A program made the translations under genes and the position numbers. Under the pieces are notes generated by a model. The model saw only the letters and a program-made list of their open reading frames with translations, was not told where the DNA came from and did no database searches. Positions 1-51,959 of a stretch of 51,959 nucleotides of DNA are shown one piece after another (position 1 is the first letter of the stretch; the number at the start of each line of letters is the position of its first letter). The stretch covers positions 1 through 51,959 of the forward strand of contig NZ_AZGE01000009.1 in assembly GCF_001434465.1 (NCBI RefSeq), written 5' to 3'. This stretch comes from Limosilactobacillus oris DSM 4864 (GTDB lineage: Bacteria; Bacillota; Bacilli; Lactobacillales; Lactobacillaceae).

Positions 1-145
1 CGTTTGTCTTCGAACCTCCGCAAGGATGGATAGGTTGGTCAAGCGCTGATTTATCAGCGCTTGAACTGCCAGCCAGCTACTGCGCTGCGGCATTATTAAT
101 CTATAAAATAGTTAAGAGGCTGAGTTAATTCCCAGCCTCTTGGTT
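1..145 (+). repeat. Intergenic structured repeat, family 1, copy 1 (5' end cut by window edge)
   Basis: This stretch matches parts of 14311-14530 and 46866-47057 in the same order. It holds a perfect hairpin at 39-64 (arms TCAAGCGCTGA and TCAGCGCTTGA) and a second hairpin at 115-140 (arms AGAGGCTG and CAGCCTCT around AGTTAATTC). Between them lies the conserved block CTGCCAGCCAGCTACTGCGC. The first hairpin of the full unit would lie left of the window. No gene is visible here. The last hairpin may terminate transcription, although only a weak T-run follows. Confidence 0.75.
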
Positions 146-213
146 CTTACTTTTGCCTATCAAAGTTTGCGTTACAATAGACCTAACGCATTTTCAAGGG
201 AAGTTAGAGATTG

Positions 214-1239
214 ATGTCAAAGTTTAAGAAGCATACAAAGCACGAGATGGCTGTCTGGGAGCGGACCCAGGCCAATGAGCTGGCGAAGATTCGGGCCGCC
301 CAACGCCACTTGGTTTACAATGTGGTGGCCTACCTGGTTATTTCAATCATTGAATACTGGCTAGCGGCTATCAGTAGGTCACAGACTTTGCGGGCTGATG
401 CCTTTAATAACTTATCAGGAATTATTTCAACAGTTCTCTTGATGATTGGCCTGCACATTGCCCAGGACGTTGATGATGACGACATCATTGGCGCCAAGCT
501 CCCAGCTGGCAACTACCAGGATCACATGGGCTCTGACCAGCGGGTCCAGTTCGTCCGCTGGCGTTACGAAACCATCTTTTCACTGGTGACCGCGGTCGTG
601 ATGATCGCCATTGCCCTCAGCGTTATTATTGACGGAATCAAGGCCCTGCTGAACCCGAGCAGCCGGGTGGTTCCCCAGCCAGTGGCCCTGATTGGGGCTG
701 GCGTGGCCTCCGTCATCATGTTGGTGGTGTGGTACATGAACCGACGGACCGGACGGAAGCTGCAAAACGCGGCCCTGCTGGCGTCGGCCCAGGACAGCCT
801 GAGCGATGCCTTTACCAGTATTGGGACGATGGTTGCCATCGGCGGCGCACTTCTGTTTGACCTCGCCTGGCTTGATGGTGCCACCAGTATTGTCGTTGGT
901 TTCTTTATCCTGTATTCCGGTTTAAAAATCTTCTTTGATAGTAGCCTCAACCTGACGGACTACTTTGATCCCCGAGCCGAAAAAGAGTACCGGGACGCGA
1001 TTCTCAATGTTGCAAAGGTGCGTCAGGTGGTCGAACTCAAGGCTCACTACAACGGCAACGTAGTCACTTTGGACGCTACCCTGATGGTTAATAGTAAGAT
1101 GACGGTGCTGGAGAGTTTCCAGCTGTCGGAACGCATTGAGAAGATGCTCCGCGAGCAGTTTGGGATTATTGACGCCGATATCTCCTTTATTCCGGACCCG
1201 AAGTCGTTTAAGGATAAAGACGTTAAGGGGCGAATATAA
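214..1239 (+). CDS. Cation diffusion facilitator (CDF) family transporter
   Basis: Membrane exporter of divalent metal ions (Zn, Mn, Fe or Co class; substrate not readable) working as a proton antiporter. The protein is about 341 residues. Hydrophobic segments lie near residues 33-55, 68-85, 120-145, 158-178 and 200-238, followed by a hydrophilic C-terminal domain with the alpha/beta look of the CDF cytoplasmic domain. LRADAFNNLSG in the second helix and SAQDSLSDAFTS in the fifth carry the Asp residues that bind metal in this family (HxxxD/DxxxD type). I chose ATG 214; an in-frame TTG at 211 is equally placed behind the AAGGGAAG ribosome site at 196-203. It stands alone, with a -10-like TACAAT at 173-178 and a terminator after it. 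Confidence 0.9.
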   Translation: MSKFKKHTKHEMAVWERTQANELAKIRAAQRHLVYNVVAYLVISIIEYWLAAISRSQTLRADAFNNLSGIISTVLLMIGLHIAQDVDDDDIIGAKLPAGNYQDHMGSDQRVQFVRWRYETIFSLVTAVVMIAIALSVIIDGIKALLNPSSRVVPQPVALIGAGVASVIMLVVWYMNRRTGRKLQNAALLASAQDSLSDAFTSIGTMVAIGGALLFDLAWLDGATSIVVGFFILYSGLKIFFDSSLNLTDYFDPRAEKEYRDAILNVAKVRQVVELKAHYNGNVVTLDATLMVNSKMTVLESFQLSERIEKMLREQFGIIDADISFIPDPKSFKDKDVKGRI

Positions 1240-1319
1240 TCGTTTTTAGATTACAATGCCTCAGCGCAGTAGATGGCAGGTTAAATACTGCGTTTTCTCC
1301 ATACAGCATTGAAGGACGA

Positions 1320-1360
1320 AGACCCCCAATTAGCTAACAAGCTAATTGGGGGTCTTTCTT
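1320..1360. terminator. Bidirectional rho-independent terminator
   Basis: A 14-bp perfect stem, GACCCCCAATTAGC paired with GCTAATTGGGGGTC around TAACAA, is followed by TTTCTT on the + strand. It sits between the convergent CDF exporter (+) and NhaC gene (-), so it probably ends both transcripts. Confidence 0.9.
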
Positions 1361-1383
1361 ATTCCTTAGGTTTTATAACATAG

Positions 1384-2763
1384 CTAGTTTTGCTCTTTTT
1401 TGCCAGCCCATTTGAGCCCGATACCGGTGAACCTGCTCAGGATGGAGAATACCGGTGAGAAAAGACTGAAGAAGACGAAGGGCAGGAAGTGTAAAACGGG
1501 AACACCAAGGGTGGAAGCGGCAAAGGAGCCGGCAACGCCCCATGGGATGAGGTAGTTAATCACACTTCCACCATCTTCGAGTACCCGACTGAGTGCTAGC
1601 GGCGAAAGGCCAATCCGTGCAAAGGCGGGTTTGAACGCCTTCCCTGGCAAAATAACGGAGAGGTACTGTTCACCGACGAAGAGGTTGATACCAATTCCGG
1701 CCAGGATGGTCGTAGTAACCAATGGTCCCGGCTTGCGCAGGTGCTTGACCAGCGGTTCCATCGCAGCTTGAACTACCTGGAACTTCATTAGCAGGCCCCC
1801 AAGGGAGAGGGTCACGATAATCAGGGAAACGGTGGTCATCATGCTGGAGATGCCACCCCGTGATAGCAGGGTGTTAACGGAACTATCACTGGTGTGGGCC
1901 ACGAAACCGTCGGTAATTAAACCAGTCAGTGAGGATAATGATTCGTGCGGGTGTTGGCAGAAAATCATGATGACCGTAACGAAGATATTGATAAAGAGGG
2001 TTGGAATTGCCGGGATGTGCCGCCAAGCGCAGATAAACATCAGGGCGATTGGCAAGAGCGCCCACCAGCTGATGGTGAAGTGCTGGGTCAAGACGGCCGT
2101 AGTCCGGGCGATTTTACCCGCGTCGATATGGGAACCCGCGCTGCCGAGCAGCCAGAAGAGGATTAGCGAAACGACAAACGAGGGGATGGTGGACCACATC
2201 ATGTTCTTAATGTGGGCAAAGAGGTCGCTGCCAGCAATTGCGGACGCGAGGTTGGTTGAATCCGAAAGGGGTGACATCTTATCGCCAAAGACGGCCCCGG
2301 AGATGATCGCCCCAGCAATTAGGGCTGGGTTGATGTTCATTGCGACCCCCATCCCAAAGAGGGCGATTCCAATCGTGGAAATAGTGGTAAAGCCGCTCCC
2401 AATCGACAGGCCGACCAGTGAGCAGACCACAAATGTTGAGGGGATAAAGAACTGACTAGAAATCAGCTTGAAACCAACCACCATGATGGCGGGGATGATT
2501 CCGGCCTTAATCCAGACGGCAATCAAGGCCCCAATCAGAATAAAGATGAAAATCGGGATGATGGCCGTCCCAATTCCCTCCTGGATTCCCTGGTGGATAT
2601 CCTCCCAGGATGCTCCCCGAAAGCGGGCCCAGAAGATGAGCAGGGCAATCGTAAACAGGACGGGAATCTGGGGTGACAGGCCGAACTTAATGACGGCGGT
2701 TCCCAAGATGATCAACATAGTAATCAGAATAATAACGGCTTCTTTAAAGTGTACTTTTTTCAT
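1384..2763 (-). CDS. nhaC: NhaC-family transporter under T-box control
   Basis: Polytopic membrane protein of 459 residues with about eleven hydrophobic segments and the NhaC-family block GSGFTTISTIGIALFGMG (near residues 122-139) followed by SGAVFGDKMSPLSDSTNLAS. Members are annotated as Na+/H+ antiporters, but relatives under amino-acid leaders (YheL and LysW types) have been proposed as amino-acid transporters. The T-box upstream argues for an amino-acid or amino-acid-linked substrate here. The ATG start follows AAGGAGGACC, and a 13-residue ORF lies just before it. It is a single-gene operon ending at the shared terminator. Family assignment is firm; substrate is inference. Confidence 0.9.
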   Translation of the reverse strand: MKKVHFKEAVIILITMLIILGTAVIKFGLSPQIPVLFTIALLIFWARFRGASWEDIHQGIQEGIGTAIIPIFIFILIGALIAVWIKAGIIPAIMVVGFKLISSQFFIPSTFVVCSLVGLSIGSGFTTISTIGIALFGMGVAMNINPALIAGAIISGAVFGDKMSPLSDSTNLASAIAGSDLFAHIKNMMWSTIPSFVVSLILFWLLGSAGSHIDAGKIARTTAVLTQHFTISWWALLPIALMFICAWRHIPAIPTLFINIFVTVIMIFCQHPHESLSSLTGLITDGFVAHTSDSSVNTLLSRGGISSMMTTVSLIIVTLSLGGLLMKFQVVQAAMEPLVKHLRKPGPLVTTTILAGIGINLFVGEQYLSVILPGKAFKPAFARIGLSPLALSRVLEDGGSVINYLIPWGVAGSFAASTLGVPVLHFLPFVFFSLFSPVFSILSRFTGIGLKWAGKKEQN

Positions 2764-2797
2764 AACCTAGGTCCTCCTTAATCGTTAGCGTTGCAGT

Positions 2798-2839
2798 TTA
2801 GCAGCTAAGATAACGGATGACCCCACCACAGTTGCTCAT
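2798..2839 (-). CDS. Possible 13-residue leader ORF between T-box and NhaC gene
   Basis: After the T-box terminator, the strand reads TTTAAGGAGGAAGTTATC and then ATG, encoding MSNCGGVIRYLSC and a TAA stop. The AAGGAGG site is perfect and 8-9 bases from the ATG, as good as that of any gene here. The NhaC gene's own AAGGAGG site begins about 15 bases after the stop. No known family was recognised. Two Cys residues, a Gly pair and one Tyr are the only notable content. It could be a translated leader coupling to the NhaC gene, or chance. Confidence 0.4.
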   Translation of the reverse strand: MSNCGGVIRYLSC

Positions 2840-2858
2840 GATAACTTCCTCCTTAAAC

Positions 2859-3078
2859 AAAAAAACGTCCCGTTGAACTAAATCAACGGGACGATTATTT
2901 AAACCGTGGTACCACCCAGCTTACGGACTATTGCCGCACTCTTATCAGGTGGTAACGGCACTGATCATGGCCGGACAATTGAGATTTCGTGATAATTCAG
3001 CCGCTCCGCCTGACCGGTTCGCACATCACCACCGGCTCTCTGACACCCAACGCAGGACCTACTAGAACGAAAATTGTT
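2859..3078 (-). promoter_or_regulatory. T-box riboswitch of the NhaC-family gene
   Basis: The minus strand carries the T-box core GGGTGGTACCACGG (2904-2917), followed by a strong terminator: stem CGTCCCGTTGA/TCAACGGGACG ending in seven U residues (2859-2891). Upstream is a long stem I with AGTA on its 5' side and CTGAATTATCACGAAAT on its 3' side as the probable specifier region. The codon cannot be fixed: TAT (Tyr) and ATC (Ile) overlap there. Uncharged tRNA is expected to stabilise the antiterminator and switch on the transporter. Confidence 0.92.
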
Positions 3079-3084
3079 GCCATT

Positions 3085-3113
3085 ATATTATCGTCTTGCT
3101 AGGCGTTTGTCAA
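3085..3113 (-). promoter_or_regulatory. Promoter of the T-box/NhaC transcript
   Basis: Perfect -35 TTGACA (3108-3113), 17-base spacer and -10 TAATAT (3085-3090) on the minus strand, directly after the stop codon of the xanthine permease gene and before the T-box leader. Confidence 0.9.
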
Positions 3114-3120
3114 CGGCCAA

Positions 3121-4446
3121 TTATTTTTCTGTTGCCCAGCGGTGGTTGAAGAGCAGGTTAAGCAGGACTGCCGAAATGCTGGTGACGACGATTCCGTTGC
3201 CCAGGATAATCTGGACTTCGGTCGGCATGTGCTGGAAGAGTTGAGGGTACATGGTAATCCCGAGTCCTAGCCCGATGGAAACGGAAGCGGTCAGGAGGTT
3301 CGAGTTTTTGGTGAAATCAACTTTGTGAAGAATCTGTACCCCCTGGACGCCGACCATCCCAAACATGACAATCATGGCACCACCGAGGACGGGTTCTGGA
3401 ATTACAGTTGCCAGCGCGCCGACCTTTGGCAACAGGCCGAGCAGGAGCAGCAGGAAGGCGGCATAGTAGACTGGCCGCCGGGTTTTAACCCCGGACATTT
3501 TGAGAACCCCAACATTTTCCGAGAAAGTTGAGTAGGGGAAGGTGTTGAAAAGTCCGCCCAGGACCGCGGCAATCCCCTCGGCCCGGTAGCCCCGTTCCAA
3601 ATCCTTTGTGGTGAGCTGGCGGCCGGTGATGTCACTGAGGGCGAAGAACACCCCGGTGGACTCGATCATGGTGGTCAGGGAAACCAGCATCATGGTGACC
3701 ATGGCACTCAGGTTGAAGTGGGGCACCCCAAAGAAGAATAGCTGGGGCGTATGGAACCAGGCTGCTTCACTAACCGGGGTTAACGATACCTGGCCGAGGC
3801 CACCGGCGATAAATGAAGCCACTAGGATTCCAATCAGAATGGCGATTGACTTCATAAAGCCCCGGGCAAAGGCGCTGATGACTAGGATGATAATAATCGT
3901 CAAAAAGCCGACTAACAGGTTCGTGGGGTTCCCGAACGAAGCGGCGGTCGGGGTGCCGCCACCGAGATCTTGAAAGCCAACCGGGACTAGGGTGAAACCA
4001 ATGATCGTAATTAATGACCCAGTAACGACAGGCGGGAAGAAACGCTTGAGGCGGGCGAAGAAGCCGGCAATCAGGAAGACGAAGATTCCGGCGGCGATGA
4101 TGGCACCGTACATGTAGGTGATTCCGAGCTTGCCACCGATTGACTCAAGGGGCGTCACGGCCTGAACGGCACAGCCAAGGACAACGGGGAGGCCAATCCC
4201 CGTCAGTGGCGTTTGCTTGAGCTGCAGGAGCGTCGCCACCCCACACATAAAGATGTCGATGGATACCAGGTAGGTCATCTGGAGGGCGGAAAAGTGCAGG
4301 TAGTGGCCAATGAGGAGGGGCACCAGGACGTCCCCAGAATACATAGCTAAAAGGTGCTGAAAGCCGAGCACCAGGTTGTGCCATTCGCTGGTAAATGTGC
4401 GGCGGTTGGCTTGGCCGCGATAAACAGATGAAGTTGCTTGCTTCAC
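3121..4446 (-). CDS. pbuX: Xanthine/guanine permease (NCS2 family)
   Basis: Nucleobase:cation symporter of 441 residues with about 12-14 membrane segments. The N-terminal QHLLAMYSGDVLVPLLIG and the later segment around ESTGVFFALSDITGR are typical of the xanthine/uracil (UraA/PbuX) superfamily. The upstream guanine-class aptamer points to purine (xanthine or guanine) rather than uracil uptake. The start is GTG, fixed by AGGAGG eight bases upstream; no in-frame ATG fits. It is monocistronic behind its riboswitch; the NhaC promoter follows its stop. Confidence 0.92.
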   Translation of the reverse strand: MKQATSSVYRGQANRRTFTSEWHNLVLGFQHLLAMYSGDVLVPLLIGHYLHFSALQMTYLVSIDIFMCGVATLLQLKQTPLTGIGLPVVLGCAVQAVTPLESIGGKLGITYMYGAIIAAGIFVFLIAGFFARLKRFFPPVVTGSLITIIGFTLVPVGFQDLGGGTPTAASFGNPTNLLVGFLTIIIILVISAFARGFMKSIAILIGILVASFIAGGLGQVSLTPVSEAAWFHTPQLFFFGVPHFNLSAMVTMMLVSLTTMIESTGVFFALSDITGRQLTTKDLERGYRAEGIAAVLGGLFNTFPYSTFSENVGVLKMSGVKTRRPVYYAAFLLLLLGLLPKVGALATVIPEPVLGGAMIVMFGMVGVQGVQILHKVDFTKNSNLLTASVSIGLGLGITMYPQLFQHMPTEVQIILGNGIVVTSISAVLLNLLFNHRWATEK

Positions 4447-4490
4447 GTGGAATTCCTCCTAATAGTTTGGAAGTCAAATCACAGCCTAGC

Positions 4491-4612
4491 AAAAGAAGCT
4501 GCGGCAAGGAAATGCTGCAGCTTCTTTTCAGTATAAGTATTGAAACGCTTATAGTCCGGAATTTAAGGCTCCGGGTAGAAACTGCCGACCATATCTCGGC
4601 ATTATATAGGCT
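4491..4612 (-). promoter_or_regulatory. Guanine-class purine riboswitch with terminator
   Basis: On the minus strand an aptamer at 4546-4612 shows the hallmark order TATAATGCC, GATATGG, GTTTCTACC, then AAATTCCGGACTATAAGC, with P1 arms at both ends. The base that pairs with the ligand (in GGACTAT) is C, the guanine/xanthine/hypoxanthine class; adenine aptamers have U. It is followed by a terminator, AAGAAGCTGCAGC paired with GCCGCAGCTTCTTTT (4491-4526). Purine binding should end transcription before the permease gene. Confidence 0.95.
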
Positions 4613-4638
4613 ATTAATTTGCTTGTTCGATGTTAGTA

Positions 4639-4667
4639 ATCCTACCACCCTCACTGTCGTCGTGCAA
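4639..4667 (-). promoter_or_regulatory. Promoter of the purine-riboswitch transcript
   Basis: Minus-strand TTGCAC (4662-4667), 17-base spacer, TAGGAT (4639-4644). It lies between the CorA stop codon and the aptamer, giving a transcription start a few bases before the riboswitch P1 helix. Confidence 0.75.
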
Positions 4668-4672
4668 GGGGG

Positions 4673-5590
4673 TTACTTCCACCAGCGGCGGTTGATGAGA
4701 AAAATCACGCAGGCGACCATCAGCACGAGAGTAATTACCAGGGTGAGGAGCCAGGAAAGGTTCCCATCAGCTAAGGGCAGTTTCACGTTTTCTCCATAAA
4801 ATCCCGAAACAATCGTGGGAATTGACAGGACAATCGAATAGATGGTCAGGTACTTCATCGTTTGGTTTAGGTCGCTATCCAAAACCTTACTGTAAGCGTT
4901 GGAGACCCGCTCGGAGACATCAGAGGTCATCTGGGCCATCTCCAGCCCCTGTTGTGCTTCGACGATCACGTCGTCCAGGTCGTTGCGCTGCCGGGTCGAC
5001 ATCCGGGGGGCAAACCGCCGTTTGAACTCCTCAAGCAGGGAAACATTCCCCTTGAGGGAAGTTAACATGTAGACCAGACCAGTTTCGATTTCCATGAACT
5101 CGGTAATGGCGTTCCGCCCGGTTCGCTTTTGCAGGTTGCGCTGGATTTGCTGCCGCTGCTGGTCGACCCGGCGGAGAGGACCAAAGTAGTTCGTTGAAAG
5201 CCGGTAAAGAACCGGGAAAACCAGGTTGAGTTTATCGGTAATTGGGCCCCGCTTCTGCAAAACTTTAAGCTGGTTGGCGATGATGCCGTTAACAAAGTTC
5301 GTCTTGGCGTTGGTGAAGGTAATAATGTTATTGGTTGTCAGCATGATCCCAATGGGGGCCGTCTGAGGAGCAGTCACCGCGTGGGTCGGGACGTAGACGT
5401 CGAAAATCAACAAGGTTACCCCCGCATCCGGGTCGACTTCAACCCGGGCTTTTTCGTAGGGGTCAATAGCATAGTCCAGCAGTTCTTGGGTCACTTCGTA
5501 TTTTTTGATCAGGTCTGCCCGCTCGCGGGGGAGTGGTTCAAATACACTGATCCACCGACTGTGATCGTTAATTTCTTCGGTACTGAGCAA
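4673..5590 (-). CDS. CorA-family divalent cation channel protein with altered GMN motif
   Basis: CorA-type magnesium/cobalt transport protein of 305 residues: a long soluble alpha/beta and coiled-coil region (1-245) and two C-terminal membrane helices (about 247-267 and 278-298). The loop after the first helix, where CorA proteins have the near-universal GMN, reads FYGENVKLP: Met is replaced by Glu. The tail is basic (INRRWWK), as in CorA. The start is TTG 5590, eight bases after AGGAGG; the longer reading from GTG 5599 starts inside that ribosome site and is rejected. It is probably an efflux or uptake channel, but selectivity may differ. Confidence 0.85.
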   Translation of the reverse strand: MLSTEEINDHSRWISVFEPLPRERADLIKKYEVTQELLDYAIDPYEKARVEVDPDAGVTLLIFDVYVPTHAVTAPQTAPIGIMLTTNNIITFTNAKTNFVNGIIANQLKVLQKRGPITDKLNLVFPVLYRLSTNYFGPLRRVDQQRQQIQRNLQKRTGRNAITEFMEIETGLVYMLTSLKGNVSLLEEFKRRFAPRMSTRQRNDLDDVIVEAQQGLEMAQMTSDVSERVSNAYSKVLDSDLNQTMKYLTIYSIVLSIPTIVSGFYGENVKLPLADGNLSWLLTLVITLVLMVACVIFLINRRWWK

Positions 5591-5660
5591 GCTATTCACC
5601 TCCTATAAGTGCTTACATTAATATTCAACGCTATAAACGGGGAAAAGTAAAGAGGACGCT

Positions 5661-5688
5661 TTTCCATTTCCTGGGAAATAATTATAAA
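5661..5688 (+). promoter_or_regulatory. Probable promoter of pseudouridine synthase gene
   Basis: TTTCCA (5661-5666), 16-base spacer and TATAAA (5683-5688) on the + strand, about 30 bases before the ATG. The -35 is weak. The divergent CorA gene uses the same intergenic stretch. Confidence 0.45.
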
Positions 5689-5718
5689 ATAAAACTAACG
5701 TATAAGAGGGGTGGAAAA

Positions 5719-6648
5719 ATGACGGACAAAATTCGCTGGAAAATTGAGGAGTACCTGCCGGAGAACCAGGCTCGTTGCAGCCTACGGATTTTACTGCATG
5801 ACCAGTGGCTGCTGCCGAACCGCTATGTTCACTTTTTACGCCGCCGTCACCATGTCCTGCTAAATGGTCGCTATGCCTATATGAACACGGCGGTCGCAGC
5901 TGGGGACCGGGTGACGCTGGCCTTTAACGGGGATGAGTTCCGAACCCCAGCGGCAAATGATTACCGACCGACCAGTAACCCACAGGTTAGGGTTCTGTTT
6001 GAAAATCGTGACCTGGTAGTGGTCAATAAGCCGCAGGGACAAAAGAGCCACCCAAATTATCACGGCGAAACGGGGACGCTGATGAACGACGTGGCGGGCT
6101 ACCTAACGGCAAAGGATTGCGGAGCCTTTATGGTCCACCGCCTTGACCAGGAGACCAGCGGGGCAATGATTATTGCTAAAAATCCGGTGGTTGTGCCGGT
6201 CCTCAACCGCTTGATCAGCTCCGGGCAAATTCACCGTCGTTATCTGGCAGTGGTTGCCGGCAAACTGACCGGCCGGGGAAAGTTTACTGAACCCCTGGGT
6301 AAGGATCCACGGGACGTGCGTAAGTACTGCGTCGCTGGCGAAAATGCCAAACCAGCGCAAACCAACTACCAGGTGCTGGCAAGCCGGCACAATCGCACGC
6401 TCGTCCTCCTGCAGCTCGCAACGGGACGGACCCACCAGCTCCGGGTCCACCTTGCCTATCATGGGCACCCGATTATTGGTGACCCCTTGTACGGCCGGGA
6501 TGGTTCTTCGCGGATGCTGCTGCACGGCGCCACACAGGAATTGGTCCTGCCCTTTTCTTTTAAAAGAATTCAGGTTACGGCACCTTTGCCGTCCTATTTT
6601 ACGGATTATCTGGTAAAATACGATTTAGAAAAGTTAGATTGCAAATAA
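5719..6648 (+). CDS. RluA-family rRNA pseudouridine synthase
   Basis: Converts a specific uridine of rRNA (or tRNA) to pseudouridine. The 309-residue protein carries the catalytic motif MVHRLDQETSG (Asp near residue 142) and the family blocks VVNKPQGQKSHP, RRYLAVVAGK and LATGRTHQLRVHLAYHGHPI before GDPLYG. An S4-like N-terminal part (1-75) precedes the catalytic domain. The TATA and GAGGGGTGG signals just upstream fit the ATG start. The TerC-family gene begins 20 bases after its stop, so the three genes to 7747 probably form one transcript. The exact target cannot be assigned between RluC/RluD/YjbO types. Confidence 0.92.
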   Translation: MTDKIRWKIEEYLPENQARCSLRILLHDQWLLPNRYVHFLRRRHHVLLNGRYAYMNTAVAAGDRVTLAFNGDEFRTPAANDYRPTSNPQVRVLFENRDLVVVNKPQGQKSHPNYHGETGTLMNDVAGYLTAKDCGAFMVHRLDQETSGAMIIAKNPVVVPVLNRLISSGQIHRRYLAVVAGKLTGRGKFTEPLGKDPRDVRKYCVAGENAKPAQTNYQVLASRHNRTLVLLQLATGRTHQLRVHLAYHGHPIIGDPLYGRDGSSRMLLHGATQELVLPFSFKRIQVTAPLPSYFTDYLVKYDLEKLDCK

Positions 6649-6668
6649 TGCTACAAGGAGGACACTAA

Positions 6669-7427
6669 TTGTCACTTTTAGAAAAGTTATATGGGCCGTT
6701 TTTTGACCCACATAACTGGGCAACGGTTATTACTTCAGGCCAGGATTGGCTCATTATTTTGTCGCTAGTAATAATTGAGTGCCTACTGTCAGTCGATAAT
6801 GCGGTCGTTTTAGCTGCGCAAACCCGGGTGCTGCCAACCCTCAAGGAGCAGGAGGAGTCCCTCTTTTACGGAATTTGGGGTTCTTACCTCTTCCGCTTCT
6901 TAATCATCGGGATTGGGGTCTACCTAATCAACTTCTGGGAAATCAAAGTAATCGGGGCCGCCTACCTGATGTATCTGGTATACCGGTTCTTCCATAATCG
7001 CTACCACGGCCGACGACGGCGAAAAGTCCGCACAACTGCCGACCGGGCGACGGGCCGGAAACGCTTCTGGCTGGTCGTTGCCCAGATTGAATTTATGGAC
7101 ATCATTTTCTCCGTTGACTCGGTATTAGCTTCGCTGGCGGTTTCACCTAACCCGGTAATCGTCCTGATTGGGGGCTTGATTGGGATTGCCTGCATGCGGG
7201 GAGTAGCCGAGATTATCATGAAACTGATGCGCAAGATTCCGGAACTCGAACCAATGGCTTACGCCTTAATCTTTGTGATTGCGATTAAGCTCTTCTTAAC
7301 GATTCCGGCAATCGACATCGAAATACCATCACAATACTTTGGCATCTTTATGCTGGTAGTATTTGGGCTGACAATTATTGTCCACTTTATCCGGCGTGGT
7401 AAAGATAAACAAAAGGAGCAGAAGTAA
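6669..7427 (+). CDS. TerC-family integral membrane protein
   Basis: A 252-residue membrane protein with about seven helices and the TerC signatures ECLLSVDNAVVLA (near 37-49) and EFMDIIFSVDSVLA (near 141-154), whose acidic residues in the membrane are conserved. Relatives in Bacillus (YkoY and YceF) have been linked to manganese export and loading of secreted enzymes; function here is inferred from that. Start is TTG, set by AAGGAGG eight bases upstream. The C-terminus is basic (RRGKDKQKEQK). Its stop overlaps the thioredoxin start in TAATG, showing translational coupling. Confidence 0.88.
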   Translation: MSLLEKLYGPFFDPHNWATVITSGQDWLIILSLVIIECLLSVDNAVVLAAQTRVLPTLKEQEESLFYGIWGSYLFRFLIIGIGVYLINFWEIKVIGAAYLMYLVYRFFHNRYHGRRRRKVRTTADRATGRKRFWLVVAQIEFMDIIFSVDSVLASLAVSPNPVIVLIGGLIGIACMRGVAEIIMKLMRKIPELEPMAYALIFVIAIKLFLTIPAIDIEIPSQYFGIFMLVVFGLTIIVHFIRRGKDKQKEQK

Positions 7428-7747
7428 TGGCAATTGAAGCAACACAAGAGAACTTTGACCAGACGATTACCGGGCCGCTGACGGTCGTTGACTTTTGGGC
7501 ACCGTGGTGTGGGCCCTGCAAGATGATGGCGCCGGTCTTAGAGAAGCTGGAGCAACAGTTTGCGGGTCAAATTAAATTTGTGAAGTTCAACGTCGACAAC
7601 GGCCAAGAGCTTGCCCAGCGTTACAAGGTAATGAGTATCCCGTCGCTGGTTGTCTTCCGCAATGGCGTCGCCAAGGAAAAAGTTACCGGGGTATACCCAG
7701 AGGCAAAACTGGCCCATTATTTTAACCGGAAGTTAGCCGAAGAGTAG
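7427..7747 (+). CDS. trxA: Thioredoxin
   Basis: Cytosolic protein-disulfide reductase of 106 residues, a standard thioredoxin length. It has the active site WAPWCGPCKMMAP (Cys near 31 and 34) and the cis-proline segment MSIPSLVVF. The gene overlaps the TerC gene by one base and shares AAAAGGAGCAG as its ribosome site. Co-expression with a TerC protein could supply reductant to metal-dependent or exported enzymes; that link is inference. Confidence 0.96.
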   Translation: MAIEATQENFDQTITGPLTVVDFWAPWCGPCKMMAPVLEKLEQQFAGQIKFVKFNVDNGQELAQRYKVMSIPSLVVFRNGVAKEKVTGVYPEAKLAHYFNRKLAEE

Positions 7748-7783
7748 TCCCGGTGTTAGAACGGGAGCCCTAGTTACGAACTT

Positions 7784-7835
7784 AACCAGCCTGACAGCTG
7801 ACCATGATAGTTAAGCTGTCAGGTTGGTTTTTATT
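7784..7835 (+). terminator. Rho-independent terminator after trxA
   Basis: AACCAGCCTGACAGCT pairs with AGCTGTCAGGTTGGTT across a short loop and is followed by TTTATTTT. It ends the pseudouridine synthase/TerC/thioredoxin run. Confidence 0.9.
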
Positions 7836-7839
7836 TTGC

Positions 7840-7906
7840 TTATCTACTTATCAGTAAACAAGCGATATTTTTAGAAACAGTGATAAGTGTAAATCGACAG
7901 ATAAGC
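7840..7906. promoter_or_regulatory. Four-half-site inverted repeat upstream of the first mucus-binding gene
   Basis: The order is TTATCT-ACTTATCA, 27 bases, TGATAAGT, 10 bases, AGATAA. The outer arms extend to TTTTGCTTATCT and AGATAAGCAAAA. The same order with 28- and 10-base gaps occurs at 10744-10809 before the paralog, at the same distance from the -35 box. It looks like an operator for a DNA-bending or multimeric regulator. The remaining AT-rich stretch to 8010 shows nothing else definite. Confidence 0.55.
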
Positions 7907-8010
7907 AAAACCAATCATATTTCCGAAATTATAATAAAAAAATTATCGTTAACAAATGTTGATATAACAGCGTTTTAAAAATACAAATAGTAATTTTTTA
8001 TTATTTTCAC

Positions 8011-8040
8011 TTGATAATCAAACATGGAAAGTGGTATAAA
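8011..8040 (+). promoter_or_regulatory. Promoter of first mucus-binding-like gene
   Basis: TTGATA (8011-8016), 18-base spacer and TATAAA (8035-8040). The paralog at 10915-10944 has the same boxes and spacing, which supports both. Confidence 0.7.
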
Positions 8041-8074
8041 ATAATCAACATGAATTTGGGAGGATTTTGGGAAT

Positions 8075-10615
8075 ATGTTATCAAGTCATAATCAAAACGA
8101 AATGTTAAAGAAGCAAGCACAAAAGCACCAACGGTTTACGATTAAAAAGTTGAGCGTTGGCGTTGCCTCAGTCTTAATTGGTTTGACTTTCATGGGAGCT
8201 AGCTCTGTTAGCGCAGATACTAACACCCAGAGCGATGCGGCTAACCAGCCAGCGGTAGTCAACACTGACAAGGGTACGCAGAACGATAACCATGCAACCA
8301 CTAATCAACCAGTAAGCGAAAATAATGCAGCAGCTGCTCAGGGCACGAACACGCAGGCGGCTGCTAACAACAACCAAACTGCTAACCAAGCAACTGCCAA
8401 TGTTACGCCAGCTGCCGAAAACAATAACAACCAAGCAGCCGAGGCAAAGGTACCGAACTACTACAACATTACGGTAAACTTCCATGACGTTACTCGGGGC
8501 GGCAACATTCAAGTGCTGAACAAGATGACTGGTCGCTATGAATATAAGAGTGACTACAAGGGAACGGTTGTTTATCCTGGCGCGACCACTGCACAAAACT
8601 TTAAGGCACCAGTTGCGGGATACCAGTTACTGAACCCTGAAATCTTAGATCAATACTTTGACTTTGACGCTAATGGTTATGCCATCATGAAGAAGGGGGT
8701 ACTTACTCCTGAGACGCGGGTTCTGGAAAATGGGATGGTAGAAGGAAAAATCAACCTTACCTTGAACTACGGTGTTCTGTCGCCAATTAAGGTTCAATAT
8801 GTTGACACTGATAACGGTCACGTTTTGGCTTCAATGGAATTACCAAGCTATTACATGTCGACCGTATCGCCAGAACGGCTGGCTGGTGACCCAAAGGCAC
8901 CAGATGCTTCTAAGTACGAAGGGGCTGCTATTAACATCCCGGGTTACAAGTTGGTTTCAGCACCGCTGATTGAAGGGAAGATTGACGGTCAAACCCAGAA
9001 CTCCCTTCAAGATAAGAATTACATCTACTTGACTTTCCAATACAAGAAAGTAATGGACAACGCTGAATCCGCTACGACTACCCCAGGCAAGGGCAGTACA
9101 GGAGCAGCGATTTCTGCTAACACCTGGACAAACTTACCAGGTATGTTCAGCATCAGCGGAGTTTACGGCCTGAAGAATAGTGCGGATAACGGTGACGTTG
9201 AAAAGCGTACTCAAGATCTGATTGACCGTTACAAGAAGCAGGGCTTCTCCTACATTGGTACGACCAACAAGATCTTCAATGACGATTACTACAACTACTA
9301 CGCTACTTGGACAAAAATTTACTTAATTCCAAACCAGGCAGTTCAAGTTAACTACGTTGATGAACAGGGGAACAAGCTTGCGGATAGCGATACGATCGCA
9401 ACGAACGCTGCTAACCCTGACCAGACTAACCAGGGTGTTAACCACAGCGCAAACTGGAACCCTGCTGGCGAATGGACTGCTAAGCCGAAGGACATCCAGG
9501 GCTACCACTTGGTTAAGACTGAAGGGGCTACGAACGGTGAATTCACTGCTTACCAATATGTAACGACCTTTGTTTACGCTAAGGATCAAGGAAACGTGGT
9601 TGTAACTGTTCACGATGTTACTGATAACAAGGATTTGGACAACTACACTTACAACACTGGTGACCAGGACGTTGACACTCCTGTTAGCTACGACAAGGCG
9701 ACGACCATTGCTGAACTGCAAAAGGCTGGATACAAGGTTCTGAACGCCGATGTAGTTGTACCAGGCTCAATCGTTAAGGGCACTCAGACTGTGACTATTA
9801 ACGTTGAACACGATACGATTACGGTTACCCCAGACAAGCCGGCAACCCCAACTGACCCGGTTAACCCATCGAACCCTGATGGTCCAAAGTTCCCAGCTGG
9901 TACTTACTCTGACCAGCTGAACCACACTTACACCCGGACGATCAACTACGTGGACAGTAAGACCAATGAACAGGTTGCTACTCCAGTGGTTCAGACTGTT
10001 AAGGCAAGCCGGACTGCCTTGGTTGACAAGGTTACTGGCCAGCTCAAGGGTTATGTTGATGCTCAGGGCAACCTGGTTTCCGGTGATGGCTGGACAAGTG
10101 ACCAAGACGGCTGGGCAGCAGTTGTTTCACCAAAGATTAGTGGTTACCAAAACCCTGAACTGACTGAAGTTGCTGCTACTAAGATCAACCCGAGTGATCC
10201 TTCTAGCGACCAAACCGTAACGGTTTACTACACGCCAGAAATCATCGACCCGAACGATCCAGACAAGCCAACCCCAACTGACCCGACCGACCCGACGAAG
10301 CCAACGGATCCTACTAACCCAACCGATCCAACTACGCCGACGACTCCAGAAAACCCAACGAATCCTACTACTCCGGTAAACCCAACTACGCCAGCTAACC
10401 CAGGAACGCCTGGTGTGATTGTTGACAATGGCCAACCAGGTCAACCAGTAGTGCCAACCCAAGCCGGCAAGCAAGTTACGCCTGCTAAGGCTAACAACGC
10501 ACAACAGTTGCCACAAACCGGTAACAACAACCAAGCTGCTGTTCTTGGCTTAGGAATGGGCGCAGTTGCTAGTCTGCTTGGTCTCCTTGGCTTGAACAAG
10601 AAGCGTGAAAACTAA
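8075..10615 (+). CDS. YSIRK-type LPXTG surface protein with MucBP/Mub-like modules
   Basis: Cell-wall-anchored adhesin candidate of 846 residues. A YSIRK-type signal (RFTIKKLSVGVASVLIG, 20-36) ends near VSA at 45-47. Residues 48-125 are Asn/Gln/Ala-rich. Next come beta-rich modules: 128-240; 241-330, starting IKVQYVDTDNG; 420-504, starting VNYVDEQGN (MucBP-like); and a 505-721 segment with two Mub-B2-like units (TVHDVTDNK and RTINYVDSKT). A Pro/Thr repeat (722-785) spans the wall. LPQTG lies at 812-816, before a membrane helix and NKKREN, the sortase A signal. GGGAGG is 11 bases from the ATG. Mucus binding is inferred from module type. Confidence 0.92.
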   Translation: MLSSHNQNEMLKKQAQKHQRFTIKKLSVGVASVLIGLTFMGASSVSADTNTQSDAANQPAVVNTDKGTQNDNHATTNQPVSENNAAAAQGTNTQAAANNNQTANQATANVTPAAENNNNQAAEAKVPNYYNITVNFHDVTRGGNIQVLNKMTGRYEYKSDYKGTVVYPGATTAQNFKAPVAGYQLLNPEILDQYFDFDANGYAIMKKGVLTPETRVLENGMVEGKINLTLNYGVLSPIKVQYVDTDNGHVLASMELPSYYMSTVSPERLAGDPKAPDASKYEGAAINIPGYKLVSAPLIEGKIDGQTQNSLQDKNYIYLTFQYKKVMDNAESATTTPGKGSTGAAISANTWTNLPGMFSISGVYGLKNSADNGDVEKRTQDLIDRYKKQGFSYIGTTNKIFNDDYYNYYATWTKIYLIPNQAVQVNYVDEQGNKLADSDTIATNAANPDQTNQGVNHSANWNPAGEWTAKPKDIQGYHLVKTEGATNGEFTAYQYVTTFVYAKDQGNVVVTVHDVTDNKDLDNYTYNTGDQDVDTPVSYDKATTIAELQKAGYKVLNADVVVPGSIVKGTQTVTINVEHDTITVTPDKPATPTDPVNPSNPDGPKFPAGTYSDQLNHTYTRTINYVDSKTNEQVATPVVQTVKASRTALVDKVTGQLKGYVDAQGNLVSGDGWTSDQDGWAAVVSPKISGYQNPELTEVAATKINPSDPSSDQTVTVYYTPEIIDPNDPDKPTPTDPTDPTKPTDPTNPTDPTTPTTPENPTNPTTPVNPTTPANPGTPGVIVDNGQPGQPVVPTQAGKQVTPAKANNAQQLPQTGNNNQAAVLGLGMGAVASLLGLLGLNKKREN

Positions 10616-10657
10616 TTTTGGCGAATCACTGATGAGAAAATAGAATAATTGTGTAAA

Positions 10658-10695
10658 TAGCTCGTGCCTGAAACTTTGGCACGGGCTGTTTTTTA
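10658..10695 (+). terminator. Rho-independent terminator after first mucus-binding gene
   Basis: AGCTCGTGCC pairs with GGCACGGGCT around TGAAACTTT and is followed by GTTTTTTATTT. It should separate the two tandem paralogs into independent transcripts. Confidence 0.9.
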
Positions 10696-10743
10696 TTTCC
10701 GCTCCGTTAGTGATTGCATGCTGTCCAGACAGGGGGGTGTCAC

Positions 10744-10809
10744 TTATCTATTTATCAGCAAAATGGTGAGTTTTATCGCTTAACATGATAAATTAAAATC
10801 ATTAGATAA
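10744..10809. promoter_or_regulatory. Four-half-site inverted repeat upstream of the second mucus-binding gene
   Basis: The order is TTATCT-ATTTATCA, 28 bases, TGATAAAT, 10 bases, AGATAA, matching 7840-7906. The changed base in ATTTATCA is matched by a changed base in TGATAAAT, so symmetry is kept. It lies 105 bases before the -35 box, as in the first copy. Apart from this and the promoter, the 10696-10960 gap is AT-rich with nothing else seen. Confidence 0.55.
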
Positions 10810-10914
10810 CCAGAACGGGCTTGATTATTTATAAATGAGCAAAATTACCTCCTTCTGGAAATGCCTATTTAACAGCGTTTCTGAAAATTAAAACAAAAAA
10901 TTTATCTATTTCAC

Positions 10915-10944
10915 TTGATAAGTGAAATGGTTATATGTTATAAA
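10915..10944 (+). promoter_or_regulatory. Promoter of second mucus-binding-like gene
   Basis: TTGATA (10915-10920), 18-base spacer, TATAAA (10939-10944). The -35 lies within a small palindrome CACTTGATAAGTG that is only half kept in the first paralog. Confidence 0.7.
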
Positions 10945-10978
10945 ATAGTTGTAATGAATTTTGGGAGGACTTAGGGAT

Positions 10979-12868
10979 ATGTTATCAAGTAATAATCAAA
11001 GTGAAATGTTAAAGAAGCAAGCACAAAAGAACCAACGGTTTACTCTGAAGAAGCTCAGCGTGGGCGTTGCCTCAGTCCTAATCGGTTTAACTTTTATGGG
11101 TGTCAGCTCAGCAAGTGCCGATACTAATACCCCAAACAGTACGACTAATCAGCCGGTGGTTGTTAACACTAATACTGCTAACCAATCAAATGCTAATCAA
11201 TCAGTAAATGAAAAACAGAATGTTGCAGCTACCGACACAAATACTACTAATGCTTCTGCTAACCAAAGCCAACCTAACGCCACGGTTGCACCGGCTACGG
11301 AAAATGATAATACTCAGTCGGCTACGGAAAATAAGAATGTCAGTGTTTACTACATTACTGTTACCCGCCATGATGTAACCCGTGGCGGAAACGTTCAAAC
11401 GTTGAACCGGAGTACCGGACACTACTCTTACTGGACTCCAGAAACAGTGACGCTTTACTCAACTGGTAATGGTCAAACTTATCAAGCCTACAAGAAGCCA
11501 ATTCCGGGTTACAAGTTGCTGAACCCAGAAGTACTGGACCAATACTTTAACTTTAATGATTCAGGCTCTGCCGTTTTGAAAGAAGGGGTTGTTCCCGAAA
11601 AAGTGGTAACTACTGAATATGGAACAACGATTGGCTACATTAATATTACTTTGAACTACGCGGTTCTATCACCAATCCAGGTAGAATACGTTGATACCGA
11701 TAACGGCCATGTTTTGGCATCGATGAAAATGCCAAGCTACTACATGACGACTGAATCGTTCCAACACCAAAATGGTGATGTTACCATGCCAGATGCTTCT
11801 AAGTACGAAGGTGCTGCCTTCGACATTCCTGGCTACAAGCTGGTATCCGCACCGGTACTGGAAGGTCAAATTGATGGGCAAACTGAAAACTCATACAATG
11901 ATGAAAATCCAATTCGGTTAGTCTTCCAATACAAGAAAGTGATGGATAATGCTGATTCCGTAACAACGACCACTGGCAAGGGAAGCACTGGTGCGGTGAT
12001 TGTGAACTCATGGGAGAACCTGCCGGGAATGTTCCGAATTTCTGGTGTTCAAGGACAGAAGAATGATGGTGACAATAATGGTGATGTTGAAAAGCGGAGC
12101 CAGGCGCTAATTGACCACTACCGGAAGCAGGGCTTCTCTTACATTGGAACGACAAATAAGCTGTACAACGATGATTACTACAACAATTATGCTGATGGTA
12201 CTTACATCTACCTGGTACCTAACAAGCCGGTCCTAGTAAACTACGTGGATGAAGATGGCAACAAATTAGCCGACAGCGACCTTATCGCCCACAACTACGC
12301 TAACCCGGACCAAACAGCTAATGGTATCAATGCAAGCTCATACTGGTACTCAGCTGGTCAATGGACTGCTAAGCCAAAGGATATCAAGGGCTATCACCTG
12401 GTTAAGACTGAAGGAGCAACGAGCGGTAACTTTACTCCTTACCAATACGTAACGACTTTTGTTTACGCTAAGAACTCGGAAATCATCGACCCGAACGACC
12501 CAACTCCGGATCACCCAACTGACCCGACGAAGCCAACGGATCCTACTAATCCAACGAATCCAACAGTGCCAACTACGCCGACGACCCCAGAAAACCGAAC
12601 GAACCCTACTACTCCAGTAGATCCTACTACGCCGGCTAACCCAGGAATGCCTGGTGTGATTGTCGACAATGACCAACCTGGTCAGCCTGCTTCACCGGTT
12701 GCACCAGTTGCCACTAGTCAACAGGTTACCCCAGCTAAGGCCAACAACAATGCTCACCAGTTGCCACAGACCGGTAACGACAACCAAGCTGCTGTTCTCG
12801 GCTTAGGGATGGGGGCAGTTGCTAGTCTGCTCGGCCTTCTCGGCTTGAACAAGAAGCGCGAAAACTAA
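10979..12868 (+). CDS. YSIRK-type LPXTG surface protein, paralog of the preceding gene
   Basis: A 629-residue relative of the gene just upstream. Signal peptide (RFTLKKLSVGVASVLIG, cleavage after SASA), the three N-terminal beta modules and the tail LPQTGNDNQAAVLGLGMGA to NKKREN are closely alike. It lacks the ~217-residue Mub-B2-like segment: after FVYAKN it passes straight to EIIDPNDP and the Pro/Thr wall-spanning repeat. LPQTG is at 595-599. I start at ATG 10979, matching the paralog, because the longer reading from TTG 10961 begins ahead of the ribosome site GGGAGG (10963-10968). Likely a sortase-anchored adhesin; ligand unknown. Confidence 0.92.
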   Translation: MLSSNNQSEMLKKQAQKNQRFTLKKLSVGVASVLIGLTFMGVSSASADTNTPNSTTNQPVVVNTNTANQSNANQSVNEKQNVAATDTNTTNASANQSQPNATVAPATENDNTQSATENKNVSVYYITVTRHDVTRGGNVQTLNRSTGHYSYWTPETVTLYSTGNGQTYQAYKKPIPGYKLLNPEVLDQYFNFNDSGSAVLKEGVVPEKVVTTEYGTTIGYINITLNYAVLSPIQVEYVDTDNGHVLASMKMPSYYMTTESFQHQNGDVTMPDASKYEGAAFDIPGYKLVSAPVLEGQIDGQTENSYNDENPIRLVFQYKKVMDNADSVTTTTGKGSTGAVIVNSWENLPGMFRISGVQGQKNDGDNNGDVEKRSQALIDHYRKQGFSYIGTTNKLYNDDYYNNYADGTYIYLVPNKPVLVNYVDEDGNKLADSDLIAHNYANPDQTANGINASSYWYSAGQWTAKPKDIKGYHLVKTEGATSGNFTPYQYVTTFVYAKNSEIIDPNDPTPDHPTDPTKPTDPTNPTNPTVPTTPTTPENRTNPTTPVDPTTPANPGMPGVIVDNDQPGQPASPVAPVATSQQVTPAKANNNAHQLPQTGNDNQAAVLGLGMGAVASLLGLLGLNKKREN

Positions 12869-12888
12869 ATTAGATAATTAATGGTCAA

Positions 12889-12934
12889 TAAAAGGAGCAA
12901 CCCACAGCGCGTGAGTTGCTCCTTTTAATTTTTC
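12889..12934. terminator. Bidirectional rho-independent terminator
   Basis: AAAAGGAGCAAC pairs with GTTGCTCCTTTT, then AATTTTTC. It lies between the convergent surface protein (+) and MATE gene (-), with A/T runs on both sides. Confidence 0.88.
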
Positions 12935-12939
12935 TTGAT

Positions 12940-14280
12940 TTAACGGTGCTTCTTGGTTTTATCAAAGTGTGGCCGGTAAAGCTGATAAAAGACTAAGGAG
13001 AGAATAAGGGTCAGCAGGTCTGAGCAGGCTTGGGCAGCTAAAATTCCGGTATAGCCAAAGAACTTTGCCAATACCGCGATGGCAACCCCAAAGATGAGGC
13101 CCTGTCGGCTAAAGGAAAGCCAGAAGGCAGGAACGGCCTTGCCCATTGACTGGAACGTGGTTGTAAAGACGAGGATGATGCCGGCGAAGGTGGTCGTCAA
13201 TGATAGCCAGCGGAGCATGAGGGCCCCCTCCCGAACAATCGCTGGACGGTTCATAAAGAGGGCGATGATGTGGGGAGCAAAAATCAACAGGAGGACTGTC
13301 AAGACGACGTTCAGACTGATGATTACCAGGAGGTCAAAGTGAATTACTTCGTTGAAGCGCTGCTCATCCCGGGCCCCATAGGCATAGCCGATTAGTGGCT
13401 GGGCTCCAAAAGCAAAGCCGACCATGATCATAATAATGATCGAATTAGCCTTCATCGCAATTCCCATCGCGGCGACGCTGTTAGCCCCGTAGGCGATTAG
13501 ATAGCGGTTGGTCATTGCGGTGGCAAAGGTCACCATGATGTTAGTCACGGAGGCTGGGATTCCGATAGCATAAATTTGGCCCTGGAGCTGGCGACTGATT
13601 TTGGTTTCATGAATCGAGGTCGTTAGTTTCTTGCTCTTGGTCCGTAAAAAGTAGACCATTAGGATGTCAGCAATCACGCTGGAAGTGACCGTTGCCAGGG
13701 CAGAACCGCCGGCCCCCAGACCACAGCTAAAGATGAAGACGGGGTTTAAGAAAATATTGATGACCGTGCCGACCATTGAGGCAATCATGGACTGAACGGC
13801 CAGCCCCTCCGTTCGTAAAATATTGGTTGGCGAGAGACCGAAGATAATGAAGGGTGCTCCCCAGGCAATCACCAGGTAGTATTCGCGGGCAAACTGCCAG
13901 GTCGCTGGCGAGGCCCCCAATAGGTGGAGAATTGGGGTTTGAAAGACGAGCATAATAACCGTGACGACTACACCGCAGGCAATTGAATAGTAGAAACAGT
14001 AGCCGGAAACATTCCGGGCGATGCGGTCCTGGTGTTCGCCAAATAAGCGGGAAATCAGTGAGCTGCCTCCCAGACCGAAAATATCACCAATGGCAATCAT
14101 GAGGGTGAAAATCGGCGCGGCCTGTGAGACGCCGGCGACCAAGTCCGGGTTGCCGGTTTTGGAAACGAAGAAGGTGTCGACCAGGTTGTAGACGAGGGTC
14201 ACCGCCATCGACAAGACGACCGGCATCGCCAGGGTGAAGTAGGCCTTCTTAATTGAGGTGTGTTCAAACAATTCGTTCAT
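12940..14280 (-). CDS. MATE-family multidrug/toxin exporter
   Basis: Cation-coupled exporter of 446 residues with twelve hydrophobic segments in two similar halves. The start MNELFEHTSIKKAYFTLAMP and the block YNLVDTFFVSKTGN are standard for bacterial MATE proteins of the DinF/NorM superfamily. The substrate is unknown. I start at ATG 14280, with AAAGGAGCC upstream; a longer reading to 14361 would run into the intergenic repeat and lacks a ribosome site. It follows the ABC importer on the same strand after about 370 bases with no clear shared transcript. Confidence 0.9.
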   Translation of the reverse strand: MNELFEHTSIKKAYFTLAMPVVLSMAVTLVYNLVDTFFVSKTGNPDLVAGVSQAAPIFTLMIAIGDIFGLGGSSLISRLFGEHQDRIARNVSGYCFYYSIACGVVVTVIMLVFQTPILHLLGASPATWQFAREYYLVIAWGAPFIIFGLSPTNILRTEGLAVQSMIASMVGTVINIFLNPVFIFSCGLGAGGSALATVTSSVIADILMVYFLRTKSKKLTTSIHETKISRQLQGQIYAIGIPASVTNIMVTFATAMTNRYLIAYGANSVAAMGIAMKANSIIIMIMVGFAFGAQPLIGYAYGARDEQRFNEVIHFDLLVIISLNVVLTVLLLIFAPHIIALFMNRPAIVREGALMLRWLSLTTTFAGIILVFTTTFQSMGKAVPAFWLSFSRQGLIFGVAIAVLAKFFGYTGILAAQACSDLLTLILSLVFYQLYRPHFDKTKKHR

Positions 14281-14310
14281 CGCTACGGCTCCTTTATAAA
14301 TAAAGTGGAA

Positions 14311-14530
14311 ACGGGTGAGAGTGAGTGGGACAGAACTAGCCTGGCTAGTTCGTTGTCCCACCTCCGTCGCCGCGCAGCTAGCCTGTAGGAAGGATGGCTA
14401 CGCCGCGTAGCAAGCCTATTTGGGGTTGGTCAAATGCTGATTTATCAGCGTTTGAACGGCCAGCTACTGCGTTGTTGCATTTTTAGCTTTAAAATAGCAA
14501 AGAGGCTGAGTTAATTCTCAGCCCCACCCG
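14311..14530 (+). repeat. Intergenic structured repeat, family 1, copy 2
   Basis: Full-length copy. Hairpin I (14324-14361) pairs GTGGGACAGAACTAGCC with GGCTAGTTCGTTGTCCCAC. Hairpin II (14430-14455) has arms TCAAATGCTGA and TCAGCGTTTGA. Hairpin III (14503-14524) has GGCTGAG and CTCAGCC around TTAATT. The arms differ from copies 1 and 3 mostly in paired positions. It lies in the 5' region of the MATE gene, opposite to its direction, with no coding content. Confidence 0.75.
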
Positions 14531-14600
14531 TTTATGGATTACCAGGGTAGTGGAACTGCCAGTACGACTGGCGTTCGTGTGTGTTTAACCAGTAATCCTC
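14531..14600. other. Possible structured element of unknown type
   Basis: A closing helix GGATTAC/GTAATCC (14536-14598) encloses a hairpin GCCAGT-ACG-ACTGGC. It lies between the ABC importer ATPase stop and the repeat, upstream of the MATE gene. It matches no riboswitch class that I recognise. The rest of 14600-14647 shows nothing. Confidence 0.3.
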
Positions 14601-14647
14601 AAATATAACCATTGTTACTATATCACAGTCGTCAGGTCTTCGTAAGG

Positions 14648-15412
14648 TTAATCTTCAAAATAATGGTAGAGTTTTTCAACCGTTAATTCCTGCTTTTCCT
14701 GTCCGCAGAAGTCGGCCTTAATCTGCCCGTTTTGGAGGACAATCAGCCGGTTGCCGTAAGTAAGGGCGTCCTCTAGGTGGTGGGTAATCATCAGGGCGGT
14801 CAGGTGGTCGTGCGTAATCCGCTCGTTCGTTGCGTGGAGCAGGTTTAGACTGGTATGCGGGTCGAGGGCCGCCGTGTGTTCGTCCAGGAGGAGGATGTCG
14901 GGCCGCTTGAGGGTTGCCATCAGGAAGCTCAGGGCTTGTCGTTGTCCACCGGATAGGGCACCGGTCGCAGTCGTCATTCGCTTTTCCAGACCATTGTTCA
15001 TCGTTGCGGCCAGCTCTGTGAAGCGGGCGATGTTGGCCTTGAGCTTCCGGTGTACCAGGTGGCGGCGTTCACCACGTTTCGTGGCGAGCAGCATATTTTC
15101 GGCAACGGTCATCCGCGGGGCGGTACCGAGCTTGGGGTCCTGGAACACCCGGGCTAAAAAGGTCGTCCGCTGTTCCTCAGAACTCTTCGTGATGTCGGTG
15201 CCGTTGTGGAGAATCTGTCCTGCGTCGACGCTGAGGTTGCCGCCGATGACGTTAAAGAGGGTGGACTTGCCGGCCCCGTTTGTCCCGACGATGGTAATGA
15301 AGTCGCCTTCGTTAATGGCAAGGTTGATTCCCTTGAGGATCGTCGTTTCGTTGGCGGTTCCTTTATTAACGACGGTTTGCACGTTTTTTAATTCTAAAAT
15401 CGGCTTACTCAT
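14648..15412 (-). CDS. ABC importer ATPase, TrpXYZ type
   Basis: Cytoplasmic ATPase of 254 residues powering the importer formed with the two genes upstream. Walker A is GTNGAGKST (43-51), signature LSGGQRQAL, Walker B DILLLDEHTAALDP, and the switch His is in MITHHL. It overlaps the permease gene by eight bases, so translation is coupled. The set of ATPase, single permease and PF04392-type binding protein is the one annotated as a tryptophan (TrpXYZ) or uncharacterised ABC importer in Firmicutes; the Trp leader ahead of it supports tryptophan. Confidence 0.88.
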   Translation of the reverse strand: MSKPILELKNVQTVVNKGTANETTILKGINLAINEGDFITIVGTNGAGKSTLFNVIGGNLSVDAGQILHNGTDITKSSEEQRTTFLARVFQDPKLGTAPRMTVAENMLLATKRGERRHLVHRKLKANIARFTELAATMNNGLEKRMTTATGALSGGQRQALSFLMATLKRPDILLLDEHTAALDPHTSLNLLHATNERITHDHLTALMITHHLEDALTYGNRLIVLQNGQIKADFCGQEKQELTVEKLYHYFED

Positions 15413-16304
15413 GCGGACGTACTCCTTTCAAAATCGGCTTTTTCAGGTGGAGGTGCTGTTCAAGCTGCGGCAGCATCATGCAGATTGCCAGGACGACGGA
15501 CGAAATCAGGTTGAGGTCGTTAGCGGAGAAGCCGAGCTGGAGGACGACCAGCAGGATGATCCGGTAAATGATACTTCCGAGAGTCACCGCGACTAGCCGC
15601 TGGTTAAGTGTTAATTCGCCAAAGGCCACTTCGCCAATGATGATGGAGGCCAGGGCAATCACGATAGTCCCAATCCCCATGTTGATGTCGGCGTAGCCAT
15701 TATTTTGGGCAATCAGGGCGCCACAGAGGCCGACCATCCCGTTGGAAACCATTAGGCCAACGATGATCATCTTATCGGTGTGGATTCCCAGTGATTTCGC
15801 CATTGTTGGGTTGTCCCCAGTTGCGATGAAGGCCTGTCCGTAATCCGTAGCGAGGAAGAGGACCATCAAGATGGTGATAACGGCAATGATGATGATTCCC
15901 ATGACAACGCTGTCGAAGTACTGGGGCAGGCTGGTCATGAAGCGACCGTTAAAGAGGGTTGGCTTCCCCAGCAAAGAGATGTTCGACTTCCCCATGATTC
16001 GGAGGTTGACCGAATAGATGGCGGTCATCGTCAGAATTCCGGCAAGTAGACTGGGAATTTTCCCCTTCGTATAGAGGAGGCCGGTGACTAGGCCAGCCAG
16101 CATCCCGGCACCGATGGCGAGCAGGGTTGCCAGCAGGGGGTTAATACCGTGTGAAATTGCAGTGACCGCGGTGGCTGCGCCGAGGGGGAAGGTTCCCTCG
16201 ACGGTCATGTCACAGAAGTCGAGGATCCGGAAGGTGAGGTAGAGGCCGAGACCCAGGAGTGCCCATAAGAGTCCCTGCCCGATTGCTGATACCATTAGAT
16301 TCAT
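15405..16304 (-). CDS. ABC importer permease, TrpXYZ type
   Basis: Membrane permease of 299 residues with eight to ten hydrophobic segments. It resembles the BPD_transp_2 (branched-chain/ribose-type) permease fold: MNLMVSAIGQGLLWALLGLG at the start, EGTFPLGAA near 36-44 and IGEVAFGELTLNQR near 222-235. Its start overlaps the binding-protein stop by four bases (ATGA) and its end overlaps the ATPase, so the three genes are one tightly coupled operon. Substrate is inferred to be tryptophan from family and leader. Confidence 0.87.
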   Translation of the reverse strand: MNLMVSAIGQGLLWALLGLGLYLTFRILDFCDMTVEGTFPLGAATAVTAISHGINPLLATLLAIGAGMLAGLVTGLLYTKGKIPSLLAGILTMTAIYSVNLRIMGKSNISLLGKPTLFNGRFMTSLPQYFDSVVMGIIIIAVITILMVLFLATDYGQAFIATGDNPTMAKSLGIHTDKMIIVGLMVSNGMVGLCGALIAQNNGYADINMGIGTIVIALASIIIGEVAFGELTLNQRLVAVTLGSIIYRIILLVVLQLGFSANDLNLISSVVLAICMMLPQLEQHLHLKKPILKGVRPHE

Positions 16305-17290
16305 TGATAAATCTCTCCCTTCGTCTTGGCTTCGTGTTCAAATTGCTTGGGTATTTGGATGTGAAGCCGGCGGGCCTGCTTAAGGTTTAACACTGGGTCG
16401 CCATGCCGGACGTATTGGATTGGCATGTTCGCTGGCTTCTTCCCCTTGAGAATGGCGACGGTCATCTTGGCACCGCGGACGCCTAGCTGGTACTGGTTGA
16501 CACTGTATGTGGCGAGGCCGCCCTGCTTAACCATCGAGGCGGCCGCTGGGAAGACCGGCTTGTTGGCCGCGTTAGCATTCTTGACCAGTGTCTGCATAGC
16601 GCCGGCGATGGTGTTATCGGTTGGTACAACCACCGCATCGACTTCCTGGAGCATCTGCTCGGAGACCTGGTTGAGGTCGTTGCTGTTGGCGATTGAGTAG
16701 GACTTGAGCCGGATCCCCATCTTCTTGCATTCCTGCTGAATCTGCTGGTGACCAGCGACTGCTGAGGCGTCGCTGGAAGTATAAATTACCCCGAGAGTCT
16801 TGAGGTGGGGCATAAATTCCTTAACCAGGTTGAGCTGCTCCCTGATTGGCGACTGGTCGGAAACGCCGCTGATGTTGCCACCGGGGTGGCGGTTGTTCTT
16901 GACCAGGCCAGCCCCCTTCGGATCGGTGACGGCGCCTAGAACGATGGGAATCTTGCTGGTAGAGTTCGCCGCGGCTTGGGCGGCCGGCGTCGTAATGCTG
17001 TAAATAACGTTGCAGTTATCGTTAACTAGCTTGGACGCCATGGTTTTAAGGTTGCTCTGGTCACCGTTGGCGTTTTGGTATTCGATTTGAATATTTTTGC
17101 CGTCGTGGTAACCCTCCCTGGCTAGCTCATCGACGAATCCCTTATAGATTTGGTCGAGGGCGGGGTGGTGCATCAAGGTCAACACTCCCACTCGCGGGAC
17201 CCGCCGTTTGACCAACCCGCCATTTTCGCTAAAGAACGCGACACCGAGGAAGGCCAGTAGCAGGGCAATCAGGGTATACATTCGCTTCAT
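16301..17290 (-). CDS. ABC importer substrate-binding protein, TrpX-like (PF04392 type)
   Basis: Extracellular solute-binding protein of 329 residues. An N-terminal membrane anchor (4-20) has no lipobox Cys, so it is probably held as a signal anchor or cleaved. The body has the periplasmic-binding-protein type I fold, with RVGVLTLMHHPALDQIYKGF, VYSITTPAAQAAA-like and LGAVTDPKGAGLV segments typical of ABC_sub_bind proteins; many are called tryptophan-binding. The ATG start follows GGAAAGGTGTG. It is first in the operon, about 250 bases after the promoter, with two terminators in between. Confidence 0.88.
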   Translation of the reverse strand: MKRMYTLIALLLAFLGVAFFSENGGLVKRRVPRVGVLTLMHHPALDQIYKGFVDELAREGYHDGKNIQIEYQNANGDQSNLKTMASKLVNDNCNVIYSITTPAAQAAANSTSKIPIVLGAVTDPKGAGLVKNNRHPGGNISGVSDQSPIREQLNLVKEFMPHLKTLGVIYTSSDASAVAGHQQIQQECKKMGIRLKSYSIANSNDLNQVSEQMLQEVDAVVVPTDNTIAGAMQTLVKNANAANKPVFPAAASMVKQGGLATYSVNQYQLGVRGAKMTVAILKGKKPANMPIQYVRHGDPVLNLKQARRLHIQIPKQFEHEAKTKGEIYQ

Positions 17291-17311
17291 TAATCTTCAC
17301 ACCTTTCCAAA

Positions 17312-17347
17312 TAAAAACGGGAGCCCACATGACCTGGACTCCCGTTT
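17312..17347 (-). terminator. Leader terminator 2 of the tryptophan-type ABC operon
   Basis: Minus-strand hairpin with arms AAACGGGAG and CTCCCGTTT followed by TTATTT, ending about 22 bases before the first gene's ATG. Its loop CATGTGG is complementary to CCACATG in the 3' arm of terminator 1, so the two structures may be alternatives. Confidence 0.8.
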
Positions 17348-17356
17348 CGCTGGGCA

Positions 17357-17389
17357 AAATAAAAGTCCGCATGTGGATCCATGCGGACT
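17357..17389 (-). terminator. Leader terminator 1 of the tryptophan-type ABC operon
   Basis: Minus-strand hairpin AGTCCGCATG/CATGCGGACT around GATCCA, followed by TTTATTTT. It lies between the leader ORF and terminator 2. Being upstream of the structural genes and downstream of a short ORF, it fits transcription attenuation. Confidence 0.85.
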
Positions 17390-17462
17390 GAATGATTGCA
17401 AAATCAGCCGGCACAGATGCAATCTGCTTTTCAGGTTGCATCCATGACGAATCAACCTGAAA

Positions 17463-17513
17463 CTACCGGCTTTGCCAACGGTTAATTTGCTTGTTGAACT
17501 GATTTTGCTTCAT
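17463..17513 (-). CDS. Trp-codon leader peptide of the ABC importer operon
   Basis: A 16-residue ORF, MKQNQFNKQINRWQSR, begins eight bases after GGGAG and about 25 bases after the transcription start expected from the promoter. The single Trp codon is the fourth sense codon from the TAG stop. The codons after it (GCAAAGCCGG) can pair with CCGGCTGATTTTGC about 60 bases downstream (with a bulge), competing with hairpins there. A ribosome slowed at the Trp codon would change that folding before the two terminators. This is the layout of a ribosome-sensing attenuator. No family was recognised. Confidence 0.65.
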   Translation of the reverse strand: MKQNQFNKQINRWQSR

Positions 17514-17545
17514 TAAACTTACTCCCTTGTTAGTAATTGTTTTTT

Positions 17546-17574
17546 AGTATAGCTAAGCGGCCTGGCCCTGTCAA
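17546..17574 (-). promoter_or_regulatory. Promoter of the tryptophan-type ABC operon
   Basis: Consensus TTGACA (17569-17574), 17-base spacer and TATACT (17546-17551) on the minus strand. Such a strong promoter fits control by attenuation rather than by activation. Confidence 0.92.
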
Positions 17575-17619
17575 TAGAAAATATTAAAATCTTCTCATTT
17601 TGTTGGCGAACCCGATGAA

Positions 17620-17649
17620 TTGCTGGTACCAGGCCGGCTGTGATACTAT
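17620..17649 (+). promoter_or_regulatory. Promoter of ABC-F gene
   Basis: TTGCTG (17620-17625), 18-base spacer, TACTAT (17644-17649) on the + strand, divergent from the ABC operon promoter. Confidence 0.5.
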
Positions 17650-17685
17650 GAAAATAAGAGCTTGATAGACATAAAGGAGAAAAGA

Positions 17686-19230
17686 ATGGCAGTTTTAGAT
17701 GTCGAAGGGCTGACGATGAGTTATGCCGATAAAAAACTCTATGAAGACGCCAGCTTCCAGTTGGAAAAACACGAACACATGGGGATTGTTGGTCAAAACG
17801 GGGCCGGCAAGTCAACATTGATTAAAATTTTGATTGGTAAGGTCCTCCCGGTCGAGGGGGCGGTCAAGTGGCAAAAGGGAGTCAAGATTGGCTACCTGGA
17901 CCAGTACGTGGATATTCCCAAGGGGATGACCCTGATTCAGTTTCTCCACACGGCCTTTGCCAACCTATACGAATTGAACGACCGGATGAATAAGCTGTAT
18001 GAGGACTACGCTACGAAGATGGACGACAGCCTGCTGGCCCGGGCCGGCCGCATCCAGGAGCAGCTTGATGCCAATAACTTCTACGACATTGAAACTGAAA
18101 TCGAGCGGGTCATGAACGGTTTGGGCTTGACTGAAATCGGCAAGGACCACGTGGTGTCTGAGATGAGTGGCGGCCAGCGTTCCAAGATTATCCTGGCGAA
18201 GATGCTGCTGGAAAATCCGGACGTTATCCTTCTTGACGAACCGACCAATTACCTGGACACTGCCCACATCGAATGGCTGATTGACTACCTCAACCAGTAC
18301 CAGGGGGCCGCAATGATTATTTCCCACGACTACGACTTCCTTGAACGGGTCACCAACACGGTCTGTGACGTCTCCTTTGGCAAGATTACCAAGTACCGGG
18401 GAAGCTTCCAACAGGCGATGCGGCAAAAGGAAGAACGCAAGGAGGCTCAGGAGCGGGAATACGAAAAGCAGCAGGTCGTAATTGAAAAGGCTGAACGGTT
18501 CATTCGGAAAAACAAGGCCGGCTCCAAGTCGACGATGGCCAAGTCCCGGGAAAAGATGCTGGCACGGATGAAAAAGACCGATCCGCCAGCTGACAACCTC
18601 AAGGCGACCTTTCACTTTCCGTATGAGAATACCGGTTCGGCGAACGCCCTGCGGGTCAACGAACTCTCCGTTGGTTATGGGCGGCCCCTGCTGGCCCCGG
18701 TGACCTTCTCCATGACGATGGGGGAGAAACTCCTTTTTACCGGTTTCAATGGGGTCGGCAAGTCAACGCTGATTAAGTCAATCCTGAAAAAGATTCCGGC
18801 ACTCGCGGGGAAGGCCAGCTTCTCACCATCCGCGAAGGTTAACTACTTCGACCAGGACCTGGAATGGGATGATCCCCAGCTTACCCCCTTGCAGACAATT
18901 CAAAATATGTTTCCGACGATGCAGCCGCGGACGATTCGGACGAAATTGGCCCGGGCCGGGATTAACGCCGCCAATACGATGAAGCCCCTCCACCAGCTTT
19001 CCGGTGGTGAACAGACGAAGGTCAAGCTGGCAATCTTGGAATTGACCCCTTGTAACTTCCTGATTATGGATGAACCGACCAACCACCTGGATGATGAAAC
19101 CAAGGAGGGCCTTAAAAAAGCACTCCAGGAATTCCCGGGCAACCTGATTCTGGTCAGTCACGAGGAGAGTTTCTACACCGGTTGGCTGGATAAAATTTTA
19201 AATGTTGAAAAACTGAGCTTAAAGAACTAG
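17686..19230 (+). CDS. ABC-F family ribosome-associated ATPase
   Basis: Soluble twin-ATPase protein of 514 residues without membrane segments, as in translation factors and antibiotic-protection proteins of the ABC-F family. Domain 1 has GQNGAGKST and MSGGQRSKI with LLDEPTNYLD; domain 2 has GFNGVGKST and LSGGEQTKV with IMDEPTNHLD. The charged linker (about 240-310) is the tRNA-contacting region in the family. Start is ATG 17686, after AAGGAGA; the longer reading from 17662 precedes that site. Most like the housekeeping YkpA/YfmM-type members; a resistance role is not indicated. The CmpB-type gene follows after ten bases. Confidence 0.9.
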   Translation: MAVLDVEGLTMSYADKKLYEDASFQLEKHEHMGIVGQNGAGKSTLIKILIGKVLPVEGAVKWQKGVKIGYLDQYVDIPKGMTLIQFLHTAFANLYELNDRMNKLYEDYATKMDDSLLARAGRIQEQLDANNFYDIETEIERVMNGLGLTEIGKDHVVSEMSGGQRSKIILAKMLLENPDVILLDEPTNYLDTAHIEWLIDYLNQYQGAAMIISHDYDFLERVTNTVCDVSFGKITKYRGSFQQAMRQKEERKEAQEREYEKQQVVIEKAERFIRKNKAGSKSTMAKSREKMLARMKKTDPPADNLKATFHFPYENTGSANALRVNELSVGYGRPLLAPVTFSMTMGEKLLFTGFNGVGKSTLIKSILKKIPALAGKASFSPSAKVNYFDQDLEWDDPQLTPLQTIQNMFPTMQPRTIRTKLARAGINAANTMKPLHQLSGGEQTKVKLAILELTPCNFLIMDEPTNHLDDETKEGLKKALQEFPGNLILVSHEESFYTGWLDKILNVEKLSLKN

Positions 19231-19240
19231 GAGGCCCAAC

Positions 19241-20017
19241 ATGCCCTACACACTTTCGGAAGTGATTGTGCTCTTCTTTACCTATTCCGTCGTTGGCTGG
19301 CTGTGGGAGACAGCCTATTGTTCGATTAAGGACCACCAGTATGCTTACCGGGGATTTTTGTTTGGCCCTTACTGCCCGGTCTACGGTTTTGCCGTCACCA
19401 CGATTCTGATTACGACCTACCGAGTGCGGGATAACGTTATCCTCCTATTTATTGTGGGGATGATTGTCGCCAGCGTCTTTGAATACGTTGCCAGCCTCTT
19501 TTTAGAAAAGGTGTTTCACATGAAACTATGGGACTACTCAGACCTGTGGGGGAACCTGCAGGGCCGGATTGCACCCCAGATCTCCCTTTTCTGGGGAATT
19601 GGGGTGGTTATCCTCGTCCGCTACATCCAACCCTTCATTCAACGGGTGATTAATTGGGAGGAAGGCTGGACCCATGGAATGCTCGCCCTACTGATTGTTG
19701 TGGGGATGGGAACTGATACTGTGCTGACGATGATCAGTATCAAGCACTTCCACATGACCACCAAGCAGTGGGACCAGCGGATCAACGCCTTTCAAGAGCA
19801 GCTGCGGGAGCGGGTCAAAAAGGCCCTGCCAGAGGAGCGGCAATTGCGGCGCCACCAGTTGGAGCACTGGGACCAGACCTTTGTTGACCACCTCCAAAAG
19901 CACCCTGGGACCGCGTTGAGCTGGAATGAGCGGCGGATGATTAAGAGCTTCCCGAAGATGAAGGTTTTGGACGCCAAACGGTTTAATAAGGTCAAGCAGC
20001 ACCTATCGAATAAGTAG
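19241..20017 (+). CDS. Membrane protein of the putative ABC transporter type IV (CmpB) family
   Basis: A 258-residue protein with four to five hydrophobic segments in the first 170 residues, and a basic, charged C-terminal tail. The opening VVGWLWETAYCS and RGFLFGPYCPVYGFA match the widespread family PF06541, named ABC_trans_CmpB although its function is not established. AGGAGG overlaps the stop of the ABC-F gene, so the two are co-translated. No ATPase partner other than the ABC-F protein is nearby, and ABC-F proteins do not normally pair with permeases. Confidence 0.8.
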   Translation: MPYTLSEVIVLFFTYSVVGWLWETAYCSIKDHQYAYRGFLFGPYCPVYGFAVTTILITTYRVRDNVILLFIVGMIVASVFEYVASLFLEKVFHMKLWDYSDLWGNLQGRIAPQISLFWGIGVVILVRYIQPFIQRVINWEEGWTHGMLALLIVVGMGTDTVLTMISIKHFHMTTKQWDQRINAFQEQLRERVKKALPEERQLRRHQLEHWDQTFVDHLQKHPGTALSWNERRMIKSFPKMKVLDAKRFNKVKQHLSNK

Positions 20018-20128
20018 TTTCTGTGCTTATTTTGCGAAGATTCCCTAAAACTTCCGTTGGAGTGCTCGTATCAACGCTCACTGGTTCTTATAATGGGAAA
20101 AAGAATCAGACGAGGGGAGAGGGCGGCA

Positions 20129-20722
20129 ATGCAAATTAAGCGCAAGCCTCTAATTATCGGGACACTCATCAGTGGGATTCTGCTAGTCCTGCTGGTGGTG
20201 GGACTCTACCAGCTGCATACTCAGCAGCAGCCGCAACGTGAGCGCCACTCGACCGACATTACGGTCCAGCAGTTTATCAAACAGGTGGCCCCGGCAGCCC
20301 AGCGGGAACAGAAAAAGTACCACATCCCGGCAAGCATCACGATTGCCCAGGCGGGATTGGAATCCGACTGGGGCCGGAGCAAGCTGGCGGCGAAGTATAA
20401 TAACCTTTTTGGTATCAAGGCGAACGGCAAGAGTAACCGGGTGCGGATGTACACGACAGAAAACGTGAATGGCAAGACGGTGAAGGTCAAGCAATACTTT
20501 CAAACCTATAATAGCTGGGCTGCATCAATCAACGCCCACACCCAACTGATTGTCAACGGGACGAGTGATAATCACGCGCGTTTCAGGGCGGTCCAAACGG
20601 CCAAGACATACCGGCAGGCAGCACTGGCCTTGCAAACCGGCGGCTATGCAACGGATCCGGATTACGCCAGCAAGCTGATTTACGCGATTAAGAAATTTAA
20701 GCTAGCACAATATGATAAGTAG
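20129..20722 (+). CDS. Membrane-anchored GH73-type N-acetylglucosaminidase
   Basis: Peptidoglycan hydrolase candidate of 197 residues. One membrane anchor (residues 8-27) leads to an extracellular domain from about 45. SITIAQAGLESDWGRSKLA carries the catalytic Glu of the glucosaminidase (FlgJ/AtlA-type) domain, and NLFGIKA and GGYATDPDYASKL are further hallmarks. There are no LysM or other wall-binding repeats. Start is ATG 20129 behind GAGGGGAGAGGG; the longer reading from 20057 has no ribosome site and covers the TATAAT -10 box at 20089-20094. Likely trims wall glycan during growth or separation. Confidence 0.88.
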   Translation: MQIKRKPLIIGTLISGILLVLLVVGLYQLHTQQQPQRERHSTDITVQQFIKQVAPAAQREQKKYHIPASITIAQAGLESDWGRSKLAAKYNNLFGIKANGKSNRVRMYTTENVNGKTVKVKQYFQTYNSWAASINAHTQLIVNGTSDNHARFRAVQTAKTYRQAALALQTGGYATDPDYASKLIYAIKKFKLAQYDK

Positions 20723-20732
20723 AAAAAGGGGA

Positions 20733-20880
20733 GACAGAGGTCATTTATGACTTCGTCTTTCGACCCGCAGCTAGCCCTGTGGCGAACCCCCGCGAGCACA
20801 AACAGAGGTCTAAAGTTCGGCTTAGTCGAGCTTTAGACCTCATTTGATTTTTTACTTAGTAATGTTACTTCTACGCTCTT
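20733..20880 (-). repeat. Intergenic structured repeat, family 2, copy C (inverted)
   Basis: On the minus strand this matches the 25190-25370 unit. Its core hairpin (20805-20841, 37 bases) has arms GAGGTCTAAAG and CTTTAGACCTC around the conserved CTCGACTAAGCCGAA. Flanks TTTGTGC, CTAGCTGCG and GACGAAGTCATAAATGAC are shared. It lies between convergent genes (glucosaminidase and BrnQ) and may act as a terminator. Confidence 0.7.
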
Positions 20881-20888
20881 TCGCTGCG

Positions 20889-22268
20889 TTAATTTAACTC
20901 AGTACCTTCGTCGGTTGCATGTTGCCGGCGGAAGTGGTGGCAGACAAGCCCAACGGCCAGGCCTGCCAGCGCTGGTACGAGCCAGGAAAGACCCATGCTA
21001 GCAAGTGGCAGGGTGCTGCGCCAGCCGGCTACCACCTGTCCAAAGTGACTGGCACTGACGACTGCTGGAAAGGCAACTACCATATCGCCAAGTGCTGGAA
21101 CAACGGTGAACAGTACGACGAAGAAGTAGACAACCCCATCCCGGTGGAAGAGCGGCGAGCTGACCGATAGCAGGATTAGAACCATCGAGAGCGGGTAGAG
21201 GAACATTAGCATTGGCGTTGACCAGGCAATGATTTGATCCAGACCGAAGTTTGCTGTTAGAAATGAAGCGAGGCAGCTGAGGGCCAGCCAAGCGTGGTAG
21301 CTGACCTTAGGGAAGTGCTTGTGGAAGTCCTGGGCAAAGGCGGCCACCAGGCCTACCGCGGTGGTTAAACAAGTTACGGTCAGGAGAAAGGCAAGGACAA
21401 CCTGACCAAAGGCACCGGCATAGGCGTTGACCAACTGGTTAAAAGCGACCCCACCATCGGCGGAAACTTTAAACCGTCCCAGGGACATGGCGCCCATCAG
21501 GATTAAGAGCAGGTAGATCAGCCCGATGCCGCTTACCGCAAGGACCCCGGACTTAGCGACTACCCTGGAAACATCCTTGGCCTGGCGCTGACCCATCGAA
21601 CGAACAGCGGTAACGACGGTGACCCCAAAGGCGAGGCCGGCGAGGGCGTCCATCGTGTTATAACCCTCCAAGAAACCGTTGGTGACGGCATTGTGGACGT
21701 AGGCACTGGTAACCGGTGCACTAGCGGGGTTCCCCAGCGGATTGGCAAAGGCCACGACAAAGACGAGGAAGAGGAGCGCCAAAAAGACGGGGTTTAGGAC
21801 CTTGCCGACGTTAGCCAGGATCTGGTTTTCCTTGTAGGAGAAGAGAAAGGCGGCTAAGAAGAAAAGCGCCGAGAAGAGGAGCAGTGCCCAGCCCTGAGCA
21901 ACTTTTGGCAGGAACGGGGCGACCCCAACGGTAAAGGAGACGGTTGCAGTCCGCGGGGTTCCAAAGAGGGGACCAATCGTGGCGTGAATCAATACCATGA
22001 AGACGAGGGCAAAGGCCGGCCCGAGCGGCAGGCCGATGTCATAGACCCCTTCGGCCCGGGTAACGGCGACGGCGAGGACCGATAGTAGCGGCAGCAAGAC
22101 CCCGGTTACTAAGAAGCCCAGGGCGGCCGGAGCCCAGTTGGCCCCGGCCAGCTGACCGAGGTGCAGGGGGAAAATCAAGTTTCCGGCACCGAAGAAGAGC
22201 CCGAACAATAGTGAGGCAACGATCAAATATTGCTTGAATGATAAACGAGGTGATGTTAAATCACGCAT
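20889..22268 (-). CDS. brnQ: Branched-chain amino acid:cation symporter
   Basis: LIVCS-family transporter of 459 residues with twelve hydrophobic segments, taking up isoleucine, leucine and valine with Na+ or H+. The N-terminal LLFGLFFGAGNLIFPLHLGQ is the family signature, and the GPLFGTPRTATVSF segment (about 108-121) is also conserved. CTAGGAGGGATTTACC precedes the ATG. It forms a single-gene unit behind a T-box; that leader's likely Ile codon fits the function. Confidence 0.95.
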   Translation of the reverse strand: MRDLTSPRLSFKQYLIVASLLFGLFFGAGNLIFPLHLGQLAGANWAPAALGFLVTGVLLPLLSVLAVAVTRAEGVYDIGLPLGPAFALVFMVLIHATIGPLFGTPRTATVSFTVGVAPFLPKVAQGWALLLFSALFFLAAFLFSYKENQILANVGKVLNPVFLALLFLVFVVAFANPLGNPASAPVTSAYVHNAVTNGFLEGYNTMDALAGLAFGVTVVTAVRSMGQRQAKDVSRVVAKSGVLAVSGIGLIYLLLILMGAMSLGRFKVSADGGVAFNQLVNAYAGAFGQVVLAFLLTVTCLTTAVGLVAAFAQDFHKHFPKVSYHAWLALSCLASFLTANFGLDQIIAWSTPMLMFLYPLSMVLILLSVSSPLFHRDGVVYFFVVLFTVVPALGDMVVAFPAVVSASHFGQVVAGWRSTLPLASMGLSWLVPALAGLAVGLVCHHFRRQHATDEGTELN

Positions 22269-22314
22269 GGTAAATCCCTCCTAGGATAAAATAATGGCAA
22301 TTATTCTGATCCAA

Positions 22315-22600
22315 TAAAAAAGTCCCTTAACCAACTTACATTGGTTAAGGGACGCCGTGGCGTGGTACCACCCTTTATTCAGGCCGTTCTCCGGCCTCTT
22401 CACGTACGGCTAATAAGCGATACGCTGACACGATAATGGGTGTACCCACCTAATCTTACTGGATTTTAAGATTAGGACTCGAAAGTGATTTTCAGTCGAA
22501 TGTTAACCGATCCCCTCACACCTCACGGGACTCGCTGCCGGTAACAGACAACCTACTCTTCTTTCTCATTGCGATCAGATAATTAAAATGTTGCTTATTA
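22315..22600 (-). promoter_or_regulatory. T-box riboswitch of brnQ, probably isoleucine
   Basis: Minus strand T-box GGGTGGTACCACGCC (22359-22373) precedes a terminator, GTCCCTTAACCA paired with TTGGTTAAGGGAC and a U-run (22315-22353). In stem I, CTGAAAATCACTTTC offers ATC followed by A as the specifier, the isoleucine codon. Upstream on the same strand a TTGACA -35 lies at about 22622-22627 with AT-rich -10 candidates near 22600-22607. Low Ile-tRNA charging should turn on uptake. Confidence 0.93.
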
Positions 22601-22640
22601 TTTTAACCATAGTCTAATGATTGTCAATAGGAATTTTAAA

Positions 22641-23891
22641 TTAATCCATTTTTTCACTCGCAGCTGCATAGGCAGGGTCGCCATTTAATGCCCGGCCAAT
22701 TGCCCGTTCAACCCCCGTATTCGAAGTGACGTTAGCAATGGCCAGGGGCTTCTCATAACGTTTAGCGTGGTGGTTAGCCAGCTGGCTAATCCGGTGGTGG
22801 ATTGCATCAATGCAGACCACGACGATATCAGCATTGCGAATCTCCCGCTTGAGAGTGGAGGAGGAAACTTTTTCTTCTGCAGAGGCGTCGAGGCCGTGAA
22901 AGACCCCGTGGTGCTTGGTGATGACCGGCTTGAGACCCTGCACCTTATCCCGGACCCCGGTAATCACGAGGACGGTCCGCTGCTTTAGGTCGTAGTCAAG
23001 TTTCTTTTCATAATCATGCCGTGGGTGGGCGACCTTCTTGACCTGCTTGGGCTTGACCGGTTGCTTAGTAGTGTCGTAGTCGCTTTTTTCGTGGATCCAG
23101 CGAATCGCACCATCAGCGGCATCCCTTAGGCCGTTGTCACGGTCGTAGTAGGCGTAGTCGATAACCATTCCCGCCTTGAGGTTCCGTCCAGGATACTTGA
23201 AGGGGTCCACAACGATCGTGTTTTCCGGTGCCTGGTCGAGGAGTGAGTTCTTCTTTAGGGTGCTGCTGATTTGGAGAACATCCGAACCGGGAACCGGCTT
23301 GAGTTCCGCGTATTCAATCACCGTTACTTTTTCTGGCTGGTAGTCAGGCAGCTGGTCGCCGGTTACACGGCGGATGGTGGGCAGTCCCCGGACCCGTTGC
23401 TGGGGGTCGACTTCAACGATATCACCGTCGTTAACCGCAAAGGGCAGTCGGTGGAGTAGCGTTTCCGAGTAGTAGTGGTGGTTGATTTCCGCACCGCTTA
23501 GCTTTCGGTGAACGATGTAGCGGTTGTCGGCGGCCAGGCGTTCCTCAGGGGTGATTTCCTGGGGAGCAGCTGCCGTTTGGGCTTGGCTGACGGTCGGCCG
23601 CTGATTTTCTTCCTGGGTGTCGGTCGCGGGGCCGGTCAGCAGTGATTTCAACTGGCGCTTGCTATTTTCAGGCAGTGGCTGGTTGGCCGGGTGAACCTGG
23701 TGCTGGTGGAACCGGGGCTTGGTCTGGCGCGGCTGGCCGCTAACGGCCGGGGACACGGGAACCTCTGCATAGTGGTTGAGGACGTGGACAATGGTGGTCA
23801 GGCTGCGGAGGGTCTGTGTCAGACTAGCTGGATCCGCACTGGTGTTATTCAGCAGGTCAATCAGTTCCTGCCGGTAATCATATATTTTCAT
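22641..23891 (-). CDS. DUF2325-domain protein of unknown function
   Basis: A soluble 416-residue protein. The C-terminal third (from VLVITGVRDKVQGL near 310 to the end) is a DUF2325 domain: a small alpha/beta fold with DIVVVCIDAIHHRIS and a kept VTSNTGVERAIGRAL tail. The middle (145-300) is beta-rich; residues 45-135 are Gln/Pro-rich and probably disordered. The domain's role is not established; it often sits at the end of longer proteins in Firmicutes. The ATG follows AAAGGA at ten bases. It is alone on its strand and diverges from the DHH gene. Confidence 0.75.
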   Translation of the reverse strand: MKIYDYRQELIDLLNNTSADPASLTQTLRSLTTIVHVLNHYAEVPVSPAVSGQPRQTKPRFHQHQVHPANQPLPENSKRQLKSLLTGPATDTQEENQRPTVSQAQTAAAPQEITPEERLAADNRYIVHRKLSGAEINHHYYSETLLHRLPFAVNDGDIVEVDPQQRVRGLPTIRRVTGDQLPDYQPEKVTVIEYAELKPVPGSDVLQISSTLKKNSLLDQAPENTIVVDPFKYPGRNLKAGMVIDYAYYDRDNGLRDAADGAIRWIHEKSDYDTTKQPVKPKQVKKVAHPRHDYEKKLDYDLKQRTVLVITGVRDKVQGLKPVITKHHGVFHGLDASAEEKVSSSTLKREIRNADIVVVCIDAIHHRISQLANHHAKRYEKPLAIANVTSNTGVERAIGRALNGDPAYAAASEKMD

Positions 23892-24036
23892 GATGACATG
23901 GTCCTTTCAAAAAGCTGATTACCTCAATCATACCAATTTGTGCCGGACCTGTCAGTTAATCCGCTGGCCGGTTCAGCGGTCCGGGATAAAAAATTGTATA
24001 ATGAGCTTAAATAAATTTAATAAGGTGGACATGAAC

Positions 24037-25113
24037 ATGGTCAAACGGTTAATTAAACTTTTCTCACATAATGATTTAGATGGCTTTGGCGCGCCAATGC
24101 TCCTCCAGGCAGTTCAGCCAACGATGTTTGGGGATGTCGAGTTTGACATGACCAACTGCGGTGCGGGGCGGATCGATGACGAATTTGCCCGCTGGCTGCG
24201 GAGCCCAGAGGCCGGCCGCTTTACGGACGTCTACATCATGGATATGACCCCGGATAGCGACTACACCTTCCAACAGCTGAATGCCAATTTTGCCAACCAC
24301 TGGCTGGTGTTTGACCACCACGAGAGCGAGGCCGGCTTGCGGCAAAAGTACGCCGCCAATAGCGTGGTGCCAGCCAATCCGCAGGTGAACCCAAGTGCGG
24401 CCAGCTTAGCCTGGGACTGGCTGACCCAGCAGCCCCACTTTGCTGACCTGCCAGCAGAGCGGCGGCAGGAACTAGCCTACCTGGTGGAATTAATCCGGGC
24501 TTACGATACCTGGGACTGGCAAAACGACCCGGAGATGGCCGACGAGGAACGGACCGCAGCTGACGAGCTGGACCAGCTCTTCTGGTTCTACCCCTTGCAA
24601 GATTCGGCTTCCTTTGTGGCGGATGTTTTCGCGGCCGGCTGGGAAAAGTACCACGCGGCTAACCAATTGCTGATCCGGACCCTGAATGAGCGGCGGGCGA
24701 AGTACCTCAAGAGCCACCTCAAGGATGTCCTGAAAACCGAATTAGACGGGCACCAATTTGGCATCGTCTACGCGAGTGATTACAAGTCGGAGATTGCCCA
24801 CGCGCTTTTGGAACAGCATCCGGATGTGGAGGCCGCTCTGGTGATCAGCCCGGTCAGCGTTTCCCTCCGGAGTAACGGCAAGCTGGACGTGGCTAAATTT
24901 GCTGAAAAATACTTTGGCGGTGGTGGTCACGCTGATGCTGCCGGGGGCCGGCTAAACGTTAACCCGGTCAAGGTCGGGGAACAGGCAGTCGCTGATGACT
25001 TGGCCCAGACGATTGAGAACCAGCAGGAGGAGCACAAGCAAGAAGAGAGCACCCTGGCCGATAATTTAGACCCGGCGGTAGCTGCCAAGATGGCGGCACT
25101 TTTTAAGAAATAG
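24037..25113 (+). CDS. DHH-family phosphoesterase (NrnB-like oligonucleotide hydrolase)
   Basis: Mn-dependent phosphodiesterase of 358 residues. Motifs in order: HNDLDGFGAP (metal Asp, near 9-18), DMTPDSD, the signature FDHHESE (near 92-98), and the DHHA1-type tail FGGGGHADAAGGRL (near 289-302). Relatives (NrnB, and cNMP or pApA hydrolases) degrade short oligoribonucleotides or cyclic-nucleotide products; which one is not readable. Start is ATG 24037, eight bases from AGGTGG; ATG 24031 is too close, and the much longer reading from 23890 overlaps the neighbour's start. A TATAAT at 23997-24002 may be its -10. Confidence 0.87.
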   Translation: MVKRLIKLFSHNDLDGFGAPMLLQAVQPTMFGDVEFDMTNCGAGRIDDEFARWLRSPEAGRFTDVYIMDMTPDSDYTFQQLNANFANHWLVFDHHESEAGLRQKYAANSVVPANPQVNPSAASLAWDWLTQQPHFADLPAERRQELAYLVELIRAYDTWDWQNDPEMADEERTAADELDQLFWFYPLQDSASFVADVFAAGWEKYHAANQLLIRTLNERRAKYLKSHLKDVLKTELDGHQFGIVYASDYKSEIAHALLEQHPDVEAALVISPVSVSLRSNGKLDVAKFAEKYFGGGGHADAAGGRLNVNPVKVGEQAVADDLAQTIENQQEEHKQEESTLADNLDPAVAAKMAALFKK

Positions 25114-25189
25114 GAAGTGCTGAGAGCCACGTACTGGGCGTAGGACTGGAGTAGTTGGCACGAAGGATAATAGTTAAGAACTAGTAAGA

Positions 25190-25370
25190 GAGGCTGTGAC
25201 ATAAGTACTATTACTTAGATAAAAGACGAACAGCGCAGTACACAAAGGGGCTTCAGTGCTCGGCAAAGCCGAACTCTGAAGCCCTCTTTGTGCTTTCTAA
25301 AGACTAGCTGCGCGTCGACGGGGGCGTGAAGACGAAGTCATAAATGACTTCTGTCACGTTCCCTCGTTGC
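25190..25370 (+). repeat. Intergenic structured repeat, family 2, copy A
   Basis: The core hairpin at 25248-25284 has arms GGGCTTCAG/CTGAAGCCC around TGCTCGGCAAAGCCGAACT, extended outward by CACAAAG/CTTTGTG. Downstream come GACTAGCTGCGCGTCGACGG and a palindrome GAAGTCATAAATGACTTC. Two further copies (29183, and 20733 inverted) keep the 37-base core length and change arm bases in pairs. It lies between the convergent DHH and DUF421 genes. Confidence 0.75.
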
Positions 25371-25373
25371 TCG

Positions 25374-26009
25374 TTAATCACTGGGATAAGGGGTTAGGTG
25401 TAATTGACCATGGACGTATTCACCGAGATAGATGTCCTTGACTTCCTGGTAGCCGGCCCGGTGAATTTGCTCTAGCAGCCAGTCATTGTCATGGTGAATT
25501 AATTCGAGGACGTCATGGTTGATTTGTCCATCGTTAATAAGGGGGAATCGCACATCTTGCTCGTTATTTTCAATTACAACCAGCTGGCCGTTTTGTTCCA
25601 GAATGCCGCTTTTGACCTTGCTGAGCTCGTAGACCCCCTGGGTGCGCAGGCGAAACATGAGCTCACTAGCGGTTATGCCAGCACGCATGCACTCTTCAAC
25701 CCGGATTTGTCCGTTTTTGATCAAGATCTGGGGCTGGCCATCAATTACCTTTTGAATTATTCGGTTGTGTTCTTTGAAAAATTTAACGATAAAGACAATT
25801 ACGGTCCAAATGAGGAGAACCATTACAAATTGGAGGACCGTAATGTCACGGTTATAGATAATTCCGCCAATAATTCCCCCGAGGACGTAGTTTTGAACCT
25901 GGTCGACGGCAGAAGTCGGGGCCAGATTCCCCTTGCCAAGAATGTTGATTTGAAAGATTAAGCAGACCATCCCGAGGATGAACTTAATCGTAATCAGACC
26001 GTAGTCCAT
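25374..26009 (-). CDS. DUF421 (YetF-family) membrane protein
   Basis: A 211-residue protein with three N-terminal membrane helices (about 5-22, 42-56, 60-80) and a cytoplasmic domain. FIVKFFKEHNRIIQKVIDGQ followed by PQILIKNGQIRVEECMRAGI is the DUF421 signature region. The role is unknown; Bacillus relatives are linked to sporulation or stress membranes. It is co-transcribed behind the DUF3290 gene, 12 bases apart, the usual pairing in lactobacilli and enterococci. GGAGTGAGC gives the ribosome site. Confidence 0.85.
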   Translation of the reverse strand: MDYGLITIKFILGMVCLIFQINILGKGNLAPTSAVDQVQNYVLGGIIGGIIYNRDITVLQFVMVLLIWTVIVFIVKFFKEHNRIIQKVIDGQPQILIKNGQIRVEECMRAGITASELMFRLRTQGVYELSKVKSGILEQNGQLVVIENNEQDVRFPLINDGQINHDVLELIHHDNDWLLEQIHRAGYQEVKDIYLGEYVHGQLHLTPYPSD

Positions 26010-26021
26010 ATGCTCACTCCT

Positions 26022-26465
26022 TTACTTACGAATGGTGACGGTGTGGTCGACAACGTGGGCGCGGGTGAGCGTGTAGTTATCGCCGTTGGGGCTCATATTG
26101 ACCCGGTAGTCGCGACCCCGGAAGCGGACAAGGATTCCGTCCGTGAGCGTTGTTGAATTAACAACGACTTGTGAAGCCCGCAGGCCGTGATCCTTAGCCA
26201 CGGCTTGGATGAAGGGCCGCATTTGTAATGTCTGGGCGTGCTGGTGGTAGTCATGTTCCAAGTTGGTGATTTGCAAGCCCGTGAAGATTAGCAAAAGAAG
26301 AAAAAAGATGATTCCGAGGTCCCGGTTGCGTGAATGTAGACGGTGGCGAAGGTAGCGACTGACATTAAAGACAATCAGGATGAGGAGAAGAACCATGATT
26401 GCATAGTTGATCATGCTCTCCAGTTGCTGTTGCTGTTCAAAATAGCTTTCTGCATAGAAGGTCAT
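26022..26465 (-). CDS. DUF3290 membrane protein
   Basis: A 147-residue protein with two membrane helices (about 17-36 and 48-65) and a C-terminal soluble region. NVSRYLRHRLHSRNRDLGII between the helices and the ending YTLTRAHVVDHTVTIRK fit DUF3290, a family almost always next to DUF421 in lactic acid bacteria. AAAGGAGTGG precedes the ATG. The pair probably forms a complex; the function is unknown. Confidence 0.82.
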   Translation of the reverse strand: MTFYAESYFEQQQQLESMINYAIMVLLLILIVFNVSRYLRHRLHSRNRDLGIIFFLLLLIFTGLQITNLEHDYHQHAQTLQMRPFIQAVAKDHGLRASQVVVNSTTLTDGILVRFRGRDYRVNMSPNGDNYTLTRAHVVDHTVTIRK

Positions 26466-26593
26466 CGTTAACCACTCCTTTGGAAGACCCTAAATAAATA
26501 TTCTAGGATGAACTAAAGGTGTTTTCAACTCTTACCAAGCAGTGTATAATACTTTTATTATATTCTAATTGTACTTAACTCAAGGGAGGAAAT

Positions 26594-29152
26594 ATGTTGG
26601 TTAAATATAATAAGCAGGAGTATCAACGTAGCCACACGCAAGAGCAGCAGCGGTTTGGCTTGCGCAAACTTAGCATTGGAGTTGCTTCCGTTTTATTAGG
26701 AACTAGCATTGTTGTTGCTGGAAACACAACCGCCCACGCTAGTAGTAATGCTGAGTTGGCCGATAGTAATGACCAGTCTGTAGCAACGGTAGCGGCTTCC
26801 CCGGTCACCCACCAGGATGCGGTGGCACTTAATAGCAAGCAGTCTACTGTAACGGAAACGACCCAGGCCACTAGCGACCAATCAGGTGCGTCGGTCAATA
26901 GCGCCCATCAGGTAGCTTCACCAACGGCAGCTCGTTCAGCGCAGGCGACTAGCACTAGCGAACCGGCCAAGCAGCCCGCGACGGTGGACTTGACCTTTGT
27001 CGATGACGACAATAATGGTGCAATTATCGACAGCCCGTACTTGCCAAGTGAAAATAACGGCCACCATTATGCACACGGTTTTATTGGTGAAAAAATCAGC
27101 ACCACCGCGTACAATAACGGCACCCGGAGTGTTGACCGGATGCTGCGGGCGCTGACTGGTCGTCATGATCCCTATGTCCTGAATGGCAGCTATACCCTGC
27201 CGACAGAATTTACAGATTCGTTGATGACGGTGCAAATCCACCTCAAGCACCGGGTAGAAACACACGCTGACTACCCAACGAAAACGATTACCCGGACTAT
27301 CCATTACCGCCGGGCCTACCCCTATGATGGCAGCCAGATGGTGGATGATGATGGCAAACTGATTCCAGATTACCAGGTCCAATACGAAGTGACACCGGTG
27401 GTGGTAATTGATAAGGCAACGGGGAAGCAGACCGTCACTTATACGATCAAAAACCTCCAAACTGGCAAGGTCACGACTATTGAAAACGACGGGACCGACC
27501 CGATTACAATCGACTATGACCAAGTTGCTTCACCAACCGTTACGGATTGGATTGCAGACGAAGCAGCGGTTGGGGGCCACTACCAAATGAACTTTGGCAT
27601 CGATTCCTGGAAGGTTTCCGCTAACGACTGGCAGGATTTGCAAACGGTGACCTATAAGTACGACGAGAGCAAGCTCAAGATTGGCGATGTGGTTCCTAAA
27701 GCCGCCCGTCATGAGGCCGTAATAGTGGAAATTTCCGCAGACGGTACCCGGATGACGGTTACCCGGACCTTCTATTATGGTTTCACTGACGACTCTGGTG
27801 ACAACCTCGACCACCCGGAGATTCAGCACTACGGAGGTTCCCAGTCACTTGAATTTACTCGGGAAAAGGCCACTGATAGTGCTGGCAACACCACTTATAG
27901 TCCTTGGCAGGCGGTAACTACGAACACCTTCCCGAAGTACGTTTACCAGGAACACTATGGACACCCGCAGGGCTACGACTTGCCGTATGGCTACTCTCCG
28001 GCAGTCACGATTGACCCGAATGCGGATTTAAGCACCCTTTCAGGGATTACCGTTTACGATCCTTACGGGCCAACTTACAAGGTCTCAATTATTGATGATA
28101 CGAATAACAAGGTCCTAAACGTGTACGGTGGTGACCGTGATAACTACTTGTCAGTTCCCGAAGCTGGGGATGGTTACCAGCATACCCGGGATGCGGCGGA
28201 ACAAACGCGGCGGACAATTTATGCTGCGGTTGCCGGTTACCAGGACCAGGGCTACGTGGTAGTTTCCGATGACTTTGGTCAGATCAGTACTAATAATGCT
28301 GCCAACCAAAGCCACAGCGAGGGAATTGAGGATTACGCTAAGTATGTCTACACGATTCACCTGGCAAAGAAAGCCACTTCACAGACGGAGCAAAAGACGG
28401 TTAAGCGGATCGTGCACTTTGTGGCTGATAACCCGGCCCACGACCAGTTGCAGGCTAGTCAAACACAACTGATTAACTACACGACGTCCTATTTCACGGA
28501 CCCGGATGGCAACTTGGTCAATGCTAAGCAGCTGGTAGATAAGGACGGGAACGTTGTTAAGGATGACGCTGGCAACCCAATTTATATTGTTGATTCAGCT
28601 AACCAGACGACACCACGGAAGACCTGGACGGTTCTTACTCCCGCCACAGGTGACGGGGTAACGGTTACCGGTAACCAGGCTAGTTACCAGCAGGTGCGGC
28701 AAGACTTCATTGACGTACCAGCGGGAGCACTTGCGGGGCACTGGCAAATTGAACGGGCCGCAAGGGACACGGTTGATGGTCAGCAACTGGCAACTAAGAC
28801 TGCACCAGTAGAAGCGGTTGACAATGATCTTCCAGACGGGACGGTCGAACATGTTTACCTGGTCTACACCCAACCACAAACCCCAGAGACGATTGACCCT
28901 AACGACGCTGGGAAGGTTACCCCCGCCACTCCAGGAAACACGCCAGGAAGCGGAGCGGGAACAGCTACTTCTGCCAGTGTGGCGGTTAGCCCCGCTGCTG
29001 CTCAGCTGTCCGCCGCTGACAGCCAGAATGCACAAGGTAAGCACTTGCCGCAAACGGGGCAGGCGAATAGCCGGGGACTGCTGGCCCTTGGCTTGACCGC
29101 TTTCTTAACGGCAATTGGCCTGGGCGCGGTAAATCGCAAACGACAAGATTAA
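26594..29152 (+). CDS. YSIRK-type LPXTG surface protein with mucus-binding-like modules
   Basis: Sortase-anchored protein of 852 residues. Signal RFGLRKLSIGVASVLLG (about 21-37) with cleavage near AHA; Ser/Thr/Ala-rich region to 125; then beta modules, the first starting VDLTFVDDDNNG and closing with VQIHLKHRVE, the same form as in the broken gene at 32948. Later units start TRTIHYRRAYP, TVTRTFYYGF, YKVSIIDDTNN and VKRIVHFVADNP (Mub-B2-like). The spacer is short (EETIDPNDAG-type, Pro/Gly/Ala). LPQTG at 818-822, membrane helix and NRKRQD end it. GGGAGG precedes the ATG; TATAAT at 26545-26550 is a likely -10. Confidence 0.9.
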   Translation: MLVKYNKQEYQRSHTQEQQRFGLRKLSIGVASVLLGTSIVVAGNTTAHASSNAELADSNDQSVATVAASPVTHQDAVALNSKQSTVTETTQATSDQSGASVNSAHQVASPTAARSAQATSTSEPAKQPATVDLTFVDDDNNGAIIDSPYLPSENNGHHYAHGFIGEKISTTAYNNGTRSVDRMLRALTGRHDPYVLNGSYTLPTEFTDSLMTVQIHLKHRVETHADYPTKTITRTIHYRRAYPYDGSQMVDDDGKLIPDYQVQYEVTPVVVIDKATGKQTVTYTIKNLQTGKVTTIENDGTDPITIDYDQVASPTVTDWIADEAAVGGHYQMNFGIDSWKVSANDWQDLQTVTYKYDESKLKIGDVVPKAARHEAVIVEISADGTRMTVTRTFYYGFTDDSGDNLDHPEIQHYGGSQSLEFTREKATDSAGNTTYSPWQAVTTNTFPKYVYQEHYGHPQGYDLPYGYSPAVTIDPNADLSTLSGITVYDPYGPTYKVSIIDDTNNKVLNVYGGDRDNYLSVPEAGDGYQHTRDAAEQTRRTIYAAVAGYQDQGYVVVSDDFGQISTNNAANQSHSEGIEDYAKYVYTIHLAKKATSQTEQKTVKRIVHFVADNPAHDQLQASQTQLINYTTSYFTDPDGNLVNAKQLVDKDGNVVKDDAGNPIYIVDSANQTTPRKTWTVLTPATGDGVTVTGNQASYQQVRQDFIDVPAGALAGHWQIERAARDTVDGQQLATKTAPVEAVDNDLPDGTVEHVYLVYTQPQTPETIDPNDAGKVTPATPGNTPGSGAGTATSASVAVSPAAAQLSAADSQNAQGKHLPQTGQANSRGLLALGLTAFLTAIGLGAVNRKRQD

Positions 29153-29182
29153 TAACTAAGCAAGTTTAGAATGCGAAGGCGG

Positions 29183-29320
29183 CTGCGACAGAAGTCCTTT
29201 CGCTTTAATAAAAGCAAGACAATACACAATAGGGTTCCAGTGCTCGGCAAGGCCGAACTCTGGAACCCTATTTGTGCTTTTAAAGACTAGTTACGCGTCG
29301 ACGGGGGCGCCAAAGTCTTA
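29183..29320 (+). repeat. Intergenic structured repeat, family 2, copy B
   Basis: Core hairpin 29232-29268 (37 bases) with arms GGGTTCCAG/CTGGAACCC around TGCTCGGCAAGGCCGAACT. Against copy A two stem pairs have changed on both sides (C-G to T-A, T-A to C-G). It is followed by GACTAGTTACGCGTCGACGG; the distal palindrome of copy A is missing. Lies between the convergent surface-protein and HAD genes. Confidence 0.75.
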
Positions 29321-29956
29321 TTAGATTTTTAGTAAGTCCAGGGGACTGGTTAACGGGTAGTCGGCATCCTTAATGGCGTCTGGATTAGCCGAACCGTACA
29401 GGGCCCCGGCAAATTTGACCCCAGCCGCCTTCGCCGCCCGCAGGTCATTAACGGTATCACCAACATAGACGCTTTCTTCTGGCCGGGCGCCGAGCTTTTC
29501 GACTGCCGCGAGGATTGGCTCGGGGTCGGGCTTGTGGTTGACCGTGTCCGCCGAGGTAATCACGGTATCAAACAGTTGTGCGAAGGGGTAGGTCTCGGCG
29601 AAGTGGTCGTATTCTGACCGCAGTTTTGAAGTGGCCACCCCTAGCCGGTTCCCGGAAACGGCCGCTAATTCGGTGAGGGCCTCAGGAATCTTGGGGAAGG
29701 GCTTGACCCGGTCCTCACGTTGGTAGGCAAGGGCGAACCATTCCTTTTGGATTGCTGCCCGTTCGGCGGCCTGGACGCCAAAGAGTCTTAGCGCGTCGTC
29801 CCCGGTGATTCCGAAGAGGTGCTTCATCGTTGCCTGCTCATCCTTGACTGGGTAACCGTGCTTGCGCAGGGTCTCCACCATCGCTGGCATGTACATATCG
29901 AAGGTATCAATCAGGGTACCATCAATGTCAAAAATAAAGGTATTAATCTTAGTCAT
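29321..29956 (-). CDS. HAD-superfamily phosphatase (phosphoglycolate phosphatase/PpaX-like)
   Basis: Cytosolic Mg-dependent phosphatase of 211 residues. Motif I FDIDGTLIDT (nucleophile Asp near residue 9), motif II GVATSK, motif III Lys in NHKPDPEPIL, motif IV VGDTVNDLRAAKAAG. A helical cap follows motif I, as in the subfamily I phosphoglycolate/pyrophosphate phosphatases. The exact substrate is not readable. Its start overlaps the end of the P-type ATPase gene by eight bases, so both are translated from one message. Confidence 0.88.
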   Translation of the reverse strand: MTKINTFIFDIDGTLIDTFDMYMPAMVETLRKHGYPVKDEQATMKHLFGITGDDALRLFGVQAAERAAIQKEWFALAYQREDRVKPFPKIPEALTELAAVSGNRLGVATSKLRSEYDHFAETYPFAQLFDTVITSADTVNHKPDPEPILAAVEKLGARPEESVYVGDTVNDLRAAKAAGVKFAGALYGSANPDAIKDADYPLTSPLDLLKI

Positions 29957-32618
29957 TGTGTGCTTCCTTTCTCAACCGTAACCACTTATCAAACTCTGCC
30001 ACTAGCATAATCAGGCAGGAGAAGATAACAACTGCTAGCCACTCGGTCAGGCTGATTCCCGTCACGTGGAAGGCGGCCTGCATAAATGGCAGGTAGGTCA
30101 AAAGCAGTTGGAAGGCCAGCATGATCCCGATTACCAGCCAGGCTTTGCCAGTGATCGTCTTGATTTGGCTGATGCCATAACGGTCGGTCCGGATACTAAA
30201 GAAGTAGAACAGCTTGCTGATGACAATGACGTTAATCATCATCGTTGTCGCGTTCACGACGCTGCTCCCGTGGCCCGTAAACCAATCGTAGGAAACGAGG
30301 GCAAAGATTGCCATCAGGGCGGAAACGTAGCCCATTTGGATTAAGTCGTGCCGGTCCATCAAGCGGGCGGAAACGGGGCGCGGCGGCCGGTTCATCAACC
30401 CCGGCGCGGCCTTTTCAAAGACGAAGGCAAACTGGATCGTGATGGCGGCCACCAGGTTGATCCACAGCAGCTGAACTGGCTGGAGTGGCACCTGCTGGGC
30501 GGTCAGAATGGAGAAGGCGACGACCAGCCCTTCGGCAAAGGAAGTCGGCAGGAGGAAGAGGATACTCTTCTTGATGTTGTCGTAAATCCGCCGGCCCTCT
30601 TCAATCACCGCGGCCATCGTGGCGAAGTTATCATCGCCAAGGATCATGTCAGCGGCGTCCTTAGCCACGTCGGTTCCCTTGATTCCCATTGCGACCCCAA
30701 TGTCGGCCTGTTTCAGTGCTGGGGCATCGTTGACCCCGTCACCAACCATGGCGGTCACCAACTGGTCCTTTTGCAGGGCATTGACGATTTCGAGCTTATT
30801 TTGCGGGGTGGTCCGGGCAAAGACCTGGTTAAACTTGGCGGCTTCTGCCTGTTCGTCTGGCGAGAGCCGGTCCCATTCCGCACCAGTGATGGCGTGGATT
30901 TCGCCCGGGGCCAAGCCCAATTGATGACCAATGGCCCGGGCGGTTTGCGGGTCGTCCCCGGTAATCATCTTGACCGCTACGCCGGCCTGGTTCATCTTCT
31001 TCAGGGCGGCAATCACTTCTTCCCGCGGAGCATCCTGGAGAGCGGCAAGGCCGAGCAGGTGGATTCCCCGGTAGAGGTGGTCGTGTTCAACTTCCATCAG
31101 GTTTTCGCCGGTGACGGTCTGGTAGCCGAGGGCGATTACCCGTTTCCCTTGCTTGGACCACTCATCGACCCGGTTCTGCCACTTGGCGGTGTTAAAGTGC
31201 GGATCCGCCTTCGCAGCCATTTCAAAGAGCTTATCCGGGGACCCTTTGACAAAGATAACCTGCTGGTCGTTTTTCTGATCCTTCGTCAGTTCGGCAATGT
31301 ATCGGTAGTCCGAATCGAAGGGCAGGAGGTCCAGTGGTTTAAATGGTGACTGGTAGTCGACTCCCATGACCTTCCGGTAGAGGGTTAAGAAGGCCCCGTC
31401 CGTCGGCTCACCGTTGATGGTCCACATGCCATCTTCTTCGCTGAGTACGGTATCGTTGGCCTGGAAGCCGGCTTCGACCAAGAGCTTGAGCTGGTCGGTC
31501 AACTCAGCGGGGTGTCCGTTTGCCAGCAGCTGGCCCTTTGGTGCGTAGCCAGTCCCGGTGACCGTGTAGTGGTGGTCACCAGCCCAGAGTTCAATCGCGG
31601 TCATTTCATTCTTCGTCAGCGTCCCGGTCTTGTCGGTTGCAATTACGTCGACTGAACCGAGCGTTTCCACTGCCGGCATCGACTTGATAATCGTCTGGTA
31701 GCGTTTCGCCATCTTGGAAACCCCGAAAGCCAGAATGACCGAGGTTGTAGCAGGGAGTCCTTCTGGAATCGACCCGACCAGCATGGCGACGACGGCCAGC
31801 GCCAGGGCTGGCAGGGAGTAGATTTGCAGGAAGAAACCGACGATGAAGATGATTGCCGAGCCGATGATGGTGATGTAGGAAACGACCTTGCCGACGTGGT
31901 CGATTTCCTTCGTCAGGCGGGTCTTCTTCGGCTTGATCTGGGCAACCTCTTGGGAAATCTTTCCGATCTCGGTCTGCTCACCGGTGGCGACGACGATTCC
32001 GATTCCGCTCCCGCTGGTGACGGAGGTGGAGGAGTAGGCCATGTTGACCCGGTCAGCGAGGGGAACGTCGGGATCGGTCAGGGCCTCGTCCGTTTTGATG
32101 ACCGAGTTGGTTTCCCCGGTCAGGGCTGATTCTTCGATCCGGAGGTTGTCGGCCGAGACAATCCGCAGGTCGGCGGGAACGTTATCTCCGACCTCGAGGA
32201 AGACCACGTCACCGACAACCAGGTTTGCGGCGTCAATATCCTGGCGTTGCCCATCCCGGTAGACGGTCGCGTGCTGGGCCATCATTTCCTGGATCTTAGC
32301 AAGGGCGTTGGCAGCGCTGGTCTCCTGGAAATAACCGATCAGCGAGTTGAGGATAACCACCGCCAGGATGACGATGGCGTCGGTGTAGTGACCGATTAGA
32401 ATCGTCAGCAGAGTAGCGACGAGTAAGATGTAGATCACGATGTTGTTAAACTGACGCAGGAAAATCTTCCATTTTGGTGTTGGCTTAACTTCCAAAACGT
32501 TCTTACCATCCTTGGCAAGCCGTTGCTGAGCCTCGTGATCGCTCAGGCCGGCGGTCAATTCTGTCAGACCGTTGGCATGCATGATTTCGTCAGTAGTTAG
32601 TTGGTATGCTTGTTTCAT
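29949..32618 (-). CDS. Cation-transporting P-type ATPase (P2, Ca2+-ATPase/PacL-like)
   Basis: Membrane ion pump of 889 residues. It has an N-terminal cation-ATPase domain (QLTTDEIMHANGL), actuator motif LTGETNSV, phosphorylation site DKTGTLTKNE (Asp near 330), nucleotide-binding domain, hinge motif MVGDGVNDAPALKQADIGVA and ten membrane segments. Overall layout and the C-terminal cation-ATPase_C domain place it with Ca2+/Na+/Mn2+ pumps; the first-choice ion is Ca2+, but that is inference. AAGGAGCACA precedes the ATG. It overlaps the HAD gene and diverges from the broken surface gene. Confidence 0.9.
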   Translation of the reverse strand: MKQAYQLTTDEIMHANGLTELTAGLSDHEAQQRLAKDGKNVLEVKPTPKWKIFLRQFNNIVIYILLVATLLTILIGHYTDAIVILAVVILNSLIGYFQETSAANALAKIQEMMAQHATVYRDGQRQDIDAANLVVGDVVFLEVGDNVPADLRIVSADNLRIEESALTGETNSVIKTDEALTDPDVPLADRVNMAYSSTSVTSGSGIGIVVATGEQTEIGKISQEVAQIKPKKTRLTKEIDHVGKVVSYITIIGSAIIFIVGFFLQIYSLPALALAVVAMLVGSIPEGLPATTSVILAFGVSKMAKRYQTIIKSMPAVETLGSVDVIATDKTGTLTKNEMTAIELWAGDHHYTVTGTGYAPKGQLLANGHPAELTDQLKLLVEAGFQANDTVLSEEDGMWTINGEPTDGAFLTLYRKVMGVDYQSPFKPLDLLPFDSDYRYIAELTKDQKNDQQVIFVKGSPDKLFEMAAKADPHFNTAKWQNRVDEWSKQGKRVIALGYQTVTGENLMEVEHDHLYRGIHLLGLAALQDAPREEVIAALKKMNQAGVAVKMITGDDPQTARAIGHQLGLAPGEIHAITGAEWDRLSPDEQAEAAKFNQVFARTTPQNKLEIVNALQKDQLVTAMVGDGVNDAPALKQADIGVAMGIKGTDVAKDAADMILGDDNFATMAAVIEEGRRIYDNIKKSILFLLPTSFAEGLVVAFSILTAQQVPLQPVQLLWINLVAAITIQFAFVFEKAAPGLMNRPPRPVSARLMDRHDLIQMGYVSALMAIFALVSYDWFTGHGSSVVNATTMMINVIVISKLFYFFSIRTDRYGISQIKTITGKAWLVIGIMLAFQLLLTYLPFMQAAFHVTGISLTEWLAVVIFSCLIMLVAEFDKWLRLRKEAHND

Positions 32619-32840
32619 TGTGCTCCTTCGACAAGTAGTAAAGCGACATTACAACGGGCCAGATCGGCGGGTAGTTAGTGCGGCTTTATTGTGATGCGTT
32701 GTTCTCCTCCCATCTTATATTTACTAATCTTATCCTACCATATTTAGCAGCCTGACTAGGCCCGGTTAAGGGATTTTTAACTTATTTAAGCGCGAAAATT
32801 AAGGCCGGTGTGACCGGTAGATAATATGTCTTATTAAGCG

Positions 32841-32886
32841 ACTTATGTTAAATAATGTCCACTTATTTGACAAAAAATCCACTTAT
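32841..32886 (+). promoter_or_regulatory. Three ACTTAT direct repeats at 20-base period
   Basis: ACTTAT occurs at 32841, 32861 and 32881, exactly 20 bases apart, with TCCACTTATTT twice in full. The array ends about 20 bases before a -10-like TATAGT (near 32905). Equal spacing of about two helical turns is typical of sites for dimeric response regulators. The rest of 32619-32840 holds the divergent ATPase 5' region, with nothing else definite. Confidence 0.5.
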
Positions 32887-32947
32887 TTTTCATAACTAAC
32901 TTGGGTATAGTATAGGTGTATTTAGGTATTATAAAGGAGGTTTTAGT

Positions 32948-34920
32948 ATGGCATTATCAAAGAATAATACCCAAGAACGTTTGCGAAAGGAGAAGCCGGG
33001 GCGAGAACGGTTTGCGTTACGAAAACTGTCTGTTGGCGTGGTATCTATTTTAGTTGGTGTTGCCATCTATTCTACGGGTGAGACAAGTTTTGCTGCAACT
33101 CCTGCCAATGAGGCTGAAAAATCTTCAGTAGTTGTTCAAAATGGCAGTGCAGCCACCAGTAAGCAAATACGGCAGCGGCGGGGAGCCAGGGGAGCTCTCA
33201 AGCGGCAAACATTCAGACGGCACCCCAAGCTGCTAGTAACCAGTCTAGCGGCGTAACTAATAGTGACTTAAATAAGATAATTACCAGGACCATCACGGTT
33301 ACGGATCCCCAGGGGAAAGTTACCACCGTTCCGCAAGAGGTTAAGTTGACCCGGACGGCAAGTGTAGACGGTGCTACCGGGAAGGTAACATACTCCGCTT
33401 GGACGACTGGCAATTTTGACCAGTATGACGTACCGGCAATTACCGGCTATACGCCTAGTTCAACTAAGGTGGACCGGCTTCATGTTGATAGTAACACCAG
33501 TGATAGTAACGTTAGCATCACGTATGCTGCCAACCCGACTGTTGCCGAGGTTATTTTTATTGATGACGATCGGAACGGTCAGCAGGTTGACTCCGAATAT
33601 AAGTACGGGAAGTTTGGTGAGAGCTTTCAGGTGGAAATCCCCGACAATTATCGGCTGACCGATAGCACGACCCCCACGGAATACACTTATAATGTACCTA
33701 GCAGCTACTTTACGCCACAGCTTGTCAGGATTCATTTAAAACACCAGCTCGAACACCGGTTGGTAGAAAATGACGTTTATTACCAGCAAGTTAGGGAAAT
33801 CAACTTTGGTTCGGATAAGGAACCGGTCATGGTCGGCTCGCTTACTAAGCATGAGTATGATAATGGTGAGGGAGTTCGGTACTGGCCAATAACTAACGGA
33901 ACGCTGCTTGGTAAAATGACCGGTCATGTCAGCTATGACTTGGTGACCCACGAGATTGTGTCCTACGATGATGACTGGACAATCTTGAAGACAGCTGGGC
34001 AGGTGTTTAAGCTGACGGATCCAGGTGAGCTGGCTAATGGAGTGCTGACTGGGTCTTCTGATACGGATGGCAGAGGAGTCGCCGAATGGGTTGGTCAGGC
34101 GGGAACGGATTCTGACTACCAAAAGTACCCGATCCGGCTGTACGCTTCCACTGCGGAGACCAAGCAGATTAATACTGCCTTGCCACTCCCCTTCCCCATG
34201 CCGTCGTTTATTCAATTTGTTACCAACAGTGACTTCCAGCCTGCAAGGGAGCGGAATGACCAAGAAATTACGGGATTTAAGTTTGCAGATCTCAGCGCGA
34301 ACGACATCAAAGACTACGGCCCGTATTCACTCGATGACGATAATGGTGTTTTGAAGGCTAAAACGTACCTGCCAGTGATGGTTGGCTACTACCCATACGT
34401 GGAAAAGACGATTTCACGTACCATTACCGTGGTTAAACCAGATGGTAGCAAACAGCAAATCATCCAGCAGGCAGCGCTGGATAAACGGGTGAACATCACT
34501 TACAACGCCCCTGAAGAAGAGTGGTCGACTGCTAGTTTCGCCGAGTATAATGCTCCTGAGATACCTGGCTACAAGCCGAGCAGAAACGCACCAGCCGTGA
34601 CGGTTACGGCGAAGAGCGAATTTAGCCCAATTTTGATTACCTACCTGCCGGATCCAACGGCACAAGGGGAAGGACCAGCTACGACTGAGCCGACTACGCC
34701 AAGCACTGGCAGCCAAAAGTCCAATCCTCAAGGTGTGAGGGTCAGTGCTGCTACTCCTGGGATGGCTAAACTAGCCGATACTGGCAAAACCGCACCGGTC
34801 GCTGCCCAGCTACCGCAAACTGGTAATAACCAGGAATCACTAGCAGCAGTTGGTTTAGCCTTATTTGGACTAACCAGTGGCTGGCTCGGACTTAGTCGCA
34901 AACGTCGGAAGCAGGATTAG
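32948..34920 (+). pseudogene. YSIRK/LPXTG mucus-binding-like surface protein, broken by a one-base frameshift
   Basis: The first part encodes a YSIRK signal (RFALRKLSVGVVSILVG) and then runs out of frame to a stop at 33256. The rest of the protein is in another frame and continues to 34920 (ITRTITVTDPQGK, TVAEVIFIDDDRNG with VRIHLKHQLEH, Mub-B2-like repeats, LPQTGNNQES, membrane helix, SRKRRKQD). Adding one A in CAAATA at 33164-33168 restores one frame of 657 residues, which reads KQNTAAAGSQGSSQ across the junction. It is either a real null, a slippage-variable gene or a sequencing error. AAAGGAGG precedes the ATG. Confidence 0.85.
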
Positions 34921-34962
34921 TGCGACCATAATTAAAAATTATTACGGGAACAAATTAAAATA

Positions 34963-35002
34963 GAGGCCCAGAGCTCGAATTTTATTGAGCTCTGGGCCTC
35001 AG
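34963..35002. terminator. Bidirectional terminator
   Basis: GAGGCCCAGAGCTC pairs perfectly with GAGCTCTGGGCCTC around AATTTTATT. It lies between the convergent broken surface gene (+) and PepI gene (-); A/T-rich runs flank both sides. Confidence 0.88.
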
Positions 35003-35009
35003 ATTATTT

Positions 35010-35921
35010 TTACTTATTAAACGTTCCATCTTCGACTGACCGAATGAAGTCGGCGAGGTGCTTGTAGTAGACATCCGGGTTATCGACCATGTGGTGGTGA
35101 CCCCCGTTAGGCGTCGTGACCAGCTTGGAGTTTGGAATCAAGCTGTCCATTGTCTTAGCGGTTTCGAGCGGCATGGTTTCATGCTCCCCAAAGGTCAGCA
35201 GGGTCGGCACCTTGATGTTCTTCAACTGGTCGCGGAAGTGCCAGTCCTTGAGCTTCCCGGTGATGACAAACTCGTTGTCACCTTGGAAGACGTTGTAGAC
35301 TGCGTCCCCACCCAGGTCTTTGAGGTGGTAGAGCTTGGACGGCTGCTTGCGGTCCACGTACTGTTCGTTCATGATTTGAACGTACTCTTGGTACTTTGGG
35401 TTGCTGTAATCGTTGCGGTCCTCGCACTCCTTCATAAAGGCCACCGCGTCAGCCGGCAACGTCTTTTCCCGGAGGGCGTTCACGTGGTCGACGTATTCGT
35501 CGATTTCATCTACCATTGAAGAAATGATGGCGCCCTTGAGGTGTTGCCCGTACTTGACGGCGTATTCCTGAACGAGCAGGCCACCCCAGCTTTGCCCAAT
35601 CAGGTAGATGTTGTCGAGCCCCAGCTTTGCCCGTACTTCGTCGACTTCATCGAGGAAGTATTCGTAAGTCAGGTACTTTTTGGCGATTTCCGGGTCGGAG
35701 TAGTCGGGCTGGTCAGAATAGAGGGAGCCTAACTGGTCGTACATCGTTACCTGAACGTTCAGGCCCTGCTTAGCCAGCTGTTCGGCCGTATCCTCCCAGT
35801 ATTCATGGTTGCCACCGGGACCACCGTGGAGGGCGAGCAGGTGGATGTCGCCCTCGCCCTGGGTGTTGGTCCAGAGGTGGTAGCCGTTATCGAGCGTAAT
35901 AATCTTTGTTCCTGTTTTCAT
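35010..35921 (-). CDS. pepI: Proline iminopeptidase (peptidase S33)
   Basis: Cytoplasmic alpha/beta hydrolase of 303 residues that removes N-terminal proline from peptides. HGGPGGNHEYW is the oxyanion-loop signature of the family, GQSWGG holds the nucleophile Ser (near 109), and NGGHHHMVD carries the catalytic His near the end. The usual acid position reads FGEHETMP. Start is ATG 35921 behind AAAGGAGAG; the longer form from TTG 35942 begins at that site and is rejected. It is followed upstream by PepX on the same strand: together they would handle proline-containing peptides, such as casein or host peptides. Confidence 0.9.
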   Translation of the reverse strand: MKTGTKIITLDNGYHLWTNTQGEGDIHLLALHGGPGGNHEYWEDTAEQLAKQGLNVQVTMYDQLGSLYSDQPDYSDPEIAKKYLTYEYFLDEVDEVRAKLGLDNIYLIGQSWGGLLVQEYAVKYGQHLKGAIISSMVDEIDEYVDHVNALREKTLPADAVAFMKECEDRNDYSNPKYQEYVQIMNEQYVDRKQPSKLYHLKDLGGDAVYNVFQGDNEFVITGKLKDWHFRDQLKNIKVPTLLTFGEHETMPLETAKTMDSLIPNSKLVTTPNGGHHHMVDNPDVYYKHLADFIRSVEDGTFNK

Positions 35922-36008
35922 GCAAATTCTCTCCTTTGCCAATTCATGGTAAAACGTAATACTAATTTTACCGCATTTTGGCGCGGGATGCTAAGAACAG
36001 CCCTTGGC

Positions 36009-38417
36009 CTAGCCAACCTGCTGACTGCCCGGAATGGTCAACTTGGCGTTGGCAACCGGCAAACGGTAGCTGATGTCTTCGTTGCCACGCAGGGTGAAGG
36101 CGTAGTCAGTCGCGTAGATAATTAGTTCGAGCTGGTGCCCAGCCGCCAGACGGTGGAACAGTGGCTGGAGGTCAAATTCGACCGTCACCAGTTGACCAGC
36201 AAAGAGCTCGTCGGTTTGGCTGGCACCGTGGCGGTTTTGGAGGTTAATGTGACCACGGCTGACGACTTTGTAGTCCGTCGGTGCCTTTTGCAACTGGAAC
36301 TCACGGAGGTCATCGCTGGCCCAGTGGTAGCCTAGTGGCAGGCCGCCCCGGTTGACGATCACAGGTGACGTGGTCAGGCGTTTGGCAGTTCCCCGGTCAA
36401 TCAGCAGGGCACTGATCAGGCCGTGGTCGGCGGAGGAAGATACCTGCAAGGTCAGCCGTGGCGTTCCCCGAAGCAGGGTGTCCCGGCTAAGGGGAGCACT
36501 GGTAAAGTGGCGGCTGAACCGGCCAGCATCATGGAGTAGTGCGGCCTGCCACTTGGCTGGGTGCTTGCACCAGTCATGGTAGGTGTTATCCGGTTGCCGG
36601 TCGGTGAATTGTTGGATGTCAGCCTCGTTATCGTTAGGCTTTGTGGTCAAAGTCTGCCCTTGGAGGTAGTAGTTGACCGTTTGCCCCGCGGTCCATTGGT
36701 CATAGCTGGTCCAGGTAGCTGGCGTCAGGTTGGACTGAACGAGGACGTTCGGCAGGACCTCATCGGCGTGGTTGTCCAGTCCCCAGAGCTTGTTAGCCAG
36801 CCAGAGGTTGACCATTTCCGAAAAGTCGAGGGACTGGAAGGCATTGATGTAAATGTGCTGGCCCTGGTGGAGGATCAACTTGCTGGTCACCGGCAAATGT
36901 GCCAGCCCGTCCGCTAAGGCCTTGACGTTGCTCGGCTTGACATTGGTGTCGTTGAGCCCGTGCACCATCATAACCGCCGCCTTGATGTGGCTAATCGCTG
37001 GCCGGTAGTCCCGGGCAGCCCAGAAGTCGTTGTAGTTGCCAGTCTGCCGGTCCATGGCAGCAGCCATCCGGTCAACATACTTTAGGTAACGGCCCTTGAC
37101 CCGGGAAAAGTCGGCGGGACGCTTCGTCCGGCTGAATGTTTCGTCAGCGAGGGTGTCGGCGTCCTCCCCCTGGAAGCCCCCGGCTGCCCGGACCAGCCCA
37201 TTTTCCCGGTAGTAGTCGTACCAGCTCGAAATGGCGGCTTCGCTGATAATTGCTTTGAGGCCGGCAACTCCGGTGGTCGCCACGGCCGTTGCGAGGGTGC
37301 CTAAGTAGGACCGGCCGGTCATCGCGACGTTGCCGTTACACCAGCCGGCCGTAATGGTATAGCCGCTATTCCGGTCGGTGAACGCCCGCCGGTCACCGTG
37401 CAGCCATTCGACCACGGCCTTCATGGACGCAGTTTGTTCTGGCGAGCCGCAGGTTTGGAAGCCGTCTGAATCCTTGGTTCCAATTCCGGCTGCGTAAACA
37501 ATGGCGTAGCCGCGTACCGCCAGGTAGTTATTCAGCGTATAGGCAGGGGTACCCGTGAAACTAGTGGTGGCCTCCTGGGCCTCTCCCTTGACGGCGTGGT
37601 AGGCAAAGGTGGTTGGGAATTTTTCTTCAGCTGGGGCCTGCTGGTCGGCCGTTTTATGGGTGAGGGGATGGTTGACGTTGTGGGTTGCTTTTTCGCCCCA
37701 TTCATCGTTGGTTCCCTGGTTATACGGGCTGGCGGTAAATACTGCGGGCACCTTCTTGATATTAGATTCCCGTGGCCGCATGATTTCCACCTTTACCAGG
37801 TCAGCCTGCCCATCAAAGTCGGTGTCCATGTCGGTTTCCACGTAGACGACTTCCCGGATAAACTGCTGGGGGTCGTAGCTGGCGATGGGTTTGCCATTAA
37901 AAAAGAGCGGCTTTTGTTCAGCTGGCAGGTCGTAGGTCCAGGTCAAAAAGCCTTGGGCCGTCAGCAGGTCCAAGTAGTTTTGCCCATTCTTGGCCCGGGT
38001 GTTGAGGAGGAGGTAGAAAGCGTCGACTACATCAGCGCTGGTCCACGCTTCGTGTTCCCGGAGCGGCAAATTCAACTTTCGCCAGCTGGCAACGGGTTGG
38101 TCTAGTTGAAAGTCGACTTCTGGTTCGAAGCGCAACAGCTGAAAGGCGACCCGGTAAAAAACATCAGTCGTCAGGGACGTCCCCAGCTTAAACCAGTCGT
38201 CGAGGGCTAGGGTCGGGGTAGCGAGGAGGTCGTGCAGCCATTCCGCGGCGGTCAGTGGGCTGTTGATACCTAAACGGGTGCGGACAAGCAGGGTTTCGAA
38301 GAGCTCGGCGGGGGTCAGCTGGTCGACTTCCTCCGCCCGCAACAGGTGCAGCATTGCCAACTCCTGGCGTTCCTGGGCCGGGCTGGCGCTGATAATGCTA
38401 AATTGGTTGAATTTCAT
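36009..38417 (-). CDS. pepX: X-prolyl dipeptidyl aminopeptidase (peptidase S15)
   Basis: Cytoplasmic serine peptidase of 802 residues, about the usual PepX length, releasing X-Pro dipeptides. An N-terminal helical PepX domain (MKFNQFSIIS start) precedes the catalytic part. MTGRSYLGTLA holds the nucleophile, VHGLNDTNVK the Asp, and LHQGQHIYIN the His. The C-terminal beta domain (from about 560) completes the S15 layout. Start is ATG 38417, with GAGGTG upstream; the extra 31 residues of the longer reading are not family-like. It lies 88 bases before the PepI gene on the same strand, possibly co-transcribed. Confidence 0.95.
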   Translation of the reverse strand: MKFNQFSIISASPAQERQELAMLHLLRAEEVDQLTPAELFETLLVRTRLGINSPLTAAEWLHDLLATPTLALDDWFKLGTSLTTDVFYRVAFQLLRFEPEVDFQLDQPVASWRKLNLPLREHEAWTSADVVDAFYLLLNTRAKNGQNYLDLLTAQGFLTWTYDLPAEQKPLFFNGKPIASYDPQQFIREVVYVETDMDTDFDGQADLVKVEIMRPRESNIKKVPAVFTASPYNQGTNDEWGEKATHNVNHPLTHKTADQQAPAEEKFPTTFAYHAVKGEAQEATTSFTGTPAYTLNNYLAVRGYAIVYAAGIGTKDSDGFQTCGSPEQTASMKAVVEWLHGDRRAFTDRNSGYTITAGWCNGNVAMTGRSYLGTLATAVATTGVAGLKAIISEAAISSWYDYYRENGLVRAAGGFQGEDADTLADETFSRTKRPADFSRVKGRYLKYVDRMAAAMDRQTGNYNDFWAARDYRPAISHIKAAVMMVHGLNDTNVKPSNVKALADGLAHLPVTSKLILHQGQHIYINAFQSLDFSEMVNLWLANKLWGLDNHADEVLPNVLVQSNLTPATWTSYDQWTAGQTVNYYLQGQTLTTKPNDNEADIQQFTDRQPDNTYHDWCKHPAKWQAALLHDAGRFSRHFTSAPLSRDTLLRGTPRLTLQVSSSADHGLISALLIDRGTAKRLTTSPVIVNRGGLPLGYHWASDDLREFQLQKAPTDYKVVSRGHINLQNRHGASQTDELFAGQLVTVEFDLQPLFHRLAAGHQLELIIYATDYAFTLRGNEDISYRLPVANAKLTIPGSQQVG

Positions 38418-38569
38418 TTGGTTCACCTCATTTAAAAACAGGACTACTGATAATTTAACTCTCCCTTCCATTGTAAACATTTTCTCCAGCAGCAGGGCCG
38501 ACTTTTTCATTAATTAACGGTATAATTTAGGTGCTTGACTTAATTCAGAACTTTGTGAGGAAATAGCTA

Positions 38570-39661
38570 ATGGCGAAAAATATTATGGAATTCCGCCACG
38601 TTGAAAAGCGGTTCGACGATAACGTGGTTCTAAAAGACATTGATTTTACGATTGAGGCGGGGAAGTTCTACACCCTGCTGGGGCCCTCGGGCTCCGGAAA
38701 GACGACGATCCTGCGGCTGATTGCCGGTTTTGACCAGCCGACCAGCGGGGAAATCCTGTTTAATGGTCAAAAAATTAACAATGTCCCGGCTAACCAGCGC
38801 CAGGTCAATACGGTTTTCCAGGACTACGCGCTCTTTCCACACATGAACGTGGCCGAAAACGTCGCCTTTGGCTTGCAGATCCGGGGGGTCAAAAAGGCGG
38901 AAATCAAGCGCCGGGTTCAGGAGGCCCTCAAGCTGGTCCAACTGGAGGGCTACGGGGAACGGGAAATTACTGCCATGTCTGGTGGTCAGCGGCAGCGAGT
39001 GGCAATTGCCCGGGCAATCGTCAACGAACCGCAAGTCCTCCTCCTGGATGAGGCATTGTCGGCTCTTGACCACAAGCTCCGGGTCAACATGCAGACAGAA
39101 CTGCGCCAGTTGCAGCGTCAACTGGGAATCACCTTTATCTTCGTCACTCACGACCAAGAGGAAGCTCTGGCGATGAGCGACCAGATTATGATTATCAACG
39201 ATGGTACAATCCAGCAGACGGGGACTCCGGTTGATATTTATGACGAACCGTTGAACCACTTTGTCGCTGACTTTATTGGCGAGAGCAACATCGTGCCGGG
39301 AATTATGAAGAAGGACTACCTGGTGTCCATCAACGGTCAAGACTTTGAATGCGTCGATGCGGGGATGCGGCCGAACGAACGGGTCGAGGTTGTCATCCGC
39401 CCTGAAGACTTGGACATCACTTCGGTCGAACAGGGGCAGTTGGTGGGAACCGTGGATACCCAGCTCTTCCGGGGGGTCGATTACCAAATCATGGTTCACG
39501 ACGTCCGCGGGCACGAGTGGAAAATCAACTCCATCCATAAGACGACGGTCGGGGCCCAGGTGGGAATCAGCTTTGACCCCGAGGATATTCACGTGATGCG
39601 CTACAACGAAACCGAGGCCGACTTTGATGCCCGGCTGGACAGCTATGAGGAGGACGACTGA
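38570..39661 (+). CDS. potA: Spermidine/putrescine ABC importer ATPase
   Basis: ATPase of the PotABCD polyamine importer, 363 residues. Walker [10 protein letters not shown] (about 38-46), signature [14 protein letters not shown], Walker [15 protein letters not shown], switch His in [11 protein letters not shown]-terminal TOBE domain (about 270-350) is present, as in PotA. GAGGAAA precedes the ATG, and TATAAT at 38521-38526 is a good -10 without a clear -35. Its stop overlaps the next start by one base. Confidence 0.96.
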
Positions 39662-40470
39662 TGCGGCAAAAAACACTCTTTATCGTCCCTTACGCGCTCT
39701 GGATCGTCCTCTTTGTCATTGCGCCGCTGGTCCTGATTTTCTACCAATCATTTTTTGACATCAGCGGGCACTTTACCCTAGGCAACTACGGCAGCTACCT
39801 GACCTCGCGGGTCTACTTGAAGATGACCTTCAACTCCGTCTGGTACGCCTTTCTGATTACCCTGGTGACCCTATTGATCAGCTATCCGACGGCCTACGTA
39901 CTTAACCACTTGCCAAACAAGCAGTTCTGGCTCCTCCTGGTGATCTTGCCAACCTGGATCAACCTTTTACTGAAGACCTACGCCTTCATCGGCCTCTTTA
40001 GCCGGTCCGGGTCGATCAACCAGTTCCTGCAGTTCGTCGGCCTGGGCAGCCACCAGCTGCTCTTTACCGACGCCAGCTTTATGTTTGTGGCGGCCTACAT
40101 TGAAATTCCCTTTATGGTCCTGCCAATATTTAACTCGCTGGCCGAAATCAGCCCATCACTGATCAATGCCAGCAAGGACCTCGGCGCCAGCCAGTGGCAG
40201 ACTTTTCGCAAGGTGGTCCTGCCGTTGTCAATGCCGGGGGTTAAGGCCGGTATTCAGGCGGTCTTTATTCCCTCGCTCTCCCTCTTTATGATTACCCGCC
40301 TGATTGGGGGCAACCGGGTGATTACTCTGGGGACAGCGATTGAGGAGCACTTCCTGACCACCCAGAACTGGGGAATGGGATCGACCATCGGGATGATTTT
40401 GATTATTGCCATGTTTATCGTCATGTTCATTACCGGAGAGACTAAGCAGAAGGGAGGGACCCGCCGATGA
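39661..40470 (+). CDS. potB: Spermidine/putrescine ABC importer permease PotB
   Basis: Integral membrane subunit of 269 residues with six helices. The EAA-type loop reads ASKDLGASQWQTFRKVVLP, which contacts the ATPase. [20 protein letters not shown] begins the first helix, as in PotB. It overlaps both neighbours by a few bases (1 and 4), so the operon is translationally coupled. Confidence 0.95.
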   Translation: MRQKTLFIVPYALWIVLFVIAPLVLIFYQSFFDISGHFTLGNYGSYLTSRVYLKMTFNSVWYAFLITLVTLLISYPTAYVLNHLPNKQFWLLLVILPTWINLLLKTYAFIGLFSRSGSINQFLQFVGLGSHQLLFTDASFMFVAAYIEIPFMVLPIFNSLAEISPSLINASKDLGASQWQTFRKVVLPLSMPGVKAGIQAVFIPSLSLFMITRLIGGNRVITLGTAIEEHFLTTQNWGMGSTIGMILIIAMFIVMFITGETKQKGGTRR

Positions 40471-41285
40471 GCAAGCGTCATTTTAACTGGTCGGGACTTT
40501 ACCTGGCCCTGGTCTTTGTCATTTTATACGCGCCCATTGTCTACCTGGTGGTCTTCTCCTTCAGCGCGGGGACCACGATGGAACACTACCACGGTTTTTC
40601 TTGGCGCCACTATGCGGACCTCTTTGGGGATACCCGGATGATTACAATCGTCTTTAACACCATCATTATTGCCCTGCTGGCGTCCTTGATTGCGACCATC
40701 ATCGGGACGCTGGGGGCGTTGGCAATTAAAAACACCCGGGGGAAGTGGCGCAACAGCCTGTTGTCCTTAAATAATGTTCTGATGGTGTCGCCGGATGTTA
40801 TCATCGGGGCGAGCTTTTTAATCTTCTTTACCATGCTGGGGATCCGCCTCGGCTTTGTATCCGTCCTGCTAAGCCACATTGCCTTTTGTATCCCAATCGT
40901 GGTGCTGATGGTTCTGCCGAAAATCAATGAGCTTTCCCCGACCCTGGTGGACGCCGCCTACGACCTCGGTGCAACCCGCTGGCAGGCCCTTTCCCAGGTC
41001 GTCCTGCCCGCCATTACTCCCGGAATTGGGGCCGGCTACTTTATGGCCCTGACCTACTCTTTGGATGACTTTGCGGTGACCTTCTTTGTTACGGGAAACG
41101 GCTTCTCGACCCTGTCCGTGGAGATTTACTCCCGGGCGCGGCAGGGAATTAACTTAGAAATCAATGCTCTATCCGCCATCATGTTCCTGGTATCGCTATT
41201 GCTGGTGCTGGGCTACTACTTTATCAGCAAGCATGGCGGGCGGCGGAACCGGATTGTAACCGTTAAGGAGGGGGACGCACAATGA
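40467..41285 (+). CDS. potC: Spermidine/putrescine ABC importer permease PotC
   Basis: Second permease subunit, 272 residues and six helices. EAA loop: AAYDLGATRWQALSQVVLP. The segment LTYSLDDFAVTFFVTG is typical of PotC. The C-terminus is basic. It overlaps potB and potD by four bases each (ATGA type). Confidence 0.95.
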   Translation: MSKRHFNWSGLYLALVFVILYAPIVYLVVFSFSAGTTMEHYHGFSWRHYADLFGDTRMITIVFNTIIIALLASLIATIIGTLGALAIKNTRGKWRNSLLSLNNVLMVSPDVIIGASFLIFFTMLGIRLGFVSVLLSHIAFCIPIVVLMVLPKINELSPTLVDAAYDLGATRWQALSQVVLPAITPGIGAGYFMALTYSLDDFAVTFFVTGNGFSTLSVEIYSRARQGINLEINALSAIMFLVSLLLVLGYYFISKHGGRRNRIVTVKEGDAQ

Positions 41286-42352
41286 AAAAACTCTTCGCGG
41301 TGATCTGCGGAATCGTCGCCCTGTGCGCGGCCTTGGCTTTTGGCGATTGGGCGCTCAACCACCGGCGGGGCGGCACGGCCAACCTGCTGACAATTTACAA
41401 CTGGGGCGACTACATTGATCCGGCCCTGATCAGCAAGTTTGAACGGCAAACCGGCTACCGGGTCGATTACGAAACTTTTGATAGCAATGAGTCAATGCTG
41501 ACGAAGATCCGTCAGGGGGGAACTAACTACGATTTGGTGGTGCCCAGCGAGTACACGGTTCAGCGGATGAAAAAGGAGCACTTGCTGGCCCCGCTGGATC
41601 ACCGCCGGTTGACCAACTTCCACTACATTGCCCCCGAATTCCGCAACCAGCCCTTCGACCGGGGAAACCGCTATTCGGTCCCGTACTTTTGGGGGACGCT
41701 GGGAATTATCTACAATGACCAGAAAGTCCGGGCCCAGGATGTCCAGCACTGGTCCCAGCTGTGGAATCCCCGGCTCAGGAATAACTTGATGCTGATCGAC
41801 AGTGCCCGGGATGTCTTCGCCATGGCCCTGATTTCCCAGGGACAGTCGGTCAACACAACCAGTTACGCGAAACTAAAAAAGGCCCAGGATCATTTGAAGA
41901 CTCTGACGCCAAACGTGAAAGCAATCGTTGCTGATGAGATGAAGATGTACATGGAACAGGATGAGGCAGCGGTTGGGGTCACCTACTCTGGGGATGCCCG
42001 GGAAATGATATCGGTCAACCACCACCTGCATTATGTCGTGCCGAGCGAGGGAAGCAACATCTGGTTTGATAACATGGTCATCCCTCGTGCGGCCAAAAAC
42101 AAGGCCGCGGCCTACGCCTTTATCAACTTTATGCTGGAACCAGCCAACGCAGCCCAAAATGCGGAATACGTTGGTTACGCGACCCCGAACGCGGCGGCCC
42201 GGCGGCGGTTGCCGAAACGGGTGACGGCGGACCGGGCATTCTACCCACCCGCCAAGACGATGACCCACCTCCAGGTTTACCGCGACCTGCCTCTCAAGAC
42301 GCTGGGCGTGTACAACGACCTCTTCCTGGAATTTAAGATGTTTGCTAAGTAA
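41282..42352 (+). CDS. potD: Spermidine/putrescine-binding protein PotD
   Basis: Extracellular solute-binding subunit of 356 residues that delivers polyamines to PotBC. A hydrophobic anchor lies at residues 3-22; Cys residues there do not make a standard lipobox, so it is probably tethered by the helix. ANLLTIYNWGDYIDPALI opens the binding domain, and YDLVVPSEYTVQRM and VPYFWGTLGIIYN are family blocks whose aromatic and acidic residues hold the polyamine. Last gene of the operon; the terminator follows 26 bases after the stop. Confidence 0.95.
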   Translation: MKKLFAVICGIVALCAALAFGDWALNHRRGGTANLLTIYNWGDYIDPALISKFERQTGYRVDYETFDSNESMLTKIRQGGTNYDLVVPSEYTVQRMKKEHLLAPLDHRRLTNFHYIAPEFRNQPFDRGNRYSVPYFWGTLGIIYNDQKVRAQDVQHWSQLWNPRLRNNLMLIDSARDVFAMALISQGQSVNTTSYAKLKKAQDHLKTLTPNVKAIVADEMKMYMEQDEAAVGVTYSGDAREMISVNHHLHYVVPSEGSNIWFDNMVIPRAAKNKAAAYAFINFMLEPANAAQNAEYVGYATPNAAARRRLPKRVTADRAFYPPAKTMTHLQVYRDLPLKTLGVYNDLFLEFKMFAK

Positions 42353-42377
42353 GTGCGGAATATCCCGAAAAGGGACG

Positions 42378-42419
42378 CACGAAAAAAGAGCCTGAGATTT
42401 TCTCGGACTCTTTTTTTTA
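42378..42419 (+). terminator. Terminator of potABCD
   Basis: AAAAAGAGCCTGAG pairs with CTCGGACTCTTTTT (two mismatches) and is followed by a T-run. The 42420-42523 stretch to the convergent APC permease shows nothing further. Confidence 0.85.
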
Positions 42420-42523
42420 CTATTTCTAGAGATAACGTGTTCCGCCAACGCAAGGCTAGTATCCAGGTCCGGACGGCCGTGTCAATTGGCGGTTGGGCAG
42501 ATGCCCTGTCGAGGACTTCCTTT

Positions 42524-43915
42524 TTACCGTTCCTGATTAAGTTTGCTGTGCCAGTATCCGTAGCTGAAGTAGAGGATGATGCCGAGACCGAACCAGATGC
42601 CGGCGCCAATCCAGGTTTCCTTGGAGAGCATTGCCATCATGCCCAGGCAGGCCAAACCGGAGATAACCGGCAGGACCGGGTAGAAGGGAACACGGAAGCC
42701 GCCCTTGTTACCGATGTCCTTGCGTCGGCGCAGGGGGATGATCCCGAAGGAAACGAAGAGGAAGGCCAGCAGGGTCCCAATGTTAACCAGGCTGGTCAGC
42801 TGGTCTAGTGAAACTAACCCACCCATTAACGCAATAATGATGGAAACCACCCAGAGGGCTTGCTGGGGAACGTGGTGTTTGTCGTCGAGCTTAGCGAGAA
42901 ATGATGGCAAGAGCCCGTCACGGCCGATGGAGTAGATCAATCGGGAACTGGAGTAAATCATCGTCACCATCATGGTGAACATCCCAATCAAAGCCCCGAT
43001 GGACAGCAGTTCCGCAATCCAGTCCTGGTGAACCATTTCCAGGGCGTAGGCGACCGGGTTCGCCACGTCCAGCTTGGTGTACTTGACCAGCCCCGTCAGG
43101 ACGACCGAAACGGCCATGTACAGGACTGTGGCGACGACCAGGGTGCCGATAATCCCTGCCGGCATATTCTTCTTTGGGTTCTTAACTTCCGCGGCTGACG
43201 ACGAAACGGCGTCAAAGCCGAGGTAGGCGAAGAAGACGACGGTCGCCCCGTGAAAGACCCCCTTCATGTGGTAGGGCAGGAAGGGGTGGTAGTTGGCCGG
43301 CTTGATGAAGAAGAGACCGACCACCACGAAAATTACGATAATCGCAATCTTAATGGCAACCGCGATGTTGTTAATCCGCATCGAGGACTGCATTCCCTTG
43401 GATAGCATCCAGCTAATCAAGAGGACGATGACAATCGCTACCAGGTTGATGTAGGTGCCGTGGGCCGGGTCAAAGGGGCCGGACACCGCCTTGGGCAGCT
43501 TTATCCCAAAGCTGGCGATGAAGGAATTAAAGTAGGCGGCCCACCCAGTCGAAACCGAAGCGACCGCAAGCATGTATTCCAGGACGAGGGCCCAGCCGAG
43601 GATCCAGCCGAAAAATTCACCGAAGACCACGTTCCCGTAAGAGTAGGCGCTACCGGCAACGGGGAGGGCGGAGGAGAATTCCGCGTAACACATTGCGGCG
43701 AGGGCGCAGACGATTGCCGAGAAGAAAAATGATAAGGTCACCCCCGGGCCCGCTGAATTTGCGGCAACCGTACCGGGCAGGATAAAAATCCCGGTCCCAA
43801 TCACGGCACCGATGCCGAGGGCCATTAAGTCAACCGCCGTCATGGACTTAACGAAATCCTTGTCGACCCCGAGGTAACGATCAAGACTTTCTTTCCGCAG
43901 AATGTTTAAGCGCAT
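42524..43915 (-). CDS. APC-superfamily amino acid permease (cationic/YhdG type)
   Basis: Amino-acid transporter of 463 residues with twelve helices. GIGAVIGTGIFILPGTVAA (near 34-52) is the substrate-binding helix-1 motif of the APC family; the N-terminal LDRYLGVDKDFVKSMTA and FFAYLGFDAVSSSAAEVKNP also match the CAT/YhdG branch, which moves basic or branched amino acids. The substrate is not fixed by sequence. Start is ATG 43915, seven bases after AAAGGTGG; the TTG at 43921 is too close to it. It diverges from the Nudix gene. Confidence 0.9.
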   Translation of the reverse strand: MRLNILRKESLDRYLGVDKDFVKSMTAVDLMALGIGAVIGTGIFILPGTVAANSAGPGVTLSFFFSAIVCALAAMCYAEFSSALPVAGSAYSYGNVVFGEFFGWILGWALVLEYMLAVASVSTGWAAYFNSFIASFGIKLPKAVSGPFDPAHGTYINLVAIVIVLLISWMLSKGMQSSMRINNIAVAIKIAIIVIFVVVGLFFIKPANYHPFLPYHMKGVFHGATVVFFAYLGFDAVSSSAAEVKNPKKNMPAGIIGTLVVATVLYMAVSVVLTGLVKYTKLDVANPVAYALEMVHQDWIAELLSIGALIGMFTMMVTMIYSSSRLIYSIGRDGLLPSFLAKLDDKHHVPQQALWVVSIIIALMGGLVSLDQLTSLVNIGTLLAFLFVSFGIIPLRRRKDIGNKGGFRVPFYPVLPVISGLACLGMMAMLSKETWIGAGIWFGLGIILYFSYGYWHSKLNQER

Positions 43916-44028
43916 CTTCAAACCACCTTTGCTATAATATAGTCAAAAATATCTTATTCCATGATACCCAAGAATAAGATTAAAAGTCAATTAGAGAATT
44001 AATTATTTATTAAAAGGATGGTTAAACG

Positions 44029-44451
44029 ATGGCAATTGAAGTAACCAGTGGAGCAGTGGTTTACCGCCAAAATGCCGGTGAATTGGAGTACCTGTTGTTG
44101 GAGAGTCAAAATAAGGGGCATTTTTGGGGCTTCCCCAAGGGCCACGTCGAAGGCAATGAGACCTTAGAGCAGGCGGCGGCGCGGGAAATCAAGGAGGAAA
44201 CTCAGCTGACCCTGCCAATCGACACCAGCTTCAAGGTTTACACTGAATACGACCTGCCCAATGGCAACCGCAAGCAGATGACCCTCTTCACCGCAGACTT
44301 GACCGCTCAGGAGGATATTCACCTGCAGGCCGAAGAGATTAAAAATTGCGGCTGGTTTAACTACCAGGACGCCCGCAAACGACTGACCTACGATAACCTC
44401 AAGCAGCTGTTAGACCAGGTCAATACCCACCTGACGAAGAACAATGACTAA
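44029..44451 (+). CDS. Nudix hydrolase (Ap4A hydrolase-like)
   Basis: A 140-residue cytosolic hydrolase of nucleoside diphosphate derivatives. The Nudix box is GHVEGNETLEQAAAREIKEE followed by TQL (near 38-60): all catalytic Glu and Arg residues are there, but the consensus Gly near the end is Gln. ITSGAVVY-type start and HFWGFPKGH resemble bacterial diadenosine tetraphosphate hydrolases. AAAAGGATGG precedes the ATG. It overlaps the following kinase-like gene by eight bases. Confidence 0.9.
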   Translation: MAIEVTSGAVVYRQNAGELEYLLLESQNKGHFWGFPKGHVEGNETLEQAAAREIKEETQLTLPIDTSFKVYTEYDLPNGNRKQMTLFTADLTAQEDIHLQAEEIKNCGWFNYQDARKRLTYDNLKQLLDQVNTHLTKNND

Positions 44452-45010
44452 GCAGGGACGGGTGTTTGTAATTTGCGGGGCGGCGGGCTCAGGGAAGACC
44501 ACCGTCGCCCGCTACTTGCGGACGGAATTTCACCTCCACCGGGTCATTACCCACACGACCAGGCTGCCCCGGCCGGGTGAACGTGACGGGGTGGACTACC
44601 ATTTTGAAACTGCCCAGTCGATGGCTAAGCTCCACCTGCTGGAGGCGGTGACTTACGACCAGGCCCGCTATGGTTCTTCATTAGAAGGGTTAGCAGAGGG
44701 CTGGCAACAGGGCCAAGACGACGTGATTGTCCTTGACACTAAGGGGGCGCTGACCTACTACCAGCAATTAGGTGCGCGGGTGACGGTTATCTTTTTGACA
44801 GTCAGCAAGTTGGCGGCCTTAGCTCACCGGATGGCGGAACGGGGGGATGCCCGGCCGGCGATTGAATCCCGGCTCCATAGCCTGGAATACCAGCGGGACC
44901 TGCATTTGCCAGCGGAGCTCCGGGGAATCGCCCAGGTGGTCACGAATGATGATTGGGCAACGACAACGAAACGCTTGCGCCAGATTGTGGGCAAGACAGT
45001 AACGGATTAA
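44444..45010 (+). CDS. Guanylate kinase-like P-loop protein
   Basis: A 188-residue protein with P-loop GAAGSGKTT (near 11-19) and the GMP-binding motif HTTRLPRPGERDGVDYHF (near 37-54) of guanylate kinases. The end is less conserved and the lid (RMAERGDARPAIESRL) is divergent, so it is likely a paralog rather than the essential enzyme, which is usually about 205 residues. It overlaps the Nudix gene by eight bases, suggesting both act on nucleotides together. Function is inferred. Confidence 0.8.
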   Translation: MTKQGRVFVICGAAGSGKTTVARYLRTEFHLHRVITHTTRLPRPGERDGVDYHFETAQSMAKLHLLEAVTYDQARYGSSLEGLAEGWQQGQDDVIVLDTKGALTYYQQLGARVTVIFLTVSKLAALAHRMAERGDARPAIESRLHSLEYQRDLHLPAELRGIAQVVTNDDWATTTKRLRQIVGKTVTD

Positions 45011-45055
45011 CGGTAATTATGGTAGAATTGGTACTTCGGTAAGGAGGTGGCGTAA

Positions 45056-45493
45056 TTGGATAAGCTGGTTGAACAGGCCCGGGTGAAGCTGCGTGCCCAG
45101 CACTTACGCTGGACCAAGCAGCGGGCAATGATGCTTAAAATTATGACCGCGGACCCGGAACACTATCAAGACATTACGGTCATTGATGATGCGCTCCGGG
45201 CAGCGTATCCGGGCCTTAGTCACGATACAATTTACCGGAACTTAAAGGAGTTTGAACGGCTGGACCTTGTGGAGCTGCGTCAGCATAATGACCAAATGCA
45301 GGTCAAGTACCGCTGTGATGCGGCCCATCACCACCACTTCATCTGTGAAGTTTGCGGCCGGGTACAGGAAATCCAGATGCCACCGCTGGAGATGGATTAC
45401 TATGCCCAACAGCTGCCAGGGGCCCAGATTACGGGCCATACCTTTGAGTTGCGGGGGATTTGTGCCGAATGCCGCCGCAAGCACTTACAATAA
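45056..45493 (+). CDS. Fur-family metal-dependent transcriptional regulator
   Basis: DNA-binding regulator of 145 residues, Fur/Zur/PerR superfamily. The winged helix includes TKQRAMMLKIM and SHDTIYRNLKEFERLDLVE; then HHHFICEVCGRVQEI carries the first CxxC and the regulatory His cluster, and GICAECRRKH the second CxxC, which holds structural zinc. The metal sensed (Zn, Fe or peroxide via Fe/Mn) is not certain. TTG start, set by AAGGAGGTGG. It follows the kinase-like gene by 45 bases. Confidence 0.9.
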   Translation: MDKLVEQARVKLRAQHLRWTKQRAMMLKIMTADPEHYQDITVIDDALRAAYPGLSHDTIYRNLKEFERLDLVELRQHNDQMQVKYRCDAAHHHHFICEVCGRVQEIQMPPLEMDYYAQQLPGAQITGHTFELRGICAECRRKHLQ

Positions 45494-45565
45494 ATTTCAA
45501 TCTTCCTTAACATTTACATCACACAAAATCGGTTATGATATAGGTTGAGAAAAGGAGAATGTAAT

Positions 45566-46000
45566 ATGGCAGCAAAAATTCCACCGTTAGTAACGCCGTT
45601 TGCGCTGGTATCCTTGGTCCTAGCGCTGGGAGCAACGAACGTGGTTGTTAATAAAGCTACTCACACGACGGAAGGGGCCAAAGTGGTCAGCACCTCTAGC
45701 CGGTCCGTTAGCCAAAACCCAGCTGATAGTCATAGTGATAGTGATAAAGACAAGTCCAGTGATAACACGACTGATGATAACAGCAGTTCGGCCAATAACC
45801 GGTCGACCGCTGGCAATGACCAAGACACGCCGACGAACAGTACCCAGCAGTCGAATAATAATACTGACAGCAACCAGTCACGGCAGACGACCAATAATAA
45901 CGATAGTGGTAATAGTAACCAGACCAACAGCACCGGGGGCAATAGTACCGGGACAACTACTAACCAGCAGGCTGGAACGACCACTGGCAATGATCAATAA
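45566..46000 (+). CDS. Membrane-anchored or secreted Ser/Thr/Asn/Gln-rich low-complexity protein
   Basis: A 144-residue protein with one hydrophobic segment at 8-25 (ending near VVVNKA) and an extracellular tail of almost only Ser, Thr, Asn, Gln, Asp and Gly. It has no LPXTG, repeats of fixed length or known domain. Such tails can be glycosylated or act as stalks. Start is ATG 45566, eight bases after AAAGGAG. The next gene starts 17 bases on, so both are probably one operon. TATGAT (45534-45539) is a possible -10. Unrecognised family. Confidence 0.6.
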   Translation: MAAKIPPLVTPFALVSLVLALGATNVVVNKATHTTEGAKVVSTSSRSVSQNPADSHSDSDKDKSSDNTTDDNSSSANNRSTAGNDQDTPTNSTQQSNNNTDSNQSRQTTNNNDSGNSNQTNSTGGNSTGTTTNQQAGTTTGNDQ

Positions 46001-46017
46001 GGAGGTGTTGGGTTACC

Positions 46018-46860
46018 ATGTTTAGTTTTCTTGATATGATCAACTCATCACTGAGTTATTTCAACTTGGATGCCAAGCTCAAAGCCCGTATCTACATCGG
46101 GATTGCGAGCGCCGGTGATATCTACCTGGTCTACGTAACTTTTCGGCTGTTTGCCAACCAGGTCTGGCTGCGGGGCTTCTTGTACTGTCTCGCGATGGTG
46201 GCAATCACCTACTTCCTCTACCTCAACTTTGTTTATTATTTCCTGGGAAAAACTTCGCAGTTTGATTTTATCTCGCCCCGCTTTGCGAAAATCACGGGAC
46301 AAAAGTTTGATAGCAATGGTAAACGGGTGGGCAGTGGCCGGGCCGCACAGGCTGGGCCAGTAATTGCCAACCAGTCTAACGGCCTGTTTAGTGGGGATAA
46401 CACTATTCCTGCGGTGGTGGCGATTGATGACTACGAACAGCACAACTTGCAACGGGTTGTCGACCAGCTGCTGACAAACGGCATCTTTGTTAATGACTAT
46501 AACGGCCTGGATGAGGCCCAGATTGTCGCGCAGTACAACGAGACTGGGAAGCCAGTCCAGGCCCTCAATACCCACTCGGTCCCACCGTACTTCGAGTTGG
46601 AACATGACCGGTTGCGGCACCGCTTGGAAATCTACATCGGGATCAACCAGATGGAGCGGCGGGCAGTTGGTCACATAGTCCGGATTGGCTTGACTGACGT
46701 TCATTCAGCCCACCAGAAATACCGGATTTACCTCGCCGGGCTAGCAGTTACTGCCGGACCGCATAAAATCGCTGGTCGGCGGGGCTCAACGATCCTGACC
46801 ACGGCGGATTACCGGCTGAACGCCCAGGTAGCTTACCGGGAACGGAATGAAGAAGAGTAA
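46018..46860 (+). CDS. Uncharacterised lactobacillar membrane protein (DUF6681-like)
   Basis: A 280-residue protein: two or three membrane helices (about 24-45 and 49-75) and a long soluble region. It ends with charged residues (RERNEEE). It resembles a Lactobacillaceae family I recall as DUF6681, but that is memory, not a search. Residues 120-270 look alpha/beta. AAGGAGGTG precedes the ATG. It follows the low-complexity gene by 17 bases and is closed by the repeat hairpins. No function can be proposed. Confidence 0.65.
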   Translation: MFSFLDMINSSLSYFNLDAKLKARIYIGIASAGDIYLVYVTFRLFANQVWLRGFLYCLAMVAITYFLYLNFVYYFLGKTSQFDFISPRFAKITGQKFDSNGKRVGSGRAAQAGPVIANQSNGLFSGDNTIPAVVAIDDYEQHNLQRVVDQLLTNGIFVNDYNGLDEAQIVAQYNETGKPVQALNTHSVPPYFELEHDRLRHRLEIYIGINQMERRAVGHIVRIGLTDVHSAHQKYRIYLAGLAVTAGPHKIAGRRGSTILTTADYRLNAQVAYRERNEEE

Positions 46861-46865
46861 AAAAG

Positions 46866-47057
46866 CGAGTGAGAAAAAACGCCAAAAATCGGCTAATAAG
46901 CTGATTTTTAGCGTTTGTCTTTCGACGCAAAGCTAGCCTATTTGGGGTCGGTCAAGCGCTGATTTATCAGCGTTTGAACTGCCAGCCGGCTACTGCGCTA
47001 AGACATTACTAACTTTAAAATATTAAAGAGGTTGAGTTAATTCCCAACCCCTTTTTT
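46866..47057 (+). repeat. Intergenic structured repeat, family 1, copy 3 (full length)
   Basis: Hairpin I (46877-46916): AACGCCAAAAATCGGC pairs with GCTGATTTTTAGCGTT. Hairpin II (46952-46977): arms TCAAGCGCTGA/TCAGCGTTTGA. Hairpin III (47027-47053): GAGGTTG pairs with CAACCCC and is followed by TTTTTT. It serves as a terminator for the + gene and, read on the other strand, for the PspC gene. Differences from copies 1 and 2 preserve pairing. Confidence 0.8.
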
Positions 47058-47059
47058 AG

Positions 47060-47296
47060 TTACTTTTCCTTAAATTCACCGTCAACCGCGTCGTCATACT
47101 TGCTTGGTTCCTGGTAATCCGGCATGATGACCGCTGCCACCAGGTAAATGATGGTCAGCGGGAAGAAACCGGTGCAGGCAATCAGGACGACCGCAATCAG
47201 CCGGATCATTGTCGGGTCAACACCGAGGTAGTCAGCAATGCCGCCACAGACCCCGAGAAAGACTTTGTCCTTGGACTTAGTTAGTTTTTTCTGCAT
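47060..47296 (-). CDS. PspC-domain envelope stress protein
   Basis: A 78-residue membrane protein. The PspC domain fills residues 1-60: KVFLGVCGGIADYLGVDPTM, then a membrane segment from RLIAVVLIACTGFFPLTIIY. Related proteins sense or protect the envelope with phage-shock components; no other psp gene is here. Lies 21 bases after the GalM gene on the same strand, with GGAGG before its ATG. Confidence 0.88.
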   Translation of the reverse strand: MQKKLTKSKDKVFLGVCGGIADYLGVDPTMIRLIAVVLIACTGFFPLTIIYLVAAVIMPDYQEPSKYDDAVDGEFKEK

Positions 47297-47317
47297 AAGA
47301 TAACCTCCAATTCCGTA

Positions 47318-48370
47318 TTAAGCGAAGTAGTCATAGTGAATTTGATAGTGTTGCGGGTAACCTGGCCGCAGGGAGATGTCACCGAACTGTGGGTGGTGCG
47401 GTGTGTCAGGAAGGGTCTGCCCTTCCATCGCCATGGCAAACCATTGTCCAGCAGGACGGTTGAAGCCATCCGCGTGCTGCCCATTGGCAGTGTACACGAC
47501 GAGGCCGTTGCGGTCGGAATACATTTTAATTTTCCGTCCCGAAGCGGCGTCCATCAAGGTTGCCACTGGCTCGTGGGCTAGCCGGTTGCTTGGCAGGACA
47601 ACAAAGATGTCGTCGAAGCCGCCCTCTGGAACGTGCTGTTCCTGCATTTCTTGTAAGGCCGTCCCCATGACGGTCGGATGGGAGAAGTCAAACGGGGTGT
47701 TCTTATTGAGGAGTTTCCGGCCGGTGGGAATCTTTTCGTCATCTAGCTCCAGGTGGTAGGTCGAATTTAACGTCAACACGTGCCCTTGAATGGTCTTTGC
47801 TTCGCCGGAAAGGTTCCAGTAGGCGTGGGTCGTGGGGTTAAAGAGGGTCTTGGCGTCGGTTTGACCGTCAAAGTCAATCGTGACCCCGTTATCATTGTCC
47901 AGGGTGTAGGTGATTTTAACGGTCTCGTTACCGGGTAACTGGTCAACTGCCGTGCCGATGGTGGTCGTCAAAATCACCTGCAGCTTTTCCTGATCCTGAC
48001 TGGTCGTGACGTCGTAGAACTGCTGGCTGAGGCCATTAGCGCCACCGTGCAGACTGTTATCGCCCTCGTTAGCGGGAATCTGGTAGCTGTTGCCATCGAT
48101 GTCGAACTGGCCCTTGGCAATTCGCCCGCCGAAACGGCCAACAATCCGGCCGACATACAGCGGTGCGTTATTAGGGTTGACATAGGCTTCGATGTTGTCG
48201 GCACCGAGCAGCAGGTTGACCTGCCCGCCCTCGTTATTGGGAACCATGTAAGCCTGCCAAATTCCGGCGAAGTTGAGTACGCTGATGCTAACGCCGTTGT
48301 CATTAGTCAGCGTGTACTTAATCACGTCGCGGTCCTCATAGCTGCCGAACTTTACGTTTTCAATCTTCAC
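47318..48370 (-). CDS. galM: Aldose 1-epimerase (galactose mutarotase)
   Basis: Cytosolic enzyme of 350 residues converting beta to alpha anomers of galactose or glucose, feeding the Leloir pathway. LLLGADNIEAYVNPNNAPLYVGRIVGR-type opening, SLHGGANGL (catalytic His near 96) and FNPTTHAYWNLSG (second His) are the mutarotase motifs; the catalytic Glu lies near the end in AMEGQTLPD. GTG start, eight bases after AGGAGG. No other gal genes are in the window. The leader carries a degenerate family-1 repeat. Confidence 0.93.
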   Translation of the reverse strand: MKIENVKFGSYEDRDVIKYTLTNDNGVSISVLNFAGIWQAYMVPNNEGGQVNLLLGADNIEAYVNPNNAPLYVGRIVGRFGGRIAKGQFDIDGNSYQIPANEGDNSLHGGANGLSQQFYDVTTSQDQEKLQVILTTTIGTAVDQLPGNETVKITYTLDNDNGVTIDFDGQTDAKTLFNPTTHAYWNLSGEAKTIQGHVLTLNSTYHLELDDEKIPTGRKLLNKNTPFDFSHPTVMGTALQEMQEQHVPEGGFDDIFVVLPSNRLAHEPVATLMDAASGRKIKMYSDRNGLVVYTANGQHADGFNRPAGQWFAMAMEGQTLPDTPHHPQFGDISLRPGYPQHYQIHYDYFA

Positions 48371-48383
48371 GATAAGCGCCTCC

Positions 48384-48492
48384 TGGAAGAAGTTGGAAAT
48401 TCTTCACTAATTTTTAAAATGGAAATGCAACAGTGCAGCAGCTGGCTGGCAAGTCAAACTATCTTGCTGCGCGTCGTCCCACTCTCACTTAA
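48384..48492 (-). repeat. Degenerate family-1 intergenic repeat
   Basis: On the minus strand GTGAGAGTGGGACGACGCGC, GCCAGCCAGCTGCTGCACTG and TTGCATT occur in the same order as in the family-1 units, but hairpin II is missing and III is reduced to GAAG/CTTC around AATTTCCAA. It lies in the leader of galM. Confidence 0.55.
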
Positions 48493-48579
48493 ATTGTAGC
48501 ATATTGCCGGAGAGGTGCCGTGTTTTGGCAGAAAATTCTTGGTATGTCAACCGGTGGTGATTTTTCTGAAACATTTTCA

Positions 48580-48608
48580 TTGATTTGTATTATGATGATA
48601 CTTGTATA
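48580..48608 (+). promoter_or_regulatory. Promoter of the TetR-YhgE operon
   Basis: TTGATT (48580-48585), 17-base spacer, TGTATA (48603-48608). The -10 lies inside the first half-site of the possible operator. Confidence 0.6.
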
Positions 48609-48647
48609 CCCAATTAATTCTGTTGTCTTGCTAACGTACGGTATACA
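48603..48647. promoter_or_regulatory. Possible TetR operator pair
   Basis: TGTATACC (48603-48610) and its inverse GGTATACA (48640-48647) flank 29 bases; each also contains the palindrome GTATAC. One covers the -10 box. They would suit self-repression by the TetR protein encoded next. Confidence 0.45.
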
Positions 48648-48685
48648 CTGTTCTTTATTGAAATGCTACAAGGGGAGGTGAACGT

Positions 48686-49225
48686 ATGCGCGTGACACGG
48701 ACCGTTCGGGATTTCCAGAATGCTTTGTTAACGCTCTTGGAGACGAATTCCTTTGACCACTTGACGGTTGACCAGATTTGCAACGAGGCGCTGCTGCACC
48801 GGAGCAGCTTTTACCGTTACTTTAATGATAAGTACGATTTGTTGGAGCAGACGATGGATGCACAAATCAGTCAAATTGCCGACTCTGGTGAATCAGAGGA
48901 GGACGTCGTTAAGCAATTTGTCCTCTATATTGATGGACATAAGGATATGATTCGCCACCTGGCATCCAGCAATTCCCACAGCTCGCTGTATACGGAAATG
49001 CTGCAGGTGTTTAGCCAGGTGCTGCTTGACCGTTGGGACCACGGGACGAAGGACACCGTGATTAAGGCCTTACAGCAGGCCAGCAATCCCGAAATGATGG
49101 CCTACGTCTTTAGCGGGTCGATTATCGGGGCCTTCTATTGGTGGCAAAAGAATAATTATGATGTTCCAACGGAAGAGTTCATTAACTTTGCTAAGCAGTC
49201 TGTGCTTTCCCTTTCAGCAAAGTAA
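48686..49225 (+). CDS. TetR/AcrR-family transcriptional regulator
   Basis: A 179-residue regulator. The N-terminal helix-turn-helix (FDHLTVDQICNEALLHRSSF then YRYFNDKYDLL) is TetR-type; the C-terminal ligand domain is of the short TetR_C form often paired with YhgE. It lies 27 bases before the YhgE gene, and probably represses both. The ligand is unknown. GGGGAGGTG precedes the ATG. Confidence 0.9.
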   Translation: MRVTRTVRDFQNALLTLLETNSFDHLTVDQICNEALLHRSSFYRYFNDKYDLLEQTMDAQISQIADSGESEEDVVKQFVLYIDGHKDMIRHLASSNSHSSLYTEMLQVFSQVLLDRWDHGTKDTVIKALQQASNPEMMAYVFSGSIIGAFYWWQKNNYDVPTEEFINFAKQSVLSLSAK

Positions 49226-49252
49226 GTTAATTAGATGAGGTGAGGAAAGAAA

Positions 49253-51877
49253 ATGATCAAGATGATCAAGGCAGAAGTACAGAATCTTTTTCATAACCAT
49301 ATTTTGCTATTATCTATTTCTGTAATTTGCCTGTTACCGTTTCTATACAGTATCTTCTTCCTGAAATCGGTTTGGGATCCGTACGGAAGTACCCAGGACC
49401 TGCCGATTGCGGTCGTCAACCGGGATGTACCGGTGGAGTACCAGGGAAAGAAGATGGCGGTTGGTCAGCAAACGGTTGACCAGCTGCGGAAGAACCACCA
49501 GATGAAGTGGGAGATTGTGTCCAAGAAGAAAGCCGACTATGGCCTCCATCACCGGCAGTACTATGCCGTAATTACGATTCCCCAAAACTTCTCTGAAAAC
49601 GCGACGACCGTGATGGATAAGAACCCGAAGCAGATGAAGCTGCACTACGAGACGAACGGTTCTTTGAACTACATCGGTCAGGTGATGACGGAAATCGGGA
49701 CGAGCCGGCTAAACACCAGCATTCGTTCTCAGGTGACCCAAGCCTATGCAAAGGCGATGTTTAAGGAATTAGGCGTTGTTGGCAAGGGGATGACTAAGGC
49801 TGCGGATGGTGCCCACCAGCTGAGCGATGGAATCGTGACACTGAACGATGGGGTAAACCAGTACGTCGCTGGAGTATACCAGGTCAATAACGGTGTTCAG
49901 CAGATGAAGGTAGCCGTGACTCCATTAGCCAGCGGTGCCCAGCAACTGGCTAACGGTAGTTCCCAGCTCGCCGCCGGAATCCAACAGTACACCGGGGGCG
50001 TGGGCCAATTAGCCAGCGGTCTGGGACTCTTGCAGTCAAACTCGGGCCAGCTGAGTGGCGGTGCCGGTCAATTGGCGTCCGGTCTAAACACCCTAAACGG
50101 CCGGTCCGCCGAATTGCAATCTGGGGCTGGTCAATTAGCCGCCGGGAGTACGGAGCTGAATAATAAAGTTAGTGGGATGATTCCCGGCTTGCAACAGCAG
50201 CTTGGCTCCCAATCCACTACCATTATGGCGCAGGCCAATGAATTGCAACAGGCTTTGGCGCCGGTTGCCCAGACTCCCCAGCAATTAAAGGAAGTTTCTA
50301 GTCAATTAGGGGCGATTAGCACTACTTTAGGCAGTGTTAAGAACCAGCTGGAATCAAATAGTGGTCAGGCTTCGTCAACACCAGCCAGCGCAAACAACAG
50401 TCAGCAGCTCCAGGCGGCATTGGCAGCGTTAAATGGTGCGCAGGGGAAGGACGAAAATAGTCAAAACCAGATTAACAGTGCGAAGTCTGCTATCCAGGCG
50501 GCAATGAACAATGCTTCTAATAACACAACTCCAGCAAAGAGCGGCAGTCAGGATAACAGCAAGGTAATCGCTGAAATCACGGCAGTTCAAAGCGGAGTTG
50601 ATAAGCTAAAGAGCACGATTGACGCTTCTGCTAGCTCAGCAACTGCTAGTTCCCAAAAGATTGAGAGTGCCGCGGCGGCCTTGGAAGCAACCCTTAAAGG
50701 GATGGATGCGACGACCAGCGCGACCCTTGGCTCCGCTTCAGCCGAATTGCAGGGCGCTACTGGGGCCCTGGCTGCCGGTGCCAACAAACTGAACACTGGT
50801 GTTAACGCGTACACGGGTGGTGTTGCCACTGCTGCCGCCGGTGCTAACACCCTGAACGCGGGAATTGGTCAATATACTGCGGGGGTTGCCCAGGCGGGGG
50901 CCGGTGCCAACCAGCTCGTTGCCAACAGTCCAGCCTTGATTTCTGGTGCTGGCCAGCTAGCGAGTGCGCTTGCTCAATTGAACGCGCAAATGCCGAGCCT
51001 GATCAGCGGGATTAACCTCTTAGCTGCTGGGACCCAGCAGTTAGCTGACAACTCACCAGCGTTGATTAGCGGAATTACCCAGCTGAACGATGGTGCCAGT
51101 CAGCTGGCTAGTCAGTTAGGCAAGGGTGCCAAGACCATCAACGGAATCAAACCGACTGGCAAGACGGCAAAGATGTTTGCTGAGCCAACGACGGTCAAGC
51201 ACAAGAATTACAGTTACGTGCCAAACTATGGGCACGCTCTGGCGCCATATGTTCTGTCAGTTGCCTTGTATGTTGGTATCTTGGTATTTAACTTCATCTA
51301 CCCAATTCGGCGGGTGGCTGAAAAGGGTCACTCTGCGGTTGCTTGGTGGGCAAGCAAGGTCTTTGTCGGTGCTGTCGCGGTTACGCTGATGGCGGTAATC
51401 GAAGACGCCATCATGCTGGCCTGCGGTTTAACGACCGACCATATCCCGTCCCTCTTCGCAACGAGCATCTGCTTCGGGCTCGCCTCGATGGCAATCGTGA
51501 TGTTCCTTTCGATGACCTTCGATAACCCGGGCCGGTTCGTTGCCATGGTTCTGCTGATGCTGCAACTGGGTGGTTCCGGTGGGACCTTCCCAATGCAGGT
51601 CACGATGAAGTTCTACAACGTTATTCACTGGTACCTGCCAATGACTTACTCCATCTTAGGATTGCGGCAGTCCATCAGTAGCGGAATTGGTGCCCACTAT
51701 GCACTGTTCTGCAACCTCGTTCTGCTTGGAATCGCGGTTGTCTTCAACCTTCTCCTACTGGCGGGGATGCTTGGTATCCACCACCACTTCTTCAACATCA
51801 ACCCGAAGTTGGAAAAGAACCAGGAATTCCTGGACGAGATGGAAAATGACGGCGGTATTCAGTCAAAGAAGGATTAG
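49253..51877 (+). CDS. YhgE/Pip-family membrane protein
   Basis: An 874-residue protein with one N-terminal helix (about 18-37) and about five C-terminal helices (from 665) of ABC-2 type, with a large extracellular part between them. The latter contains many repeats like GAGQLASGL and GANKLNTGV, each about 7-14 residues, predicted as long helical rods. Family members include the phage-infection protein Pip and the ESX-linked EsaA. Role here unknown; a TetR partner suggests response to toxic compounds or envelope stress. AGGTGAGGAAAG precedes the ATG. Confidence 0.9.
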   Translation: MIKMIKAEVQNLFHNHILLLSISVICLLPFLYSIFFLKSVWDPYGSTQDLPIAVVNRDVPVEYQGKKMAVGQQTVDQLRKNHQMKWEIVSKKKADYGLHHRQYYAVITIPQNFSENATTVMDKNPKQMKLHYETNGSLNYIGQVMTEIGTSRLNTSIRSQVTQAYAKAMFKELGVVGKGMTKAADGAHQLSDGIVTLNDGVNQYVAGVYQVNNGVQQMKVAVTPLASGAQQLANGSSQLAAGIQQYTGGVGQLASGLGLLQSNSGQLSGGAGQLASGLNTLNGRSAELQSGAGQLAAGSTELNNKVSGMIPGLQQQLGSQSTTIMAQANELQQALAPVAQTPQQLKEVSSQLGAISTTLGSVKNQLESNSGQASSTPASANNSQQLQAALAALNGAQGKDENSQNQINSAKSAIQAAMNNASNNTTPAKSGSQDNSKVIAEITAVQSGVDKLKSTIDASASSATASSQKIESAAAALEATLKGMDATTSATLGSASAELQGATGALAAGANKLNTGVNAYTGGVATAAAGANTLNAGIGQYTAGVAQAGAGANQLVANSPALISGAGQLASALAQLNAQMPSLISGINLLAAGTQQLADNSPALISGITQLNDGASQLASQLGKGAKTINGIKPTGKTAKMFAEPTTVKHKNYSYVPNYGHALAPYVLSVALYVGILVFNFIYPIRRVAEKGHSAVAWWASKVFVGAVAVTLMAVIEDAIMLACGLTTDHIPSLFATSICFGLASMAIVMFLSMTFDNPGRFVAMVLLMLQLGGSGGTFPMQVTMKFYNVIHWYLPMTYSILGLRQSISSGIGAHYALFCNLVLLGIAVVFNLLLLAGMLGIHHHFFNINPKLEKNQEFLDEMENDGGIQSKKD

Positions 51878-51894
51878 TCCTTTAGCGTATTAAG

Positions 51895-51959
51895 TAAAGA
51901 GAGTGAGAAAAAACGTCCCAAATCGGCTGGGGTTATAATGCCCTCTAAGTATACAGGTG
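51895..51959 (+). repeat. Start of a further family-1-like repeat, cut by window end
   Basis: GAGAGTGAGAAAAAACGTC and AAATCGGC match the beginning of copy 3 (GCGAGTGAGAAAAAACGCC, AAATCGGC) directly after the stop of the YhgE gene. After 51930 it diverges or is incomplete. Confidence 0.5.

Follow-up and report, generated by a model that had tools for sequence, protein, structure and literature searches.

The trpX locus and its leader

The window, meaning the whole 51,959-nt stretch of Limosilactobacillus oris DSM 4864 DNA that was analysed, carries on its minus strand a leader extending from position 17574 to 17314, followed by an importer operon. The operon begins with trpX (16301-17290, -), encoding the binding protein of a tryptophan ABC importer, and continues with the genes for the permease (BPD_transp_2; 15405-16304, -) and the ATPase (14648-15412, -). 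An importer of the tryptophan type had been proposed at this place from the letters of the DNA alone (hereafter the sequence-only reading), and this was borne out: the product of trpX, whose start lies at 17290, passes the cutoff of the NCBIfam TrpX equivalog (457.8 versus 390 bits). Its best match among solved structures is S. pneumoniae 3lft, which corresponds to SP1069 with tryptophan bound (PMC6816091).

A promoter scan located a -35 box TTGACA (17569-17574, -) and a -10 box TATACT (17546-17551, -) separated by 17 nt. The consensus promoter claimed earlier is therefore present, with 11 of 12 consensus matches, but is weak evidence by itself because shuffles of the region yield on average 0.8 sites this good. 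Downstream, a Shine-Dalgarno sequence (AAGGGAG, 17522-17528, -) precedes a 16-codon ORF kept in homologues, MKQNQFNKQINRWQSR* (17463-17513, -), with its ATG at 17513, its only Trp codon at 17477-17475 and a TAG stop at 17465-17463; the short ORF with a ribosome site and a Trp codon near its end was thus found as described. The final codons and the stop form strand A (AGCCGGUA, 17464-17471, -), which can establish 8 pairs with UGCCGGCU within strand 3, in agreement with the pairing foreseen for the codons after Trp, and which shows weaker covariation in relatives. Strand 1 (UUCAGGUUG, 17453-17461, -) can pair with strand 2 (GGAUGCAACCUGA, 17431-17443, -), forming a helix that covaries in relatives, and strand 2 may instead pair with strand 3 (GCAGAUUGCAUCUGUGCCGGCUGAU, 17403-17427, -), the putative antiterminator, whose possible partners are A, 2 and 4. 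Strand 4 (UUCAGUCCGCAUGGA, 17378-17392, -) holds the 5' arm of terminator 1 (T1, helix 4:5; 17364-17389, -). The strand 5 region (17353-17377, -), made up of the T1 loop, 3' arm and tail, can pair with the strand 6 region (17324-17351, -), the 5' part of terminator 2 (T2; 17314-17348, -). The predicted energy of this duplex is -26.4 kcal/mol, and that of the T2 fold is -22.8 kcal/mol. The competing hairpins and tandem terminators of the sequence-only reading were in this way recovered, including the pairing of CCACATG in T1 with CATGTGG in T2, which lies within the duplex just mentioned.

The 256-nt leader as a whole folds at -95.2 kcal/mol compared with -62.7 kcal/mol for shuffled sequences (z -6.9, exceeding 200 of 200 shuffles). 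Part of the 5' region of the ORF, GCAAAAUCAG (17498-17507, -), is perfectly complementary to CUGAUUUUGC (17397-17406, -), just past strand 3, and in the folding model this pairing competes with the antiterminator.

Relationship to the trpB motif

In an Rfam search at relaxed threshold, positions 17448-17355 (-) of the leader matched RF04312, the "trpB motif", with 47.1 bits (E 1.4e-5). The alignment runs over the full model (positions 1-107) and places the P1 hairpin ahead of the terminator. Since the score stays under the curated cutoff of 59 bits, which is surpassed by copies of the same genus (86.6 bits in genome G045 and 60.1 bits in G005), the window copy is regarded as homologous to RF04312 yet not as a curated member. 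At the strongest match (locus L056, same genus, 86.6 bits), the leader is directly followed by a reverse-transcriptase ORF that by eye resembles a group II intron, and not by the importer.

The trpB motif was published in 2024 as an orphan and was rated a strong candidate for a riboswitch; it has over 900 representatives, from Firmicutes and Fusobacteria, and is most often followed by the gene of an uncharacterised amino-acid-type ABC transporter (Narunsky 2024, PMC11109978). Its describers did not exclude an attenuator as alternative. In the accessible text of that paper the term "leader peptide" does not occur and no ORF is given for the trpB motif, uORFs being discussed for other motifs. 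A literature search conducted with most subscription papers out of reach found the term trpB motif only in PMC11109978, and no publication linking it to a peptide. The published motif and the window leader have in common the P1 hairpin, the antiterminator in the right shoulder of P1, the terminator and a location ahead of trpB or of an ABC importer of the amino-acid type. To this the present analysis adds the ORF with its codons, strands A and 1, and the second terminator.

Conservation of the leader peptide

The RF04312 model starts 3' of the ORF, meaning that the finding of homologues is blind to the peptide. The view that ribosome-sensing leaders are less common than T-boxes in Firmicutes, put forward in the sequence-only reading, agrees with the literature, although the trpB-motif family is widespread, with 211 of 395 sampled genomes of the window's order matching RF04312 at E<=0.001 (59 above the cutoff). 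A search of 398 genomes across the phylum returned 25 places at E<=0.01, distributed over 23 of them.

The leaders of 146 RF04312 matches were read, comprising those among the matches listed and a few from the phylum search, with an ORF caller that scores only the start codon and the Shine-Dalgarno sequence. In 141 of them the best Shine-Dalgarno-preceded ORF had a Trp codon among its final 12 codons, and hand re-reading of two loci where the caller had taken another start (L123, L165) raised the number to 143; the remaining three are two leaders with Phe/Tyr runs (L032, L055) and a false match (L186). The Trp ORF of L165, from a fragmented genome, contains no ATG, GTG or TTG and would start at ATT. 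The other phylum-search places read, besides the window and L031, L032 and L055, were L034, L035 and L036, where no such leader was found.

The loci were also approached from the protein. Among 80 named TrpX loci, 70 possess, as called by machine, a Shine-Dalgarno-preceded ORF that has Trp among its final 7 codons, compared with 2 of 80 on the opposite strand; three more have a Trp ORF on relaxed reading, and no leader was found at the other seven (L370, which is Paucilactobacillus oligofermentans, L375, L377, L380, L398, L409 and L414). Examples of such peptides are MNAYQAINVNTRWQSR in L. reuteri, MNFQAMVKESWQFK in L. delbrueckii and MQLSSIELNGRWQSR in L. brevis. Because the ORF and its Trp codon recur in homologues found independently, by RNA and by TrpX protein, their presence in the window goes beyond chance. 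Loss of the ORF or of its Trp codon from related leaders had been named as the observation that would speak against a peptide-coding Trp attenuator before trpXYZ; the ORF is instead kept at the large majority of TrpX loci, and the homologue comparison upholds the proposal. One Trp leader, MHQVFKLQLQLNTRWQSH* at L144, precedes an oligopeptide-type binding protein (SBP_bac_5).

Alternative helices

Pairing was evaluated in 12 Lactobacillaceae, 70 other Lactobacillales and 13 representatives of family f137, a set that leaves aside the false match L186, the intron-bearing L056 and three loci with no called P1 or terminator (L191, L207, L222). Helices 1:2, 2:3, 3:4 and A:3 were stronger than 95% of their own shuffles in 12, 12, 12 and 10 of the Lactobacillaceae, in 56, 70, 54 and 54 of the other Lactobacillales and in 13, 13, 13 and 10 of the f137 representatives, respectively. 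On a 69-sequence alignment, the combination 1:2 + 3:4 was 85.6% paired, with 96 double-changed cells against 30.4 in shuffles, and the opposing combination 2:3 + 4:5 was 96.6% paired, with 80 against 17.8; the observed double changes were reached by 0 of 500 shuffles for either combination. Covariation was concentrated in 1:2 (10 of 13 pairs), P1 and the terminator, and was lower in 3:4 (3 of 10 pairs), where, in Lactobacillaceae, exchanging the native partner for one from a different species leaves the pairing equally strong (-16.4 exchanged, -16.3 native). Helix A:3 was 84.0% paired on the same alignment, a result matched by 22 and 50 of 500 shuffles on two measures, and sliding it by +2 gave more double changes than the native register.

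Of the 95 representatives, 77 had a second terminator call within 75 nt, a presence count made without shuffle control. The pairing of strand 5 with strand 6 exceeded 95% of shuffles in 11 of 12 Lactobacillaceae, 32 of 55 other Lactobacillales and 8 of 10 f137 members, the window having the strongest such pairing among the 12 Lactobacillaceae. As in attenuators, mutually exclusive helices are predicted at an intrinsic terminator.

Codon identity and downstream genes

Outside the Trp leaders, this scaffold is combined with codons for Tyr, Phe, Leu or His, other families presenting runs such as HHHH, LLLLANLR, YYYSYYR and FFFSFFR. A model built free of the ORF matched 68 of 194 genomes of family f137 and 39 of 60 of f196, and only 11 of 371 genomes drawn across the class. 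Codon type was compared with the downstream gene at 319 loci, 24 of which remained unassigned and from which L294 had been dropped as a duplicate. Typing was permissive: it assigned 300 of 319 loci, but also 79 of 319 opposite strands, 71 of 317 regions displaced by +700 nt and 343 of 1595 shuffled sequences.

His codons were found before hisS (17 of 17), before hisZ-like genes (14 of 14; hisZ is the best model, with a score under its cutoff) and before SBP_bac_3 genes (6 of 6), whose family matches leave the substrate unsettled. One clade of NSS transporters was preceded exclusively by Leu leaders (13 of 13), the remaining NSS proteins having 18 Tyr, 18 Phe and 3 untyped leaders; the three codon types can be accounted for by 4 changes on a tree of 45 NSS proteins, against 20.5 when shuffled, and the Leu group forms one side of a branch with 100/100 support. 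Leaders were of the Trp type at trpB (6 of 6) and at TrpX-type binding proteins (140 Trp, 7 Phe, 1 Tyr), and of the Tyr/Phe type at aroE (6 Tyr, 1 Phe). BrnQ leaders were divided into 9 Tyr, 3 Phe, 5 equal and 1 Trp, and permease-first operons into 10 Tyr, 10 Phe, 1 equal and 4 untyped. As these loci share ancestry, the counts do not represent independent events. Several synonymous codons are in use within the Leu and His runs.

The assignment of Tyr versus Phe is generally less sharp than that of Trp, His or Leu. For example, FFSSQFS* precedes the operon of a CD0876-like protein which retains the Tyr-contacting Glu, making the Phe reading of this leader unsure. Two leaders of TrpP-type transporters (L235, L240; NWQRYYCMYGF*) contain one Trp and three Tyr codons and, having been typed once as Trp and once as Tyr, are left without an assignment. 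Two leader types were found by machine in 42 of 238 genomes, although in two of these (G000, G691) they rest on chance matches. Second, weak matches in families f2 and f137 were typed "none" at L211, L218, L224, L241, L247, L248, L253, L254, L259, L260 and L263, and five machine-typed loci (L210, L220, L242, L255, L261) look like chance ORFs. The second match to the ORF-free model in the window's own genome (L295, E 0.04) has no Shine-Dalgarno-preceded ORF. In the sequences compared, the candidate regulatory codons fit the regulated pathway, with Trp before trpX and swaps elsewhere.

A further correspondence was found in the binding proteins themselves. Gln-284 of SP1069 contacts tryptophan, whereas the Tyr-binding CD0873 and the Phe-binding VC_1101 have Tyr in its place (PMC6816091). 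In the alignment, Gln occupies this position in each of the 139 binding proteins encoded after Trp leaders, that of the window among them, and Tyr occupies it in all 10 encoded after Tyr/Phe leaders; the window was counted once, the short proteins of L121 and L134 were set aside and L165 was moved by hand from Phe to Trp. Genome G1392 has two tandem importer operons, one of them with a YYYYYSHYF leader, whose protein differs at 9 of 317 residues, counted by eye, from the CD0873 structure, which was solved with Tyr bound. In C. difficile, uptake of Tyr and Phe falls when the neighbouring transporter genes are lost (PMC5951980). Two tandem importer operons with near-identical permeases are present also at L458, with Phe-type and Tyr-type leaders and three binding proteins; a typed pattern run against this locus gave no match.

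Proposed mechanism

Taken together, the comparison makes it very likely that the window leader is a ribosome-read transcription attenuator in which stalling at the codons of a scarce amino acid leads to antitermination. A ribosome would translate the 16-codon ORF while RNA polymerase produces the downstream strands. A ribosome covers about 12 nt downstream of the A-site codon. When charged tRNA-Trp is scarce, the ribosome would halt with the Trp codon in its A site and, given this footprint, would cover strand A and not strand 1, which could then pair with strand 2. Formation of 1:2 would leave strand 3 free for strand 4, blocking T1, and the freed strand 5 could pair with the 5' part of T2, so that trpXYZ would be transcribed in starvation. 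With plentiful Trp, a ribosome at the stop codon would cover strand 1, and 2:3, 4:5 and both terminators would form.

In folding models of these ribosome positions, the 3:4 pairing before completion of the terminator had medians of 0.58 and 0.59 with a stalled ribosome, 0.19 with a ribosome at the stop and 0.36 without ribosome. Masking at the codon rather than at the stop raised 3:4 by more than 0.2 in 85 of 173 leaders and shifted it in the reverse direction in one; the shift was below 0.2 in 87, and absent in the few Leu and His leaders modelled. In the equilibrium model of the window leader, 3:4 is nearly missing from every state (5e-4 with the ribosome stalled, 2e-5 with it at the stop codon). 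On stalling, 2:3 (-38.7) gives way to 1:2 (-42.1), and the full ON fold, when forced, attains only -37.1 because the 5' region of the ORF pairs with the stretch after strand 3. Since the full ON fold is not the minimum, the final step of the switch rests here on analogy. Two further points count against stalling: the window ORF has only one Trp codon, and where a leader has two, a ribosome halted at the first of them would not cover strand A.

The sequence-only reading had offered two mechanisms, stalling at Trp and a TnaC-like arrest, of which the first gains support from the swapping of codons to other amino acids suiting the downstream gene. In the second, free Trp would hold the ribosome near the stop and read-through would occur when Trp is high. 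The single Trp codon of the window ORF and the proximity of its stop to the pairing strands would suit such a scheme, and a ribosome held at the stop would cover strand A as well. TnaC-type arrest needs conserved residues in the nascent peptide. Neither these nor a fixed Trp-to-stop spacing was found among 131 distinct Trp peptides, whose similarity at positions -8 to -16 is at background (about 0.1) and whose Trp lies 3 to 10 codons from the stop; the lack of conservation before Trp argues against an arrest peptide and for the reading of tRNA charge. In addition, the scaffold takes His, Leu, Tyr and Phe codons, a modelled ribosome at the stop favours termination, and the importer and trpB would be induced by their own substrate or product, all of which renders Trp-induced arrest very improbable.

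A slightly lower probability still is given to a metabolite riboswitch, for which the motif was considered a strong candidate with the attenuator caveat attached (PMC11109978). An ORF is present in every genuine RF04312 match read and its codons track the downstream gene. Inspection of the 69-sequence alignment showed hairpin loops varying in length and sequence and seven invariant columns all located in pairing strands, and therefore no conserved unpaired pocket was seen in this alignment. Least likely of all is a protein-dependent attenuator, operated for instance by a TRAP-like regulator with the ORF being coincidental, since terminator and antiterminator strands alone would suit a protein switch but gene-tracking codon swaps and synonymous variation within the runs would have no role in it.

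Known systems and wider meaning

The E. coli trp and his attenuators combine a leader peptide carrying regulatory codons with mutually exclusive helices that end in a terminator. The stalling attenuator proposed here shares the leader peptide, the regulatory codons and the helix chain with them, a likeness in layout and not based on sequence, and differs in employing one scaffold for five amino acids, one or two Trp codons beside the stop and tandem terminators. Among Firmicutes, leader attenuators with His runs are documented before hisS, hisZ and his operons, including in Peptostreptococcaceae such as C. difficile, and the accessible accounts report them as His-only, with no link to the trpB motif or to Trp, Tyr, Phe or Leu versions (PMC2965389, PMC9413887). 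The S. aureus ilv operon, with its Leu-rich attenuator peptide, is likewise a case of Firmicute leader-peptide attenuation, in a different operon (PMC5794164). A precedent for a riboswitch candidate later recognised as a uORF attenuator is the ilvB-II motif, found only in Corynebacterium and using Ile/Leu/Val codons (PMC10272879, PMC11109978).

The trpB motif probably constitutes a single superfamily of homologous, modular attenuators in Lactobacillales and clostridia, a seven-strand relay with two coupled terminators. Its scaffold would be kept while the codon tract changes between Trp, Tyr, Phe, Leu and His, so that the peptide would spell the downstream amino acid and predict the substrates of unannotated transporters. 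As far as these searches show, three features are new: the trpB-motif peptide, the exchange of codons on a common scaffold and the coupling to a second terminator. This reading would give a riboswitch candidate that was left unexplained in 2024 a concrete explanation open to testing, and would make ribosome-read attenuation, with a sensor that can be re-coded, a frequent alternative to the T-box in Firmicutes. It would also provide an annotation rule, suggested by the Gln/Tyr pocket residue and the CD0873 case, by which the substrate of a transporter is read from the codon run in front of it.

The same gene family and amino acid can be served by another device, as in Streptococcus suis, where trpX is preceded by a T-box, a tRNA-binding RNA without peptide (PMC9382623). 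A T-box was ruled out as the identity of the trpX leader studied here, where RF00230 has no match. The sole T-box of the window (RF00230, 101.1 bits; 22345-22578, -) lies ahead of a BrnQ-type transporter (20889-22268), and both a T-box and a leader peptide appear to be in use for the amino-acid transport genes of this stretch. The window also contains a purine riboswitch (RF00167, 70.7 bits; 4532-4629, -).
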